From NCBI RefSeq assembly GCF_000378085.1, contig NZ_KB899216.1, positions 62,001-126,000 on the forward strand: DNA of 64,000 bases. Direction: 5' to 3'. Source of the DNA: Hoylesella loescheii DSM 19665 = JCM 12249 = ATCC 15930. Lineage in GTDB: Bacteria > Bacteroidota > Bacteroidia > Bacteroidales > Bacteroidaceae. Each line of letters starts with the position of its first letter. Within the stretch, counting starts at the first letter, position 1. A program made the translations under genes and the position numbers. The notes beneath the pieces were generated by a model. The model made no database searches and had not been told where the DNA came from. It saw only the letters and a list, made by a program, of their open reading frames with translations. This document shows, in pieces, positions 1 to 64,000 of the stretch.

Positions 1-1
1 G

Positions 2-2227
2 CCTATATATTGGGCTTGGAATCAACGCTATGCCCGTTTCTATGGCGTTTATCCACAAGTAAAAAATGGTGATCAAAGTCTTGTTTTGTCACCTCAAAAT
101 CATGAGGGTACGCCTTATGTAGACTTTACGGCTAACACCGATATAAAGCAACAAGTGGATTTGATGACAGCCTATTCGGGTGATGTTGTTTATGAAGCTC
201 AAGGTGTGGCACCAAATTCCAGCCTCAAGTTTTATCATGCACTTACGGCAATTTCTTTCTCTGTGGGGAATAACCTTTCTTATCCCGACAAGATAAAGAA
301 GATTGAAATAAAGAACGCCATTAGCAAAGGCCGTTTTGTTATGCAAACGGCTGCCAATGGAACGGGTTCAAAATGGGAGGAACTTTCCGAGCGTAAAACC
401 TTTACACTTGGCGATATTGATGTTCAAACAAAGAATGTACCTGGACAACGAATCGTGGGTGATGGCACCGATAACTACACGTTCTTGATGATCCCACAGA
501 AATTGGATAATGTGGAAGTTGTGATTACTTTGGAACAAGGTAAACAAATCACCGTAAAATTAAGTGGAGAGTGGAAGCAAGGAACCAGCAAAGTTTATCG
601 CATTTCGAATACAGAGAGTGGCTGGGAATATACACTTTTGACAGATAGTCCTGCTGCAGCTGACGCTTCTGCTACTGCTTCAGGCAATTATGGTATAATT
701 AGCTTCCGCAAAGACCGTGCAGGAGGAAGACAAGCTGTTAAGTGGAAGGTCGTTGGATATAGTACTGATGGTGGAGCAACTTTTAGCGCGACAAAGCCAG
801 CTTGGTTAACTTCATTGAGTAAAACAGAAGGAGATGGTGGCGAATTTAGAGAAACGGGTAATGCTAAATTCGATAAGAACAAAACTGTCTTTGACTTGCA
901 AGGGCTTATACTTAGCATGCAGGAAGAGCCTCAAAGGGGTACGTCGACCGACCCATACGACCTTTCGACGCATGATGTGAATGGTGTTTCTACCAGTAAG
1001 AATACGGCCAACTGTTATGTTATTAGTGCACAAGGATATTATAAGCTACCCTTGGTATATGGTAATGGCATCAAAGATGGACAAGCCAATACTAAAGCTT
1101 ATAATCCAGGTATAACAGGAACAAAGGTTTTGAGTAGTTTTGTTGACCATAAGGGACAAAGTATAACTTCTCCATACATAACAACCAGCAATGGCGGTAA
1201 GTACACTGCCACCGAGGCAAAAGTTGTATGGGCTGATACGGATGGGTTAGTTGTTGACCCTAAAATCTCTAACGGTTATCTTACCTTTCGAGTTCCTAAC
1301 ACCTTCCAGAATGGAAATGCTGTGGTGGCTGTTCTTGATGATGGTAACCAAATCTTGTGGAGTTGGCACCTATGGTTTGCTCCTGCCTTTGTGTTAGACC
1401 CTATTACCGTAAAGAATAAGCAAGGTATATCTTATACTTTCCCCTTCGAGAACATTGGATATAAGTATACAAAGTACAGCGGCCCTGCCAAACAGCAGCG
1501 CTCTGTAATAGTGAAAGTTGAACAAGAGGTAAAGAACAAGGGCGTAAAAGCAACCGCTACATTCACCATTACGCAAAATGGAGCGGGCGCAGAGCGTTTT
1601 GGTCGCTCTATGCTTTATCAGTTTGGACGTAAGGATCCCTTCCCTGCAACAGACGAGTCGATGCCTGTTGGCTCAATAAGAAGAAATCCTAACAAGAGAA
1701 TAACAAATATCTCTATATGCAATACAATATTGAATCCGAACTTGTTCTATACCAATCATCCCGATGACACTGATTGGAATAATAACTTCTCATACGTTAA
1801 TTTGTGGTCGGCTGCTAATAAGGTTAAGACTCTTAACGATGATAAGGTTGTTAAAACGATTTACGACCCAAGTCCAGTAGGATTTGTTGTTCCTGCATCA
1901 AATGCCTATACAGGTTTTACTACTTCTGGCGGTAGGGCTACAACTGTGAGCAATTTTAATGTAACAGGTAGTTGGAACAATGGCTGGAACTTTAAAGCAG
2001 AGCAAGGCCAATCCATCTATTTCTCTCAAACAGGATGGATAGGATCGAGTGATGGCGCACTTTATACAAGTGCTTACGGATATTATTGGGTGGCTGTTCC
2101 TTCTTCTTATGATCCAGATAAAACAAGTCATGCTTTGCAAGTATTGTCAGGTGTAGTAGATCCAACTACAACACCTTACCAAAAGGCAAATGCTTTCGCG
2201 GTTCGTCCAATGAAAGAAGTAAACTAA
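2..2227 (+). CDS. Fimbrillin-family (Mfa1/FimA-like) surface protein, 5' end outside window
   Basis: The reading frame is open from base 2, so the gene starts upstream and its signal peptide is not visible; about 741 codons remain. The first 200 residues resemble the Mfa-like fimbrillin fold of Bacteroidales: a stretch like FYHALTAISFSVG, then KIKKIEIKN and TFLMIPQKL, as in subunits or tip adhesins of type V pili. A middle segment ending ATFTITQNGAG resembles the BACON/Ig-like strand pattern, and the C-terminal 200 residues (from RSMLYQFGRKDPFP) look like a lectin- or FISUMP-like aromatic-rich domain. The whole is much longer than a plain pilin, which suggests a tip adhesin rather than a stalk subunit (inference). 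A peptide gene follows 4 bp downstream. Confidence 0.75.
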   Translation, partial: PIYWAWNQRYARFYGVYPQVKNGDQSLVLSPQNHEGTPYVDFTANTDIKQQVDLMTAYSGDVVYEAQGVAPNSSLKFYHALTAISFSVGNNLSYPDKIKKIEIKNAISKGRFVMQTAANGTGSKWEELSERKTFTLGDIDVQTKNVPGQRIVGDGTDNYTFLMIPQKLDNVEVVITLEQGKQITVKLSGEWKQGTSKVYRISNTESGWEYTLLTDSPAAADASATASGNYGIISFRKDRAGGRQAVKWKVVGYSTDGGATFSATKPAWLTSLSKTEGDGGEFRETGNAKFDKNKTVFDLQGLILSMQEEPQRGTSTDPYDLSTHDVNGVSTSKNTANCYVISAQGYYKLPLVYGNGIKDGQANTKAYNPGITGTKVLSSFVDHKGQSITSPYITTSNGGKYTATEAKVVWADTDGLVVDPKISNGYLTFRVPNTFQNGNAVVAVLDDGNQILWSWHLWFAPAFVLDPITVKNKQGISYTFPFENIGYKYTKYSGPAKQQRSVIVKVEQEVKNKGVKATATFTITQNGAGAERFGRSMLYQFGRKDPFPATDESMPVGSIRRNPNKRITNISICNTILNPNLFYTNHPDDTDWNNNFSYVNLWSAANKVKTLNDDKVVKTIYDPSPVGFVVPASNAYTGFTTSGGRATTVSNFNVTGSWNNGWNFKAEQGQSIYFSQTGWIGSSDGALYTSAYGYYWVAVPSSYDPDKTSHALQVLSGVVDPTTTPYQKANAFAVRPMKEVN

Positions 2228-2231
2228 TAAA

Positions 2232-2387
2232 ATGTGTACAATGATGAAAAAGATATATATTGCACCCAAGATAGAGAACTATTGTATGATGCAAGAGACA
2301 CCTCTACTTGCGGCCAGTCCGAAGGTTGGCAACCCTCCTGTTGTTGTTCCGCCGACAGAAGACGGTGAAGAAGAGTATGAAGGATAA
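2232..2387 (+). CDS. Small peptide (51 aa or shorter) with MKKxYxAPxIE start and LLAASP motif
   Basis: A 51-codon frame begins 4 bp after the fimbrillin stop; the native start may instead be ATG 2241 or 2244, giving MMKKIYIAPKIENY. The peptide has a basic N-terminus, a short amphipathic part, the motif LLAASP near residue 25-30, and an acidic proline-rich tail (VVVPPTEDGEEEYEG). Short peptides of the form MKKxYxxPxxE...LLAxS are frequent and unexplained in Prevotella and Bacteroides genomes (recalled pattern, not checked). Position and the terminator right behind it indicate co-transcription with the fimbrillin gene. No function is known to me. Confidence 0.6.
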   Translation: MCTMMKKIYIAPKIENYCMMQETPLLAASPKVGNPPVVVPPTEDGEEEYEG

Positions 2388-2394
2388 ATAAAGA

Positions 2395-2432
2395 AACCGA
2401 GCTTATGCATCCAAGCGTAAGCTCGGTTTTTT
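2395..2432 (+). terminator. Rho-independent terminator after fimbrillin/peptide genes
   Basis: Inverted arms AACCGAGCTTATGC and GCGTAAGCTCGGTT around a short loop are followed by a run of T (2427-2432). It lies 8 bp behind the peptide stop codon, which supports the peptide being the last gene of the unit. Confidence 0.85.
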
Positions 2433-2440
2433 ACATCACA

Positions 2441-2567
2441 AACGCGAATTTAGGATAAGAGCCGTTTGCTATGTAAATTATCGCGTAGCGCTAGTTGGCG
2501 AGATAGCTGTTTGTTTTTGATCTAATCTTGCTCAATAAAGCATCGTATCTTATCCCGAATTCACGTA
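2441..2567. repeat. Short inverted-repeat element, copy A (MITE-like)
   Basis: Terminal inverted arms AATTTAGGATAAGA (2447-2460) and TCTTATCCCGAATT (2548-2561) enclose a core with GCGTAGCGCTAGTTGG, GAGATAGCTG and TCTAATCTTGCTC. The core recurs inverted in copy B (2906-3026) and in direct orientation around 33145-33229. There is no coding potential and no transposase near. Confidence 0.6.
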
Positions 2568-2709
2568 ACGTTTGATACTAGTTTGGCACGATCTAGGCGG
2601 TTCATTTCACAGCCTATCACCGCCACCAACTCACCCTTCCTGTCTCCAAACGCCATCTTTCATTCCCCACCAGATAAGCCCTTGTAGTGAGCTTTTTAAG
2701 CTTCCGCCT

Positions 2710-2819
2710 TGTTACAGTTAAGTTGGACTCCTGTTCCAGATAAGTTGGAACAATGTTCCAATTCAACTGGAACAGCATTCCAGATAACATGGAACAGCGG
2801 TCCAAAACATATTTAACAC
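2710..2819. repeat. 22-bp tandem dyad array 1 (five units)
   Basis: Units begin at 2710, 2732, 2754, 2776 and 2798, exactly 22 bp apart. A typical unit is TGTTCCA, seven variable bases, TGGAACA, one base; the arms are inverted repeats while the middle varies. It sits between the convergent fimbrillin/peptide and endonuclease genes. The same architecture recurs near 16.7, 33.5 and 47.7 kb. Confidence 0.85.
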
Positions 2820-2905
2820 GACGGTTAATGTAAAAATGCGTCATCAGAGTTTAGAAGGCGCATTCCCGAAACGATGAAAATGCGAACGACGGAATGGCTA
2901 ATTGG

Positions 2906-3026
2906 CAAGTTTGGGATAAGAAACCATGCCCTCAGAACAAGATTGGACAGGTAAAGTAATAGCTATCTTGCCAACAAGCGCTACGCAACAGAAAGCATAA
3001 CGATTGTGTTTTATCTCGAACTCGCG
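2906..3026. repeat. Short inverted-repeat element, copy B (inverted relative to copy A)
   Basis: Terminal arms AAGTTTGGGATAAGA (from 2907) and TTTTATCTCGAACTCGCG (3009-3026) match the ends of copy A, and the internal stretch AGCTATCTTGCCAACAAGCG (from 2961) is the reverse complement of copy A's core. Copies A and B thus form an inverted pair with the 22-bp array between them. Confidence 0.55.
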
Positions 3027-3065
3027 TATCTTATGTATAGCAAAACAGGGGTTTTGAAGATAAAG

Positions 3066-3100
3066 AATAAGGGTATAGAAACGCGTTCTATACCCTTATT
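3066..3100 (-). terminator. Hairpin downstream of the endonuclease gene
   Basis: Perfect 15-bp inverted arms (AATAAGGGTATAGAA and its complement at 3086-3100) with a 5-nt loop. It lies 106 bp beyond the minus-strand endonuclease stop. The T-run is weak on both strands, so it could be a bidirectional terminator or only an RNA-end stabiliser. Confidence 0.6.
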
Positions 3101-3206
3101 TGTTATCTTTTGATGTGCAACTAAAGTGCTGCTTGCCATTTGCAATATGCCGAACTACATTTGTAGAGCGGTTTATCGCGAACTGTTTGAAAAGCTATGT
3201 CAATCT

Positions 3207-4790
3207 TTATTTCACCACAACTTTTTTCTTGCCGACAATATAAATGCCTTTGGGCAGACCTGTTAAGGCTTCGTCTTGCAGCACCTTGGCACGCAACAAA
3301 CGGCCGTCGATAGAATAGACGTTTACCCATTTCGTGTCTACTTGTGGCAGATTACGAATGTCTGTCGTAGCAGAAGAAACGTATAGCTGTATGGGTTGTT
3401 GCTTGTTCGTCTGCATATAGCATCCAAAACGTGGTTGTTTGTCGTTGTAATTAATCATGCGCTCAGCTGCTTTCTTGTTGCTAATAACAACATTGCCCCC
3501 ATTGTCTATGCTTATTTGCCATTGAGCACTGGCTGCCGTTGCATCTTTTGCATTGTTCAGCGCGTTCTTTGGACCTGTATAAGCCATGTACATTTTCTCA
3601 GTGGCGTCAAACCAAGTGTAGCTTCCAGCCAATTCGCCAAGTGTCAATGTGTATGGCTTTCCATTGGTATTCACTTCTGTTGTGATGGTATTTCCTGCAA
3701 TCTCTACCTTAACAGCCGTTCTAAAAGCTTTGTTTGTTGCGCTCAAAGCCATCTTAGCCGCTTCGTTAACGAAGAGATAGTACTTGCCCGCTTGGAAATC
3801 GCTTGTTGATGTAACTTTGTGGAATACCATTGCACCTGTTGGTGGCGTGGTGTTGTTTCCAGGGTTATCAGGGCTTTTGGGGTCGTTAGGCTTGTTGGGT
3901 TCGTCGGGCTTATTGGGATCGTTAGGATTGTTTGGCTTTCCATTTTTTCCAGGAACAACATAGTTGGCATAATCAAATGCCATGTTGGTTTGGGTTCCCC
4001 ATACGTATTGTTCCAGTCCGGGGTAGTCCACATACGGGTTCCTGTTCAATTGCAACTTATATACGGCGTTGTTTCTGTCCACTTCTTTTTTGCTCACGGG
4101 GTCTTTGTCGGCCCAACGAATAAACATGTCCAAAGCCCATTTAGCCAGTCCTGGGTAACTACTCTGTGCGTATACGCCGCCGCTCCAACTGCCAACCCTG
4201 TCTTCGTAGCGTGTGGCCATATAGAAGTAAGCCCGTGCCAAGTCGCCCTTATATTCGTCGGCAGGTTCGAAAACGGTGCCGTTGTAGCCTGGTGTGGTAC
4301 TCTTTCCCAACTTGCTAAATCCGTTGGCCGACTGGTATTGTTCGCCTTTGGTTTCTCCAAGAGGAACGTTACCGCGCCTGTTGTTAACGTATCCGTCTGA
4401 GGGAAACACTTGGAATAGGTCGCTCCTCATGGGGCTAGCCTTGCCAAACCAGCTTTGAGGCGTGGTGTGTTCGCGGTTATATACGTCGCCCTCTCTCGCG
4501 TAGTTGCCCGCCCTGTCTTTTTTAGGGTCGTATTTTGTTATGTTCGAGTAGATGTCCCAGATAGTTCCGTCGGGTCGAAGGTCGGTTGTTTCGTATGCCG
4601 TCCATAGTCCGTTATAGCCCAGATCCTTTGTGCCTGTGGATATAATCTTGCTTAGGGCAGTCTTTAAGGCCTGTCCCTTTTGTCCGTTAGCATTTTGGTA
4701 GTATGTTCCCGAACCATTAGAGCCTTGCGCCCAAGCACCAACCGACATGGCTAGGGCCAACAATGTGTGTGTAAATCTTACTCTTTTCAT
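3207..4790 (-). CDS. Secreted endonuclease I family nuclease with type IX C-terminal signal
   Basis: A 527-residue protein. Residues 1-22 form a signal peptide ending VGAWAQ. Residues about 25-270 carry the endonuclease I (NucM/EndA) signature: DVYNREHTTPQSWF, then LFQVFPSDGYVNNRRGNVPLGE, where the NREH histidine and the following Asn/Arg residues belong to the beta-beta-alpha metal site known in this family. A low-complexity linker rich in N, P, D and K (about 285-320) joins a beta domain, and the last 80 residues end YSIDGRLL...LPKGIYIVGKKKVVVK, the form of a type IX sorting domain. I infer export through the T9SS and surface anchoring or release, with degradation of extracellular DNA for nutrients or biofilm escape. 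PorU and PorV lie 31 kb away. Confidence 0.88.
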   Translation of the reverse strand: MKRVRFTHTLLALAMSVGAWAQGSNGSGTYYQNANGQKGQALKTALSKIISTGTKDLGYNGLWTAYETTDLRPDGTIWDIYSNITKYDPKKDRAGNYAREGDVYNREHTTPQSWFGKASPMRSDLFQVFPSDGYVNNRRGNVPLGETKGEQYQSANGFSKLGKSTTPGYNGTVFEPADEYKGDLARAYFYMATRYEDRVGSWSGGVYAQSSYPGLAKWALDMFIRWADKDPVSKKEVDRNNAVYKLQLNRNPYVDYPGLEQYVWGTQTNMAFDYANYVVPGKNGKPNNPNDPNKPDEPNKPNDPKSPDNPGNNTTPPTGAMVFHKVTSTSDFQAGKYYLFVNEAAKMALSATNKAFRTAVKVEIAGNTITTEVNTNGKPYTLTLGELAGSYTWFDATEKMYMAYTGPKNALNNAKDATAASAQWQISIDNGGNVVISNKKAAERMINYNDKQPRFGCYMQTNKQQPIQLYVSSATTDIRNLPQVDTKWVNVYSIDGRLLRAKVLQDEALTGLPKGIYIVGKKKVVVK

Positions 4791-4821
4791 ATTGCTTATG
4801 TTTTTAGATATTTAGTGTTTG

Positions 4822-4829
4822 CAAATATA
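4822..4829 (-). promoter_or_regulatory. Putative -7 box (TATATTTG) for the endonuclease gene
   Basis: Read on the minus strand, TATATTTG matches the Bacteroidetes TAnnTTTG consensus, about 32 bp before the ATG. A TTG lies only 12 bp further upstream, closer than the usual -33 distance. Confidence 0.5.
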
Positions 4830-4914
4830 GTGAAAAATTGTCAATGGTAGAACGTCAGGCATACTTATTTCTATTAAATTTCGTAGGAGCTTCATGTCAA
4901 CAACTGTTCATGGT

Positions 4915-5072
4915 AAGTGCGTTTCCTCGCCATGGCCATACGTAATCAAGCTTGATATTGCTCATATGGCTTAACGAAAACGTTCTTTTCTCGTTCCTCG
5001 AAAAGTGCGTTTCCTCGCCATGGCCATACGCAAGCAAGCTTGGTATGGCTCATTTGGCTTAACGAAAACGTT
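4915..5072. repeat. Two 70-bp direct repeats, period 88 bp
   Basis: Copies at 4915-4984 and 5003-5072 begin AAGTGCGTTTCCTCGCCATG and end AACGAAAACGTT with only a few differences. Both contain the palindrome CCATGG. They lie between the divergent endonuclease and guaB genes, upstream of both promoters. No coding potential. Confidence 0.8.
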
Positions 5073-5177
5073 CCAAAATCACAAGCATTTTAGATGATGA
5101 ATCAACGCTATTTTATCGAACAGGCCTTAATAAATAAGAAAAACGCGTAAACCATCAGCTTTGTGGAAAATTATTGC

Positions 5178-5185
5178 TAAATTTG
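5178..5185 (+). promoter_or_regulatory. Putative -7 box (TAAATTTG) for guaB
   Basis: TAAATTTG matches TAnnTTTG and lies 28 bp before the guaB ATG. A TTTG at 5160-5163 is 14 bp upstream, shorter than the usual gap of about 19. Confidence 0.55.
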
Positions 5186-5195
5186 CATGCAATAA

Positions 5196-6698
<1,503 letters not shown>

Positions 6699-6725
6699 CT
6701 CCATCACATATATATAATATGGTGT

Positions 6726-6782
6726 AACTTCTCGCCGTGTGCGGCGTTTGTACCTATAACGCCCCCTCGGCGAGAAGTTTTC
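6726..6782 (+). terminator. Two-stage hairpin terminator after guaB
   Basis: Outer arms AACTTCTCGCCG (6726-6737) and CGGCGAGAAGTT (6768-6779), inner arms GGCGTT (6743-6748) and AACGCC (6758-6763), then TTTT. It ends 20 bp before the next ATG, so the isomerase gene needs its own promoter or depends on partial read-through. Confidence 0.7.
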
Positions 6783-6801
6783 GCCACTTAACCTGTAACT
6801 A

Positions 6802-8226
6802 ATGAGACGTAGAGCCTTGTCTGTGGCATTGCTGTTTTGTGCTTTCGTGGCACACGCCCAAGACGACCCCACCATTATGACCATTAACGGACGGCCAATA
6901 AGTCGTTCGGAATTCGAGTATTCGTATAATAAGAACAACACCGACAATGTGGTTGATAAGAAGACGGTGGCACAGTATGTAGACCTCTTCGTGAACTATA
7001 AGCTCAAGGTTGAGGCTGCTTTGGCTGCCCGATTGGATACCACACAGGCATTTCGTAGCGAGTTCGCCGATTATCGCGACCAGCAGGTGAGACCCTCGTT
7101 CGTTACCAGCGACGATATGGAAAAAGCTGCTCGGCAGTTGTATGACGATACTCGCCAACGCGTTGACGGACAAGGTGGGCTGATAAGGGTGGCTCACATC
7201 ATGCTGATGTTGCCCCAGAAAGCACCGAAAGAGGCGCAAAATCGTGCCGAATTGCGAATCGACTCTATCTATAACGCCCTTAAACGTGGGGCAGACTTTG
7301 CCGCTTTGGCCAAAAAATTGTCTGACGATAAGGGCTCGGCACAACAAGGTGGCGAACTGCCTTGGTTGCAAAAGGGACAGACGCTGAAAGAGTTTGAAGA
7401 CGCCGCTTTTGCTCTTAAGCCAGGAGAGATAAGCAAACCCGTGCTTTCGCCTGCGGGCTATCATGTCATAAAGTTGATAGAGCGTCGCATGTTTTTGCCC
7501 TACGACTCGGTAAAGGCTGATATCCTAGCCTATATCGAGCAATCGGGCATGCGCGAGCAGATTATCGACAACAAGCTGAATGAGCTGGCTAAGGCTTCGG
7601 GTACAACCCGAACGACGGCCGATGTGTTGCAAGAACGCAAGGTGCAATTGGAAGCAAAAGACCCTGCACTGAAATATCTTATCCAAGAATATCACGACGG
7701 GCTATTGCTTTATGAAGTAAGTAACCGCGCCGTTTGGGAAAAAGCGGCGAAAGACGAAGAAGGTTTGCGCTACTATTTCAGTAAAAATAAGAAGCGCTAT
7801 GCATGGGACGAACCACGATTTAAGGGTATAGCCTGCTATGCAAAGACAAAGGCCGACTTTAAGGCGGTGAAGAAATTGGTGAAGAAATTTCCTTTTAGCG
7901 AATGGAATGAAGCCCTAAGGAAGGCCTTCAACAACGATTCTACGATCCGAATAAAGGTTGAACGCGGGATGTTTAAGCCTGGCGACAACTCTTTGGTGGA
8001 TCGAGATGCCTTTAAAAGAACCGTCTCCATAGAGATGAGTCCTGAATTCCCCATTGTCGGCGTGATAGGAAAGAAACTGAAAGCACCCAAAGAAATGGAC
8101 GATGTTCGTGCCCTTGTGGTGGCCGATTTCCAAGAGACATTGGAAAAAGAATGGGTGAAAGACTTGCGAAAACAATATAAGGTGGAAGTGAACGAGGCGG
8201 TGCTCAAAACCGTGAACAAACACTAA
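6802..8226 (+). CDS. Periplasmic parvulin-type peptidyl-prolyl isomerase
   Basis: A 474-residue exported protein; residues 1-20 are a signal peptide ending AHAQ. A SurA/PpiC-like N-terminal helical segment (TINGRPISRSEFEYSYNKN) is followed by a parvulin rotamase domain at about 128-232, with AHIMLMLP, FAALAKKLSDD, GGELPWL and PGEISKPVLSPAGYHVIKL, the usual parvulin landmarks. The second half (about 240-474) is helical with no recognised domain. It would assist folding of outer-membrane proteins in the periplasm. It is the first of three genes (this one, a SurA-like gene 30 bp on, and an OstA-like gene) that form a conserved envelope-biogenesis group. Confidence 0.88.
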   Translation: MRRRALSVALLFCAFVAHAQDDPTIMTINGRPISRSEFEYSYNKNNTDNVVDKKTVAQYVDLFVNYKLKVEAALAARLDTTQAFRSEFADYRDQQVRPSFVTSDDMEKAARQLYDDTRQRVDGQGGLIRVAHIMLMLPQKAPKEAQNRAELRIDSIYNALKRGADFAALAKKLSDDKGSAQQGGELPWLQKGQTLKEFEDAAFALKPGEISKPVLSPAGYHVIKLIERRMFLPYDSVKADILAYIEQSGMREQIIDNKLNELAKASGTTRTTADVLQERKVQLEAKDPALKYLIQEYHDGLLLYEVSNRAVWEKAAKDEEGLRYYFSKNKKRYAWDEPRFKGIACYAKTKADFKAVKKLVKKFPFSEWNEALRKAFNNDSTIRIKVERGMFKPGDNSLVDRDAFKRTVSIEMSPEFPIVGVIGKKLKAPKEMDDVRALVVADFQETLEKEWVKDLRKQYKVEVNEAVLKTVNKH

Positions 8227-8256
8227 ACGCCCTCATAACGACATATATAAACAACG

Positions 8257-9708
8257 ATGAGAACCAAAATGAAGATATTCTGCGGCTTGTCAGCAATGAT
8301 TCTGACCGCCGCCATTTCTGCCAACGCTAAGCAAGGGTTGGCCAAAAAGGTTGCTGCGAATGACAGTACCGCAGCTGCCAAGCCCGTGAAAACCGAACCT
8401 GTCGTGCCTGAAGCAAGTGTAGTAGACGAAGTGATATGGGTGGTGGGCGACGAACCCATACTAAAATCTGACGTAGAGGCCGCTCGCTTGCAGGCCGAAA
8501 ATGAAGGACACAAGTTTAAAGGCAACCCCGACTGCTCTATTCCCGAACAGTTGGCGGTGCAAAAACTATTCCTTCATCAAGCCGCCATCGACAGTTTGGA
8601 GGTAAGTGAGTCGGAAATATCGCAAGGTATTGAAGAGCAAATAAACTATTGGATACAAATGGTGGGTTCGAAAGAGAAGTTAGAAGAGTATCGCAAACAA
8701 ACCATTACGGAGATGCGGCAGTCTATGCACGACGATTATAAGAATAATCGCCTCATCGCCATGATGAAAGAGAAGCTTGTGAGCGATGTGAAAGTGTCGC
8801 CCGCCGATGTGCGTAAGTTCTTCAAAGACTTGCCCGCCGATAGCATTCCTATGGTGCCCACGATGGTAGAAGTGGAGATTATTACCCAAAATCCCAAGGT
8901 TAAGACCGAGGAAGTGAACCGAGTGAAAGACCAGTTGCGTGAATATACCGACCGTGTAACCAAGGGTGAGACCACCTTTGCTACGCTTGCGCGTCTCTAT
9001 TCGGAAGATCCAGGTTCGGCAAGACAAGGTGGAGAGCTTGGTTTTACGGGTAGGGCGGCGTTGGATCCTGCCTTCGCAGCCGTGGCCTTTAACCTTACTG
9101 ACCCCAATAAGATCTCAAAGATCGTAGAAACGGAGTTCGGTTACCACATCATTCAGCTTATCGACAAGCGTGGCGACAAAGTTAATGTGCGCCATATCTT
9201 GCTGAAACCGAACGTCTCACAAGACGACATCGACCGCTCGAAAGCACGGTTAGACTCGATTGCCAGCGACATTAAGGGCGGTAAATTCTCGTTTGAAGAG
9301 GGCGCAACATTTATTTCCGACGACAAAGACACTAAAAATAACCACGGATTGATGGCCTATACCGACCGCGAAACGCGTGCTCTGTCGTCTAAATTCCGTA
9401 TGGGCGACCTGCCAACAGAAGTGGCTCGTGAAGTGGAAGGCATGAAAGTGGGCGACATTTCCAAACCTTTCCAAATGACGAACGCACGTGGAAAGACTGT
9501 GGTTGCCATCATTAAGCTGAAGAATAGGGTAGAGGGGCATCGTGCAACCATAACCGAAGACTTCCAAGTGATGAAAAACGTGGTGCTGGCTAAGGAACGG
9601 GAGAAGAAGCTACACGAATGGGTTGTGAATAAGATAAAGCAAACCTATGTTCGTATGGGCGACCGTTATAAGGACTGCGACTTTGAATATCAGGGATGGA
9701 TTAAATGA
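8257..9708 (+). CDS. SurA-like periplasmic chaperone / peptidyl-prolyl isomerase
   Basis: 483 residues with a signal peptide (about 1-24, ending SANA). The N-terminal part VDEVIWVVGDEPILKSDVE and the helical region to about 190 match the SurA chaperone core; the first parvulin domain lies at about 203-310 (FATLARLYSEDPGSARQGGELGF...FGYHIIQLIDKRG) and a second at about 312-425 (VNVRHILLKP...KVGDISKPFQM). This two-parvulin layout is that of SurA, which escorts unfolded beta-barrel proteins to the BAM complex. Its stop overlaps the ATG of the OstA-like gene (ATGA at 9705-9708), indicating translational coupling. It may also be annotated generically as a PpiC-family protein. Confidence 0.88.
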   Translation: MRTKMKIFCGLSAMILTAAISANAKQGLAKKVAANDSTAAAKPVKTEPVVPEASVVDEVIWVVGDEPILKSDVEAARLQAENEGHKFKGNPDCSIPEQLAVQKLFLHQAAIDSLEVSESEISQGIEEQINYWIQMVGSKEKLEEYRKQTITEMRQSMHDDYKNNRLIAMMKEKLVSDVKVSPADVRKFFKDLPADSIPMVPTMVEVEIITQNPKVKTEEVNRVKDQLREYTDRVTKGETTFATLARLYSEDPGSARQGGELGFTGRAALDPAFAAVAFNLTDPNKISKIVETEFGYHIIQLIDKRGDKVNVRHILLKPNVSQDDIDRSKARLDSIASDIKGGKFSFEEGATFISDDKDTKNNHGLMAYTDRETRALSSKFRMGDLPTEVAREVEGMKVGDISKPFQMTNARGKTVVAIIKLKNRVEGHRATITEDFQVMKNVVLAKEREKKLHEWVVNKIKQTYVRMGDRYKDCDFEYQGWIK

Positions 9709-11591
9709 GATTAAAACCAATATCGACATCTAATGGCGGTAGGCATAGTGGCGTCTTGTGGGCGTTACTATGCCTTTTTGTACTCTGTCTGCTACCCGCG
9801 ATTGCTCAGAAAAAAGTGAAAACCGCAGCAAAGACCGATGACCGCGTGTATCTGGTGCACTCAGACGAGTTGCGTTACGACCAATTCGGCCCTGTTCCCG
9901 ATGCTCAAATTGTGAAAGGGAAGGTGCAATTCATGCACAAAGGAGCGCGAATGTGGTGCGATAGTGCATACTTTTACCAGCAAACAAACTCGTTTCGCGC
10001 CTTTGGTCACGTGCGAATGGTGCAGGGCGACACGCTCTCGCTCACCTGCGAACGGGCTTTTTACGATGGTCAGGCACAGATGATGGAGGCTCGTCAGAAT
10101 GTTTGGCTCAAACATCGGGGGCAAACGCTCAACACCGATAGCCTTAATTACGACCGCCTTTACAATAATGCCTACTTCTTTGAGGGTGGTACGCTCACCG
10201 ACAAAAACCAAAAGTTGGTGGCCGATTGGGGGCAATATAATACCCAAACACGCGAAGCCGTGTTCTATTATAATGTGAAAATGATTGAGGGCGATCGCGT
10301 TATTACCACCGATACCTTGCACTACAATACGCAAAATTCGATGGCCCACGTGCTTGGCCCATCGAAAATAACCTCTAAAAATGGTGAGATAGAAACGCGC
10401 GACGGCTACTTCGACACCAAATCCAGTAAGTCGAAACTCTTCGGTCGCTCAACTGTCAACGACAAAGACAAGACCATTACGGGCGACAGTCTTTATTACG
10501 ATGACAAGACGGGACAAAGTGAAGGCTATGGCGACGTGGTGTATGTTGACAAGAAAAATAAGAACAGCCTGCTTTGCCAACACTTTAATTACAACGAGAA
10601 AACGGGCTTGGGCTGGGCTACAGGTAAGCTTTTGGCCAAGGATTACTCGCAGAAAGACACGCTTTATGTGCATGCCGACTCTGTGAAGCTTTTCACTTAC
10701 AATATCAATACCGATTCGGTTTATCGCCTCGCGCATTGTTTTAGGCATGTGCGCGCTTATAGAACAGATGTTCAGGCCGTATGCGATTCGATGGTGGCAA
10801 ACTCTAAAGATTCGTGCCTCACCATGTATCGCGACCCCATTGTGTGGAATGCCAACCGACAATTGTTGGGTGAGGTGATTAAGGTATACATGCAAGACAG
10901 CACCGTACGCGAAGCGCACGTTTTGGGGCAAGCGCTCTCTATCGAGCAAATGCCCGACTCAGTGCACTTCAATCAGTTGTCGTCTAGAGATATGTTTGCC
11001 TATTTTGTTGATGGCAATGTTCGTCGAAACGACGCTGTGAGCAACGTGCGCTCTATCTATTATTCGGTAGACGACAAGGACAGCACCCTTATCGGGCTTA
11101 ACTATCTCGAAACCGACACCATGCGAATGTACATATCGGCACAGCGAAAACTGCAAAAAATATGGACTTGTCGCTTCGAGGCCACACTCTATCCGATGAC
11201 CCAAATACCTCCTGGGAAAGAAAAGTTGGAGTCGTTTGGGTGGTTCGATTATGTGCGACCGCTTAGTAAAGACGACCTATACGAATGGCGACCGAAGGCT
11301 GCTGGAACTGAATTGAAGAAGGTTCAACCGCGTGTGTTGCCCAAACAACGGCTTGACGACGATGAGAATAATAAGGTGGACGCCCACTCTGACACTGGGC
11401 AAGCGACAGGTGAAACCACCGAGCAAACAGCCACGAACGGAGAACATGTCACTGATTCCACAGCAACAAGGGTCAAAACGGCAGTTGTGGCGAGTGGAAA
11501 GACTACCGCAAAAACTGACAGTAGCTCTTCAACGACAAAGAAAACAAGTGTCAAGAGTGGTGGCGTGGCAACCAAACGAAAGGCTAAGTAA
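9705..11591 (+). CDS. OstA/LptA-family outer-membrane biogenesis protein
   Basis: 628 residues, signal peptide about 1-33 (hydrophobic stretch before AIAQKK). Residues about 45-450 consist of repeated OstA-type beta segments (VKGKVQFMHKGARMWCDSAYFY, FRAFGHVRMVQGDTLSLTCERAFYDG), the pattern of the LptA/OstA periplasmic lipopolysaccharide-transport fold. The last 110 residues are low-complexity T/K/S-rich (TGQATGETTEQT...) and probably disordered. By family knowledge it would act in LPS transport; a role in bridging inner and outer membranes is inference. Coupled by a 4-bp overlap to the SurA-like gene. Confidence 0.82.
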   Translation: MRLKPISTSNGGRHSGVLWALLCLFVLCLLPAIAQKKVKTAAKTDDRVYLVHSDELRYDQFGPVPDAQIVKGKVQFMHKGARMWCDSAYFYQQTNSFRAFGHVRMVQGDTLSLTCERAFYDGQAQMMEARQNVWLKHRGQTLNTDSLNYDRLYNNAYFFEGGTLTDKNQKLVADWGQYNTQTREAVFYYNVKMIEGDRVITTDTLHYNTQNSMAHVLGPSKITSKNGEIETRDGYFDTKSSKSKLFGRSTVNDKDKTITGDSLYYDDKTGQSEGYGDVVYVDKKNKNSLLCQHFNYNEKTGLGWATGKLLAKDYSQKDTLYVHADSVKLFTYNINTDSVYRLAHCFRHVRAYRTDVQAVCDSMVANSKDSCLTMYRDPIVWNANRQLLGEVIKVYMQDSTVREAHVLGQALSIEQMPDSVHFNQLSSRDMFAYFVDGNVRRNDAVSNVRSIYYSVDDKDSTLIGLNYLETDTMRMYISAQRKLQKIWTCRFEATLYPMTQIPPGKEKLESFGWFDYVRPLSKDDLYEWRPKAAGTELKKVQPRVLPKQRLDDDENNKVDAHSDTGQATGETTEQTATNGEHVTDSTATRVKTAVVASGKTTAKTDSSSSTTKKTSVKSGGVATKRKAK

Positions 11592-11728
11592 ATCACAACC
11601 ACTATGTGTAGGGTAGTCTTCTCTGGCATACTTGTTAAACGAAATGTGCCTGTTTTGCTGCTTACTTTCAACGCTTTCAGGCAATTTGGCCTGCCATTAT
11701 AGGTTTATCACGAACAAATAATGCACCT

Positions 11729-12037
11729 ATGGGAATGTTTTCAATGCGTAAACCGCGCAGGTTTCATCACGAATACATCTACGCCGACGACCGAAAAAAA
11801 CGGTTGGAAGCCATAGAGCAACGGGCAAAAGCAGAGCTGGGAATGGCCGAAAAGGCCGAGGGCCAGGACATTTTACCACGAGATGCCGACCGATTTAGGG
11901 GCGCATTCACCCCGCCCAACAGCCATTTGCATCGTCGTGGTCAGTCGTATGGTGTGGGTTTTGGTAGTCGGGTGTTCTTATTCGTGGTCATATTCCTATT
12001 CATGGGCTATATCCTGTTCAGGCTGCTTTTGGGCTAG
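11729..12037 (+). CDS. Small single-pass membrane protein of unknown function
   Basis: 102 residues, strongly charged N-terminal half (RFHHEYIYADDRKKRLEAIEQRAKAELG, probably helical) and one C-terminal transmembrane segment (about 80-100, VFLFVVIFLFMGYILFRLLL). It lies between the OstA-like gene and mutL, 137 bp and 86 bp away, on the same strand. Start choice between ATG 11729 and a second ATG at 11744 is open. The cytoplasmic-tail-plus-tail-anchor layout suggests an inner-membrane accessory of the envelope genes upstream, but no function can be named. Confidence 0.7.
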   Translation: MGMFSMRKPRRFHHEYIYADDRKKRLEAIEQRAKAELGMAEKAEGQDILPRDADRFRGAFTPPNSHLHRRGQSYGVGFGSRVFLFVVIFLFMGYILFRLLLG

Positions 12038-12123
12038 ACGCCTTTCCTCTTTGGCTATTTCCCTGTTCATATTTTGCAGTTTGGCCCATGTAAACACACC
12101 ATATATATAAGGAGAAACAATCA

Positions 12124-13944
12124 ATGAGCGACGTAATACAACTTTTACCCGATTCGGTGGCTAACCAAATAGCAGCTGGCGAGGTGATACAAAGGCCAGC
12201 TTCTATCATTAAGGAACTGGTGGAAAATGCCGTCGACGCTGGTGCAACACGCATCGACGTGAACGTTATCGATGCCGGTAAAACTTCGGTACAAGTTATC
12301 GACAACGGTCGTGGTATGTCTGAAACCGATGCACGCCTGGCTTTCGAACGCCACGCAACGTCTAAGATACGTCAGGCATCCGACCTTTTTGCCCTTAGTA
12401 CTATGGGTTTCCGGGGCGAGGCCTTAGCTTCTATTGCCGCTGTGGCACAAGTGGAACTCAAAACACGTCTTGCCAGCGAAGAGATTGGTACGTCATTGTC
12501 TATCGCAGGCTCACAGTTCACGGGTCAAGAACCTTGCGCCTGCCCTGTGGGAAGTAACTTTGTTATCGAAAATCTCTTTTATAACATCCCTGCGAGACGT
12601 AAGTTCCTCAAGTCTAACGCCACCGAACTGAACAACATCATCACAGCTTTCGAACGTATCGCTTTGGTATATCCCGACATTGCCTTCACGCTCCGCAGCA
12701 ATGGGACCGAAGTGTTCAACCTGCCTTCGGTCGTTCTTAAACAGCGTATTGTTGATGTTTTCGGCAAACGTATCAGTCAAGACCTACTCTCGTTTAATGT
12801 AGAAACGTCCATTTGCAAGATACATGGGTTCGTAGGTAAACCCGAATCGGCTCGCAAGAAAGGGGCGCATCAGTATTTCTTTGTCAACGGTCGCTACATG
12901 AAGCACCCCTATTTCAGCAAGGCCGTGATGCTACCTTTCGAACGTTTGATTCCACAAGGCGAGCAAGTTCCTTACTTCATCTACTTTGAAGTGAACCCCG
13001 AAGACATCGATGTGAACATCCATCCCACGAAGACCGAAATAAAATTCGAGAACGAACAGGCCGTGTGGCAAATTCTTTCGGCATCTGTACGCGAGGCAGT
13101 GGGGCTGTTTAACGATGTGCCTACTATCGATTTTGATACCGAAGGACGACCCGACATCCCCGTATACAATCCCAACGAAAACGCTCCTGCACCTAAGGTG
13201 AACTACAATCCGCATTATAATCCCTTCGACGACACGCCACAGTCAACCTTGCAAAGTAAGAATAACAGCCGATGGGAGGACCTCTATGCGGGCTTGCAGA
13301 GCAGTGAAGAACCCGATTTGGGTCTTTTCCCCGATACTGATAAGGAGCAAGAAGGAGCGGCTAGTCGAATGATTGAAGACAAATCACCCGCCCATTACCA
13401 GTATAAAGGCCGCTATGTGATGACCGCCGTTAAGTCGGGGTTGCTCGTTATCGATCAACATCGTGCCCATGTACGCATTCTTTTCGAGCAGTATCTTCGT
13501 CAGGTGGCTCAGCGTTCGGGTACATCTCAGAAGGTTTTGTTTCCCGAAGTGGTTCAATTCACGGCCAGCGAAGACCTCGTGGCGCAGAAAATTATGCCTG
13601 ATTTGCAAGGTTTGGGTTTTGAACTTACCGACCTTGGCGCCCGAAACTATGCCGTAAACGCTATCCCTGCAGGGCTCGAGGGCATCAATCCCATCGCGAT
13701 GATACGCGACATGGTTGCTACGGCCATGGAAAAAGGAGCGGGATTGCACGACGACGTCAACCAAGCTCTTGCCCTAAGTCTTGCTCGTAATGCCGCCATA
13801 CCTTATGGGCAAGTGCTGGGCAACGATGAGATGGAGAGTCTTGTGAATGCCCTTTTTGCCTGCCAAAACGTTAACTATACCCCTAATGGTCAGAAAATAT
13901 TGGCCATTATGGCACAGACCGACTTGGAGCAGCTTTTCGGTTAA
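12124..13944 (+). CDS. mutL: DNA mismatch repair protein MutL
   Basis: 606 residues. The GHKL ATPase motifs are clear in residues 1-330: [35 protein letters not shown]. The C-terminal dimerisation domain starts near 420. In families where MutL is an endonuclease, this domain carries DQHA-x2-E-x4-E; here the corresponding stretch at 444-455 is [12 protein letters not shown], so the conserved Ala and first Glu are Arg and Val. The later CPxGRP-type motif also reads TPNGQK. Nicking activity is therefore doubtful, although coupling of MutS to downstream repair would remain. A strong terminator follows. Confidence 0.96.
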
Positions 13945-14035
13945 GACCGTGAAGTACGAATCAATTAAACGGCAAAGAACCCAAACGTGGGATTTCTAGA
14001 ACATGCTTTAAGAAGTAATATCATCCTAATTATCA

Positions 14036-14089
14036 CGCCTTTGACAAGTTTATGCAGTTAGATGCAGGCTTGTCAAAGGCGATTTTTTA
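14036..14089 (+). terminator. Strong terminator after mutL
   Basis: Perfect 13-bp arms CGCCTTTGACAAG (14036-14048) and CTTGTCAAAGGCG (14069-14081) followed by ATTTTTTAA. It separates the mutL unit from the ompA promoter. The rest of the gap 13945-14273 holds nothing else I can identify apart from the -7 box. Confidence 0.9.
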
Positions 14090-14200
14090 ATATTCTAGAA
14101 AACATTTTTGCAGATTTGAGATAAATCAAGATTACAATATAAAGTTAGTTAAAATGCGCGTTTTCGGTGCTTGTCATGAAAAAATAAAGAAAATAATCAC

Positions 14201-14208
14201 TAACTTTG
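14201..14208 (+). promoter_or_regulatory. Putative -7 box (TAACTTTG) for the OmpA-family gene
   Basis: TAACTTTG fits TAnnTTTG and lies 66 bp before the preferred ATG at 14274, which would leave a leader of about 60 nt. It also argues against the upstream in-frame ATG at 14154, which would precede the promoter. Confidence 0.6.
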
Positions 14209-14273
14209 CAATGTATTTAGGTAGGTACAGAATTATAGAGAGAAGATATTTTTGCTTATTAATAAAATTAGTT

Positions 14274-15425
14274 ATGAAAAAATTATTGATTGTATTAGCG
14301 CTTGTTGGTGTTTCGACAACATCGATGGCGCAGGATTCGGACCCCGTACTAAAGTATAGCGTGGCTACGAACTCCTTCTGGAGTAACTGGTTCATTCAAG
14401 TAGGTGGCGAATGGAACGCATGGTATTCAGACCAAGAACATGGTAAGGATCTCCCCGTTAGCCCTTTCAAGAAATTTCGTTCTAGCCCTAGCGCAGCCAT
14501 TGCCGTAGGTAAATGGTTTACGCCTGGTATAGGTTTGCGTACCAAACTGCAAGGTATTTGGGGCAAATCTGTTATTGACGAGAACAGCCGTTCTAACAAA
14601 TATTGGAACTTGAATGAACATGTTCTGTTGAATGTAAGCAACATGGTGTTGGGTTATAACCCCAACCGTGTATGGAATCTCATTCCTTTCTTTGGTGGTG
14701 GTTTGGGCCGCACGATGACCCACGACCTCTATGCGATGAACCTCAGTGTAGGTGTGCTTAACACTTTCCGCGTTTGCGATAAGATGGCTATTCACCTCGA
14801 GCTTGGTTGGAACCGCTTCGAAGAAGACATGGACGGCTATCAAGGCAATACAGTTGCAAGTCCTCACGTGAACCGTGGTTGGGAAGACAAGGATAACTTG
14901 TTGTATGCCGAGCTTGGTCTTACTTTCAACTTGGGTAAGTCTACTTGGAACAAGACTCCCGACGTAGATGCTTTGAAGGCTCTTTCGCAAGCCCAAATGG
15001 ACGCTCTTAACGCACAGCTGAACGACGCAGCTTCTGAAAACGCTCGTCTGAAGAATATGTTGGCTAACCAACAGCCTGCTGAAACGAAGACTATAAGGGA
15101 ATTTGTTACCACGCCGGTTTCTGTATTCTTCAACATCAACAAGACCAACATTGCTTCGCAAAAAGACCTTGTTAACGTTCAGGCCGTTGCTAAGTACGCT
15201 AAGGAAAATAACTCCAACATCAACGTTGTGGGTTATGCAGACAGCGCTACTGGTTCGGCAAATGTTAACCAAGTACTTTCTGACAAGCGTGCTGAAACTG
15301 TTGCCAACGAATTGGTTAAGATGGGTGTAAGCCGCGACAGAATTTCGACCGTTGGTAAGGGTGGTGTAGACGACCTGTCGCCCATCTCGTTCAACCGTCG
15401 TGCTACTGTTCAGATTGCTGAATAA
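14274..15425 (+). CDS. OmpA-family outer-membrane protein
   Basis: 383 residues from ATG 14274; this start gives a clean signal peptide (MKKLLIVLALVGVSTTSMAQ), whereas an in-frame ATG at 14154 lies before the promoter. Residues about 30-225 form an eight-strand-type beta-barrel, with alternating aromatic strands such as WFIQVGGEWNAWYSD. A short coiled coil (AQMDALNAQLNDAASENARLKNML) leads to the C-terminal OmpA domain (about 275-383), which has the peptidoglycan-binding pattern INVVGYADS...NQVLSDKRAETVANEL...GKGG. It would link the outer membrane to peptidoglycan. A terminator lies 50 bp downstream. Confidence 0.93.
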   Translation: MKKLLIVLALVGVSTTSMAQDSDPVLKYSVATNSFWSNWFIQVGGEWNAWYSDQEHGKDLPVSPFKKFRSSPSAAIAVGKWFTPGIGLRTKLQGIWGKSVIDENSRSNKYWNLNEHVLLNVSNMVLGYNPNRVWNLIPFFGGGLGRTMTHDLYAMNLSVGVLNTFRVCDKMAIHLELGWNRFEEDMDGYQGNTVASPHVNRGWEDKDNLLYAELGLTFNLGKSTWNKTPDVDALKALSQAQMDALNAQLNDAASENARLKNMLANQQPAETKTIREFVTTPVSVFFNINKTNIASQKDLVNVQAVAKYAKENNSNINVVGYADSATGSANVNQVLSDKRAETVANELVKMGVSRDRISTVGKGGVDDLSPISFNRRATVQIAE

Positions 15426-15476
15426 TCCAGAATAGAGAGTTTATTTGCTGACTAATGTCGGCAACAAGAAACAATA

Positions 15477-15515
15477 CAAAAGGGGATGTGCCTTAGCGGT
15501 ACATCCCCTTTCGTT
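15477..15515 (+). terminator. Terminator after the OmpA-family gene
   Basis: Arms AAAGGGGATGT and ACATCCCCTTT with a loop CCTTAGCGGT-like centre, followed by CGTTTTGTT. Position 52 bp after the stop codon fits a single-gene transcript. Confidence 0.8.
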
Positions 15516-15688
15516 TTGTTCTGCCGTTTCTGGCCTGTATGGTTCGGCTAATCTTAGCTTTGCGCTTGGTCATCGTTTTCAAATCTTTCCTCCTGATTCG
15601 CGAGGTTTGCAGCTGCTGAAGAACAAGCAGAAATGGTTGGCAATATTTGCTATATGTTGCTGTATGCCGTGTCATTGTTTCTTTGGGG

Positions 15689-16240
15689 CTACCTATCCTC
15701 CTCACTTCTTACCAACGAATCTACCTTTATTACAGGTAAGTACAGCGTGTCAGGCGAATTGCTGATGCGTAATTTACCTTGTTCAAAGTATAAAAGCTTT
15801 GCCCTTTTTAGATAGTTAATCAAGCGATTATGATTGTATATCCGTTGTTGGCCATAGCTTAAAATCAATATGCTGTCGGGTTTGAGGTAATCGCTTATTG
15901 GGATATGATCGTTATTAAGAAGGTGTGAAACCTCTGAAAATAAGTAGACCTTTTTCCCATCAATCTCTAAAAACTCAGTAGGCGTAAAGTCTTTTAGCTC
16001 CTTATCAAGTCCTTTATATAGTGGACCGATGAGAAAACCAGGGTGTTTGCCGTCCTCGTTGAACAGTTTTTGGGTTGATAGCAACAAGAAGCTATTGCAT
16101 TCTTTATGCTCTGCAATGTAGGCTTTTATAGCTGTATAGCAATCTCGCCTTACCTGATAATCCCTCTTTTGTGTGCAGCCTACTGTCGCTAATGCAAGTA
16201 TAATCGATAGCGCGACTGCTAATATCTTGTTGTTCTCCAT
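15689..16240 (-). CDS. Uncharacterised small lipoprotein
   Basis: 183 residues. The N-terminus has a hydrophobic stretch and a lipobox-like TVGC (Cys22), so the protein is probably a lipoprotein. The rest is a soluble, mixed alpha/beta sequence with many aromatic residues (FLLLSTQKLF, PGFLIGPLYKGLDK, VYLFSEVSHLL) and no motif that I recognise. It stands alone on the minus strand between ompA and a TonB receptor, with a -7-like box at 16363-16370 that would leave a leader of about 115 nt. Coding is supported by the signal peptide, even composition and absence of a better frame. Confidence 0.65.
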   Translation of the reverse strand: MENNKILAVALSIILALATVGCTQKRDYQVRRDCYTAIKAYIAEHKECNSFLLLSTQKLFNEDGKHPGFLIGPLYKGLDKELKDFTPTEFLEIDGKKVYLFSEVSHLLNNDHIPISDYLKPDSILILSYGQQRIYNHNRLINYLKRAKLLYFEQGKLRISNSPDTLYLPVIKVDSLVRSEEDR

Positions 16241-16362
16241 CTTTATTTATTTTTGTTCTTTCATGATAAGCCAAGCAATGGCAGGCTATTCCCGTTGTCG
16301 TAAGGTCTCAAACTTGCTAACCTAGTGATGCAACGAAATGCAATAACGTTATACGGACATGA

Positions 16363-16370
16363 CAAAAGTA
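16363..16370 (-). promoter_or_regulatory. Putative -7 box (TACTTTTG) for the small lipoprotein
   Basis: On the minus strand the sequence reads TACTTTTG, matching TAnnTTTG, about 123 bp before the ATG. No convincing -33 TTTG was found. Confidence 0.4.
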
Positions 16371-16668
16371 CGAATAAAAAACGAAAACGAAAACTGTATT
16401 GGGAAGATGTACAGCCTCATGTTATGTCAAACAAAAATAGCAAAAGAAGTCTGTCGCTGTTTGTTGAAAGGCGAATAGCTTTTGATATTACAAGTAGTTC
16501 TTTATTCTTGTCTGTTGCATAATTGTTTGAAGACATGCCATAAAGGCATTAGGAGCTATGGCATTTATTAGCGCAACGACTGTATGAACTGATATCATGA
16601 GCGTTTGATGATATGAAAATGCAACCCATTAAATAAGCCCTAAACCTGAGCTTTATAACATCGCGTAT

Positions 16669-16778
16669 TGTTCCAACTATGATGTAAGGCGTTTCCTTCT
16701 AAGAAATTCGGTCGTTCCATGTTAGCTGGAACAGGGTTACATGCGACATGGAACAGCAGTGCCACATAGGTGTAACGC
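16669..16778. repeat. 22-bp tandem dyad array 2 (five units)
   Basis: Units begin at 16669, 16691, 16713, 16735 and 16757, exactly 22 bp apart. The third is the most symmetric (GTTCCA...TGGAAC); the second is strongly decayed and the fourth combines GTTACA with TGGAAC. It lies between the divergent lipoprotein and TonB-receptor genes, about 180 bp before the receptor's promoter. The remaining part of 16241-17020 shows no gene. Confidence 0.75.
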
Positions 16779-16931
16779 ACAGCTTTCTTAAATATTGGCT
16801 CTTAAGAACTTGTATGTCGGATTGCAAATGCTTTTGTTTCTTGCGATATAGAGGCGCTAAAAACACATGCTTAATACCAAAAGGTTGTGAGAAGAGATAA
16901 TGTGCGCGCTGTAATTACCTATTGTTGGGTA

Positions 16932-16962
16932 TTGTGAAAAAAAACAATTTGCTCTAATTTTG
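16932..16962 (+). promoter_or_regulatory. Putative promoter of the TonB receptor unit
   Basis: TAATTTTG (16955-16962) matches TAnnTTTG, with TTG (16932-16934) 20 bp upstream as -33 element. It precedes the likely ATG at 17069 by about 107 bp. Confidence 0.55.
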
Positions 16963-17068
16963 TAGCTGTTTTCTAAAACCAATAATGGTATAAATACGGT
17001 GAGCACACTCCATATAACGAATGCAGAGACATCCTAACGCGTGTGCAAACAAAAAGGTAAGAGGAAAA

Positions 17069-19468
17069 ATGATGTTTCTTTTCTATGAAATAGCAAAGGT
17101 GATACAGTTAGAGTGTGTGTTGCACAGAGCAGTGCGCTTGGTGTGTGTCGTATCAATGCTTGTGTTAGGTAGTGCTGTGGCTGCGCAAAGTGTGGTGGTT
17201 TATGGTACAATAATCGACGGCCGAAGCCACGAACCGCTTATGGGCGCATACATAGAGGCATTGGGTACGAAAGCTAATGCCGTAAGTGATGCCATTGGCC
17301 ATTATCGAATAATGGTTGAAAACAATGCCAATGTTCGTCTGCGAACTACCTACGTGGGGTATGGCGAACTGGTGAAATTGGTGAAGGCCAACGGAAAAGA
17401 CAGCGTAAAGCTTGACTTGACATTGATGCCCGACGAGCATACGCTGCACGATGTAACGGTGACGGCACGCAGCGAAGCCAGGAAAATACGCGAGAGTGCC
17501 ATGCCCGTGTCTGTTATTTCGCAACGCCAATTACAAGGGACGGCAACCAACATCAACGATGTGTTGGCACGTACTGTGGGCGTGACAGTACGAAACACGG
17601 GCGGAATGGGTAGCGCATCGCGCATATCGGTAAGAGGGTTGGAAGGTAAGCGCATGGGACTTTTCGTTGACGAAACGCCATTGGCACAGATAGGAAACTT
17701 CGTTGCTTTGAACGATATTCCCACAAGCATGATTGAACGTATAGAGGTTTATAAGGGCATCGTGCCATATAAGTTTGGCGGTTCGGCCTTGGGTGGTGCC
17801 GTCAATGTGGTAACCAAGGAATATCCACCCGTATATCTTGATGTGGCTTATGAGATTAGCTCGTTCAACACGCATCAGCTTTCCACCGTATTGAAGCGCA
17901 CCAATGCTCGAACGGGGTTGCAATTTGGTGTGGGTGGTGTGCTCACACATTCGGATAACGATTATACGATGCGTTTAGAAAACCTCAATGGGCGTGTGGT
18001 GAAGCGCGACCACGACAAGTTTGACAAGGCCATGGGAGGCTTTTCGCTCAAAGCTACTAAATGGTGGTTCGACGAAATAAAAACAGAATTAATCTTTACG
18101 CGTACCAAACAGCAGATACAAGGTATCGACATGCCTGTGAAAGAAGCCTATAACGAGTCGAAAAGCTTGGTGAGCGCATTGAAGTTGAAACGCGAAAACT
18201 TCTTCGTTGATGGCTTAGACTTCGACCTCGACGCTGGATATGTGTGGGGATGGTATGGCATGCACGACACGGCCATGCACCGATACGATTGGGATGGCAC
18301 GCAGTTGCCGCCCGTTTCGGGTTACGGTGGAGAGCAGGGAAACCATCCCACCGATGGGAAAAATCGTTCGCAAGACTTTATTGCCAAATTAAACATGGGC
18401 TATACGCTCAACGAGCACCATGCGCTGAACCTCAACGTGTATGAAAACTATACGCGGCTGGCTCCCAAAGACACGTTGATGGACCGTGTCTTGAACTATC
18501 ATGCCAACTTTCCCAGTAACATGAATAACCTCACTGTTGGCTTTTCGCACGACCTAACGCTCTTCGGCGGGCGCTTCCAAAATGCTCTCACCCTTAAAGC
18601 TTTCTTCTATTCGTCGCATTCTAGGGCCATAGAGGTGTTTGGAGTAAGTGATCCCGAACCCGTTTCGGTGGCCAAAAGCTACATGGGATTTAGTGATGCC
18701 ATGCGCTATAAGTTTACGCCCTACCTGATGCTTAAGGCTTCGTTCAATTCGGAAGTACGCATCCCCACTAGCGAAGAGCTGATAGGTAATGGATATTCGA
18801 TATTGCCGTCGCCTACACTTAAGCCCGAACGAACCACAGGTACAAACCTTGGATTGCTTTATAGGTGGCAAAGTGATGCAGGACAAGTTGTGGAATGCGA
18901 GCTGAACGGCTTTTACAACGTGTTGCATGACATGGTGCGCTTTACGCCCGACATCATCCCCACAATGGCCCGATACCGCAATTTTGGCAACGTGCGAACG
19001 GTGGGCGTGGAGCTAGACTGTAAGGCCGACGTGCTGCCATGGGCTTATCTCTATGCCAACGGCACGTGGCAAGACTTGCGCGACACGCGTCGAATGTTGC
19101 CCGATACGCAGGTAGACAATCCCACATATAACAAGCGCATACCCAATGTGCCCTATCTGATGGGTAATTTTGGTGTAGAGCTGCACAAAGAAAACCTCTT
19201 TGGTGGGAAGGGACAAAACACCCGACTGCTCTTCGACGCTTCATACGTACATCAATATTTCTACGATTTTGAGATGAGCATATACCAAGACCGTAAAATT
19301 CCTACATCGTTCACTATGGATGCAGGCTTGGAACACAGCTTCGGTAACGGCAGATGGACTTTGACTTTCAAGTTAAAGAACATCACGGATAGGTGGGTGG
19401 TGAGCGAACTTAACCGCCCTCTGCCTGGTCGAACATTGGCCTTTAAGGTGCGGTATGTGTTGAAATAA
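17069..19468 (+). CDS. TonB-dependent outer-membrane receptor with carboxypeptidase-regulatory-like domain
   Basis: About 799 residues from ATG 17069 (preceded by GAGGAAAA); an in-frame ATG at 17021 would add 16 residues. Signal peptide about 1-40 ending AVAAQ. A CarboxypepD_reg-like beta domain covers about 40-125 (YGTIIDGRSHEPLMGAYIEALGT), the plug about 130-245 (ISQRQLQGTATNINDVLARTVGVTVRNTGG...RISVRGLEGKRMGLFVDE), and a 22-strand barrel the remainder, ending in GRTLAFKVRYVLK. At about 800 residues it is shorter than SusC proteins and has no SusD partner; instead a propeller-like lipoprotein follows 61 bp on. This resembles XusA, a xenosiderophore receptor of Bacteroides, but the substrate is not proven. 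Confidence 0.9.
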   Translation: MMFLFYEIAKVIQLECVLHRAVRLVCVVSMLVLGSAVAAQSVVVYGTIIDGRSHEPLMGAYIEALGTKANAVSDAIGHYRIMVENNANVRLRTTYVGYGELVKLVKANGKDSVKLDLTLMPDEHTLHDVTVTARSEARKIRESAMPVSVISQRQLQGTATNINDVLARTVGVTVRNTGGMGSASRISVRGLEGKRMGLFVDETPLAQIGNFVALNDIPTSMIERIEVYKGIVPYKFGGSALGGAVNVVTKEYPPVYLDVAYEISSFNTHQLSTVLKRTNARTGLQFGVGGVLTHSDNDYTMRLENLNGRVVKRDHDKFDKAMGGFSLKATKWWFDEIKTELIFTRTKQQIQGIDMPVKEAYNESKSLVSALKLKRENFFVDGLDFDLDAGYVWGWYGMHDTAMHRYDWDGTQLPPVSGYGGEQGNHPTDGKNRSQDFIAKLNMGYTLNEHHALNLNVYENYTRLAPKDTLMDRVLNYHANFPSNMNNLTVGFSHDLTLFGGRFQNALTLKAFFYSSHSRAIEVFGVSDPEPVSVAKSYMGFSDAMRYKFTPYLMLKASFNSEVRIPTSEELIGNGYSILPSPTLKPERTTGTNLGLLYRWQSDAGQVVECELNGFYNVLHDMVRFTPDIIPTMARYRNFGNVRTVGVELDCKADVLPWAYLYANGTWQDLRDTRRMLPDTQVDNPTYNKRIPNVPYLMGNFGVELHKENLFGGKGQNTRLLFDASYVHQYFYDFEMSIYQDRKIPTSFTMDAGLEHSFGNGRWTLTFKLKNITDRWVVSELNRPLPGRTLAFKVRYVLK

Positions 19469-19529
19469 TATGTAAGGAACTTAATTAACGGATAAAATAC
19501 ATTATTATAACCATTAAAAGCATTAGATT

Positions 19530-20771
19530 ATGAAATTGAAGCATTTATGTATGGCCATCGTCGCAATGGCTGCATTCACCGCTTGTAGCGATGACAACAA
19601 CGAGCAACCAAAGCCGCAACCGGACGAAGGAGTTGGTAAATTTGAAGGTATTGTCTTTGCTACGTCGATACCAAATGCCGATGGCAGTTCTGGTGCAGCG
19701 TACCTTCAAGGCATACCAAAGCTTACAACCAACCCCGTTGATAACTCGAAAGGCCTCCCAACGGGCTTTGGAACAACACCAATAGTTGCACCTAGCGGGA
19801 GCGTTTATTCGCTACCCGATTACATGGGGAATAGTAGAGCTGCTATCGTGCGCTATGTGCCCAATGCCAAAGGCGAGTTGGTGGAGAAAGGAAAGCTGCA
19901 GATCTCTGCCGGAGCACAGGCTTGCAATGTGGTAGAAGTGAACGCCGAGAAGGCATACGTTAGCTGTCAAGGCACGGGAAAGATTGTGGTGTTCAACCCG
20001 ACGACGATGAAGCAGGTTAAGGAAATAGACCTTAACAGCTATGCACAGAAAGGATTGAACGTTGCACCTGCCACCATGATTGTGCGCGATGCAGACTTGT
20101 TTGTAGGTCTCTCTCAGCGCGATGCAAATTGGATGCCCATAAAGGCTAGTGCCGAACTTGTTGTTATTGACACCAAGACCGATGAGGTGAAGAAGCATAT
20201 TACGAATACCACGCTGGGATTGAGCACGGCAACAAGGCCTATCGACCCCAAATCGATCTTCATGGACGAGAACAAGGATATCTATATCAACTGTATCGGA
20301 GGCTTTGGAATGAATCCTCAACTTCCTGGAGGTATCATAAGGATAAAGAACGGTTCGACAGATATCGACCCAGACTATTCGTTTAAGTTTAACGAAGTGA
20401 AGGTAGAAGGCTTGGAGGGTGGCTACGGAACATTTTTGGGAACGGTTTGTTACATGGCTAAGGGTAAGCTTTACGCATATATTAATGCACCACAGCTAGA
20501 CCCTAACGCGAAAAATCCCTATCTCACAATTGCCTACTGCCCCGTGGAAATAGACCTCTATAACAAGACGATAACAAAGATTGAGGGTGTGGGATACTCT
20601 AATCCTCACGCTTGCGCTGTGGCTAAGTATGGCGATAAGGTGGTATTTGGAGTGACGAATAAAACTCAAAGCGGCTTCTTTAGTTACGACCCTGCAACAA
20701 AGAAAGCGGAAGGGCCAATACTGAAGGTTACAGGCAACCCCTTGTTCTTTTATAACTATGGTGTCAAGTAG
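19530..20771 (+). CDS. Propeller-like surface lipoprotein, possible XusB/DUF4374-type partner of the TonB receptor
   Basis: 413 residues with a lipoprotein signal (TACSDDNNEQ, Cys19) and the acidic stretch after the Cys that often directs surface export in Bacteroidales. The body is made of repeating strands as in YncE-like beta-propellers: GAQACNVVEVNAEKAYVSCQGTG, KIVVFNPTTMKQVKEIDL, ELVVIDTKTDEVKKHI, SIFMDENKDIYINCIGG. It follows the TonB receptor on the same strand without a terminator. In XusAB of Bacteroides a propeller lipoprotein binds iron-siderophore and sits over the receptor; the same arrangement is inferred here. A heme or cobalamin carrier is an alternative. Confidence 0.72.
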   Translation: MKLKHLCMAIVAMAAFTACSDDNNEQPKPQPDEGVGKFEGIVFATSIPNADGSSGAAYLQGIPKLTTNPVDNSKGLPTGFGTTPIVAPSGSVYSLPDYMGNSRAAIVRYVPNAKGELVEKGKLQISAGAQACNVVEVNAEKAYVSCQGTGKIVVFNPTTMKQVKEIDLNSYAQKGLNVAPATMIVRDADLFVGLSQRDANWMPIKASAELVVIDTKTDEVKKHITNTTLGLSTATRPIDPKSIFMDENKDIYINCIGGFGMNPQLPGGIIRIKNGSTDIDPDYSFKFNEVKVEGLEGGYGTFLGTVCYMAKGKLYAYINAPQLDPNAKNPYLTIAYCPVEIDLYNKTITKIEGVGYSNPHACAVAKYGDKVVFGVTNKTQSGFFSYDPATKKAEGPILKVTGNPLFFYNYGVK

Positions 20772-20922
20772 GCGCACTTGTGCCTAAAACATAGGCGGGT
20801 TGCTGCGTATATGGTAACCGCTTGCTGCGAATAAGCGAAACTGTTGGGCTGTTGGCAAGTCAATGGCACGGCGGTTTCGCTTTGCTTTTCTATGGAGGTT
20901 GTTACGCGGTTAAGTTGCATCT

Positions 20923-20944
20923 TACGCGCGCGCGTATATATATA
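20923..20944. other. Alternating purine-pyrimidine tract (Z-DNA prone)
   Basis: Twenty-two bases alternate strictly pyrimidine-purine: TACGCGCGCGCG followed by TATATATATA. Such tracts can adopt Z-form or extrude cruciforms under supercoiling. It lies in the gap between convergent genes (20772-21103). A similar tract is at 47966-47981. Confidence 0.6.
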
Positions 20945-21036
20945 AGGTGTAGATGGGGATGGGGAGAAGATGAAAATGAGTGGCAAGTGAAAACGTTTAG
21001 TCCCCAAAAACAACATTTGCAGAAAACGAAAAGGCA

Positions 21037-21090
21037 ATGAAAGGTAGACCGTTAGATAGAGTTGTAGCTCCTCTTTTGTCTACCTTTCAT
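21037..21090. terminator. Bidirectional terminator-like hairpin between convergent units
   Basis: Perfect 13-bp inverted arms ATGAAAGGTAGAC (21037-21049) and GTCTACCTTTCAT (21078-21090) with a 28-nt loop, followed by CGTTTT on the plus strand and TGCCTTTTCGTTTTC on the minus strand. It separates the lipoprotein gene from the end of the mannan locus. Confidence 0.65.
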
Positions 21091-21103
21091 CGTTTTGAGG
21101 TGG

Positions 21104-22549
21104 TTACCAATTATCCGTTCTGAATGGGATAAGAGGCAACGCGGCTTGATTTTTGACGTTGCCCAGTAAGAAGTTGCGGTAACAATAGCGCACGGCTACG
21201 GGCTTGGGCACGGCTTTTGAGGTGAGCCTAAACTTGTTGTGGCGAACGTATGTGGCATCGGCGGGATAGAAAATGCGGTCTGCACCTGCCATCTCAAACC
21301 CCTCGTAGTTGGCCTGGGGCACAATGCCTGTGTAGGTGTCTTTAAGATGTATCACGCAGGTATCACCCTTTATCTCCATCCTTTCGAACGTAGGATGCTT
21401 GTACATCACGCCCTCGTAGCCATAATAACGTGCCAAAGCAGTGAGCGCAAGACGTTCACCGATGGGGCGTTTTTGGCTTGGATGTATCTGCCTAACTTCG
21501 TAGGGATACACCAAATCATTGGTACTTACCATGGCACAGTTCGGAATTTCGAGGCTGGCCTTGTATTGCTGTTCGCGTATGAAGGCTGCGCTGGTACCCA
21601 TTTCGCCCTCATAACGGTGGGGAGCAATTTCCACTAAGAGCATCGGCATGTTGGCTGAGAAGTGCTTGCGCCATTGTTGCGCCAGTAGCTTTAACCGCTC
21701 GCCGTAGGTGGTGGGGTTATGGTCTACATTGGCGCAACCTTGATAATAGAGCACGCCACGCACACCATAGTTGACGATGGGTTGGAAAGTACCGTTGCCC
21801 CAAAGCAGTGGGCGCAGCCATTCGGTGGAATATTTGCGCGCGATAAGTGTCGAATCGGTGGGCTCGTCGGTGTGTTTGTGCAGGTTATCAGCATTTAACC
21901 AACTCTCAACCATTGTTCCTCCCTTGTTGGCTAGCACCAAACCCACTGGCATTTGCAACACTTGCGCGAGTCGTTGGGCGAAGAAAAAGCCCACGGCCGA
22001 GCAGTCGCTTACGGTCTTTGGGTTCATATCCACCCATTGGCAAGGTGTATCTTCGAGCGGAACGCTACTCATTCGGGCAGGAATTTTTACGTAACGCACA
22101 CCGCGCATGTTGGCCGACGCCCATACGGCTTCCTGATATCCCTCTACGGGACATTCGTTAAAGCCGCGCACAGGCATCTCCATGTTGCTCTGTCCAGCGC
22201 AAACCCACACCTCGCCAGCAAGAATGTTGTTGATGGTTATTGGTTGCCCGTCGCTGAAAGTGATGCTATGTGGCTTAAAACTACCGCCTGGCGCACGCAC
22301 AATGATGCGCCAACGACCCTTAGAATCACTGTCTACAACTAGCTTATTGGGGTTCCACGAGGGCACAACGGTAATTTGTGTGTTGGGTTTGGCCAATCCC
22401 CAAAAGGCGAAGTCGCTCAATTGTTGTATCACCATACCATCCGAAAGGATGTGGGGAAGCCTGATGCGTGCCTGCAAGGGTAGGGCGATGAGGGGCAGCA
22501 AGAGCGCCCACAGCACGCGCAAACGATGGAAAATCGCGGTCTGTCTCAT
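21104..22549 (-). CDS. SGNH-family carbohydrate acetylesterase (sialate O-acetylesterase-like)
   Basis: 481 residues from ATG 22549, which overlaps the mannanase stop (22546-22549) and yields a signal peptide (LWALLLPLIALPLQA). A longer in-frame start would overlap the mannanase by 150 bp and is unlikely. Esterase landmarks: GEVWVCAGQSNMEMPV with the nucleophile Ser, GGTMVESWL (block III-like), and NDLVYP...IHPSQKRPIGERLA with the catalytic Asp/His region. N-terminal and C-terminal beta segments match the sialate O-acetylesterase family (PF03629 type). In a mannan locus the likely substrate is acetylated mannan or glucomannan (inference), clearing acetyl groups so that the mannanase can act. 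Confidence 0.85.
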   Translation of the reverse strand: MRQTAIFHRLRVLWALLLPLIALPLQARIRLPHILSDGMVIQQLSDFAFWGLAKPNTQITVVPSWNPNKLVVDSDSKGRWRIIVRAPGGSFKPHSITFSDGQPITINNILAGEVWVCAGQSNMEMPVRGFNECPVEGYQEAVWASANMRGVRYVKIPARMSSVPLEDTPCQWVDMNPKTVSDCSAVGFFFAQRLAQVLQMPVGLVLANKGGTMVESWLNADNLHKHTDEPTDSTLIARKYSTEWLRPLLWGNGTFQPIVNYGVRGVLYYQGCANVDHNPTTYGERLKLLAQQWRKHFSANMPMLLVEIAPHRYEGEMGTSAAFIREQQYKASLEIPNCAMVSTNDLVYPYEVRQIHPSQKRPIGERLALTALARYYGYEGVMYKHPTFERMEIKGDTCVIHLKDTYTGIVPQANYEGFEMAGADRIFYPADATYVRHNKFRLTSKAVPKPVAVRYCYRNFLLGNVKNQAALPLIPFRTDNW

Positions 22550-24225
22550 CGCGTAATGACTTCGGGAGCACTGATAGCCGACTTCCACCAAGCATCGGTG
22601 GCATGCACAACGCCACCTCCTGGATACCACGGCATGAAGAAACTCCATTTGGCATCGGCGCTCCATTGGGCTGAAATCTCGGCAACGGTGCCACATTCGG
22701 TAAGTGCAATCATCTTTGTGGGATAGCGATAAGCCAGCTCGTTAAAGCGTTGTACGGCCGTTTGGGCAGATACTGGCTTGCCGTCTTGTCCGTACATGTC
22801 AGTGCCGATGATGTCAACGTATTTGTCGCCAGGATACCAATCGGGGTCGTTCTTTTCGGAAGTCCACACCCAGATAAGGTTGTTCACGCCGCGTTGCTTG
22901 AAAAAGTCGAACATGGTGTGCCACAATTTACGATAGTTTTCGGCTGTTCCATTGCCCCACCAGAACCACTTTCCTGCCGCTTCGTGTAGCGGACGCCACA
23001 GCACAGGGATGCCTGCGCGCTGCAATTGTAGCAGATAAGGCACAATCTTCTCTAAGTCGGATTTCATGAAGCGGTTAGCCCATGTGCCGTCGGTAACGGC
23101 ATCGTTGAGGGTAAACTCGTTCTTGGCAGCGTAGAATTCGTACTTCACAGTGCCGGCTGCCTCAACGGTAACACCCGTAACGGTGTAGTCGTGGCCGCCA
23201 ATTATCAGTCCATTGGCGCGCATTTCGGTAAGCGTGGTCTGGTCGAGCGTCATCGAATAGCTGTCGCCACTGATGTTGAAGTAGTCCCAGTTCTTGCCTT
23301 TCTCGTCTACGAAGCCCGCCCATTTGCTGTTCTTAATTGAGCCTTGGGCGTTGGCTTTTACGTTGGTGATTTTCACAACAAGCTTACTTCCAACCGAGGC
23401 TTTGGCCAAAATGGCTTTTGTGGCTTGTGTTGTGAGTTGTATATGACCGCTCCAGTCGGCCGGCATGTCCTTGTTTGGACCGCCGTAAAGCACTACAGGC
23501 ACTGTGGAAGCGTATGGATTGGACGTGGGAACATTCCAATGCCAGCCTATTGTGACTATTCCGCCAGCGTCGTGCCATGTCTTTACGGGCGCGATGTTGG
23601 CATAATCAATCCATCCCCCAGGGCTAGTAGACTGCAAGTGGATGTAATCGTAGCCGTTGATGGCGGGATATTTGCCCGTGAGCGCATGCACTTGGTTAGA
23701 CACGGTGGTGTTCCAAGCCACCTCGGCCATCGCTCCCGAGAATATTTTCTGCCCGTAGTTGGCCACCAATTTTTGGTATAAAGCCTTCGTTTCGGCCGTT
23801 GCATTGGCGTTGGCTAGCGTAGCGGTGATTTGTTGCGACTGCGCTTTGAGGGTGGCTTTTACTTGTGGGGCAGGCGTCTTATTGGGTCCACTAACCACGC
23901 CTTCAGGTATAACCAGCTCGTAACTCTCGCCTCGAGCGATGTTGGCCATTAGCAAAAGCTTGTTAGACGAGCCGATAACGTTGGCGCTAACCACAGGTTG
24001 GCCGTTAAGCGTGATACGTTCGTATTGCGACGACGCAAAGAAAATATTCTTGTCGTAGGTAACGATGATGGAGTCGAGACCCGCTTTGATGTTGTCTTGT
24101 GGGCTTACACTGACGAACGCGGGAGCGTCTACGGATTGTATGTTGTGTTCTACATTGTCGTTGCAAGCCGTTGCCGACAGCGACAGAGCTGTGAAAACGG
24201 CCAGGTATATCTTATTTCGTTTCAT
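22546..24225 (-). CDS. GH26 endo-beta-1,4-mannanase lipoprotein with inserted beta domain
   Basis: 559 residues, lipobox around TACND (Cys21). Residues about 34-128 form an Ig-like domain. The GH26 barrel starts near 145 (YQKLVANYGQKIFSGAM) and runs to the end: GGIVTIGWHW (221-230), WRPLHEAAGKWFWWG with acid/base Glu415, and MIALTECG with nucleophile Glu510. Between about 255 and 360 a beta-sandwich-like segment interrupts the barrel (HIQLTTQAT...FNISGDSYSMTLD...GLIIGGHDYTVTGVTVEA), resembling a carbohydrate-binding module inserted in a loop. It would cut beta-mannan at the cell surface for import by the SusCD pair. Coupled by overlap to the esterase and 15 bp from the glycan-binding protein gene. 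Confidence 0.92.
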   Translation of the reverse strand: MKRNKIYLAVFTALSLSATACNDNVEHNIQSVDAPAFVSVSPQDNIKAGLDSIIVTYDKNIFFASSQYERITLNGQPVVSANVIGSSNKLLLMANIARGESYELVIPEGVVSGPNKTPAPQVKATLKAQSQQITATLANANATAETKALYQKLVANYGQKIFSGAMAEVAWNTTVSNQVHALTGKYPAINGYDYIHLQSTSPGGWIDYANIAPVKTWHDAGGIVTIGWHWNVPTSNPYASTVPVVLYGGPNKDMPADWSGHIQLTTQATKAILAKASVGSKLVVKITNVKANAQGSIKNSKWAGFVDEKGKNWDYFNISGDSYSMTLDQTTLTEMRANGLIIGGHDYTVTGVTVEAAGTVKYEFYAAKNEFTLNDAVTDGTWANRFMKSDLEKIVPYLLQLQRAGIPVLWRPLHEAAGKWFWWGNGTAENYRKLWHTMFDFFKQRGVNNLIWVWTSEKNDPDWYPGDKYVDIIGTDMYGQDGKPVSAQTAVQRFNELAYRYPTKMIALTECGTVAEISAQWSADAKWSFFMPWYPGGGVVHATDAWWKSAISAPEVITR

Positions 24226-24240
24226 TGTAATCGATTTTAA

Positions 24241-25527
24241 TTATTTGGCAGGCACAAGCCTAACGTTGTCTATATGCAGTTCGGGTTCGCAGTCGGTTCC
24301 CTCTACGCCACCGCTCCAAAGAAAGAAGGTGAAGCCCGTGAGTCGGTCTTTGGTAAGGGGCGAGCTGGCCGTTTGTCCGTCGCCTGTTTTATTAAAGGCC
24401 GAGAGTGGCATGCTTACTGTCACCCATTTGTCGCCCGTGTTGTAGCTTCCAGTGGCTTGCCAGGGTATCCATAATCCGCGTGGTAGGCCTTTATTGCCGT
24501 AATATTGGCTGTTGGCATTGGTATATGTCACGTCGGCATTGCCTGTAAAGATGGCTTGTAGGGCCGAAGCGCTCCACGTGTTGTTAGCTGGCACACGGCA
24601 TTCGAATTTCAACACGAGGTCGGCTATGCTGCAAGTGTCGAGCATGGCCGCAATGGCGGGGATGCTAGAGATCTCTGGGAAGTTGTTAGCAGGTTCGGGC
24701 CAGTAGTTCATCGCGAAGTTATCTTCGGCCCAAGTAGCACCTACCTTGCCCAACATCTTTACGCCTCCAAAGTACAGGTAGCTGCCATCGATACCCCCCG
24801 AGCGTATGTTTCCTGCACGCCAACCATGTCCTTTGGTCATTCCGCCATGCGAACCGTCGAAGTCGAAGATGATGTTGCGCGTATCTTTATATACGAAGTC
24901 AGACTTGCCTTTGCCGTAAACCGACTGCACAATCACGCGTCCTGCGGTGGCACCTGTGGGCATTGTGAAGGTGATACTGTTCTTTGTGATGCTCTTGATG
25001 TCTGTAACGGGCACTGCACCATCGTTAAAAAGAACTTGCAAGGGCTTGTAGGGGTCTTGTATAAAGTAGTCGCCCGTGATGGTAACTTCCTCTCCTGCGG
25101 GTGCATACTCGCAGCTCATGGTCATCACCGAGGGTGGTGGCACAATCACATGAAAGGCATGTGTGGTGGTATCTCCATCTCCATTTACCATATATATCTT
25201 ATCGGTTACGGCTGAGGGGATTTCTCCGGGGATGTCTACAAGCAGCGTGTTGTCGGTGATAAAGCTAGAATTGAGCACCGCTTCCTTATCGTTGAAGAAC
25301 ATACGGCGAACACTTCGCAGGTTGCTACCCACCAAGCAGATAGTGCGTTGCATGTAACTTTGAGTTATTATCGAGTCGGCACTCTCGGGCAAGCGTATGT
25401 ATTGCACCTGTGGAGAACCGCCCGTGGGTTCGTATTTGTCGGGTTGGTCGCTGCATGCGGTAAGGGCTAAGGTTGCCAAGGCAAGCGATGCGGCGAGCGA
25501 ACGCAACGTTATGATGGAACGTTTCAT
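24241..25527 (-). CDS. Surface glycan-binding lipoprotein (SGBP-B-like, IPT/TIG domains)
   Basis: 428 residues, lipoprotein signal with LTACSDQ (Cys25). Two IPT/TIG-type Ig domains occupy about 40-130 and 130-215 (YAPAGEEVTITGDYF...VLFNDGAVPVTDI, TFTMPTGATAGRVIVQSVYGK). The C-terminal half (about 220-428) has the pattern of SGBP glycan-binding domains: DFDGSHGG...GHGWRAGN, NYWPEPANNFPEIS, LPRGLWIPWQATGSYNTGDKWVTVSMPLSAF, ending TDCEPELHIDNVRLVPAK. It probably captures mannan chains at the surface and hands them to the mannanase and SusCD. It takes the SusE/F position, downstream of susD. Confidence 0.85.
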   Translation of the reverse strand: MKRSIITLRSLAASLALATLALTACSDQPDKYEPTGGSPQVQYIRLPESADSIITQSYMQRTICLVGSNLRSVRRMFFNDKEAVLNSSFITDNTLLVDIPGEIPSAVTDKIYMVNGDGDTTTHAFHVIVPPPSVMTMSCEYAPAGEEVTITGDYFIQDPYKPLQVLFNDGAVPVTDIKSITKNSITFTMPTGATAGRVIVQSVYGKGKSDFVYKDTRNIIFDFDGSHGGMTKGHGWRAGNIRSGGIDGSYLYFGGVKMLGKVGATWAEDNFAMNYWPEPANNFPEISSIPAIAAMLDTCSIADLVLKFECRVPANNTWSASALQAIFTGNADVTYTNANSQYYGNKGLPRGLWIPWQATGSYNTGDKWVTVSMPLSAFNKTGDGQTASSPLTKDRLTGFTFFLWSGGVEGTDCEPELHIDNVRLVPAK

Positions 25528-25549
25528 TGTATGATGTATTTTAAGCGGG

Positions 25550-27307
25550 TTAATATGAGTATGTTGAACGTACGTCTACGTGTACGGCTTCGTTCAGAAG
25601 ATTGCCGTTGAACACCACATCCTGACTTGGGAAGGGTAGCGTAAAACTCTGAGGAGTTACGTTAGGAGCCTGTGCATCGGGATTGTATCGCATGTCGGTG
25701 GTGTTTACGTTCCATGCGCCACTTTTGTAATAGTTCTCGTAGAGGGTGTTAAGACCGAAGAAGGCAGCGCGCTTTTGAGCTTTAAGTTCGGCTATGCTAC
25801 CTGCCATGTCGTAGTAGCTGCGACGCACGAAGTCGTACCAGCGGTCACCTTCCATCGCCAATTCCAGTCGGCGTTCTTTCCAAACGTCTTCCCAAGAGAT
25901 GCTTGTGGGGCGCGATGCCGACTTCACCGCCCTGCTGCGAACCTTATAAAAGGCGTCGATAGCCGTGGCGTCGGTGGTCGATGTGCCGTTACCTATCACG
26001 GCTTCGGCATACACCAAGTACACGTCTGAGAGTCTAAGTACGGGTGTTGGCAGACTGCTGTGCATGTTTGAGGCCGAAATTCCGTCTACGGCGTATGTCT
26101 TATGGTCGTACGCGTTGCCATAAAGGTGCTTCACGCAGTTGGCTCCCGTTGCGCTTTGTAGCTTGCCTGGGCCACCGCTGCCATAGTTGTCGGCATCGTA
26201 AATAAATTGCAAATAGTTGAAGCCCTTGCGTCCCTTGTTGTCTGTTTTGTCGGTCCAGAAGTAGTCGTAGAAGTCGCCTGCCATCATCATTGTAGCCTTT
26301 CTGCGGGTGTCTACCTCGCTTCTGCTCTCGGGATTTTCGGTTGGCGATACGCCGAAAGCCTCTTGCAAGTCTACCGACGGACCGTTATATCCGCCCCAGC
26401 AGTCGCCAAATTCGTCGAAACCCACCATGGCCAAGTCGCTTTGCAGGGTGTTTTGCACGGTCCAGATGCTGGTGTCGGCCGTCCACATCCATGCGAAAAG
26501 GAATTCTCTGTTCATAGCGTTTTGCAGACGGAAGGCATCTGCATAGTTTGTCATCAGCGTGCGTCCGCTGTTGTCTATCACGTCTTTGGCATACGTTGCG
26601 GCCTTTTTCAGGTCGTCAGCGTTGCGTTGTCCGTTACCATTAGCATTCACACCACTTTTGGCTAGATACACCTTGGCGAGCAATCCCTCTGCGGCGTAAT
26701 AGTCAATACGGCCTGGCGAACCATTGTGAGGCAACAGTTGCATGGCCTTTTCAAGTGTAAGGATGATGTATTCGTACACATCGGCCTTCTTCACACGGCT
26801 TACATTGCTATACGATCCGTCAGCTAACATGGCCGAGTTGTCGTGAATGATGGGCACGTCGCCAAACGAACGCACCAAAAAGAAGTAGGCCATAGCCTTC
26901 CATGCCAGACATTCGCCCATGCATTGGTTCTTTATAGCTTGCGATGCCGTGGCGTTTTTGAGGTTATTGTACACGGTGTTTGCGTGTCCGATAACCGACC
27001 ACAGCGAGTAAGACATGTTCATCAAGTCGCCATCGGTGCTGTTAACGGTGAGCGTTAAGTAAGGGCTAGAACCCCAATAGTAATTGCCCGACATCACTTC
27101 GCCCACCTTAATGAAGCCGCGTTGGAAGTCGTACCAAGGCGAGTTATACAGATAGTTCACGCCCTGCAGGCATTGGTTGTCGTCCTTATAGAACGTACCA
27201 GCGTTGTAAGAGTCTTCTGCTGGCCTATCCAGAAAGTCGTTGCATGATGTTGCAAGCGCGCCCGTTGCCAAGGCAAAGGCCATATATAGATATTTCAAAC
27301 GTTTCAT
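25550..27307 (-). CDS. RagB/SusD-family nutrient-uptake lipoprotein (mannan locus)
   Basis: 585 residues, lipobox ATSCNDFLD (Cys22). SusD landmarks: FLDRPAEDSYNAGTFYKDD near the N-terminus, helical TPR-like core (ECLAWKAMAYFFLVRSFGDVPII, a classic SusD motif), and the C-terminal LRLSDVYLVYAEAVIGNG...WKERRLELAMEGDRWYDFVR. It forms the lid over the SusC channel and helps load mannan oligosaccharides. It follows susC after 18 bp and precedes the glycan-binding protein by 22 bp, all minus strand. Confidence 0.95.
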   Translation of the reverse strand: MKRLKYLYMAFALATGALATSCNDFLDRPAEDSYNAGTFYKDDNQCLQGVNYLYNSPWYDFQRGFIKVGEVMSGNYYWGSSPYLTLTVNSTDGDLMNMSYSLWSVIGHANTVYNNLKNATASQAIKNQCMGECLAWKAMAYFFLVRSFGDVPIIHDNSAMLADGSYSNVSRVKKADVYEYIILTLEKAMQLLPHNGSPGRIDYYAAEGLLAKVYLAKSGVNANGNGQRNADDLKKAATYAKDVIDNSGRTLMTNYADAFRLQNAMNREFLFAWMWTADTSIWTVQNTLQSDLAMVGFDEFGDCWGGYNGPSVDLQEAFGVSPTENPESRSEVDTRRKATMMMAGDFYDYFWTDKTDNKGRKGFNYLQFIYDADNYGSGGPGKLQSATGANCVKHLYGNAYDHKTYAVDGISASNMHSSLPTPVLRLSDVYLVYAEAVIGNGTSTTDATAIDAFYKVRSRAVKSASRPTSISWEDVWKERRLELAMEGDRWYDFVRRSYYDMAGSIAELKAQKRAAFFGLNTLYENYYKSGAWNVNTTDMRYNPDAQAPNVTPQSFTLPFPSQDVVFNGNLLNEAVHVDVRSTYSY

Positions 27308-27325
27308 CTTAAAGAAGGTTTATTG

Positions 27326-30300
27326 TTAGAAGGTGAGGTTAAGGCCAAACGAATAGGTGGTTGGCGATGGATAGCGGCCGTTGTCTAGCCCATAAGTGTA
27401 CCCATTGATGTCTGCCGTGCTGGCACCAATCTCGGGATCATAGCCATCATAACCCGTTATCGTGAGCAGGTTTTGGATGTTAACATACACGCGAAGATTA
27501 TCTATACCCCACTTCGAAATCCACTTCTTGGGCAGCGTGTAGCCCAAGGCGATGTTCTTCAAGCGGATATACGAGCCGTCTTCTATATAGCGGTCGCTAA
27601 TCACGTCGTTGTCGTTGGGGTCGGTAATAGTGGCTCGGGGAATGTTGGTTTCAGGGTTAGCCACGCGTATGTTGCTGGCATCGGTGTACCAATAACTGCC
27701 TGGTGCGTAGGTTTTCGATGGGTCGATGGGCTCCAATCGGGCACGTTTCGTTACGTCTTTAAGCTGATTACTCCACAAGCTATTCATGTGGGTGAGCTTC
27801 ATCTTCATGTAGTTGTACACCTTGTTTCCGTATGTTCCGTTAACGAATACGTTGAGGTCGAAGTTCTTATAGCGGAAGGTATTGGTCCATCCGAAGGTGA
27901 ACTTGGGCATGGGCGACCCGATATTGGTCTTGTCGTAGTCGTCGATAACGCCGTCGGGCTTACCCTCTGGACCGCTGATATCTTTGAATTTCAGGTCGCC
28001 AATCCATGGGGTTGTGTTGCGGTCGAAGCTCTTTCCGTCGGCAGGATACTTCGAAGTCTTGGGCGAAGTCTCAAGGTCGGCCAAGTCTTTATACACACCA
28101 TCGGTAACAAAACCATAAAAACTGTACAGTGATTCGCCTACGTTCGACACGCTAACCACATCGTTCCACTGACCGTAACCCACGATAGCGGCATTCTTCG
28201 TGCCCGAAAGAGCCACCAATTTGTTTTTATTCCACGATATTTGGAATTCTGAATCCCATTGGAAAGCACCCGTCAAGGGATGCGCACTCACAGTAAGTTC
28301 GAAGCCAGTGTTACGTATAGTGCCGTAGTTTCCGTATGGAGCGGCCAACACCGAGGAAACATTGCCCGATGTTCCCATGTAAGAGGGAAGTTGAAGAGGC
28401 ATCAACATGTCGCGCGACTCTTTGCGATACCAGTCCAAGGTGAAGTTAATGCGATCGTTAAGCACGCCTAAATCCAGTCCCACGTTCCATTGTTCTTGGC
28501 TCTCCCACTGCACGTCTAGGTTGGGAATGTTGTCTGGGCGATAGGCCTTACCTAGCAAAGTGGGCATTGCCTTCATCAATGTTCCCCACTTATACGAACC
28601 AATATTGGCGTTACCCGTTTGTCCCCAGCCAGCACGCAGCTTACCATTACTCACGTATTTGGCCACAGGGCTCTTTACAAAGAAAGGCTCGTTGGTGAAG
28701 CGCCACGATGCGGCGAACGAATGGAAACCTGCCCAACGCTTGTTAGGACCAAAGTTTGAACTACCGTCGTAGCGGTAAGTGTAGGTGGCGTTATAGCGGT
28801 CGTTGAAGGCGTAAGTTAGTCGGGTGAAGAACGAAGCCATAGCCGAACTGCCGAATCCAATGCCAATAGCGGGCGTGCCTGCACCCAATGCGGGGTTGTT
28901 AACGGTGTTTGCGGGCAGGTCGGTGTTCTCTGTTCGGTTGTAGTCATACGAACTTTCCCACATCTCTTGACCAAGCATGGCCGAGAACGAGTGCTTGCCT
29001 AAGGTATTGGCGTATGTTACATAGTTCTTCAATTGCCAAAAGGTGGCCGACGACTTTTGCACCGATGCCGAGTTCTTTGTGCGTTTCCACGTACCCAAAT
29101 CCACAGTGGGCATAAACCGCCGACCACGATCTGAGCTGAGGTCGTAGCCCACTTCGGCATGCCAAACCAAATGTTTGATGGGCGTTATCTCGAAGAAAAG
29201 GTTGCCGTTTAGTTTGCGCCTGTTCAGCAATATCTCGTTGAGCATGGCCATGGCGATGGGGTTGGGGTTGGTAAAACCTTCTTTCGACACCGACGAGTAA
29301 CCGCCGTTGATGTTATATATCTGTATGTCGGGCGGTGTGGTGAGCGAGTAGTTGATGATACCCGCATCGCTATCGGCCAGTTTCAGGTTGTCGTTGGTGT
29401 TCGAGAAGTTCACGCTCATGCCCAGTTTCATCCACGATTTAAGTTGCGCATCGAGGTTAGCGCGCATGCCCAGTCGGTCGAATTTGCTGCCGATAAGCGT
29501 TCCTTCTTGCGACATGTAGTTGCCCGACACGTAGTATTGCACCTTTTCAGATCCGCCTTGAGCTGATATTTGGTGCGAGTGTTGCAGTGCGGTGCGGAAG
29601 ATGGCGTCTTGCCAGTTGGTGCCTTTACCCAATAACGAGGGGTCTGCAAAGTGCTTGTCGGCATCCGCTGGGTTTATTTGGCCCGTTGTTACAAAGTCAT
29701 TATAGTAATCGGCAAACTCTCTTAGGTCCATCACTTGCAGTCTTTTGCCCTGTCTGCTCCATGCGGCCATGCCGTCGTAGGTGAACTTGGCCTCGCCAGC
29801 CTTACCTCGGCGCGTGGTGATAAGCACAACGCCGTTTGCCCCTTGGGCACCATATATGGCTGTGGCCGATGCGTCTTTAAGTATCTCCATCGACACAATG
29901 TCGTTGGGATTGATGGTAGACAGGGGCGAAACGGTTGACACCTTGCCGTTGCCTAGTGCGTCGCCGAGTCCCAAAGAGGAGCCACTGGCACCGCTACCTT
30001 GTACGATTACGCCGTCGATAACATACAGCGGTTCGGCGTTAGCATTGATGGTGGCCTGTCCGCGCACACGAATGCTCGACGAAGTGCCAGGTGCGCCCGA
30101 CGTGCTAATGGCCGTTACGCCCGCTGCGCGCCCTTGCAGGGTTTGATCTAAGGATGTTACGATAGAGCCGCGAAGTTTCTTTTCGTCCATCGTAACCGAT
30201 GCGCCCGACACGTCGCTCTTCTTCATCACGCCGTATCCAACCACAACCACCTCGTTCAGCGTGTTGTTGTCTTCGCTCAGTACGATGTTTAACGGACCTT

Positions 30301-30610
30301 GCCCACTGGCTTTCACTTCCTTGGAAGCATATCCTATGTATGATATTTCCAAGGTTGCGCCCTGTGGTGCATCGAGAGAAAAGTTGCCGTCTAGGTCGGT
30401 GACGATGGCGTTGGTGGTGCCTTTCACCTTTACCGTAGCACCGATAATCGACTCGCGACCATCGGTAACGCGTCCCGTTATCTTACGTGTCTGTTGTGTG
30501 GCAGGCGTAACGCTGCTCGTTATGTCTGCAAACACCATTGGCGAATGCCCTAACATCGTTAGTGTGAGGCATCCCGCAAGCAATGTTACTTTGCTGTGAT
30601 TGAAATCCAT
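27326..30610 (-). CDS. SusC/RagA-family TonB-linked transporter (mannan locus)
   Basis: 1094 residues. Signal peptide about 1-29. CarboxypepD_reg domain about 42-120 (KITGRVTDGRESIIGATVKVKGTTNAIVTDLDGNFSL), plug about 120-250 with EVVVVGYG and LQGRAAGVTAISTSGAPG...RVRGQATINANAEPLYVIDGV, then the large barrel ending TTYSFGLNLTF. It imports oligosaccharides across the outer membrane with TonB energy. It heads the five-gene mannan unit. A -7-like box lies about 322 bp upstream, which would give a long leader. There is no STN domain, so it is not a sigma/anti-sigma transducer. Confidence 0.95.
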   Translation of the reverse strand: MDFNHSKVTLLAGCLTLTMLGHSPMVFADITSSVTPATQQTRKITGRVTDGRESIIGATVKVKGTTNAIVTDLDGNFSLDAPQGATLEISYIGYASKEVKASGQGPLNIVLSEDNNTLNEVVVVGYGVMKKSDVSGASVTMDEKKLRGSIVTSLDQTLQGRAAGVTAISTSGAPGTSSSIRVRGQATINANAEPLYVIDGVIVQGSGASGSSLGLGDALGNGKVSTVSPLSTINPNDIVSMEILKDASATAIYGAQGANGVVLITTRRGKAGEAKFTYDGMAAWSRQGKRLQVMDLREFADYYNDFVTTGQINPADADKHFADPSLLGKGTNWQDAIFRTALQHSHQISAQGGSEKVQYYVSGNYMSQEGTLIGSKFDRLGMRANLDAQLKSWMKLGMSVNFSNTNDNLKLADSDAGIINYSLTTPPDIQIYNINGGYSSVSKEGFTNPNPIAMAMLNEILLNRRKLNGNLFFEITPIKHLVWHAEVGYDLSSDRGRRFMPTVDLGTWKRTKNSASVQKSSATFWQLKNYVTYANTLGKHSFSAMLGQEMWESSYDYNRTENTDLPANTVNNPALGAGTPAIGIGFGSSAMASFFTRLTYAFNDRYNATYTYRYDGSSNFGPNKRWAGFHSFAASWRFTNEPFFVKSPVAKYVSNGKLRAGWGQTGNANIGSYKWGTLMKAMPTLLGKAYRPDNIPNLDVQWESQEQWNVGLDLGVLNDRINFTLDWYRKESRDMLMPLQLPSYMGTSGNVSSVLAAPYGNYGTIRNTGFELTVSAHPLTGAFQWDSEFQISWNKNKLVALSGTKNAAIVGYGQWNDVVSVSNVGESLYSFYGFVTDGVYKDLADLETSPKTSKYPADGKSFDRNTTPWIGDLKFKDISGPEGKPDGVIDDYDKTNIGSPMPKFTFGWTNTFRYKNFDLNVFVNGTYGNKVYNYMKMKLTHMNSLWSNQLKDVTKRARLEPIDPSKTYAPGSYWYTDASNIRVANPETNIPRATITDPNDNDVISDRYIEDGSYIRLKNIALGYTLPKKWISKWGIDNLRVYVNIQNLLTITGYDGYDPEIGASTADINGYTYGLDNGRYPSPTTYSFGLNLTF

Positions 30611-31297
30611 TGTTATTGGGGTTAGATTGATTGTGCTATTATAATAATGTCGAAAGGTCTGGAAATTACAGCTCCCAGGAGGCTGGATGGTAGTCGTAGC
30701 ACTTTGCTTTGGGTATCTGTGTACGTTTTGTTTTCTTGTTGTTTTTCGAAAAGTGCGTTTTGCTTTTCCACTTCACTAGAAGCTCCGTGCCGACGATTTT
30801 CAATTCTCGCAGTGGCAAAACTTAAGCAAGTTTGGTGTTATTAATCGGTCTTAACGCATCTATTCGGCTTCTGATTGTTGTTTGGTTGGGCCCTTTGCCC
30901 ACGTCTTCTCATTTCATTTCATTTTCTGATGCAAAGATAGTTATTAATGTCGTTGCAGGCTAACACTATTTTATTATTTGCTAATACTATGTTGCTCAAA
31001 TTGCAAAAACATGGGTAAAACATCTCGAGAGGTGCGAAGAGAAGCAAGAAAAGCTCTGTTTCAACTAGCCGTATCTTTCTCTATTTCTGACCTTTATCTA
31101 TGCCTTACGCCACTTTCTTCTTTGCAACTAATGCTATTGTTACATATTTTATGTTGGTAAGTTGCCCTTAGGCGTAATGCAAAAAAAACAAAAACAATTT
31201 TCGTTTTTCTTCTTTTTTCAGTAAGTTTGCACATTATATGGTGTGCTAATTGGTAGCGACCGCTTTTTGAACACAATCTCCAAAACATATAAGTGAC
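30611..31297. promoter_or_regulatory. Divergent control region between the mannan locus and the thioredoxin gene
   Basis: No gene is visible in this 687-bp gap. Minus strand: TATCTTTG (plus-strand bases 30932-30939) is a good -7 box for susC and implies a leader of about 310 nt. Plus strand: TAAGTTTG (31222-31229) is a -7 box 69 bp before the thioredoxin ATG. No regulator gene or DNA-binding dyad could be recognised. Confidence 0.5.
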
Positions 31298-32512
31298 ATG
31301 AAAACTCATATCAAGACATTAACCATTGCCGCCCTAGGCCTTATATATACTGCTCTCGGGCATGCGCAAAAGTTCAGTATTTCTGGTAAATTTCCTGGTC
31401 TAACGAATGGTGCTGTCGTAGAATTGGAAACCGAAATGCAAGGCAACACCGTAAGCTTAGTTCGCACAAAGGTAGTTAACGGCGCGTTCAAACTTGTGGG
31501 GCAGGTGAAAAGCCCCACTGTGGCGCGCGTTAAAATCAATGATAAGGCAAGTTATGCAGAGAATGAAGAGCCTCGTGAGCATAGCGTCAATCTGGTGGTT
31601 GAGAATGTTCCCATCATCATAGACGCTGTTCAATATGACAGTATCCCATTGGATACCGACTTGGAACATCCGTCTGCCGAACTGGAAAAGCATGTGCGCG
31701 TAAAGGGTGGACACGAGCAAGCGAATTATCAAAAGTGGCGCGATATGGTGCGACAAGCCGAGATTAACGCTTGGTATAGCGAACAAGCGTGGTTGAATTA
31801 TGCATACGAGCACCCCAAGGCCACTTCCGAACCCGCCACCGAAAACAGTCTTAAAGCTCTTGCGCGTAAAGATAAGGTAGAGCTTAAACGCCTCAATCGT
31901 GAGTTTGTTGAGGCTCATCCCAACACCGCCATTGCTTTAAAGTTGCAGCGAGAGAGCATGACGGAGGTGTTTGTAAACACCCGTGCAGAGCTGGAGAAAC
32001 TGATCGAGCGATTTAAGAACAATGCCGACAGGCAGGGTTATGCCAGCTTTAAGCTGTTCGTGCAGTCGTTGATGAAGTACACCAAGGGTAAGGAAGCTGT
32101 AGATTTTGTAGTGTTCGAACCCGATGGTAAGCAGTCGAAGCTGCTTGCTTCCTTGTCGAAAGACAAATATAACATTGTCGATTTCTGGGCATCGTGGTGT
32201 GGTCCGTGTCGCGTTGCCATACCTGGCATAAAGGCTTTGTACGAGAAATGGAAAGAGAAGATTAACATCGTGAGTGTGTCGCTCGATCGCAATGATGCCG
32301 ATTGGCAAAAGGCCATGACCGAAGAAGCCATGCCTTGGAAGCAGCTTTTGGTGTCGCCCATGTCTATGCGCACGCTTAAAGACGACTATCGCATACTTGG
32401 CATCCCCGAATTATTGGTGGTTACGCCCGACGGCAAGATAATATATGCCACTGGCGAACCTGCAGATGCACACGATTTTATTGAGAAATTGTGTACAGAA
32501 GAGGAAAAGTAA
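31298..32512 (+). CDS. TlpA-like periplasmic thioredoxin with DUF4369-type N-domain
   Basis: 404 residues. Signal peptide about 1-24 (ending HAQ). Residues about 25-125 form a DUF4369-like beta domain (FSISGKFPGLTNGAVVELE), a helical linker spans about 130-265, and the thioredoxin fold covers about 270-404 with the active site FWASWCGPCRVAIPG (CGPC), VSVSLDRNDADW and cis-Pro region GIPELLVVTPDGKI. It would reduce or isomerise disulfides of exported proteins. It is alone on its transcript and followed by a GC-rich hairpin (ATGCCTGC/GCAGGCAT at 32535-32569). Confidence 0.9.
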   Translation: MKTHIKTLTIAALGLIYTALGHAQKFSISGKFPGLTNGAVVELETEMQGNTVSLVRTKVVNGAFKLVGQVKSPTVARVKINDKASYAENEEPREHSVNLVVENVPIIIDAVQYDSIPLDTDLEHPSAELEKHVRVKGGHEQANYQKWRDMVRQAEINAWYSEQAWLNYAYEHPKATSEPATENSLKALARKDKVELKRLNREFVEAHPNTAIALKLQRESMTEVFVNTRAELEKLIERFKNNADRQGYASFKLFVQSLMKYTKGKEAVDFVVFEPDGKQSKLLASLSKDKYNIVDFWASWCGPCRVAIPGIKALYEKWKEKINIVSVSLDRNDADWQKAMTEEAMPWKQLLVSPMSMRTLKDDYRILGIPELLVVTPDGKIIYATGEPADAHDFIEKLCTEEEK

Positions 32513-32796
32513 CCGATCTAAAACAATGGTTATAATGCCTGCCCGTATGAAATAAAGGCGAGCAGGCATCACGCAGAGGCGCACAAGGGGCGGTTGAAAT
32601 ACCGCGATTGAGATATAGCAAGGCGCATTATGCATGTAGAAAACGGAAGGCGCGATGTTGGTATGAGCATCTATATAATTGAGTATGCAATTGCCCCACG
32701 CTCCCTTTTCTCGGTGCATAATGCGTTTTTTGTGCATAGGTTTCTCGCCCTTTTATCATTTGCAGCGTGTCTTTGCGTGTTGGAAAACAAATAAAC

Positions 32797-33229
32797 GATA
32801 CGCGAGTTTGGGACAAGAGAAACTCGCGTATGCCAACTACCGCGTAGCGGTTGGTCTGTTGGTAGGGCAGGGTTGCGAACGAAGTGAGCTACCCTGTCTT
32901 GCAGATGGAATAACAAAACAAGGCCGAAGGTCTTGGTCTTTTTACATTTAGCGCATCTGCCGTCTAGTCGATAGGCGGATATGAGGGCAAATACTATTGA
33001 TGAATGTCATCGTTTTTATCCATTGGTTTACCTAAAACAGATAGCTCAGCCGTAAAAAGACCAAGGCCTTCGGCCTAGCTTTTCTCACGTACGACTTAGG
33101 CAGGGTAGGTCGCTTTCGCTCCCAACCCTGCCCTACCAACGAACCAACCGCTACGCGGTAGTTGGTGAGATAGCCATTCGTTTTTTATCTAATCTTGCTC
33201 AAAAAGCATCGTATCTTATTCCGAACTTG
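32797..33229. repeat. Large inverted structure built from two copies of a ~113-bp element
   Basis: Left copy 32833-32945 and right copy 33052-33165 are reverse complements over nearly their whole length, with about 106 bp between. Each starts CCAACTACCGCGTAGCGGTTGG-like (itself a hairpin), continues TAGGGCAGGGTTG...CTACCCTG, and ends with GGCCGAAGG...TTGGTCTTTTTAC, which looks like a terminator. Outside, ATACGCGAGTTT/AAACTCGCGTAT (32799-32832) forms a hairpin, and 33166-33229 repeats the core and end of copies A/B at 2.4-3.0 kb. No coding potential. Confidence 0.75.
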
Positions 33230-33483
33230 TAAAAAATTGCTAACCCCAAATCTAAAGATTGTCTTTCAATTTGTTAATTTTGCGGTTTATTTTTACAAAA
33301 CACCCCCTGCGTTTCCATCCCTTCCAGAAGAGTAAGAGTTTATCTTAATAGGCATTGGAACGTAATAATCTACCTTGATTTCATATTTCTAAAATTCTGT
33401 ACTACCAATAAGTAGCCCCACAAACATCACCTTCCCATTTGCTACTGCTCTGTTCTTGTACACTGCTTTCAGGTCTTATGGCT
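33230..33483. other. Non-coding stretch with a -7-like box
   Basis: No gene is recognised. TAATTTTG at 33275-33282 matches the -7 consensus, but no credible reading frame begins within the next 700 bp, so any transcript would be non-coding. Weak evidence. Confidence 0.3.
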
Positions 33484-33593
33484 GGTTACAATTAAGATGT
33501 AACTCTGTTCCAACTTATATGGAATGGTGTTCCAACTTATATGGAACAGTGTTCCAGCTAATGTGTAATGGTGTTACAAACGATATGTAACAC
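33484..33593. repeat. 22-bp tandem dyad array 3 (five units)
   Basis: Units begin at 33484, 33506, 33528, 33550 and 33572, exactly 22 bp apart. Inner units have TGTTCCA...TGGAA arms; the first and last have GTTACA...TGTAAC arms, a matched change on both sides that preserves the dyad. It lies upstream of the FAH-family gene, separated by about 450 bp with no recognised gene. Confidence 0.88.
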
Positions 33594-34010
33594 GACGTAA
33601 TGCATTAAAGCTTAATTTGCTAGCTTAGTTAATGCGATGCATGGATAACGCTTTCGCCCGCGATAATGCCAATGAAGACCTATGCGCAACATTCTTTCCC
33701 GCCACTCATTACCCAAGTAACCCTAATTCGTTCACTTTTTACTATGTCGTATTACTTTTCCAATCAATTAGTACGGCTTTTGTGCGAAGTATATCAGCTA
33801 TAGTCAAAAACAAGTCGCGCGACAATCGATTATTTGCCAGCGAAGGGATGGTTGATGGGGAAAAAGGGCGCTCATAATGTTAAAAAACAGACCGAAAAAA
33901 TTACATTTCAGTTGTCGAGCTTCCCCTTGTTAGGCTTTTACACGTCTCCTTTACACCGGCTTTTGTCAAAATAGGCTGTGCCTAAGGACTGCCGTTTACA
34001 TTATTTTTCG

Positions 34011-34018
34011 TATTTTTG
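34011..34018 (+). promoter_or_regulatory. Putative -7 box (TATTTTTG) for the FAH-family gene
   Basis: TATTTTTG fits TAnnTTTG and lies 31 bp before the ATG. No -33 TTTG at the usual distance. Confidence 0.5.
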
Positions 34019-34048
34019 TAGGGTAAAAAGATTGAGACAAAACAGCAA

Positions 34049-34666
34049 ATGAAGATATTCGCCATAGGAATGAACTACGCCCAACACAATAAAGAGTTGG
34101 ACGGAACGTTATATAAGCCAGAAACACCAGTAGTGTTTACCAAGGCCGATTCGGCATTACTAAAAGACCGCAAGCCGTTTTTCGTGCCCGATTTTATGGG
34201 GCGCATCGACTACGAAGCAGAGTTGGTGGTGCGCATTTCGCGACTGGGCAAGTGCATCTCACAACGCTTTGCCCACCGATATTACGATGCCGTGACGGTG
34301 GGTATCGACTTCACCGCGCGCGACTTACAGCAAAAACTGCGTGCCGAAGGTTTGCCATGGGAACTGTGCAAGGGGTTTGATGGATCTGCCGCCTTGGGTG
34401 ATTGGTTGCCCATTGAGCGGTTTAGAAGTGTGGATGCACTGCATTTTCACCTCGACCAAAATGGGAAGACGGTGCAAGAGGGTTGCACGAGCGACTTACT
34501 TTTTAAGGTAGACGAACTCATTGCTTACATCAGCCGCTTCTTTACGCTAAAAACGGGCGACCTGATTTATACCGGAACGCCCGCTGGAGCCGGACCTGTT
34601 GCCATCGGCGACCACCTCGAAGGTTATCTAGAAGACCAAAAGGTGTTGGAGGTGAGGTGTAAGTAG
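34049..34666 (+). CDS. Fumarylacetoacetate hydrolase-family protein
   Basis: 205 residues, the short single-domain form of the FAH superfamily. Landmarks: MKIFAIGMNYAQHNKEL, the metal-binding acidic motif IDYEAELVVRI (ExE), VTVGIDFTARDLQ, KGFDGSAALGDWLP, and LKTGDLIYTGTPAGAGPVAIGD at the C-terminus. Relatives act as acylpyruvate hydrolases, oxaloacetate decarboxylases or oxaloacetate tautomerases in the cytoplasm; the exact substrate cannot be read from sequence. It is followed by 209 bp of repeats before porU, so probably monocistronic. Confidence 0.9.
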   Translation: MKIFAIGMNYAQHNKELDGTLYKPETPVVFTKADSALLKDRKPFFVPDFMGRIDYEAELVVRISRLGKCISQRFAHRYYDAVTVGIDFTARDLQQKLRAEGLPWELCKGFDGSAALGDWLPIERFRSVDALHFHLDQNGKTVQEGCTSDLLFKVDELIAYISRFFTLKTGDLIYTGTPAGAGPVAIGDHLEGYLEDQKVLEVRCK

Positions 34667-34679
34667 GGGAGTGGATTTT

Positions 34680-34740
34680 GAGGAGTTAAGGAGTAAAGTT
34701 TCAGGAGTTAAGGAGTTATGGAGTTAAGGAGTTAAGCCAA
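34680..34740. repeat. Low-complexity repeat (GGAGTTAAGGAGTTA) before porU
   Basis: Repeats of GAGTTAAG end in GTTAAGCCAAATGC, the same sequence found in the right arm flanking rmuC (52656-52695) and inverted in the left arm (about 51181-51213). It is a third, partial copy of that element. Confidence 0.6.
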
Positions 34741-34767
34741 ATGCTTTGTCGCTGTGTGCCTAATGTC

Positions 34768-34803
34768 CTTGTCAACCGGTCTACTCGTGAGCTTGTCAAC
34801 TCG
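34768..34803. repeat. 24-bp tandem motif CTTGTCAAC before porU
   Basis: CTTGTCAAC occurs at 34768 and 34792, 24 bp apart, with similar bases between. The same pair with the same spacing precedes porV (38589-38623). Confidence 0.55.
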
Positions 34804-34820
34804 AATAACAAGGCATATCA

Positions 34821-34858
34821 CTCCCCTCTCCCTTTGGAGAGGGGGCGGGGGTGAGGCC
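34821..34858. repeat. GC-rich REP-like hairpin 18 bp before porU
   Basis: Arms CCCCTCTCC (34823-34831) and GGAGAGGGG (34836-34844) with loop CTTT, followed by GCGGGGGTGAGGCC. Its place just before the start codon could influence porU translation. Similar CCCCTC...GAGGGG hairpins are dispersed repeats in many bacteria (recalled). Confidence 0.6.
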
Positions 34859-34875
34859 GATTTCTAAGTGCTTTT

Positions 34876-37800
34876 ATGTCAAAATACATACGTTCAGCCA
34901 TATCATTGCTTTTCCTCATGGCATCTTTTGCCATGCAGGCGCAGCGTTTTTTCAACCTCACTTATGACCAAGTGCGGGTAGATAGCATATTGCCCCACTT
35001 CGGATATGCCATCCCCCTAACAGGAAACTACCAAGATTCGATCTACACGGTAAGTATTGTTTACCCCGAGTTTGCCGAGATGACGCGGGCAGACATTGTC
35101 AACTACAACGCCAATTGGGGTAAACAGCTGCCCGAAATGCCGCTGTTGGATCAACGGGTAGTGCTCGACCGCAAGCAAGCCATACTGAATATAGGCTTCT
35201 GCCCATTGGTTTTCCGCAACAACCGCTATCAAATGCTGGTGGGTTTTATGCTCAAAGTAGAGGCCAAAGCCCTGAAACGAACGCACAGAAAAACCTTGGC
35301 CGTAACACGCGCCACACCAAAGGCAGGACGATATGCCGACAACTCGGTACTAGCCACAAGGCGATGGGCCAAGATACGCGTGCCAGCAAGCGGTGTGTAT
35401 CAGATAACCGAGAACCTCATTAAGCAAGCGGGCTTTAACGATATCAATAAGGTGAAGGTGTATGGCTATGGTGGAAATCTGCAAAACGAACGCCTAGACG
35501 GTGTCGAACTGCAAGCCAAAGACGACCTTAAAGAGGTTCCTACGTGCCTTATAGGTGGCAAAAGACTGTTTTATGCCAAAGGTCCTGTAAGTTGGTCGAG
35601 TGTCTCTGCCACGGTGCGCACCCGCAATCCATATTCCGATTACGGCTATTACTTCCTCACGCAGAGTGATGGCGAGCCGCTTCGAGTGGACGAGAGCGCG
35701 TTCTTAAACGCCTTTTACCCCTCTGCCGACGACTATCACAGTCTGCACGAAGTGGATAATTTCTCGTGGTATCCTGGTGGAAGAAACCTCTTCGAGAATA
35801 CGCCCATAAGTCGGGGAACGAAGAAAAGCTACACCATCGATGCCCCCGTGGCCGATGTGGGTGGAAGTATTACGGTGTCGCTTTCGGCTGGAACCGCCAC
35901 GCGAGCCAACATCAGCCTTAACGGCGAACGGCTGGGCGAGATAAACGTATCGATACCTACCCAATACGATAAGGGTAACAAAGCCGATTTTTATGCTAAT
36001 ATCGTGCGGTTCGCGGCCAAGAATGAGGTGACAATCGAAGTGACCGAAGGCGGTCCGGCACGGCTCGACTTCATCTCAATTGCCACAAGCAAGCCCCGAA
36101 GCGCACCCGACTTGTACGCTGCCACCATACCCGCACCGCAGTATGTGCACAATATCACCTCCCAAAACCTGCACGCACATGGGGCGGCAGACATGGTGAT
36201 AGTGATACCAACATCGCAAAAGCTGCGTCAAGAAGCCGAAAGGCTAAAAGTCTTTCACGAAAAACACGATGGCATGCGTGTGCGTATCGTGCCGGCCGAC
36301 GAGCTGTATAACGAGTTTGCTAGTGGTACACCCGACGCCAATGCCTATCGCAGATACCTCAAAATGTTATATGATAGGGCTGAGAACGAGGCCAATCAGC
36401 CTAAGTATTTACTGCTCTTTGGCGACTGCGCATGGGATAACCGCATGAAAACGGCCGACTGGCGCACTGCGTCTGTCGACGATTACCTGCTCTGTTTCGA
36501 AAGCGAGGACTCGTTTAACGAAATAACCTGCTATGTAGACGATGGCTTTTTCACTCTGCTCGACGATGGTGAAGGTGTTAACCTTGAAAGAAGTGACCTG
36601 CAAGATGTGGCTGTTGGTCGTTTCCCCGTTGTGCATTCCGACGACGCACGCACAATGGTAGACAAGACCATTGCATACGCCCAGAATGCCAATGCAGGTG
36701 CATGGCAGAACACCATCATGTTTATGGGCGACGACGGAAACCAAAACTTGCACATGAGCGATGCCAACAGAATGGCCGACAGTGTAGCGGTAGAGCATCC
36801 ACAATACCTGATTAAGAAGGTGATGTGGGACATGTTTAAGCGCGAAGCCAGTGCAACGGGCCACTCTTATCCCGAAGTAACAAACATCATCAAGCAACAA
36901 CAGGCAGCTGGCGCTTTGGTTATGAACTACGTAGGACATGGTCGTACCGACCAAATTTCTCACGAATCGGTGTTGCGCCTCAATGATTTTAAGGCTTTTT
37001 CCAATGCCAATCTGCCCCTTTGGATAACCGCATCGTGCGACATTATGCCTTTCGATGGGGCCGTTCCCACCATTGGCGAGGCTGCCGTATTGAACAAAAA
37101 CGGAGGCGCGGTGGCTTTCTTCGGTACCACGCGAACTGTCTATGCCTATTACAACCAACGCATAAACATGGCCTATCTGCATTTTCTGTTCAGTGAAAAT
37201 GGGGGTAAACCCATGACATTTGGCGAGGCGCAACGCCTTGCCAAGAACTATATGATAACCGATGGACAGGACCAAACCACCAACAAACTTCAATATTCGC
37301 TGTTGGGCGACCCTGCATTGGCTATCAATAAACCCACTGCACGTGTGGTGGTAGACAGCATTAACGGCACGCCCGTGCAAGCTGCAACGCTCCCTGCACT
37401 TACGGCCGGCAAGGTAAACAGCATTGTGGGGCATATCGAAGGGCATGCCAACTTTGCAGGAGTGGTAACTGCGACCGTGCGCGACCGTAAGCAACGCCTC
37501 GTGGGTAGGCTGAACAACGAGTCGAAAGACGATGGTGCCGACACGCCTTTTACCTATACCGACCGCCTTAACACCATCTTTAACGGGGCCGACAGCGTGC
37601 GCAATGGTAAGTTCAAGTTAAACTTCGCCGTACCGCGCGATGTGGATAACGACAGCGGAACGGGTCTTGTAACCCTCTACGCCGTAAACAAAGACCGCAC
37701 CATAAGGGCGCATGGATATAGCGAACGTTTTACCATCGGTGGCGGAGCGTTAGGGGCCAACGACTCTATTGGTCCTTCCATCTACTGTTATCTCAATTCT

Positions 37801-38427
37801 ACCTCGTTCACAAATGGGGGTAACGTAACGCCACAACCACTCTTCGTGGCCAAGATTTCGGATAAAGATGGACTGAACGCAGCGGGCAGTGGCATTGGGC
37901 ACGATATGCAATTGGTTATCGATGGCAACATGAACAAGACCTATAACCTGAACGACCACTTCGCGTTCGACTTTGGTTCGTACACCGCAGGTACGGTAAT
38001 GTTCAACATTCCCACGCTATCGCCTGGCAAACATAAGCTTCAATTTAGGGCCAGCGACGTGCAAAACAACACGTCGCAAGTAACGCTCGACTTTAACGTG
38101 GTGGGTGGATTGATGGCCGACAACATTTGGATAGACGCCACCGACAACCCCGCACGCACCTCAACCACCTTCATCGTGAGCCACGACATGGGTAACACGC
38201 CCATAGATGTTACGATTGAGGTGTTTGACATGACAGGAAAACTATTGTGGGCAGGTGAAGAACGAGGCGCGCAAACTGTGGGTAACTACACCCGAACATG
38301 GGATTTGGTGTGCACAGATGGGCATGTTCTCTCGGCGGGTGTTTACCTTTATCGGGCCAAAGTGGCTGCGCAAGGCTCTTCTAAGACATCAAAAGCACGC
38401 AAACTTATTGTGCAAGGCAAGCGATAA
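34876..38427 (+). CDS. porU: Type IX secretion system sortase PorU
   Basis: 1183 residues, usual length for PorU. Signal peptide about 1-22 (MQAQ). A long beta-rich N-terminal region precedes the gingipain-like C25 peptidase domain (about 430-830): YLLLFGDCAWDNRM, DVAVGRFPVVHSDDARTMVDK, MNYVGHGRTDQISHE with His688 and LWITASCDIMPFD with Cys721, the expected His/Cys catalytic pair. The C-terminal domain ends in a sorting-signal-like sequence (GVYLYRAKVA...ARKLIVQGKR). PorU removes the C-terminal signal of T9SS cargo at the cell surface and attaches the cargo to anionic LPS. porV follows 212 bp downstream. Confidence 0.95.
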   Translation: MSKYIRSAISLLFLMASFAMQAQRFFNLTYDQVRVDSILPHFGYAIPLTGNYQDSIYTVSIVYPEFAEMTRADIVNYNANWGKQLPEMPLLDQRVVLDRKQAILNIGFCPLVFRNNRYQMLVGFMLKVEAKALKRTHRKTLAVTRATPKAGRYADNSVLATRRWAKIRVPASGVYQITENLIKQAGFNDINKVKVYGYGGNLQNERLDGVELQAKDDLKEVPTCLIGGKRLFYAKGPVSWSSVSATVRTRNPYSDYGYYFLTQSDGEPLRVDESAFLNAFYPSADDYHSLHEVDNFSWYPGGRNLFENTPISRGTKKSYTIDAPVADVGGSITVSLSAGTATRANISLNGERLGEINVSIPTQYDKGNKADFYANIVRFAAKNEVTIEVTEGGPARLDFISIATSKPRSAPDLYAATIPAPQYVHNITSQNLHAHGAADMVIVIPTSQKLRQEAERLKVFHEKHDGMRVRIVPADELYNEFASGTPDANAYRRYLKMLYDRAENEANQPKYLLLFGDCAWDNRMKTADWRTASVDDYLLCFESEDSFNEITCYVDDGFFTLLDDGEGVNLERSDLQDVAVGRFPVVHSDDARTMVDKTIAYAQNANAGAWQNTIMFMGDDGNQNLHMSDANRMADSVAVEHPQYLIKKVMWDMFKREASATGHSYPEVTNIIKQQQAAGALVMNYVGHGRTDQISHESVLRLNDFKAFSNANLPLWITASCDIMPFDGAVPTIGEAAVLNKNGGAVAFFGTTRTVYAYYNQRINMAYLHFLFSENGGKPMTFGEAQRLAKNYMITDGQDQTTNKLQYSLLGDPALAINKPTARVVVDSINGTPVQAATLPALTAGKVNSIVGHIEGHANFAGVVTATVRDRKQRLVGRLNNESKDDGADTPFTYTDRLNTIFNGADSVRNGKFKLNFAVPRDVDNDSGTGLVTLYAVNKDRTIRAHGYSERFTIGGGALGANDSIGPSIYCYLNSTSFTNGGNVTPQPLFVAKISDKDGLNAAGSGIGHDMQLVIDGNMNKTYNLNDHFAFDFGSYTAGTVMFNIPTLSPGKHKLQFRASDVQNNTSQVTLDFNVVGGLMADNIWIDATDNPARTSTTFIVSHDMGNTPIDVTIEVFDMTGKLLWAGEERGAQTVGNYTRTWDLVCTDGHVLSAGVYLYRAKVAAQGSSKTSKARKLIVQGKR

Positions 38428-38588
38428 ACGGGGATGGAGGGTGAAACAACAAAGCATGTATGCGCAAGAAATTGTATGTGTTTCGACCCCTCTTGACAAT
38501 AAACCCCGCAATGTTACGTTTATAAAGCGAACAAAGAAACAAACGTTTTGTTAAGCGTAATGTGCAACGCCAAGTCTGTCGAAGCAGT

Positions 38589-38623
38589 CTTGTCAACTCG
38601 TTAAGTCGTAAACTTGTCAACTA
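38589..38623. repeat. 24-bp tandem motif CTTGTCAAC before porV
   Basis: CTTGTCAACT occurs at 38589 and 38613, 24 bp apart, ending 17 bp before the porV ATG. It matches the pair before porU. A single CTTGTCAACTA also precedes the VOC gene near 47014. Confidence 0.55.
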
Positions 38624-38639
38624 AATAAAGAATAAATAA

Positions 38640-39827
38640 ATGACCACATTTAAACGTATAGCCCTTGTCTGCACGCTCGCCATATCGGCAACAACAGCTT
38701 GGGCCGACGACAAAAAAGAAATATTCAACCCCGTAAGAAGCTCGGTGACCTCGCAAACCATTGCCCCCGATGCCCGCTCGGCAGGTTTGGGCGACGTTGG
38801 AGCAGCAACGGATGCCGACGTTTATTCGCAGTTTTGGAACCCCGCCAAATATCCTTTCGCCATCTCGAGGGCTGGTGTGGGACTGAGTTATACGCCTTGG
38901 TTGCGCCAATTGGTTAACGATATAGGCCTGGCTTACATGTCGGGCTACTACCGTATAGGCGATTATGCCGCCATATCGGCAGGCATCCGTTACTTCTCTT
39001 TGGGTGAAGTGTCAACCTACGACGGAAGTGGTGGCTCGGGTTCAGCACCAACACTCACCATCCGACCTTACGAAATGTCGGCCGATGTGGCATATTCGTT
39101 GATGTTAAGTGAGAAGTTCTCTATCGCCGCAGGTGTGCGTTGGATATACTCCGACCTAACTTACAGCTACACCGACAATACTACTCCAGGTTCGGCTTTT
39201 GCTGCCGACCTCGGCTTGTACTACCAAAACTACGTTAATATCGGACAACGCGAATGCCAATTGGGTATCGGTATGAACATATCTAATATTGGTAGCAAGA
39301 TTACTATGGGCGAAGATGCCAACAGCGAGTTCATCCCCACCAACCTCCGTTTGGGTGCTTCGCTGATGATTCCCATAGACGAATACAATCGTTTCACTAT
39401 CGCCGCCGATGCCAACAAATTGTTGGTGCCCACTTATCCACATCAAAACGAGGGTGAATCGACCGAAGATTACCAACGCCGTGTTCAAAAAGATTATTAC
39501 GATGTGTCGTCTATCGGTGGCATATTTAAGAGCTTTGGCGACGCGCCAGGTGGATTTAAGGAAGAATTAGAAGAGATAAACCTAAGCGTGGGAGCAGAAT
39601 ATGTGTACCATGATCAGTTTAGTGTGCGTGCTGGATATCATCACGAAAGCGCCAATAAGGGAAATAGAAAGTACTTTACGGTGGGTGCAGGTTTCAAGAT
39701 GAGTGCCTTTACACTCGACGCTGGTTATGTTATCGCCACGGCCAAGAGCAATCCGCTGGACCAAACCATGCGTTTTTCGCTCACGTTTGACATGGACGGG
39801 TTGAAAGATTTGTTTAAACGCAGGTAA
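38640..39827 (+). CDS. porV: Type IX secretion system outer-membrane protein PorV
   Basis: 395 residues. Signal peptide about 1-22 (TTAWADD). The PorV/LptO signature follows: VTSQTIAPDARSAGLGDVGAATDADVYSQFWNPAKYPF, then a FadL-like 14-strand barrel (GVRWIYSDLTYSY, LGIGMNISNIGSKITMG, YHDQFSVRAGYHHESANKGNRKYFTVGAGFKM) ending LDQTMRFSLTFDMDGLKD. PorV shuttles folded cargo from the Sov channel to the attachment complex with PorU. The order porU-porV is conserved in Bacteroidales with a T9SS. The other T9SS genes are not in this window. Confidence 0.95.
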   Translation: MTTFKRIALVCTLAISATTAWADDKKEIFNPVRSSVTSQTIAPDARSAGLGDVGAATDADVYSQFWNPAKYPFAISRAGVGLSYTPWLRQLVNDIGLAYMSGYYRIGDYAAISAGIRYFSLGEVSTYDGSGGSGSAPTLTIRPYEMSADVAYSLMLSEKFSIAAGVRWIYSDLTYSYTDNTTPGSAFAADLGLYYQNYVNIGQRECQLGIGMNISNIGSKITMGEDANSEFIPTNLRLGASLMIPIDEYNRFTIAADANKLLVPTYPHQNEGESTEDYQRRVQKDYYDVSSIGGIFKSFGDAPGGFKEELEEINLSVGAEYVYHDQFSVRAGYHHESANKGNRKYFTVGAGFKMSAFTLDAGYVIATAKSNPLDQTMRFSLTFDMDGLKDLFKRR

Positions 39828-39833
39828 GTTATT

Positions 39834-40103
39834 GAGTTTTTTTAGTTGGTGAGTTATTGAGTTTCTGAGGTTGTAAATTTCGGAGTTTGCGAGTTAATAG
39901 GCTTAAAAACTCACCCATTCAAAACCTTATAAACTAAACATCTCAATAACTTACCAACTAAAAAACTCGAAAACTTACCCTCTAAGAACTCATCAATTCA
40001 CAACCTCATCAACTAAAAAGCTCAATAACTCACTCACTCATAACTTACCAACTCATAACCTCATCAACTAAAAAACTCAATAACTCACCCACTCACAACC
40101 TCA
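39834..40103. repeat. AACTCA-rich low-complexity repeats with internal inverted repeat, before ispF
   Basis: Nearly the whole gap consists of variants of CTCAATAACTCACC and ACCTCATCAACTAAAAA. Arms at 39834-39861 and 39942-39968 are inverted (GAGTTTTTTTAGTTGGTGAG versus CTTACCAACTAAAAAACTC). A 55-bp direct duplication starts at 40004 and 40059. The array runs up to the ispF start codon. Confidence 0.7.
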
Positions 40104-40107
40104 AAAT

Positions 40108-40587
40108 ATGAATTACAGGATAGGTTTCGGATACGACGTACACCGCTTGGTGGAAGGTAGGGAACTATGGTTGGGCGGCATACGCATAGATCATACCGTG
40201 GGTTTGCTAGGCCATAGCGATGCAGATGTTCTGATACACGCCATCTGCGACGCACTTTTGGGAGCGGCAAACATGCGTGACATTGGCTTCCATTTTCCCG
40301 ATACGGCCAACGAAACATTAAATATGGATAGTAAGGTGATACTCGAAAAGACCGTAGCACTTATCGCCACGAAGGGTTATCGTGTAGGTAATATAGACGC
40401 TACGGTATGTGCCGAGCAACCTAAAATCAATCCCCACATACCCGCCATGCAACAATGTATGGCCCAGTTGATGGGTGTAGACCCCGACGCAGTATCTATC
40501 AAAGCCACCACTTCTGAACGGATGGGCTTTGTTGGACGACAAGAAGGCATGGCCGCATACGCCACAGCATTGATCGAGAAGGTGTAA
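40108..40587 (+). CDS. ispF: 2-C-methyl-D-erythritol 2,4-cyclodiphosphate synthase
   Basis: 159 residues, normal length. It converts CDP-methylerythritol 2-phosphate to the cyclodiphosphate with release of CMP in the MEP isoprenoid pathway. Motifs: RIGFGYDVHRL with zinc ligands Asp9 and His11, GLLGHSDADVLIHAICDALLGAA with the third ligand His, and KATTSERMGFVGRQEG near the C-terminus. The start is ATG 40108, immediately behind the low-complexity repeats. No other MEP gene is close, and no terminator was found behind it. Confidence 0.97.
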   Translation: MNYRIGFGYDVHRLVEGRELWLGGIRIDHTVGLLGHSDADVLIHAICDALLGAANMRDIGFHFPDTANETLNMDSKVILEKTVALIATKGYRVGNIDATVCAEQPKINPHIPAMQQCMAQLMGVDPDAVSIKATTSERMGFVGRQEGMAAYATALIEKV

Positions 40588-40963
40588 ATGGGGTAAGGGC
40601 GAGGCTCGTTTGCTCTCTGCCAAGTGGTTTTCTGCATGCTGTCTTTAATGTCTTTTGCTGTTTGTTCGTGTAGACTTGCGTTGTTAGGCATCACTTGCCC
40701 GCAGGTGTTATACGTGTTTCCCATCGGTGGAAATATGCCTATAAGAAACTGATTGCAGAAATTACGCCTCTTCCAACCATCATTTCTTGTTGCCCTTTTT
40801 TCGCATCATTTACATATTTTACAGGATAAATGCCGTGCTCTCGCCTTTTTTGCTTACTTTTGCAAGAAAGGAATTGCACCGGTCTTGACGGCAAAATGTT
40901 CGCCCAAAGCAATGCCGAACCGCGCCCAAAGACCACGAGAATAAAGTATTAAACGTACATGCC
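40588..40963. other. Gap between ispF and nadK with a -7 box
   Basis: No gene is recognised. TACTTTTG at 40855-40862 matches TAnnTTTG and lies 102 bp before the nadK ATG, giving nadK and the genes behind it a promoter of their own. Confidence 0.45.
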
Positions 40964-41884
40964 ATGCCCAGCCATCCCATAAAGATAGCCATCTTTGGCA
41001 ACGAATGTCAGCACCACAACGAGCAAGCCATCGCCCGTGTAGTGCGATGTTTGGCGCAGCGCAACGCCGAAACATACGTCGATAAGCCGTTTCTCAACTT
41101 TCTTCGGCGAAACAGCAACCTGCCCACATACCCCCTAACGCCTTTCACGGGCAACGATTTCGATGCCCAACTAGCCCTCTCGTTGGGGGGCGATGGTACG
41201 TTTTTGAAAGCCGCAGGTAGGGTAGGGCACAAGCAAATACCCATCGTGGGCATCAATATGGGCCGTTTAGGGTTTCTTGCGGGCATACCTGCAAGCGAGG
41301 CCGAAGATGCTTTAAACGACATCTTCGATGGTAACTATAAGATAGAAGAACATGCCGTGATGATGGTGGAAGCAGGAAACGAATCCTTTGGAGGAAACCC
41401 TTTCGCCGTGAACGACATTGCTATACTGAAGCGCGATGATGCTTCGATGATAACAATAGGTGTGTGTGTAGACGGTGAACGCCTTGTAACCTATCAGGCC
41501 GACGGACTTATCGTGGCCACGCAAGCAGGTTCTACGGCCTATAACCTTTCCAATGGCGGTCCGATAGTTGTGCCAGGAACCAACGCCCTTTGTCTTACTG
41601 CTGTGGCACCGCATAGCTTGAACGTGCGACCCATCGTGTTGCCGGGTAACGTTGAATTGCATTTGCGCGTAGAAAGTAGGTCGCACAACTACCTCATTGC
41701 TATCGACGGACGAAGCACCAAGCTTGTGCAAGGCACGGAAATACGTATCAGCAAAGCGCCATACGTGGTGAAAATGGTTCGACGAAACAGCCAAACCTAC
41801 TTTGCAACGTTGAGAAACAAGATGATGTGGGGCGCTGATAACCGCAACCACGACACACAAGGCGACGCCTCGGAAGAGCCCTGA
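40964..41884 (+). CDS. nadK: NAD kinase
   Basis: 306 residues. It phosphorylates NAD to NADP with ATP or polyphosphate, in the cytoplasm. Motifs of the family are intact: LGGDGTFLKAA (GGDG loop), PIVGINMGRLGFLAGI, NDIAILKRD, YQADGLIVATQAGSTAYNLSNGGPIVVPG, and LCLTAVAPHSLNVRPIVLPG. The start ATG 40964 puts about eight residues before the conserved IAIFGN. It is followed after 131 bp by an ABC exporter gene on the same strand. Confidence 0.96.
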   Translation: MPSHPIKIAIFGNECQHHNEQAIARVVRCLAQRNAETYVDKPFLNFLRRNSNLPTYPLTPFTGNDFDAQLALSLGGDGTFLKAAGRVGHKQIPIVGINMGRLGFLAGIPASEAEDALNDIFDGNYKIEEHAVMMVEAGNESFGGNPFAVNDIAILKRDDASMITIGVCVDGERLVTYQADGLIVATQAGSTAYNLSNGGPIVVPGTNALCLTAVAPHSLNVRPIVLPGNVELHLRVESRSHNYLIAIDGRSTKLVQGTEIRISKAPYVVKMVRRNSQTYFATLRNKMMWGADNRNHDTQGDASEEP

Positions 41885-42015
41885 TGCCCTCTGTCTGAAC
41901 CTTTCGAGCACCCAAAAGAGTAGGCTCCAAACGCGAGCCCAATGATAAAGTACGAACGAAAAAGCCTGCATCGGTTGGTAACCACGCAAGCTTCATTCTC
42001 CCAAAATATTTAGAA

Positions 42016-43698
42016 ATGCGATTAAAATCACTGCTTAGAATACCCGATAACAAATACTCGGCCAAGACCATCCTTCAATGGTTGTGGTTGGCATGGAATG
42101 GCAATAGGCTTCAAGCGATGATCAATGCCTCTATCGGCGTGTTGCAAGTGATCGTGAGTTTGGCGCAGGTGTGGGCCGTGAAGCGTGCCATCGACGTGGC
42201 TTCGGGACAGCTTCCCGGCTCCATTTATTGGGCCGTGGGCGTGATGGGACTATTTATCCTGGCCGATTTTTCACTCTCGATAGCCAGCACTTGGGTAAGA
42301 AACCTCTTGGGAATAAAGGCGCAGAACCGCATGCAACAGCGTATGCTCGACCGGCTTCTTAAATCGCAATGGCACGGACGCGAAACTTTTCACTCGGGCG
42401 ACGTACTTAACCGACTTGAACAAGACGTGAATCAAGTGGTTACTTTCCTAACCGAAACCATCCCGTCATCGCTCTCTGTGTTTGCCATGTTTGTGGGTGC
42501 GTTCTGCTATCTCTTTGCCATGGACCACGTTTTGGCTGTAGTTATCGTAGCCATACTACCTATATTCGTGCTGGCTAGTCGTACTTACGTGGGCCAGATG
42601 CGACGATTGACCCGCAAAGTACGCGATTCTGACAGCAAAGTACAAAGCGTTTTGCAGGAAACCATTCAGAACCGCATGCTCATTAAAACGCTTGAAAGCG
42701 ACAACATGATGGTGAACAAGCTGGGCGAAACCCAAAGCGAACTGCGCCAACACGTGGTGCGTCGAACGCTTTTCTCCGTCTTTTCTACCGTTGTTCTTAA
42801 CTTCGGCTTTGCCCTTGGCTATCTAGTGGCCTTCCTTTGGGCTGCTATTCGGTTGGCCGACCATACGCTGACGTTTGGTGGTATGACTGCTTTCTTACAG
42901 CTAGTGAACCGTATTCAGAACCCTGCACGTAACCTAACGAAGCTAGCTCCTGCCTTTGTGGCGGTGTTTACAGCGGCCGAACGACTGATGGAACTTGAAG
43001 AAAATCCGCTTGAACAGCAAGGAGAGCCCGAATATATAGATGCTCCTTGTGGGCTGAGGTTTAACGACGTGACCTTCGCTTATAGCGACCGAGAGCGCAA
43101 TATCGTGCAAAACCTAAGCTTCGACTTTAAGCCTGGCAGCTGCACAGCCGTGCTTGGCGAAACGGGTGCAGGCAAAACCACCCTCATCCGTATGCTTTTG
43201 GCGCTGGTTTCGCCCTCCCAAGGCAGCGTGCACATATATAACAACGATGGTGTTTCGCGAGAACTTACGCCCCTGATGCGTTGTAATTTCGTCTATGTTC
43301 CGCAAGGAAACACCCTCATGAGCGGAACAATCCGCGACAATTTACGTCTAGGCAACATCGCCGCCACCGACGAAGAGATGATTGCTGCACTGCATAAGAG
43401 TTGCGCCGACTTTGTGATGGAACTGCCACATGGGCTAGATACGATATGTAGTGAGGCTGGTGGCGGACTAAGTGAAGGGCAGGCGCAGCGCATAGGCATT
43501 GCTCGCGCACTGCTAAGAGACCGTAGTATTATGCTTTTTGATGAGGCCACCAGTGCCCTAGATCCTGATACCGAACGCCAATTGCTAAGCAACATCTTAG
43601 CGTCGCGCGATAAAACCATTATCTTTATCACCCATCGACTGGCCGTGGTAGACTATTCCGACCAAACACTTCGGTTGGAAAGGCTGGAAGCAAACTAA
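42016..43698 (+). CDS. ABC exporter, fused permease and ATPase
   Basis: 560 residues. Residues about 20-310 carry the type I exporter membrane domain with six predicted helices (e.g. SIYWAVGVMGLFILADFSLSIA, VFAMFVGAFCYLFAMDHVLAVVIVAI, FGFALGYLVAFLWAAIRL). The nucleotide-binding domain spans about 330-555: Walker A GETGAGKTT, Q-loop YVPQGN, signature LSEGQAQR, Walker B SIMLFDEATSALD and H-loop ITHR. It is a half-transporter that would work as a homodimer. The substrate (lipid, peptide or drug) cannot be deduced. A lipoprotein gene follows 21 bp downstream. Confidence 0.92.
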   Translation: MRLKSLLRIPDNKYSAKTILQWLWLAWNGNRLQAMINASIGVLQVIVSLAQVWAVKRAIDVASGQLPGSIYWAVGVMGLFILADFSLSIASTWVRNLLGIKAQNRMQQRMLDRLLKSQWHGRETFHSGDVLNRLEQDVNQVVTFLTETIPSSLSVFAMFVGAFCYLFAMDHVLAVVIVAILPIFVLASRTYVGQMRRLTRKVRDSDSKVQSVLQETIQNRMLIKTLESDNMMVNKLGETQSELRQHVVRRTLFSVFSTVVLNFGFALGYLVAFLWAAIRLADHTLTFGGMTAFLQLVNRIQNPARNLTKLAPAFVAVFTAAERLMELEENPLEQQGEPEYIDAPCGLRFNDVTFAYSDRERNIVQNLSFDFKPGSCTAVLGETGAGKTTLIRMLLALVSPSQGSVHIYNNDGVSRELTPLMRCNFVYVPQGNTLMSGTIRDNLRLGNIAATDEEMIAALHKSCADFVMELPHGLDTICSEAGGGLSEGQAQRIGIARALLRDRSIMLFDEATSALDPDTERQLLSNILASRDKTIIFITHRLAVVDYSDQTLRLERLEAN

Positions 43699-43719
43699 AC
43701 CAATGAGGCAGCAATTCGC

Positions 43720-44673
43720 ATGAACGCAGCATCCACACAACGCCCTAAACGTGCCCCGCACATGCCCTTTGCCCTGCTCGTGGCATTGGTTTTGCTCCTT
43801 GGTGCATGCTCTGGCCAACGACAAAAACCCGTTCGTGCCCTTTATTATTGGAGCACCACCTTTGTGAACGACAGTTTGAAACGCCAATTCTACAAGGCGC
43901 ATAACGTGCAAAGGCTATACATACGCTATTTTGATGTGGTGAAGAAAAACGGCCAAGAACCATTACCCAACGCCACCATCACCTTCAACGACTCTGTACC
44001 ACAGGGCATCGAGGTGGTGCCCACCGTGTTTATCACCAACGATTGCATGCGCCAGCCACCCCAGTTTGCCAAACAATTGTGGCAGCGCATACGCCAAATG
44101 AACGAAACCCACGGCGTGAAGAACGTGAAAGAGATACAAATTGACTGTGATTGGAGTAAGCAAACGCAAGACATTTACTTTCAGTTTCTGCGCCAATTGC
44201 ATCAACTTGTCGCCAAAGAAGGTATTAAACTCTCGGCCACCATTCGTCTTCATCAACTTGGCATGCAAGCTCCACCCGTCGATAAGGGCACATTGATGCT
44301 CTATAACACGGGCGATTTTCGGCAGTTGGCTTACCAAAAGCCCATTCTCGACCCAGATGTGGTGCGCCGTTACATTGGTCCACTGCGTTCGTATTCGCTT
44401 CCGCTCAACACCGCTTACCCGCTGTTTAGGGTTCGTGCGCTGTTTCGCAACGGCAAGTTTGTTGGATTGATACACACCAAAGACGAATATCCCGTGCTGC
44501 CAACCGATACCATTGCCGTGCGCGAAACCACCCTTGCCGACCTGCAAAGCGTGCAACGCCTCATTAACGAGCAACATCCCGAGGCGCACAATGAGATTAT
44601 TCTTTACGATATTAGCAATCGCAACCTCACCAAATATTCATCCAGCACTTATGAAAAGATTTATAATCCTTAG
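43720..44673 (+). CDS. Uncharacterised lipoprotein, possibly with a TIM-barrel-like domain
   Basis: 317 residues. A signal sequence (MPFALLVALVLLLGACSGQ, from Met15) ends in a lipobox with Cys29; start at ATG 43720 or 43762. The mature part has VRALYYWSTTF, VQRLYIRYFDVV, GIEVVPTVFITNDC, VKEIQIDCDWSKQTQ, IKLSATIRLHQLG and GTLMLYNTGDF: regularly spaced strands like a beta/alpha barrel with an Asp-rich strand (QIDCDW), as in putative glycosidase-like proteins. Function unknown. It follows the ABC exporter by 21 bp and overlaps the next gene by 23 bp, so the three are probably co-transcribed. Confidence 0.78.
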   Translation: MNAASTQRPKRAPHMPFALLVALVLLLGACSGQRQKPVRALYYWSTTFVNDSLKRQFYKAHNVQRLYIRYFDVVKKNGQEPLPNATITFNDSVPQGIEVVPTVFITNDCMRQPPQFAKQLWQRIRQMNETHGVKNVKEIQIDCDWSKQTQDIYFQFLRQLHQLVAKEGIKLSATIRLHQLGMQAPPVDKGTLMLYNTGDFRQLAYQKPILDPDVVRRYIGPLRSYSLPLNTAYPLFRVRALFRNGKFVGLIHTKDEYPVLPTDTIAVRETTLADLQSVQRLINEQHPEAHNEIILYDISNRNLTKYSSSTYEKIYNP

Positions 44674-46795
44674 CCTCACAGCTTGCTTACTGCTTGTTGC
44701 CAACAAGGCATGGGCTTGCGCAGGCGGAGATTACGGACACTATGCAGAGGTGTTCAACATCTATTCGCACACCTATACGTACGACAATAGCGAACGCCTG
44801 ATGCAGTATTGGATAAACTACACGGGCGATCGAACACCGCTAAGCGGCAAGTGGAAAGAAGAACGCTACTACCCATTGAGCTATTTCTTCGAGAAAGATT
44901 GTGCCCGATTGTTTGCCGCAGCAAAGAAGAAACACGACGAAGAAATGCTGCTCTACCTGCGCCAGACCATCAAATACAATAAGATTTGTGACGATATGCA
45001 AAACCGTTGGGATTATCCCAGCGCCGAAGAGTTGGCTCAACGTCGCAAAACGCTGCTTGGCATTCAACGTGCAGCTAAGGCCTACCGTGGCGAACGCTTA
45101 AAGGCGCAGTTCTCCTTATTATATATGCGCGCCAACCTCTTGCTCAAACAATATCAGGCCAACCAAGAATATTGGGTGCTGGTGGCATCTAAATATCCAG
45201 CCAGTGTGTTCAAGGATATGATGCACAGCCTGTATGCCAACGCCATTCTCAACCTAGGGCAGTGGCGAAAGGCATGCGACATCTATGCCAAACAAGGCGA
45301 CTGGGAGAGTGTTGAGTGGGCTATGCGCAACTATCGAAACCCTGCTGGTATCAGGCGCATATACAAAGAAGACCCCAATTCGCCAACCTTGGCCTATCTC
45401 TTACAGTATTACGTAAATGGCGGATATGGTTGGGAATATTCGTATAACAGGTACAACGAGGATAGTAATGATTTTTATGCCAACTTGAGAGAGACCGAAG
45501 AGTTTGCACAATTTATAGAAACAGAAGTGCTGACCAACCGCAACGTATCGGATAAGGCGATGTGGAAGGCTGCCGAAGCTGTGCTCTATTTCTACGCGAA
45601 AAAGTTCGACGTGGCGTATAAATGTGCCCAAGAGGCGCTAAAGCTTAATGGCTCGAAACGTTCGAGACACAGCGCGCGTTGCGTGGCATTCCTTACCTCT
45701 ACGCGAAGTCGGTCTTTGGACGAGGCATACTCTACCTATCTCGTGGGAGAAATACAATGGCTCATTGCCCGAGCGATAGAAAAAGAGTCTAACAACTATT
45801 ATGCCGGTGATGCCAGCTATTACCAAACCGTGCTAGACCATGTGATGTACAACTATCTCATACCGCGTTATGAGGTAGAGGGTACAACCAACGAGCGACT
45901 TGCTCTCATGGCTTTGCTGGATGGGGCATATAATATTAGAGGAACCGAAGAGGATTCGGAGTTGCCCAACATCCCTTATTCTTTGGATTATGTAAGCGCC
46001 CTCGACTCGGTTAGTGCATCGCAGTTGGTAGCCTATTACGAGTATTTAAACTCGAACGTAACCGACCCTTTGCAGCGTCTAGCCCTGATAAAGGCCAACA
46101 AAAACGCTGAATACTTCAACGAATTGATCGGAACGGCCTATCTGCGAGAAGGCGAATTTGCCGCCGCCATACCTTACTTAGAGAAGGTTAGTGTGGCTTT
46201 TATCAACAAGCGAGGTTATAGCAGCGAAGCCAGAGGAACTGATTTTACCCTCGACAGATGGTTTACACGCAGACCCTATCCCAAGGAAGCGGACACCAAA
46301 GCACCACTAACGGAAAACCCCAAACTGAAATATTGTCGCGACATGGTGCAGCTTCAAAGTCGCTATCGCCTTGCCCGAAACAAAGAAATACAAGCCCAGC
46401 TGGCCTATACCCTTGCTTCTCGCTACTTCCAAGCGTCCATCTACGGCGACTGTTGGTATCTTACAAGAGATTACCTGAGCCGTTCCGATTCGGTACGTAC
46501 ATACGAGATGGACTTCGTTTCGGAAACCATCACTTATTTGAGGCAAAGCCAAGAGAGCAAAAAGGGCGACTTAAAACTTAAAAGTCTCTTTGCTTTGGCA
46601 CACGTGGTCTATGCTCCACCCACAGCATTTGTTATGCTTGACCATGGCTCTTGGTTCGAAGGACTGGACGATTACGGACCTGTACTCGTTCTGTATAAAG
46701 AGTTGGCCGAGTATGTAAAAACTTTAAAGAAACAGCCCGATTACATTACGCAGTGCGACATACTGCAAGAGTTTATCTCAACAAAGATGAATTAG
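44651..46795 (+). CDS. Uncharacterised exported helical-repeat protein
   Basis: 714 residues from ATG 44651, which yields a clean signal peptide (MKRFIILSLTACLLLVANKAWA); an in-frame ATG at 44513 would lengthen it by 46 non-signal residues and overlap the previous gene by 160 bp. The mature protein starts CAGGDYGHYAEVFN and is largely helical with TPR-like segments (FSLLYMRANLLLKQYQANQEYWVLVASKYP, NAILNLGQWRKACDIYAKQGDWESVEWAM, YFYAKKFDVAYKCAQEAL). No enzyme motif is visible. It overlaps the lipoprotein gene by 23 bp, pointing to a joint role. A strong terminator follows. Confidence 0.82.
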   Translation: MKRFIILSLTACLLLVANKAWACAGGDYGHYAEVFNIYSHTYTYDNSERLMQYWINYTGDRTPLSGKWKEERYYPLSYFFEKDCARLFAAAKKKHDEEMLLYLRQTIKYNKICDDMQNRWDYPSAEELAQRRKTLLGIQRAAKAYRGERLKAQFSLLYMRANLLLKQYQANQEYWVLVASKYPASVFKDMMHSLYANAILNLGQWRKACDIYAKQGDWESVEWAMRNYRNPAGIRRIYKEDPNSPTLAYLLQYYVNGGYGWEYSYNRYNEDSNDFYANLRETEEFAQFIETEVLTNRNVSDKAMWKAAEAVLYFYAKKFDVAYKCAQEALKLNGSKRSRHSARCVAFLTSTRSRSLDEAYSTYLVGEIQWLIARAIEKESNNYYAGDASYYQTVLDHVMYNYLIPRYEVEGTTNERLALMALLDGAYNIRGTEEDSELPNIPYSLDYVSALDSVSASQLVAYYEYLNSNVTDPLQRLALIKANKNAEYFNELIGTAYLREGEFAAAIPYLEKVSVAFINKRGYSSEARGTDFTLDRWFTRRPYPKEADTKAPLTENPKLKYCRDMVQLQSRYRLARNKEIQAQLAYTLASRYFQASIYGDCWYLTRDYLSRSDSVRTYEMDFVSETITYLRQSQESKKGDLKLKSLFALAHVVYAPPTAFVMLDHGSWFEGLDDYGPVLVLYKELAEYVKTLKKQPDYITQCDILQEFISTKMN

Positions 46796-46801
46796 CTATC
46801 G

Positions 46802-46850
46802 ACTCGCCCCGCTTCGTTGTGCAAAAGTAGGCACGAGGCGGGGCGAGTTT
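46802..46850 (+). terminator. Terminator after the exporter/lipoprotein unit
   Basis: Arms ACTCGCCCCGC (46802-46812) and GCGGGGCGAGT (46838-46848), inner pairing CTTCGT..GTGC/GCAC, followed by TTTCATTT. It begins 6 bp behind the stop codon. Confidence 0.8.
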
Positions 46851-47032
46851 CATTTCCATGCTTCATGTTTGGGTATAATCATGGCAGCTATTAATGTGTT
46901 CCGTAATATTTAGCGGAGAAAGAGTGCCCAAAAGAAACAAAGTTTTCGTTAGACCACAGGTTAACGCCGAGGCTGGTAAATGGGCTTTCCTACATGCCAA
47001 CTTTTCAGCTTGTCAACTAAAAAATATAACTT

Positions 47033-47416
47033 ATGAAGATAGACCACATTGCCATTTACGTTTGCAACCTTGAAGGTGCAAGAGACTTTTTTATGCAATA
47101 TTTCGGTGCAAAGAGCAACGAAGGCTACCATAACAAGCGTACCGACTTCCGTTCTTTCTTCCTGTCTTTCGACGACAACACGCGTTTGGAACTGATGACT
47201 AGGCCGCAATTGGCCGACATGGAGAAAGTTCGGGAGCGGACAGGTTATGCACATCTGTCGTTCAGTGTAGGGAGCAAAGAGCGGGTAGACGCACTTACGG
47301 CCCAGCTGAAAGCCGATGGGTTTGAAGTGATTGATGGTCCACGAACCACTGGCGACGGCTATTATGAAAGTGCTATTGTGGGCTTTGAGGGTAATTTGAT
47401 TGAGATTACCATTTAG
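47033..47416 (+). CDS. VOC/glyoxalase-family protein
   Basis: 127 residues, a single vicinal-oxygen-chelate module pair: MKIDHIAIYVCNLEGARDFFMQYFGA (first metal His), TRLELMTRP (Glu), AHLSFSVGSKERVDALTAQLKADGF (second His) and AIVGFEGNLIEIT (second Glu). These four residues form the usual metal site. The family includes glyoxalase I, fosfomycin-modifying enzymes and epimerases; short lone genes such as this are most often annotated glyoxalase/bleomycin-resistance-like. The precise reaction is not deducible. The motif CTTGTCAACTA precedes it by about 10 bp. Confidence 0.88.
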   Translation: MKIDHIAIYVCNLEGARDFFMQYFGAKSNEGYHNKRTDFRSFFLSFDDNTRLELMTRPQLADMEKVRERTGYAHLSFSVGSKERVDALTAQLKADGFEVIDGPRTTGDGYYESAIVGFEGNLIEITI

Positions 47417-47721
47417 CGGTTGTCCTCATTGTATTGTGCTCGCCATGTTGTTGATATGGCGGAGGGTTTGTTGGTGTCGTCAACAACATCAAGAAACGGT
47501 ATGGTCAAAATTTTCTGCAAGGCATTGGGCGTTATGCCTTGGGCTAGCCATGTGGTTGTATCCAAAGCCAATTTTTGTGTTTCATACATCGCGCCCGACA
47601 CTGAAACTTAGTCCCATTAATACTTCCTTATCCCTTCTTTTTGCATCCCTTGCCATGCTGCCGATAAGTTGTTGTGGTGTACTAGCATATCTTTGGAGGT
47701 AAGCTTTATCAATGTTGGTTT
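47417..47721. other. Gap after the VOC gene, possible decayed reading frame
   Basis: No firm gene. A minus-strand frame 47413-47589 (58 codons, ending TTWRAQYNEDNR) and a plus-strand frame over the same bases both look moderately protein-like, but neither has a recognisable relative, signal or promoter. Treated as non-coding or a remnant. Confidence 0.3.
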
Positions 47722-47809
47722 TGTTCCAGATTAACTGGAACAACATTCCATCTTACATGGAACAATGTTCCAGATGATGTGGAACAACATTCCAGCTAAG
47801 CTGGAACAA
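47722..47809. repeat. 22-bp tandem dyad array 4 (four clear units)
   Basis: Units start at 47722, 47744, 47766 and 47788, exactly 22 bp apart, with arms TTCCA and TGGAACA and variable centres (e.g. GATTAAC, TCTTACA, GATGATG, GCTAAGC). A fifth degenerate unit may occupy 47810-47831. This is the most regular of the four TTCCA arrays. Confidence 0.9.
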
Positions 47810-47965
47810 CACCATTGGATGCGTATGGCACAATGTTAGTGTAATTCGTTGTTTGTCAGGACTTAGTGGCTGGCTCGTACTTTTTCGTGAAACAAACTCC
47901 CAACCCTAAGCAAGCGTCCATCGCATGCAGCGTGTTTGTTAGGATAAATCCCATCTACTCATTAT

Positions 47966-47981
47966 TATATACGCGCGCGCG
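47966..47981. other. Alternating purine-pyrimidine tract (Z-DNA prone)
   Basis: TATATACGCGCGCGCG alternates strictly for 16 bases. Together with 20923-20944 it is one of two such tracts in the window, both combining TA and CG blocks and both intergenic. Confidence 0.55.
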
Positions 47982-48125
47982 AGGAAGCTGTTTGTTGGCG
48001 CGATGAGGCAAGTTGAGGCGTTGTTACGGTTTGCTGCTTCAAGGAAACTTATTCAAACGCGTGCCTCTGGTCTTTGCAATGCTATGTAGCATATATGTAC
48101 TATGTCTTATTTAGACCGATTTCAT

Positions 48126-48156
48126 TTTGTTAAGTCGGTTGTTTTTCTTATATTTG
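48126..48156 (+). promoter_or_regulatory. Promoter with -33 TTTG and -7 TATATTTG for the PepSY gene
   Basis: TTTG (48126-48129), then 19 bp, then TATATTTG (48149-48156): both Bacteroidetes elements at the usual spacing. The ATG/GTG of the PepSY gene lies about 168 bp downstream. Confidence 0.65.
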
Positions 48157-48324
48157 TATGCGCAAATAAACGATTTTTGCGGCATTCATGACAATGACAT
48201 GGCCCAACGTTTACCGCGTGTCGTTCGCTGTTGAATTGAACACCGATGTCGCAATAAGCCCTTTGGGGCATCACCATCAACGTGCAAAAACGCACAGATA
48301 AAAAATAAACCAAACAACAGAAAG

Positions 48325-49797
48325 GTGAAAAAGAAAAAATGGATGAAGCACCATCGTTACTTCGGACTGGTGCTGGCTTTCTTCTTATTGATGTTTAGTG
48401 TGTCGGGGATTGTGCTTAACCATCCCTCGCTTTTTTCGCATATAAACGTGGGACGCAACCTCCTGCCCAAGCAGTATAGTTATAATAATTGGAACAATGG
48501 CTTGTTTCGCGGTACCATTAAATGGCGCGACAAGGTTCTGATTTATGGAAATGCGGGCGTATGGCTAACCGACAGCACAGCCAAGGCATTTATGGACTTT
48601 AACAAGGGCATGCCCCATGGGGTGGACAATCGCAACATTCGCGGTATGGCTATCGTGCCCTCGGGTGAGGTTTTCGCAGCAGGACAGTATGGCCTGTTCA
48701 AGCTTGACGGGCGGAAAACATGGCAAGCGGTGGAGTTAGGTTTGCTGCACGACGACCGAATATCGGACATTGCTACACGGGGAGATACGCTCGTGGTGAC
48801 AACGCGGTCGCAAGTGTTCGTCGCTCGTGCACCTTATCGCACCTTTCAGCGCATAGAATTGGCCTTACCTGATGGCGATGCGCCCCGCTTTTCGGTATTT
48901 CGCACCATCTGGTGGCTACATAGTGGCGAATTGTTTGGTATTGTGGGCAAACTTATTGTGGATGCCATTGCGCTGGTGCTTATCTTCCTTTGTCTTTCGG
49001 GTGTGCTTTATTGGGTGCTGCCCCGTATGGGTAAGAAAGCGCATTCTACCGCAAGACGGTGGCTGTTCTCGTGGCACGACCGTATCGGACGCCTGACAAT
49101 CGTGCTCACCCTGCTGATCTGCATCACGGGTTGGATGCTTCGTCCGCCCCTGCTTTTGTTGGTGGCTGGTTCCAAGGCGCCTGCAATTCCCTTTACAAAG
49201 ACCGACAGCGACAACCCTTGGTACGACAAACTGCGGTCGCTTCGCTGGGACGAACGCATGCACGATTGGCTGCTTTATACCTCGGATGGCTTTTACTCGC
49301 TCGCCACACTTTCGGCAACACCGAGTAAGTTAGATGTTCAACCGCCTGTGAGTGTAATGGGATTGAACGTGCAGAAGACGGTAGACGGCGATTATTGGTT
49401 GCTCGGTTCGTTTAGCGGACTGTTTATTTGGCAGCGTAGTACGGGCATGGTTATCGACTATTTTACGGAGCAACCTGCGCAAGTGGTGCAAGGCCCGCCC
49501 GTAGGAGCTAATGCCGTGACAGGCTTCAGCACTGATTTCGGACCCAAAGAATGTGTGGTGAACTATTCGTTAGGCACCGATTTCGCCCCCATGCCCCAAT
49601 GGATGTCTTCGCTACCGATGTCGCTTCGCAATGTGGCTTTAGAGATACACACGGGGCGTATGTACACATTCCTTGGTCCAACATCGGCCCTTTACGTCTT
49701 CATCATTGGCATGGCCATTCTTTGGTGCTTGTGGACGGGATGGAAAATACGCGTGCGAATCAATGAAAAGAAGCGTCAAGCAGATGAAGAGGGCTAG
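48325..49797 (+). CDS. PepSY-domain inner-membrane protein (XusC-like)
   Basis: 490 residues with an unusual GTG start (GTGAAAAAGAAAAAATGG). Four or five membrane helices: about 10-30 (YFGLVLAFFLLMFSVSGIVL), 205-235 (LIVDAIALVLIFLCLSGVLYWVL), 250-280 (LTIVLTLLICITGWML) and 455-475. Between helices 1 and 2, and 3 and 4, lie large periplasmic domains. The arrangement with HHRYFGL, FSWHDRIGRL and a C-terminal PTSALYVFIIGMAILWCLWTGWKI is that of the PepSY-associated membrane proteins, which reduce siderophore iron or act as inner-membrane partners. XusC of Bacteroides belongs to this class; here it is 28 kb from the XusAB-like pair, so a joint role is conjecture. Confidence 0.8.
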   Translation: MKKKKWMKHHRYFGLVLAFFLLMFSVSGIVLNHPSLFSHINVGRNLLPKQYSYNNWNNGLFRGTIKWRDKVLIYGNAGVWLTDSTAKAFMDFNKGMPHGVDNRNIRGMAIVPSGEVFAAGQYGLFKLDGRKTWQAVELGLLHDDRISDIATRGDTLVVTTRSQVFVARAPYRTFQRIELALPDGDAPRFSVFRTIWWLHSGELFGIVGKLIVDAIALVLIFLCLSGVLYWVLPRMGKKAHSTARRWLFSWHDRIGRLTIVLTLLICITGWMLRPPLLLLVAGSKAPAIPFTKTDSDNPWYDKLRSLRWDERMHDWLLYTSDGFYSLATLSATPSKLDVQPPVSVMGLNVQKTVDGDYWLLGSFSGLFIWQRSTGMVIDYFTEQPAQVVQGPPVGANAVTGFSTDFGPKECVVNYSLGTDFAPMPQWMSSLPMSLRNVALEIHTGRMYTFLGPTSALYVFIIGMAILWCLWTGWKIRVRINEKKRQADEEG

Positions 49798-49971
49798 ACG
49801 ATGGGGTAGGGTGATGTGATTAGGCGAACGGGGAGATTTAACCTGTTAGTTTGTCAACTTGTAGCTTCGTTGGTATGCTAGGTCGTTGGTTGACCATCAT
49901 GTTCGCTTGTAAAGGCATCAAATAACTCCAAATTTCTTTCGTTTTGTCTTTTTCATTCACACGAAAAGCCT

Positions 49972-49979
49972 TATCTTTG
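49972..49979 (+). promoter_or_regulatory. Putative -7 box (TATCTTTG) for lipA
   Basis: TATCTTTG fits TAnnTTTG and lies 80 bp before the lipA ATG at 50059. A TTTG at 49943-49946 is 25 bp upstream, longer than usual. Confidence 0.5.
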
Positions 49980-50058
49980 TCGTGCAATTTGCTGTGCCCG
50001 TCGATGTTGACGGCATTGCTTTTTGCGCATCATTAACATCAGCCTAAATGCGCATACA

Positions 50059-50979
50059 ATGGAAGAACAATCTAAACGCAAACCTTATCTGAGAAAACCT
50101 AAATGGCTTTACACCACGATTGAGGGTGGAGAAAAGTACGGATTTGTAGAGAAAACGCTCGAAGAGAATGGTTTGCACACGATATGTAGTAGTGGGAAAT
50201 GCCCTAACAAGGGGCATTGCTGGAAGAGCGGAACGGCCACCTTTATGATATTGGGTGACCGTTGCACGCGTGCATGTAGGTTTTGTGCCACGCAAACAGG
50301 CCATCCCTTGCCACCCGATCCGCACGAACCGTTGAAGATTGCACGAAGTGTGAAGGCCATGGAGCTAAGGCATTGCGTGATAACTTCGGTTGATCGCGAC
50401 GATTTAGCAGACAAGGGATCGGCGCATTGGGCTGAAACCATCCGCCGAATACGCGAATATTGTCCGGAGATTATTATCGAAGTGCTTATCCCTGACTATC
50501 GTGGGCAGGAGCTGCAAACGGTGTTAGACGCTGCACCCGACATCGTTGGGCATAACCTGGAAACAGTGGAAAGGCTCACACCTGGTGTTCGTCATCGTGC
50601 CACTTACCGCAATAGCATGGGTACTTTGCGCGAGATTGCCGAACGAGGCTTTATCGCCAAAACGGGAATAATGGTGGGATTGGGCGAAACGCAAGAAGAA
50701 GTGAAAGCCCTATTGCAGGAGGCTTACGACGTGGGATGCCGCATGATAACCATCGGACAGTATCTTCAACCGAGCGAAAATCAATTGGATGTGGTGGAAT
50801 ATGTTCACCCCGACACCTTCTTAGACTATAAGCGGACTGCCGTGCGCATGGGTTACGACAATGCCGAAAGCTCTCCGCTGGTGCGCTCTTCGTATATGGC
50901 TGAACAGTCGTTTATAAGTATGCTTGTACGGAAAAAGAAGTTGGAGGGGAAGAATAAGGGTGAAAAGGTGAAGGAGTGA
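50059..50979 (+). CDS. lipA: Lipoyl synthase
   Basis: 306 residues from ATG 50059 (an in-frame ATG at 50023 would add 12 residues without family support). A radical-SAM enzyme that inserts two sulfurs into octanoyl-protein. Both iron-sulfur sites are intact: the auxiliary cluster CSSGKCPNKGHC (CxxxxCxxxxxC type) and the SAM cluster CTRACRFC. Further motifs: VITSVDRDDLADKGSAHWAETIRRIR, DIVGHNLETVERLTP, KTGIMVGLGETQEEV, and the C-terminal SSPLVRSSYMAEQ with the RSSY motif. It needs an octanoyl transferase (LipB), not seen in this window. Confidence 0.97.
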   Translation: MEEQSKRKPYLRKPKWLYTTIEGGEKYGFVEKTLEENGLHTICSSGKCPNKGHCWKSGTATFMILGDRCTRACRFCATQTGHPLPPDPHEPLKIARSVKAMELRHCVITSVDRDDLADKGSAHWAETIRRIREYCPEIIIEVLIPDYRGQELQTVLDAAPDIVGHNLETVERLTPGVRHRATYRNSMGTLREIAERGFIAKTGIMVGLGETQEEVKALLQEAYDVGCRMITIGQYLQPSENQLDVVEYVHPDTFLDYKRTAVRMGYDNAESSPLVRSSYMAEQSFISMLVRKKKLEGKNKGEKVKE

Positions 50980-51213
50980 AAAGGTGAAAAGATGGCTAAC
51001 GCCCTTTAAAAGTGAAAAAGTGAAAGGGTGAAAAGATGGCTAACGCCTTTTAAAGGTGAAAAAGTGAAAAGGTGAAAAGATGGCTGAGGCCTTTTAAAGA
51101 TGTAAGAGGGAAAGGGTGGTTGATGCCTCGAACTTCTTTGCAACTCATAAACTTACAAACTTATAAACTCAAAAACTCATAGGCATTTGGCTTAACTTCT
51201 TAACTCCATAACC
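50976..51213. repeat. Left inverted arm flanking rmuC, with three 44-bp tandem units
   Basis: GTGAAAAGATGGCT starts at 50984, 51028 and 51072, exactly 44 bp apart; the third unit runs into ATGCCTCGAACTTC...CTCATAGGCATTTGGC. The reverse complement of this arm recurs at 52656-52859 with only scattered differences but with two units instead of three. A shorter related stretch follows at about 51217-51312 (CATTTGGCTTAACTCC). Confidence 0.88.
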
Positions 51214-51320
51214 CTTAAAGGTGAAAGAGTGAGAAGGTGAAAAGGTGAAAAAATGGCTGACGCCACCTATTCATTTGGCTTAACTCCTTAACTCCATAAC
51301 TCCTTAACTCCTAGACAATC

Positions 51321-52619
51321 TCACTCCTCTTCCAATCCTTTAATGCGCTTCTTGGGTGTTACGCCCAATGCGCGAAGGCCATCAATGCGCCTAAGCACAT
51401 TGCCCTTACCCTCGAATAGTTGACCGCGAGCTTGGCCGAAATTACGTGCAAGGCGTTCCAATTGGCCTTCTAGTTCGGTGAAAGTCTCGGTAAAGCCTGC
51501 CACTTTGTCGTAAAGGTCGGCTGCGGTTTTCACTATCTTCTCCACGTTTTTGCTCTGTCTGTCGTATTGCCACAGATTATAGGCCAGCTGTAAGGCCATG
51601 AGCAAGTTGCTGGGCGAAATGATAATGATGCGCTTTTGGTAAGCATAGCGACTCAAGTCAGGCTGTTGCTTCATGGCGGCAATATAGCTGTTCTCGTTGG
51701 GAACAAACATCAAGACGAACCCAATGGCGTCTTCCACCAGCTTATCGTAGCTTTTTGCAGACAGTTCGTCTACATGTCGGCGTACGCTTTTTGCGTGTTC
51801 GGCCAGCAAACGGTCACGTTCGTGCTCGTCGTTTGTGGCTACGGCGTCGGCGTAAGCCGTTAACGACACCTTAGAATCTATCACAACTGACCGTCCTTCG
51901 GGAAATCTCACCACCACATCAGGGCGAAACGTAGCGCCATCTTCGGTCTTTACCGTTTCTTGCACAAAGAATTCTTCCCCTCGTTGCAATCCGCTGTTCT
52001 CCAAAAGCGTTTCAAGTACCATCTCTCCCCAATCACCTTGCGTCTTGTTTTCACCCTTCAAGGCTCGCGAAAGGTTAGCCGCGTCTTCGCCAATACGCTC
52101 CGTTTGCTGCTTCAAGCTGTCAACCGTTTGCTGTTGTTGCTGCTGAAACAGCTTCATTGTACTTTCGAAAGCCTTTTGCAATTCGGTTTTGTTCACCTCG
52201 TTTTGTGTCTTACTCTCGTCCACGGCACGTTTAAAGTCTGTAAACTGCTCCTTAATGGGCTTCAAAAGGTCGTCCATCTGCGTGCGGTTAGCCTTTTGCA
52301 GTTCCTCTTGTTTGGCTGCCAGTTCCCTCGCGGCTGTGTTTTGCATATCCTTTTTCAGGCTATCCAGCTTTTGTTCCCATCGTTGGTCGCTTTCCTTACG
52401 CATCTCTTCGGCGTGTTGGCGTTCCCTCTCAAGGTTTTGGTTAGCCCGTTCCAGGTTGTCGTCAGCTTGGTCGAGCATGCGCTTGGCATACTCGCGCTCT
52501 GTTTCCAATTGCTTTTTCAGTTCGTCAATTTGCCGTTCGTACCCCGCCTTCGTATTCTTAAAGAGCACGAAAACAATAGCTACGGCAACGACGATGATAA
52601 GTGCAAAAACTATTTCCAT
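51321..52619 (-). CDS. rmuC: DNA recombination protein RmuC family
   Basis: 432 residues. One N-terminal membrane helix (residues 3-20, VFALIIVVAVAIVFVLF) leads into a long coiled coil (about 25-190, rich in E, K, Q, R), then the RmuC core (about 195-400): TQGDWGEMVLETLLENSGLQRGEEF, RPDVVVRFPEGRSVVIDSKVSLTAY, the PD-(D/E)xK-like nuclease pattern, and FVLMFVPNENSYIAAM. In E. coli RmuC limits inversions at short inverted repeats; here the gene itself lies between long inverted repeats. Minus strand, after pyrH. Confidence 0.93.
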   Translation of the reverse strand: MEIVFALIIVVAVAIVFVLFKNTKAGYERQIDELKKQLETEREYAKRMLDQADDNLERANQNLERERQHAEEMRKESDQRWEQKLDSLKKDMQNTAARELAAKQEELQKANRTQMDDLLKPIKEQFTDFKRAVDESKTQNEVNKTELQKAFESTMKLFQQQQQQTVDSLKQQTERIGEDAANLSRALKGENKTQGDWGEMVLETLLENSGLQRGEEFFVQETVKTEDGATFRPDVVVRFPEGRSVVIDSKVSLTAYADAVATNDEHERDRLLAEHAKSVRRHVDELSAKSYDKLVEDAIGFVLMFVPNENSYIAAMKQQPDLSRYAYQKRIIIISPSNLLMALQLAYNLWQYDRQSKNVEKIVKTAADLYDKVAGFTETFTELEGQLERLARNFGQARGQLFEGKGNVLRRIDGLRALGVTPKKRIKGLEEE

Positions 52620-52655
52620 GTGGATTTATTTGAGGAGTTAAGGAGTATATTTTGA

Positions 52656-52859
52656 GAAGTTAAGGAGTTATGGAGTTAAGGAGTTAAGCCAAATGCCTAT
52701 GAGTTTTTGAGTTTATAAGCTTGTAAGTTTATGAGTTGCAAAGAAGCTCGAGGCATCAACCACCCTTTCCCTCTTACATCTTTAAAGGGCTTTAGCCATC
52801 TTTTCACCCTTTCACTTTTTCACTTTTAAAGGGCGTTAGCCATCTTTTCACCTTTTCAA
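52656..52859. repeat. Right inverted arm flanking rmuC
   Basis: Reverse complement of the left arm (50976-51213), including AAGCCAAATGCCTATGAG, TGCAAAGAAGCTCGAGGCAT and CACCCTTTCCCTCTTACATC. It has two 44-bp units where the left arm has three. It fills most of the 290-bp gap between pyrH and rmuC. Confidence 0.88.
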
Positions 52860-52909
52860 TTTTTCACCCTTTCACCTTTAAGGGATTGAGGGTGAGGCTT
52901 TTTTATCCT

Positions 52910-53614
52910 TTAATTATGCACCAATGTTCCGATATTCTCACCGCGCATAACGCGTTCGAGATTACCCACAACATCCATATTAAACACGTAGATGGGCAAA
53001 TTGTTCTCTTTGCACATCGTAGTTGCGGTGAGATCCATCACCTTCAATCCACGTGTATAAATCTCGTCGTAGGTTATTTCGGTGAACTTCGTGGCTGTTG
53101 GATCTTTCTCTGGATCGGCCGTATAGATACCATCTACGCGCGTACCTTTAAGCATCACGTCGGCCTCGATTTCGATTCCACGAAGCGAACTGCCCGTATC
53201 TGTGGTGAAATAAGGCGACCCAGTGCCAGCCGAGAAAATGCAGACGTAGCCCGCTTCCATGCTCTCGATGGCTTTCCACTTGCTGTAAAACTCGCCGATA
53301 GGTTCCATGCGGATGGCCGTTAGCACCTTCGTTTTCACGCCGATGGCCTCTAAAGCCGAGCTTAATGCCAACGAATTCATCACCGTTGCGCACATACCCA
53401 TCTGATCGCCCTTAACGCGATCGAATCCCTTTTGCGCCCCACTAAGTCCGCGGAAGAAGTTTCCGCCACCGATAACGATACCAATTTGCACACCCATCTC
53501 GTGCACGGCCTTAATCTGTTGGGCATATTCTTGCAGGCGTTGAGGGTCTATTCCATGGCTTTGAGTACCCATCAGGCTCTCGCCGCTCAGCTTTAATAAT
53601 ATTCTTTTATACAT
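52910..53614 (-). CDS. pyrH: Uridylate (UMP) kinase
   Basis: 234 residues, standard for the bacterial hexameric UMP kinase of the amino-acid-kinase fold; converts UMP and ATP to UDP and ADP. Motifs: YKRILLKLSGESLMG, GVQIGIVIGGGNFFRG, DQMGMCATVMNSLAL, GTGSPYFTTDTGSSLRGIEIEADVMLKGTRVDGIYTADP, and VMDLTATTMCKENNLPIYVFNM. It is essential in most bacteria. It lies on the minus strand between birA (72 bp upstream) and rmuC, and may be part of one transcript with yraN-birA. Confidence 0.97.
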   Translation of the reverse strand: MYKRILLKLSGESLMGTQSHGIDPQRLQEYAQQIKAVHEMGVQIGIVIGGGNFFRGLSGAQKGFDRVKGDQMGMCATVMNSLALSSALEAIGVKTKVLTAIRMEPIGEFYSKWKAIESMEAGYVCIFSAGTGSPYFTTDTGSSLRGIEIEADVMLKGTRVDGIYTADPEKDPTATKFTEITYDEIYTRGLKVMDLTATTMCKENNLPIYVFNMDVVGNLERVMRGENIGTLVHN

Positions 53615-53686
53615 TGTTTATAATGTGTTATTGGTTTGTTTACTCCTATTATAATATGTTCTGTTAATCTCGTTGCCACTCAATCG

Positions 53687-54442
53687 TTAAATCTCGAACC
53701 GCAGTTTGTCGGTCGAGTCGCTGTTGGTGGCATAGGGTTGCGAGTAAGTTCGCAGTTGGCCTTGCCTGTCTCGGAGGGTTATTATACCATTGGTATCCAC
53801 CCCAACGAGTTCTGCTTCAAATGCACCCATACTGTCGTGGTAGCGATGAAAACCTGTTGCGCGATAGAGTGCAGCGTTATAATGCGCAGTGATAAGTTGG
53901 CTTTTCCCCGCCTCCAACAGACTTAATTGTGCGAGAAAACCCTCTACAATGCTCTTGAGCAAAGGCATTAGCGCCACCTGTTTACCCGTTATCTGTGCGA
54001 GCGAAACAGGATTTGGTGCGTCGCTAACAAACTGGGTTTGATTGATATTCAGACCAACGCCATATACAAAACGACTAATCTCGCCACGCGCGATGCTCGT
54101 TTCGATGAGTGTTCCACTGATTTTGCGGTCGCGCCAATAGATGTCGTTCGGCCATTTGATGCGGATATCGGGGGTGATATGGTCTAAAACGCCCTTGATG
54201 GCCAATGCTCCAGCCATTGATAAGACAAACTGTTGCTGCACGGCAACGAACGAAGGGCGTGCCATCAAACTGAAAAGCAGGTTCTGGCAGCGTTCGCTTT
54301 CCCAGCGATTAACACCTTGACCGCGCCCAGCCGTTTGCCAGTCGGCGCTCACCACCACCATTTCGTCTGCCTCAAACGCCACTCCTTTTATATAGTCGTT
54401 GGTCGAAGCCGTTTCTTCCAAGTGTATATGCCTAATCTTCAT
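53687..54442 (-). CDS. birA: Biotin--[acetyl-CoA-carboxylase] ligase
   Basis: 251 residues. It activates biotin to biotinyl-AMP and attaches it to the carboxyl-carrier protein. Landmarks: ETASTNDYIK, AGRGQGVNRWESE (the GRGRxGR-type biotinyl-AMP loop), IRIKWPNDIYWRDRKISGTLIE and FVYGVGLNINQ, followed by a small C-terminal SH3-like domain. There is no N-terminal helix-turn-helix, so it is a class I ligase without repressor function. Its ATG lies 2 bp after the yraN stop. Confidence 0.95.
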   Translation of the reverse strand: MKIRHIHLEETASTNDYIKGVAFEADEMVVVSADWQTAGRGQGVNRWESERCQNLLFSLMARPSFVAVQQQFVLSMAGALAIKGVLDHITPDIRIKWPNDIYWRDRKISGTLIETSIARGEISRFVYGVGLNINQTQFVSDAPNPVSLAQITGKQVALMPLLKSIVEGFLAQLSLLEAGKSQLITAHYNAALYRATGFHRYHDSMGAFEAELVGVDTNGIITLRDRQGQLRTYSQPYATNSDSTDKLRFEI

Positions 54443-54444
54443 GC

Positions 54445-54819
54445 CTAAGCCAGCAAGGGGTTAAAGGCGTCTTCGATGTGTTCGAGTTGCGCGTTTTCGC
54501 GGCTAGTGCCAACGATCGTCACCACGTCGAAGCGCACCTGCTCCACCACATTAAACTGTTTGATGTAGTTGTTTGCGGCAATTCCCAGGTTTCTTATCTT
54601 CTGTCTGTTCACGGCATCGGCAGGTTCCGACACCTCATTAGATGTTCGTGTCTTCACCTCAACAAACACAACGGTGGTCATATCGGCTGTAATCGCCACT
54701 AGGTCGATATCTCGTTTGCCGCAATGCCAGTCGCGATCGCGAATAACGTAGCCTTGTTTTTGCAGGTGTTCGGCAGCGAAATCTTCGCCCCATTTCCCCA
54801 AATCGTTGTGCTTTGCCAT
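54445..54819 (-). CDS. YraN-family (UPF0102) putative endonuclease
   Basis: 124 residues of the UPF0102/YraN family: LGKWGEDFAAEHLQKQGY, then WHCGKRDIDLVAI and VVFVEVKTRTS, which form the Asp...Glu-x-Lys arrangement of the PD-(D/E)xK nuclease fold. The biological role of the family is not settled. It is first in a yraN-birA(-pyrH) transcript, with a well-spaced promoter just upstream. Confidence 0.92.
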   Translation of the reverse strand: MAKHNDLGKWGEDFAAEHLQKQGYVIRDRDWHCGKRDIDLVAITADMTTVVFVEVKTRTSNEVSEPADAVNRQKIRNLGIAANNYIKQFNVVEQVRFDVVTIVGTSRENAQLEHIEDAFNPLLA

Positions 54820-54842
54820 GCTGTTTTACGTTTTCTTTATTG

Positions 54843-54873
54843 CAAAAGTAGCCTTTTTATGGCAGTTTGCAAA
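54843..54873 (-). promoter_or_regulatory. Promoter with -33 TTTG and -7 TACTTTTG for yraN-birA
   Basis: On the minus strand TTTG (plus-strand CAAA at 54870-54873), 19 bp, then TACTTTTG (plus-strand 54843-54850). This is the best-matching promoter in the window and lies 23 bp before the yraN ATG. Confidence 0.7.
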
Positions 54874-54975
54874 GTGTGGGCACGTGTTTTTTAATGGGCG
54901 GTTATAAAAATCACCGTCACTCTATTTTTAGCATTTAAACGTTCATTTTATGTCGATTGGTCAGTACAGAGCCGC

Positions 54976-55108
54976 TTGTAGTGTGGCTACAAGCCTTTTG
55001 TAGCGCGACTACAAGTCTTTTGTAGCGTGACTACAAGCCTTTTGTAGTGTGGCTACAAGCCTTTTGTAGTGTGACTACAAGCACTTTTGTAGTGCCACTC
55101 CACTTAAT
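54976..55108. repeat. 22-bp tandem dyad array 5 (TTGTAG/CTACAA type)
   Basis: TTGTAG begins at 54976, 54998, 55020, 55042 and 55064 (22 bp apart) and again at 55087 (23 bp). Each unit is TTGTAG, five bases, CTACAA, then GCCTT or similar. The centres vary (TGTGG, CGCGA, CGTGA) while the arms stay perfect inverted repeats. A related dyad TTGTAACGATGTTACAA lies at 55127-55143. The sequence differs from the TTCCA arrays but the period is the same. Confidence 0.9.
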
Positions 55109-55205
55109 GGTAGTGATTTAAACGTTTTGTAACGATGTTACAAGGGCTGAAAAGATGGCGGATATTTGCCTGGATCGAACCATGTAAGAAAAAGATGAAA
55201 TTCGA

Positions 55206-55213
55206 TATATTTG
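55206..55213 (+). promoter_or_regulatory. Putative -7 box (TATATTTG) upstream of the second SusCD locus
   Basis: TATATTTG matches TAnnTTTG. It is 240 bp before the ATG at 55453, so a long leader would result. No -33 element at the usual distance. Confidence 0.4.
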
Positions 55214-55452
55214 CAGTTAATATTCAAACGAAGAAGCATCTGCTTTTATGCTTTATGACACATAAACGCCCCTAATTATCATTTTTTAACCAATAAAAAG
55301 GTCGTGCATTGGAGATAGGTGCCTAACTTTACACACACTTTTAAGAAAGAAGATGAGATGCCAATTTGCGGCTTGATGCGAGTGATGAAACGCATCATCC
55401 GCACCCGATGCCCTTGAATATTATATATTTCTAACCGCTTTAAACAAACTAA

Positions 55453-56433
55453 ATGACAGCAATTACAAGAAAACTTCTTTTGGGAACGTTGCTCGCTTTT
55501 TCCTTAAGCGGCTACGCTCAGAAAAAGACAACACTCAGTGCAGAGGTTTATGGCTACAAACAAGAAATGGTTTATTTCGATTGTTTGCAGTCGCCTTTCT
55601 TCAATGCCGAGTTTCATTGCAATCCTGGCGATGAACACTTGTACTCGTTCGAGACTAAAAGTCCCGTATGCATGCTTATTAATGGACAGGTGAACGTGCT
55701 GCTGTTGCCTGGCGACAGCGTACACGCCGTGGTTCGCTACGATGGTAAACGTCCCTCGGAAGTGGTATTTAGCGGAAGCCCCAAAGCTGTGGCTGCTAAC
55801 CGCATGATGAGTAACATCGACGGGATGAAACGTCAAATGCGTTATAAGAGTCAGCTGTTGGCCTGCGTTGTGGTAGACGTGAAGCCCCAACAACGCATCG
55901 ACGACTCGCGAACATTGCTCTCGAAGGTGCAAGAAATGGTAGCTAAGGAGAAGGCTCAGCTGAGCGACGTGGCTGCCGAATACATTCTTGCTACCACCGA
56001 AGCTGCAGCATACATATCCTTTATGGAGTATCCGCAGATGTATGCAGAAACCCGAAAGACACCCATAACCGAACAAGGCATTGGCGATTATTGGAAGTTG
56101 ATGGACGGTGTAAAGACCCGTTCGGGCGAGGGAGCATTATGCAGCCCCGACTACTTAAGTTTTCTAATGCGCTATTGTTTCTACGAAAACGAGAAAAAGG
56201 CTGTTGCCAAGAAGGCTACATACGCCCTTCCCCGACAGCTTGAAGGCATGTATAAGGAATTGGCATCTTTCTATCAGGGTGCACAACGCGATGCCGTGCT
56301 TTACCAACTACTTATTAGCTTCGTGCGCAATGGTAAGGAATTGGAACGCGCCAAACCTCTTTTTGCCGAGTATAAGGCCAAATACAACGTGAATAAAGGC
56401 TATCTCGACATTCTTGAAAAGCTGATGGAATAA
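55453..56433 (+). CDS. Exported protein resembling the N-terminal part of TlpA-family proteins, no thioredoxin domain
   Basis: 326 residues; signal peptide about 1-22 (FSLSGYAQ). The beta-rich part about 25-125 (TTLSAEVYGYKQEMVYFDC, VNVLLLPGDSVHAVVRYDGK, VVFSGSPKAVAANRMM) matches the N-domain and linker commonly placed before thioredoxin in Bacteroidales TlpA-like proteins; helices follow to the end (FYQGAQRDAVLYQLLISFVRNG). The chain stops where the CxxC thioredoxin fold would begin, and no downstream frame supplies it. It leads the SusC/SusD/DUF4843/PKD locus 155 bp downstream. Function unknown. Confidence 0.72.
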   Translation: MTAITRKLLLGTLLAFSLSGYAQKKTTLSAEVYGYKQEMVYFDCLQSPFFNAEFHCNPGDEHLYSFETKSPVCMLINGQVNVLLLPGDSVHAVVRYDGKRPSEVVFSGSPKAVAANRMMSNIDGMKRQMRYKSQLLACVVVDVKPQQRIDDSRTLLSKVQEMVAKEKAQLSDVAAEYILATTEAAAYISFMEYPQMYAETRKTPITEQGIGDYWKLMDGVKTRSGEGALCSPDYLSFLMRYCFYENEKKAVAKKATYALPRQLEGMYKELASFYQGAQRDAVLYQLLISFVRNGKELERAKPLFAEYKAKYNVNKGYLDILEKLME

Positions 56434-56588
56434 GGTTGAACGCCAATATTTGCGTTCGCAAGGTTGGGTTTTACAAAGGGCGGAAAAGGGTTGTCGCCCT
56501 AGCTCTTTGTTGTCTAACGCCCATTCCAATTAGCAATCTATCCGCTTTATTAATCCAGAAACGCATCATAAACTAATCCTGCTTATCG

Positions 56589-59500
56589 ATGAGAACAACC
56601 GAAAACAACCACCAAACAGCACTTGGGTGGCTCTACATGCTATGTGCCATGTTGCTGTATGTTGCCAGTTCGAATGCCCAAAGTCAGGCACTCGACGACT
56701 GGAAGAATACGCCTGTGACACTGCGTGTAAGCAACGAGCCATTGGGAACGGTGCTCGAGAAAGTGGCGAAACAGGCCAATGCCACACTTGAATTTCAAGA
56801 AGTGGCACTTGTGGGCATTGCCCGCCCAACCACACTGAATGTAAAAGACGTACCGTTAGACAAAGTTCTGGGACGTTTGATAGGCGACCAAAACGTGCTG
56901 GTGCGCTATGAAACGGGGCGCCACATCATCATTTCGTCTTACAACAGGGATGTCGAATCCAATGAAATGCTACGCATCGAGGGCGTAGTTACGGATGCCA
57001 AAACCAACGAAACGCTGGTGGGTGCAACCGTTATGCTTACCGATGGCACTAAGTCGGGTGGCGTAAAGGGAAGCATAACCGATGTGAACGGCAAGTTTTC
57101 ACTGCAAGTTCCACGTAAGGCCTCCATCAAAGTGTCGTACATGGGTTACGAAAGCGTTTCGTTGCAGATTACCCGATCGAACCCCGGCATGAAGATTGCG
57201 CTCAAGGCCGACGGACAGATGATGGAAGAAGTGGTGGTTACGGGTATCAGCAAGCGTAGCAAGTCGAGCTTCACTGGCAACTATGTGTCGGTGAAAGGCG
57301 AAGAGTTGCGCAAGCTAAATCCCAACAACATCCTGAAAAGCTTGCAGTTTTACGACCCCAGTTTCAAGGTGCTGGAAAGCAATACGCGTGGTTCCGACCC
57401 CAATGCACAGCCCGAATTCCTTATCCGTGGAGACCAAAACCTAGGCTCAACGGCATCCCTTAACAACATGGACCTTTTGCTCGACAACGTTTCGAGCCGT
57501 CCAAATACTCCCCTCTTTGTGCTCGATGGCTTCATCGTATCAATGAGTCGTATATTGCAACTCGACCCAGAACGCATTGAAAACGTTACCATATTAAAGG
57601 ATGCAGCTGCTACAGCCATCTACGGTTCGCGAGCTTCTAACGGCGTAGTGGTTATCGAAACCAAGGTTGCACCCGATGGTGTGCTGTCTGTTAGCTATAA
57701 TGGCGGTTTAACCGTACAAACTCCCGACCTCACCGACTATAAGCTAATGAATGCGCGCGAGAAGTTGCAGATGGAATGGGATGCAGGCGTTTACAGCCCC
57801 AGTAATGATAAGAGCATGAACCGCTACAACCAGTTGTTGCGCAATGTGCTGGCTGGTGTGGATACCTATTGGTTGAGCAAGCCCCTGCGCACAGCCGTTA
57901 CGCATCGTCATTCGTTATCGGCTGCGGGTGGAACAGAGGTTTTCCGGTACAGTCTAGACCTTAATGCGGCCTTCAACCCCGGTGTGATGAAAGGTTCGGA
58001 ACAAAACACCAAGAGCCTTAATTTCAGCATGACCTATCGCAAGGAGAACGTTTCGGTAGGTGCAAGCCTTAACCTCTCGGAGAGTGGTGGCCATAATTCA
58101 CCCTACGGCTCGTTTTCAGAATACACCCGCGTAAACCCCTATTATCGTCCCACAAATGAGTTTGGAGAGTATTTGCAGCAGCTTGACAACCACACAGGTG
58201 CGGGTAGTGTGCCCATTGCCAACCCGCTTTACAATGCCAATGTGGGCATAAAAGACCTGACCAGTAACACCAACATCACGGCCAGTCTTAACCTAGAATA
58301 CCGCTTGTTGAAGAACTTACGACTCACCGAGAACCTTTCTTACATGCGCGGAATGGCACGCACGGAAAACTTCTTGCCTGCTGCCCACACCGTATTTATT
58401 ACCGAACTGGATAAGACTTTGCGTGGAAGCTATACCAAGAACACGGGTGAGATGACCTCGTGGTCGAGCAACTTGGGCTTGAACTGGAACATGGCGGTTG
58501 GCAAGCACTTATTTAGCGTGTTCGGAAACTGGACCCTAAGCGAAGACCGTAGTAACTATGTGAACCTCTCTGCCGTAGGTTATCCCGACCCGCACATGGA
58601 CGATTTCATCTTCGGAAACAAGATGACGACCAGCCCTAGTGGTTCTGAGTCTATCGCAAGATCGATGGGCCTAATCACGCAGCTATCTTATAGCTACGAC
58701 AATCGCTATTCGGTGGATGTCAATGTGAGTAGCGAAATAACCTCGCGATATGCCGATCACAACCTCACTCCTTTCTGGAGCGTTGGCGCAAGATGGAACG
58801 CTTATCGCGAAAAGTGGTTGGCTGGGCGCGTGTCTAACCTCGTGTTTAGAGCCACTTACGGTGTAACGGGTGCGCAGAACTCCAGTCCTGCCGACGCCAT
58901 CGAATATTACACGTTCAGCCAAACGATGCGTCCTTACGCTTCGTTCTCCACATTGGGCGCCGTGCTTTCGCGTCTAAACAACCCCAATATCAAGTGGACA
59001 AAGACCGACAACTTGAGCCTTGGACTTGACGTGGGCGTGTGGAAAAACCGCGTGAACCTCTCGTTCAACTATTACAACAACATCAGCCGACAGCTCTTAA
59101 CCAACTACGACCTCGCTCCCTCAACGGGTTTCGAGTCGCAGTATATCAACGCTGGCGAGCTTCAGAACCGCGGTTTCGACGCCACGCTCAATGTCATTGC
59201 CTTGCAGAATATCCGTAAGCAGTTCTATTGGACTGTGGCCTTGGGTATGAACCACAACCGAAATAAGATACGCAAGATATCCGATTACCTTCGTAAAATG
59301 AACGAAGAGCAACTTAAATCCAAGTCTGCTCCGCTGCCCGTTTACCAAGAAGGGAAGTCTACCACCACATATTACGCAGTGCGTTCGTTGGGCATTGACC
59401 CCATGACGGGTAACGAAGTGTTCCTCACTCGCAATGGAGAAAAGACCTTTAAGTGGAACGCTGCAGACAAGGTTCCCGTAGGAGATACCACTCCAAAGCT

Positions 59501-59957
59501 CAACGGAACCATCAGTTCTTCAGTCAACTGGCGAGACCTTTCGTGTACGCTTGGCTTCATTTACAAGTGGGGAGGCATCGTGTACAACCAAACCTTGGTA
59601 GACAAGATTGAGAATAGCAACATCGCTTACAACCTAGATCGACGTGCGGCAGAAGACCGTTGGCATAACCCTGGCGATGTTACGAAGTACAAAAGGATAG
59701 ACCTCAACGGGTCGCAAACGCCTGCTTCCGACCGCTTCATTATGAAAGACAATGAGCTGAGGTTGGCAAGCGTGAACGTAGGCTATCGCTTTAAGCAAAC
59801 CGACTATAAGCTGTTGAGCCGTCTCAACATTGATGTGTTGTCGCTCAACTTCACCACCAACGACCTCTTGCGCCTCTCTACGGTGAAGATGGAACGCGGT
59901 CTTGGCTATCCCTTCTCACGTTCTTACACCCTCACTTGCTCCATCATCTTTAAGTAA
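56589..59957 (+). CDS. SusC/RagA-family TonB-linked transporter with N-terminal STN domain
   Basis: 1122 residues. Signal peptide about 1-31 (YVASSNAQ). Residues about 40-115 are an STN (secretin/TonB short N-terminal) domain: VTLRVSNEPLGTVLEKVAKQANATLEF...LNVKDVPLDKVLGRLIG. Then the CarboxypepD_reg domain (about 128-205), the plug (about 210-360, with MEEVVVTGISKRSKSSFTGN and RASNGVVVIETK) and the barrel, ending FSRSYTLTCSIIFK. STN domains usually contact a FecR-type anti-sigma factor, so this transporter should report its substrate to an ECF sigma system, none of which is in the window. susD follows after 8 bp. Confidence 0.93.
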   Translation: MRTTENNHQTALGWLYMLCAMLLYVASSNAQSQALDDWKNTPVTLRVSNEPLGTVLEKVAKQANATLEFQEVALVGIARPTTLNVKDVPLDKVLGRLIGDQNVLVRYETGRHIIISSYNRDVESNEMLRIEGVVTDAKTNETLVGATVMLTDGTKSGGVKGSITDVNGKFSLQVPRKASIKVSYMGYESVSLQITRSNPGMKIALKADGQMMEEVVVTGISKRSKSSFTGNYVSVKGEELRKLNPNNILKSLQFYDPSFKVLESNTRGSDPNAQPEFLIRGDQNLGSTASLNNMDLLLDNVSSRPNTPLFVLDGFIVSMSRILQLDPERIENVTILKDAAATAIYGSRASNGVVVIETKVAPDGVLSVSYNGGLTVQTPDLTDYKLMNAREKLQMEWDAGVYSPSNDKSMNRYNQLLRNVLAGVDTYWLSKPLRTAVTHRHSLSAAGGTEVFRYSLDLNAAFNPGVMKGSEQNTKSLNFSMTYRKENVSVGASLNLSESGGHNSPYGSFSEYTRVNPYYRPTNEFGEYLQQLDNHTGAGSVPIANPLYNANVGIKDLTSNTNITASLNLEYRLLKNLRLTENLSYMRGMARTENFLPAAHTVFITELDKTLRGSYTKNTGEMTSWSSNLGLNWNMAVGKHLFSVFGNWTLSEDRSNYVNLSAVGYPDPHMDDFIFGNKMTTSPSGSESIARSMGLITQLSYSYDNRYSVDVNVSSEITSRYADHNLTPFWSVGARWNAYREKWLAGRVSNLVFRATYGVTGAQNSSPADAIEYYTFSQTMRPYASFSTLGAVLSRLNNPNIKWTKTDNLSLGLDVGVWKNRVNLSFNYYNNISRQLLTNYDLAPSTGFESQYINAGELQNRGFDATLNVIALQNIRKQFYWTVALGMNHNRNKIRKISDYLRKMNEEQLKSKSAPLPVYQEGKSTTTYYAVRSLGIDPMTGNEVFLTRNGEKTFKWNAADKVPVGDTTPKLNGTISSSVNWRDLSCTLGFIYKWGGIVYNQTLVDKIENSNIAYNLDRRAAEDRWHNPGDVTKYKRIDLNGSQTPASDRFIMKDNELRLASVNVGYRFKQTDYKLLSRLNIDVLSLNFTTNDLLRLSTVKMERGLGYPFSRSYTLTCSIIFK

Positions 59958-59965
59958 ATAGCGTT

Positions 59966-61441
59966 ATGAAGCATTTAAAATTTCCTTCCACATTATATAA
60001 GGTGTGCCAAATGGGCACATGCTTTCTGGCTTTTTCGCTTGTCACAGCTTGCTCGGGATGGTTCGATGTAAGCCCTAAGACCGACCTTAAAGCCGATGAA
60101 ATGTTCTCAAGCGAAGCCGGTTTCGAGAGCTCGCTCACAGGTATCTACCTGCTGATGACCAACCAAGGTGCATACGGAGGCAACATGTCGTTTGGCATGC
60201 TCGACCAACTGGCGCAGCAATACGACTACATCCCCGATGGAGCCAACGATCGTACGGCCATCTATAACTATGCCACTACGACCTCAGATGGCTTCCGCAC
60301 CAAGCAGAAAATTGCCCAATCGTGGCTCAAGCTCTATAATGTAATTGCCAATTGCAACAACTTCATTAAATGGCTCGACCGCAAAGGAGAGACCGTTATA
60401 CGAAATGTCAACACCCGAAACACATTCCGGGCCGAGGCACTTGCAGCAAGGGCATATTGCCATTTCGACCTGCTTAGGGCTTGGGGACCATGGAAATATG
60501 GTACGGATGCTGCGGCAGCAGATGCACCATGCATACCTTACCGCTTGGTGGCAGATAACTCCAAGCAGCCACTTTTACCCGCAAAAGAGATTGTGAAGCT
60601 AGCATTGAAAGACCTCAATGAGGCAAAAGAACTGCTGGCACACGAGAAAGGATTGCGCTTGGACAACAGCGAACGTCGCTTTCGCTTTAACTACCATGCC
60701 GTGAATGCCCTCATGGCGCGTATCTATTGCTATGCAGGCGATGCCACAAATGCCGTGGCTTGCGCGCAAGATGTGGTTGATAACAGCGGATTGACACTGT
60801 CTTCGAGTAACCAAGACGACCCCATCCTCTTCTCCGAATGTATCTGTGCGCTCAACATGTACCACCTTTCCGAAACCCTTTCGTCGCTTTGGGCAGACGG
60901 AGAGAAGTACACCACCCAATACTTTATCCGTTCAGAGCGGTTCAATAGCTACTTCGAAGTGTCGGGCGATCGTCGTGAAGACATGCGTACAAAGTCTTCT
61001 GCGTTCTACGAGCACGCTGCAGCCAAGATGGCTTTGTCGCGTAAATACAACACCAATCCAAAGGAAGCCGTACCACTGATACGTCTACCCGAGATGTATT
61101 ACATTCTCTGCGAGATGACGCCCGACCTTGCCCAAGCAGCCCGATACCTTAATATGGTGCGCAACAAGCGAGGCTATTCGCGTGCGCTCAACGTAAACTT
61201 CGCCGATGAAGCCAGTCGTATTAAGGCCTTAGACCGTGAGTTCCGTAAGGAGTTTTACGCCGAAGGGCAATACTGGTACTTCTTAAAGCGCCACGGAATA
61301 ACCGAGTTAGTCTACGATAACAGCGTTGTTTTGTCGAAAGAACGCTTCGTATTCCCGCTTCCCGATGCTGAAAAAGAATACGGCTGGACGGCTTCTCACG
61401 ATGCCGAAGCTGGTGCGAAAAAAACTCAAACCAACCCTTAA
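59966..61441 (+). CDS. RagB/SusD-family nutrient-uptake lipoprotein (second locus)
   Basis: 491 residues; lipobox VTACSGWFD (Cys30) after a long signal peptide. SusD landmarks: DVSPKTDLKADEMFSSEAGFESSLTGIYLLM, helical core with FRAEALAARAYCHFDLLRAWGPW, PLIRLPEMYYILCEM and FRKEFYAEGQYWYFLKRHG. Shorter than the mannan SusD (585) and closer to the RagB form. It pairs with the STN-containing SusC 8 bp upstream. The substrate is unknown; RagAB of Porphyromonas imports peptides, which is one possibility. Confidence 0.94.
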   Translation: MKHLKFPSTLYKVCQMGTCFLAFSLVTACSGWFDVSPKTDLKADEMFSSEAGFESSLTGIYLLMTNQGAYGGNMSFGMLDQLAQQYDYIPDGANDRTAIYNYATTTSDGFRTKQKIAQSWLKLYNVIANCNNFIKWLDRKGETVIRNVNTRNTFRAEALAARAYCHFDLLRAWGPWKYGTDAAAADAPCIPYRLVADNSKQPLLPAKEIVKLALKDLNEAKELLAHEKGLRLDNSERRFRFNYHAVNALMARIYCYAGDATNAVACAQDVVDNSGLTLSSSNQDDPILFSECICALNMYHLSETLSSLWADGEKYTTQYFIRSERFNSYFEVSGDRREDMRTKSSAFYEHAAAKMALSRKYNTNPKEAVPLIRLPEMYYILCEMTPDLAQAARYLNMVRNKRGYSRALNVNFADEASRIKALDREFRKEFYAEGQYWYFLKRHGITELVYDNSVVLSKERFVFPLPDAEKEYGWTASHDAEAGAKKTQTNP

Positions 61442-61448
61442 ACTCACG

Positions 61449-62729
61449 ATGAAAATGAAGAATAAGTTTGGATATGTCGTTGCTGTGGCCATTGGCTGCA
61501 TGCTCTCTTCCGCTTGTAAGGAAGAAACTGTACCTCTTTATGCTGCCGATGGCGATGGCGTTTATTTTAGTTACGGCACCAAAGAGGCTCTTAATGCCAC
61601 GGTAAACTTTGCCGACTCCATTCTCACCGCTCCTAAGGAGATTGGCGTTTCCTTAAAGCTCAAGTTGATGGGGCGTGATTCCGACCAGCCTAGAAGGGTG
61701 GTTCTCAAGTCCAGAGCTGTGCAGGGTGTGGCCGAAGCCACAGTGGTTTGTCCCGAAGTGGTGTTTAAACCAGGCGAGCACGATAAGACGGTGACGGTGT
61801 TGGCGCAACGTCCCTCACAGGTAGACACCACTCTTCAGGCGGAGATTTACATCGACGCCAGCGACCCCGCCTCACAGATCGGGGAGGGTATAAAAGACTT
61901 CCAAGTGTTCACCATCCATGTAAAAGAAGCTTATACCAAGCCTTCGCAATGGGATGGTATGGGTGGTTCGTACTTCGGAACTTGGTCGGCGGCTAAGCAG
62001 AAGTTGCTGGTGAAGGTCACGAAACGGAACGATTTCTACACCGAACGCGACTATTTCAAGTTCGTGCAGTGGAATCTCGCTGCCATAGATAGCCTTCGTC
62101 GCCAACAACAAGCTGCTCCGCAAACGGCCATCGATGTGGATATTCCCTTCACCAACGACAACACCTACGGCAAGCCTTGGTACTGGACATCGCTCCAAGA
62201 CACCTATCTGGGTGCCTATCAGAGTGGTTCTTTCGTGGGACTTTGCAACAGCATGGACATCACAACGGCTAACGAATATGCCCAATTAGGTGGCAATGAG
62301 GCAACGATGAAGGCCTTAAACCTGCGTGCAGTGAACCTGATGATGCAGCGATATAACACCTTTTATCTAGACGGATGGCGACAAGGCAACTCTTACAAAG
62401 GCAGTTTCTACATCCCCATGTTGCCTAACGTGGCCTACGAACTGGTTGAGCCTCAGCCCTGGAAAGACCAACAAGGCGGCAAGACGATGATAGAGAAATA
62501 CTACGGACCCTATTCTGCCGCTAAATATCGCTTTATGATAAACGTGTGGCTTGCACATAAAGGAGCCGATTTTGTACTTAATCAGATGTTCCCCGTCATG
62601 AACGAGTGGGGCGATGTACACTGGGATGCCTCGCTTGGAGGTGAAGCTGCCATCAAGGCTTGCAACAAACTGTTCCGCGAAAAGGCATCACAAGGCAGTT
62701 ACTCCTTTACGTTCCCCGTTGTGCCATAA
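61449..62729 (+). CDS. DUF4843-like lipoprotein of the second SusCD locus
   Basis: 426 residues from ATG 61449; a longer frame starting at 61326 overlaps susD by 116 bp and lacks a signal, so it is rejected. Lipobox LSSACKEE (Cys20). Residues about 25-200 show the DUF4843 pattern: GVYFSYGTKE, VSLKLKLMGRDSDQPRRVVLKSRA, VVFKPGEHDKTVTVLAQRPSQVDTTLQAEIYID. The C-terminal half is Trp/Tyr-rich (GKPWYWTSLQDTYLG). Proteins of this type regularly follow SusCD pairs and precede a PKD-like lipoprotein, and probably sit as surface accessory subunits. Function unproven. Confidence 0.82.
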   Translation: MKMKNKFGYVVAVAIGCMLSSACKEETVPLYAADGDGVYFSYGTKEALNATVNFADSILTAPKEIGVSLKLKLMGRDSDQPRRVVLKSRAVQGVAEATVVCPEVVFKPGEHDKTVTVLAQRPSQVDTTLQAEIYIDASDPASQIGEGIKDFQVFTIHVKEAYTKPSQWDGMGGSYFGTWSAAKQKLLVKVTKRNDFYTERDYFKFVQWNLAAIDSLRRQQQAAPQTAIDVDIPFTNDNTYGKPWYWTSLQDTYLGAYQSGSFVGLCNSMDITTANEYAQLGGNEATMKALNLRAVNLMMQRYNTFYLDGWRQGNSYKGSFYIPMLPNVAYELVEPQPWKDQQGGKTMIEKYYGPYSAAKYRFMINVWLAHKGADFVLNQMFPVMNEWGDVHWDASLGGEAAIKACNKLFREKASQGSYSFTFPVVP

Positions 62730-62822
62730 GGCAAGCGAGGGTATTAAGAAGGTGCGTTTGGTGCACAAAACAATAGGTGCGCCAAACGCAAATCCATAAA
62801 ATAACGTATAAATTAACTAGAA

Positions 62823-64000
62823 ATGACGAATAATATAACCATACAGGCAAAGAGTAAACATGTGAGAACGGCTCTTTGCTCGCCTTGGAAAAGCGTTGGG
62901 AGAAAGGCTGCTTGTCTTTTTCTGCTTGTTGCCGGCATGTTCTCCTCCTGCTACGAAGACAAGGGAAACTACACTTATAACTTCGATGGAATGAACGCCA
63001 TCGATACGCTTATATTCTCACCCGCTTCGGTAGAAACGCTAACGGGTCAGACCATTGAGTTCACCCAGCCGCTCACCGATGACGAAACGCACAAACGCAT
63101 TGAAGTTCAAGTGGGACAAACGTTGTTAAAAAACACCGACCATTTAGACTTCCAGTGGATTCGTTCGTTTCAGAAAGGCAAGGAAACTGTAACCGACACC
63201 GTTAAAACGAAAGGCTATCTAGATGTTGAATTGCCTGTGGGCAAGGCCACTCGTTTCACGGTACGCCTTCAAGTGCACGATCGTAGCACGGGGCTTTCAC
63301 GCTATCAGAACTTCGCAGTAGCCACTCGCCCCATCTATAAAAACAGTCTTTTCTTCCTCCATGGCAAGCCTGGTAGCGTGCAATTGGGTAATGTCGAGAC
63401 GGTAGGCTCTGTCACCAACGTGCGCAGCGATGCCTATAAGCTTATCTATAAAGAAGAGAAAAATCCCTTTGCCGATGCCTACAAGCTGATGTTTCACTAC
63501 GGGTTGGTATCCGAAGGCAGGGATTTCGTGAAGAAATGCAACTTCATGGTGTTCCTCAGTAAGGGCATAGTGAAAACCTACGACCCATTCGGCATGACAC
63601 CGCGCTTCACTGCTTACAAAGACTTTGTTGTGCCCGTGAGTGCGCAAGGCGCTTTTTTACCCGACAAAATTGGCATGACTGGCGACCCCTCCAATCAGTC
63701 TGACTTCTACTATATGCTGGGTAAAGACGGCCGTTTTCTAACCGCTCGCACCATCCCTGCTTTCAAAACGCCAGCCACCGAAGGGTCGGTCTCTAACTAT
63801 AGCGTTACCGCTGCTGCCATCACCGCAAACCATTTCGTGTTCTGGGACGGGCGTAACAACCGCTTCCTATACGTAAGCAAAGACGACGGTTACGGCATTT
63901 GGGCAGAGCAGCAGGCATATCAAGCGCAGCTAAACAACCCCGTGCTGGATGCACATGTCGATTTCTCGGGACTTAAAACCGGACTTTCGCCTGTTGGAAA
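62823..64000 (+). CDS. PKD-like family lipoprotein, 3' end outside window
   Basis: About 392 codons are visible; the gene runs off the right edge. Long N-terminal region with a hydrophobic stretch and lipobox MFSSCYEDKGNYTY; SCYEDKGNYxY is the hallmark opening of PKD-like lipoproteins in SusCD-DUF4843 loci. An Ig/PKD-like segment follows (about 60-165), then propeller-like repeats (NSLFFLHGKPGSVQLGNVETVG, DFYYMLGKDGRFLTARTIP, FVFWDGRNNRFLYVSKDDGYG). It is probably a surface binding protein of the locus. What follows, often a zinc metallopeptidase or TlpA gene in such loci, cannot be seen. Confidence 0.85.
   Translation, partial: MTNNITIQAKSKHVRTALCSPWKSVGRKAACLFLLVAGMFSSCYEDKGNYTYNFDGMNAIDTLIFSPASVETLTGQTIEFTQPLTDDETHKRIEVQVGQTLLKNTDHLDFQWIRSFQKGKETVTDTVKTKGYLDVELPVGKATRFTVRLQVHDRSTGLSRYQNFAVATRPIYKNSLFFLHGKPGSVQLGNVETVGSVTNVRSDAYKLIYKEEKNPFADAYKLMFHYGLVSEGRDFVKKCNFMVFLSKGIVKTYDPFGMTPRFTAYKDFVVPVSAQGAFLPDKIGMTGDPSNQSDFYYMLGKDGRFLTARTIPAFKTPATEGSVSNYSVTAAAITANHFVFWDGRNNRFLYVSKDDGYGIWAEQQAYQAQLNNPVLDAHVDFSGLKTGLSPVG

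Follow-up and report, generated by a model that had tools for sequence, protein, structure and literature searches.

The window analysed here is a stretch of 64,000 nucleotides of the Hoylesella loescheii genome. At 33484–33593 it carries five 22-bp dyads at exact 22-bp steps (starts 33484, 33506, 33528, 33550 and 33572), as the earlier note on this DNA had described. The array belongs to the set of sequences here referred to as family A and lies on the minus strand by its flank motif; in this orientation of the window element, U0 is at 33572–33593 and U4 at 33484–33505. The outermost half-sites are of the TTACA type. In fact, units 1 and 5 have TTACA/TGTAA arms and units 2 and 3 have TTCCA/TGGAA arms, as had been noted, but unit 4 (TGTTCCAGCTAATGTGTAATGG) combines a left TTCCA arm with a right TGTAA arm; of the three units claimed as TTCCA/TGGAA, one is therefore changed on one side only. 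The units are contiguous, without unique spacers between the repeats, and a CRISPR array was rejected. No Rfam match at gathering score was obtained within the window. The flank-oriented family has about five units (U0–U4), a loose left flank and a loosely conserved right flank, ggcgngagntnAAAAAGctnnntACAAG, which the right flank of the window element (agccataagacctgaaagcagtgtacaag, 33423–33483, minus strand) matches.

Beyond this flank lies, in two pieces, the end unit (X/Y, about 120 bp, termini CGCGAGTTCGGGATAA) that bounds the 586-bp element form described below. One piece is at 32801–32849 (C7 94801–94849) and the second at 33155–33225, both on the minus strand, and an inverted-repeat insert of about 305 bp is found between them. 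The insert that splits the end unit is itself MITE-like: it spans 32833–33165, with arms at 32833–32883 and 33115–33165 (51 nt, 92%), inner arms at 32915–32945 and 33052–33082, and terminator-like stems inside. Downstream of the array, at 34049–39827, an FAA-hydrolase gene is followed by a porU-like C25-peptidase gene and porV, which are type IX secretion genes. Among 29 relatives with the downstream gene, a 22-bp array, of different sequence, was present in the corresponding upstream gap of G017 only, a single case. Intergenic microsatellites of 8, 16 and 24 bp, of the AACTCATA / GGTGAAAA type, are found at 34681–34736, 39823–40099, 50956–51312 and 52658–52879, and are common in the genome.

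The window holds four further 22-bp arrays, three of family A and one of another sequence. The family-A arrays are all on the minus strand: one of five units with full element flanks (2710–2819), a degenerate copy (16669–16756) and one of four units (47722–47809). The gaps between the four family-A arrays of the window are 14.0, 16.8 and 14.2 kb. The remaining array (54976–55094, strand not assigned) belongs to family B, which has the 22-bp dyad plan of family A with a different sequence (TTGTAGTGTGACTACAAGCCTT). Allowing up to two mismatches, the window has 16 occurrences of TGTTnCA-N7-TGnAACA where 4.3 would be expected, and none of 100 shuffles had as many.

The genome search that the earlier note had suggested shows that the array is no one-off but one of a genome-wide family. 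The exact pattern TGTTnCA-N7-TGnAACA occurs 193 times in the 3.5-Mb genome and its reversed form not at all; with one mismatch allowed the whole-genome numbers are 427 and 13. We read 1.08 Mb (C1:1–600000, C7:1–160000 and C2:1–320000), of which the first 760 kb, on C1 and C7, contains 51 arrays, and obtained 73 family-A arrays of at least two units, from which we estimate by scaling about 230 in the genome. None of the 73 arrays lies within a predicted gene, the genes being called by a simple codon-usage script that may miss small ones. Arrays are found in convergent gaps in 30 of 73 cases, compared with 24% by length (P=0.0007). For every one of the first 51 arrays the nearest predicted gene is at least 100 bp away, and the element shows no bias in orientation relative to genes (10 same, 12 opposite). 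Moreover, family B (TTGTAGTGnnACTACAA), a second 22-bp dyad family, has 17 arrays in the 1.08 Mb.

The conserved core of the family-A unit is TTCCAnnTnAnnTGGAA. Among 202 units, T4 is conserved in 100% and A18 in 99%, and T10 and A12 each in about 95%, which contradicts the claim that the centres are free to vary. The 51 arrays contain 255 dyads, of which 91 have the A variant on one side only, and 19 have it in both arms, where 20.3 would be expected (P=0.8). The A variant is therefore unlinked between the arms of a dyad. Changes are uncorrelated at the unit level, the outcome that the earlier note had set against its own reading of matched arm changes, and within-dyad covariation was ruled out across the 51 arrays. 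What the A variant does mark is the outermost half-sites, which carry it in 75 of 102 cases, compared with 54 of 408 for the inner ones (P=5e-32). Family B has the end variant TTGTAC (11/26 outer, 9/79 inner), and family 1 of a second array-rich genome, G026, has TTCTACA (4/22 outer, 0/71 inner); end variants are absent from family 2 of that genome. We read the array as half-sites that follow one another at steps of about 11 bp with alternating orientation, the ends tending to the variant in families A, B and G026 family 1. The idea that all dyads lie on one helix face is plausible but approximate, since 22 bp correspond to 2.1 turns at 10.5 bp per turn.

As single strands, the arrays fold far better than shuffles (z of -5 to -8). 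This, together with their location between genes and the preference for convergent gaps, would suit RNA-level hairpins, in which arrays transcribed at gene ends form stem-loops that stabilise or end transcripts. We consider this unlikely. The arm changes of family A are uncompensated within the dyad and the stem stops short of positions 8–14, the arrays have the distance from genes and the lack of orientation bias described above, terminator-like sites near the window array are at 32919–33076, outside the array, and a strict 22-bp period would be unnecessary for such a role. A single long hairpin was rejected as well: the outer half-sites mirror each other, but, as we read the consensus, the centres of the mirrored units are unpaired.

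The arrays are spaced evenly along the chromosome. As the null, the same number of arrays was placed randomly between genes, in gaps of 300 bp or more. For the 46 family-A gaps of C1 and C7 the coefficient of variation (CV) is 0.39 against 0.85 at random (sd 0.12), none of 4000 placements was as even, and one gap is shorter than 6 kb against 11 expected. The unchanged test on C2, which was read later, gave for 22 arrays a CV of 0.40 against 0.80 and zero gaps below 6 kb against 5.6 expected. The pooled 67 gaps have a mean of 15.1 kb, a 5–95% range of 8.7–26 kb, no serial correlation and about nine genes per gap. Family-B arrays also tend to keep away from those of family A, with a pooled median distance of 7.0 kb against 3.3 kb at random (P=0.0016). 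This avoidance is significant on C1/C7; on C2, 3 of 6 B arrays have an A array no more than about 2 kb away, and pairs 0.5–2 kb apart mean that avoidance between the families is not strict.

We then turn to other genomes, where the search in relatives found the build but few of the letters. None of 71 same-genus genomes has more than seven exact family-A units, so the family-A sequence, by this count, is nearly private to the species, while the 22-bp build recurs elsewhere. A blind detector, whose only criteria are similarity of the sequence to itself at a set lag and reverse-complement symmetry, found 47 arrays at lag 22 on C1, compared with 0–1 at lags 18–21 and 23–26. In same-genus samples (333 kb) it found four at lag 22 and none at any of the remaining lags between 10 and 40. 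In other families of the order (350 kb) the strict setting gave none at lag 22; the looser setting gave three, with similar numbers at other lags, which indicates background. Several same-genus samples of 20 kb have no array, so the class is patchy, and whatever the arrays do cannot be essential genus-wide.

In G026, the 555 kb read contain 44 array loci at a mean spacing of 12.3 kb. They fall into several families of unrelated sequence, mostly with a 22-bp and in one case with a 21-bp period, and none of 45 detector hits is inside a gene. One gap is below 4 kb against 7.4 expected (P=0.0012); the CV of spacing alone, against a gap-based null, is not significant (P=0.13). The 21-bp family (ATTATC...GATAAT; G026 C1:45867, 73760, 247760 and 442699) is, in that genome, the most distinct of the strong families whose period is not 22 bp. 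The commonest G026 family, TTATACA/TGTATAA, is shared with G003 only among 60 genomes. TGTTACA..TGTAACA units were found in MAGs of uncultured Prevotella (40 in G119, 7 in G121) and TGTTTCA..TGAAACA units in a MAG of Candidatus Bacteroides intestinipullorum (12 in G120). The arms are thus TTCCA/TGGAA here, TTACA/TGTAA in G119 and G121, TTTCA/TGAAA in G120 and TTATACA/TGTATAA in G026 and G003. Arms changed on both sides between genomes indicate that the dyad is kept across species while its letters differ, though uncompensated unit by unit; the proposal of selection for the dyad rather than for the sequence is thus supported between species, and no matching is found between units.

Two further explanations can be weighed here. 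Neutral minisatellites, that is, functionless tandem duplications at arbitrary intergenic sites, have some appeal in a genome that also contains the intergenic microsatellites described above, yet dyads almost wholly at period 22 across unrelated sequences and species, and a spacing far from random, already disfavour them and leave this explanation quite improbable. DNA uptake or recognition sequences, as the DUS of Neisseria or the USS of Haemophilus, are species-specific dialects evenly spread over a genome, which would suit the even spacing and the species-private sequence with a common layout. Uptake sequences are mostly single and often within genes, while the units here are clustered by about five, strictly intergenic and in several dialects within one genome, and we regard this explanation as very improbable.

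Many of the arrays have a carrier. About 20 of the 51 lie centrally in a 586-bp element that has two inverted end units of about 120 bp with CGCGAGTTCGGGATAA termini and whose copies are 75–90% identical, and a longer element of about 800 bp is common to 4 of the 51. In the 32 copies that lack the long element, the array and its close flanks alone align. Conservation peaks in the array and declines outward along the element. The terminal inverted repeats are present in about 20 of the 51 copies and were not found in the rest, the window copy having them only partly. Better-kept copies have TA at both borders; no longer duplication was seen. The end motif CGCGAGTTCGGGATAA, within one mismatch, occurs about 99 times in the genome against 0 for the control. 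Nearly all end-unit matches in the 760 kb lie next to an array, and an autonomous parent element was not seen in that region.

These features bring in the main rival explanation, in which the arrays are transposase or regulator sites of selfish MITE-like elements and the even spacing arises from target immunity, without host function. In target immunity, as known from Mu and Tn7, an inserted copy blocks further insertions nearby, and the ends of these elements carry 22-bp binding sites. Arrays and Mu/Tn7 ends are alike in having 22-bp protein sites (binding being inferred here) in short arrays, and immunity would give spacing; the sites here differ in their dyad symmetry and in their central place within the element. 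The inverted-ended element with its TA borders, the excess of end motifs and the strong exclusion within the family all speak for such mobility, as does BrickBuilt of Porphyromonas gingivalis, a MITE with a tandem minisatellite inside it (PMC4596501). Against it, the arrays are central rather than terminal and outlast the element flanks, the end units occur almost only beside arrays, without an autonomous parent in the 760 kb, and no clear target-site duplication extends beyond TA. Moreover, arrays of unrelated sequence stay at a distance from one another in G026, and family B shows a tendency to avoid family A; such avoidance between families would not be explained by family-specific immunity. 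Taken together, this rival is a serious possibility that we nevertheless hold to be rather doubtful.

The nearest known kinds are BrickBuilt and BIME/REP arrays. BrickBuilt (PMC4596501) is a 23-nt repeat with 19 copies of 1–23 near-identical units, confined by BLAST to P. gingivalis and P. gulae, with IS5-like terminal inverted repeats GAGACCTTTGCA; the paper also cites 22-/23-nt direct repeats of P. gingivalis strain W83. Both kinds occur in Bacteroidales and are intergenic, with tandem units of about 22 nt, a leader, a tail and an inverted-ended element, predicted stem-loops and dispersed copies. The arrays here differ in being strict 22-bp dyads of about 4–6 units, an estimated 230 in number, evenly spaced and with end variants, and the terminal repeat CGCGAGTTCGGGATAA differs from the published BrickBuilt one.

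The BIME/REP (PU) arrays of enterobacteria are similar in that palindromic units, outside genes and often close to their 3' ends, form short arrays of alternating half-sites, with several families per genome. BIMEs have conserved REP units of 30–40 nt, and RAYT transposases frequently accompany REP elements. In contrast, RAYT (PF01797, Y1_Tnp) is absent from the present genome (G000) and from G026, both array-rich, and period and even spacing differ; a REP/RAYT origin was rejected. The arms TGTTnCA ... TGnAACA have the letters of the parS half-site, but the spacer is 7 instead of 2 and other array families use unrelated arms. ParB parS (TGTTnCACGTGnAACA, 16 bp) was accordingly rejected, the arrays having N7 spacers; a single exact parS-like site (TGTTTCACGTGGAACA) is found in G000 at C2:14533–14548, outside the arrays. 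A phage origin was also rejected, the two-unit pattern having no match in viral contigs. A search of the open-access literature for Prevotella/Bacteroides 22-bp arrays led to BrickBuilt only, and no description of evenly spaced 22-bp dyad arrays in Bacteroidota was found.

We tentatively favour, at somewhat short of an even chance, helically phased protein-binding arrays that serve as spaced chromosomal sites and are partly spread by MITE-like elements. The fixed period, the symmetry of the half-sites, their fixed non-stem bases, the lack of gene-orientation bias, the distance of at least 100 bp from genes and the even spacing argue for DNA-level protein sites rather than RNA hairpins. Half-sites (TTCCAnnT in family A) alternating about every 11 bp would stack 4–6 dyads at a 22-bp period, with a variant half-site that, in the best-sampled families, tends to stand at the outer ends. 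A dimeric DNA-binding protein, we infer, may assemble on each array into a nucleoprotein block, whose job, presumably at the DNA level and on the chromosome scale, could be that of a supercoiling-domain boundary, a nucleoid or partition anchor, or a gyrase-type relief site. Such a job would keep about one array per nine genes, with crowded copies being lost; sequence families would turn over between species while the job persists, and copies would spread in part with the 586-bp element and its inverted ends of about 120 bp. Counting against this reading, a genome with several half-site families would require several proteins, unless shape and not sequence is what is recognised.

The 22-bp build, kept with different sequences in related bacteria, hints at a protein-bound element that organises the chromosome. 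A broader proposal, possible but doubtful, is that Prevotella-like bacteria share a clade-wide chromosome punctuation, in which phased 22-bp dyad arrays lie every 12–15 kb or so and their letters are replaced between species, while period, dyad plan and spacing are kept because they would anchor or insulate chromosomal domains. To our knowledge, there is little information on where Bacteroidota have their domain boundaries and nucleoid anchors. Under either explanation, protein sites or mobile elements, it is unusual for the geometry to stay fixed while the sequence changes, and no description of this was found in the open-access text searched. If the arrays are domain or anchor sites, they would provide a ready map of an estimated 230–280 positions; if they belong to a mobile element with target immunity, they would clearly record, in a natural setting, how immunity has shaped a chromosome.
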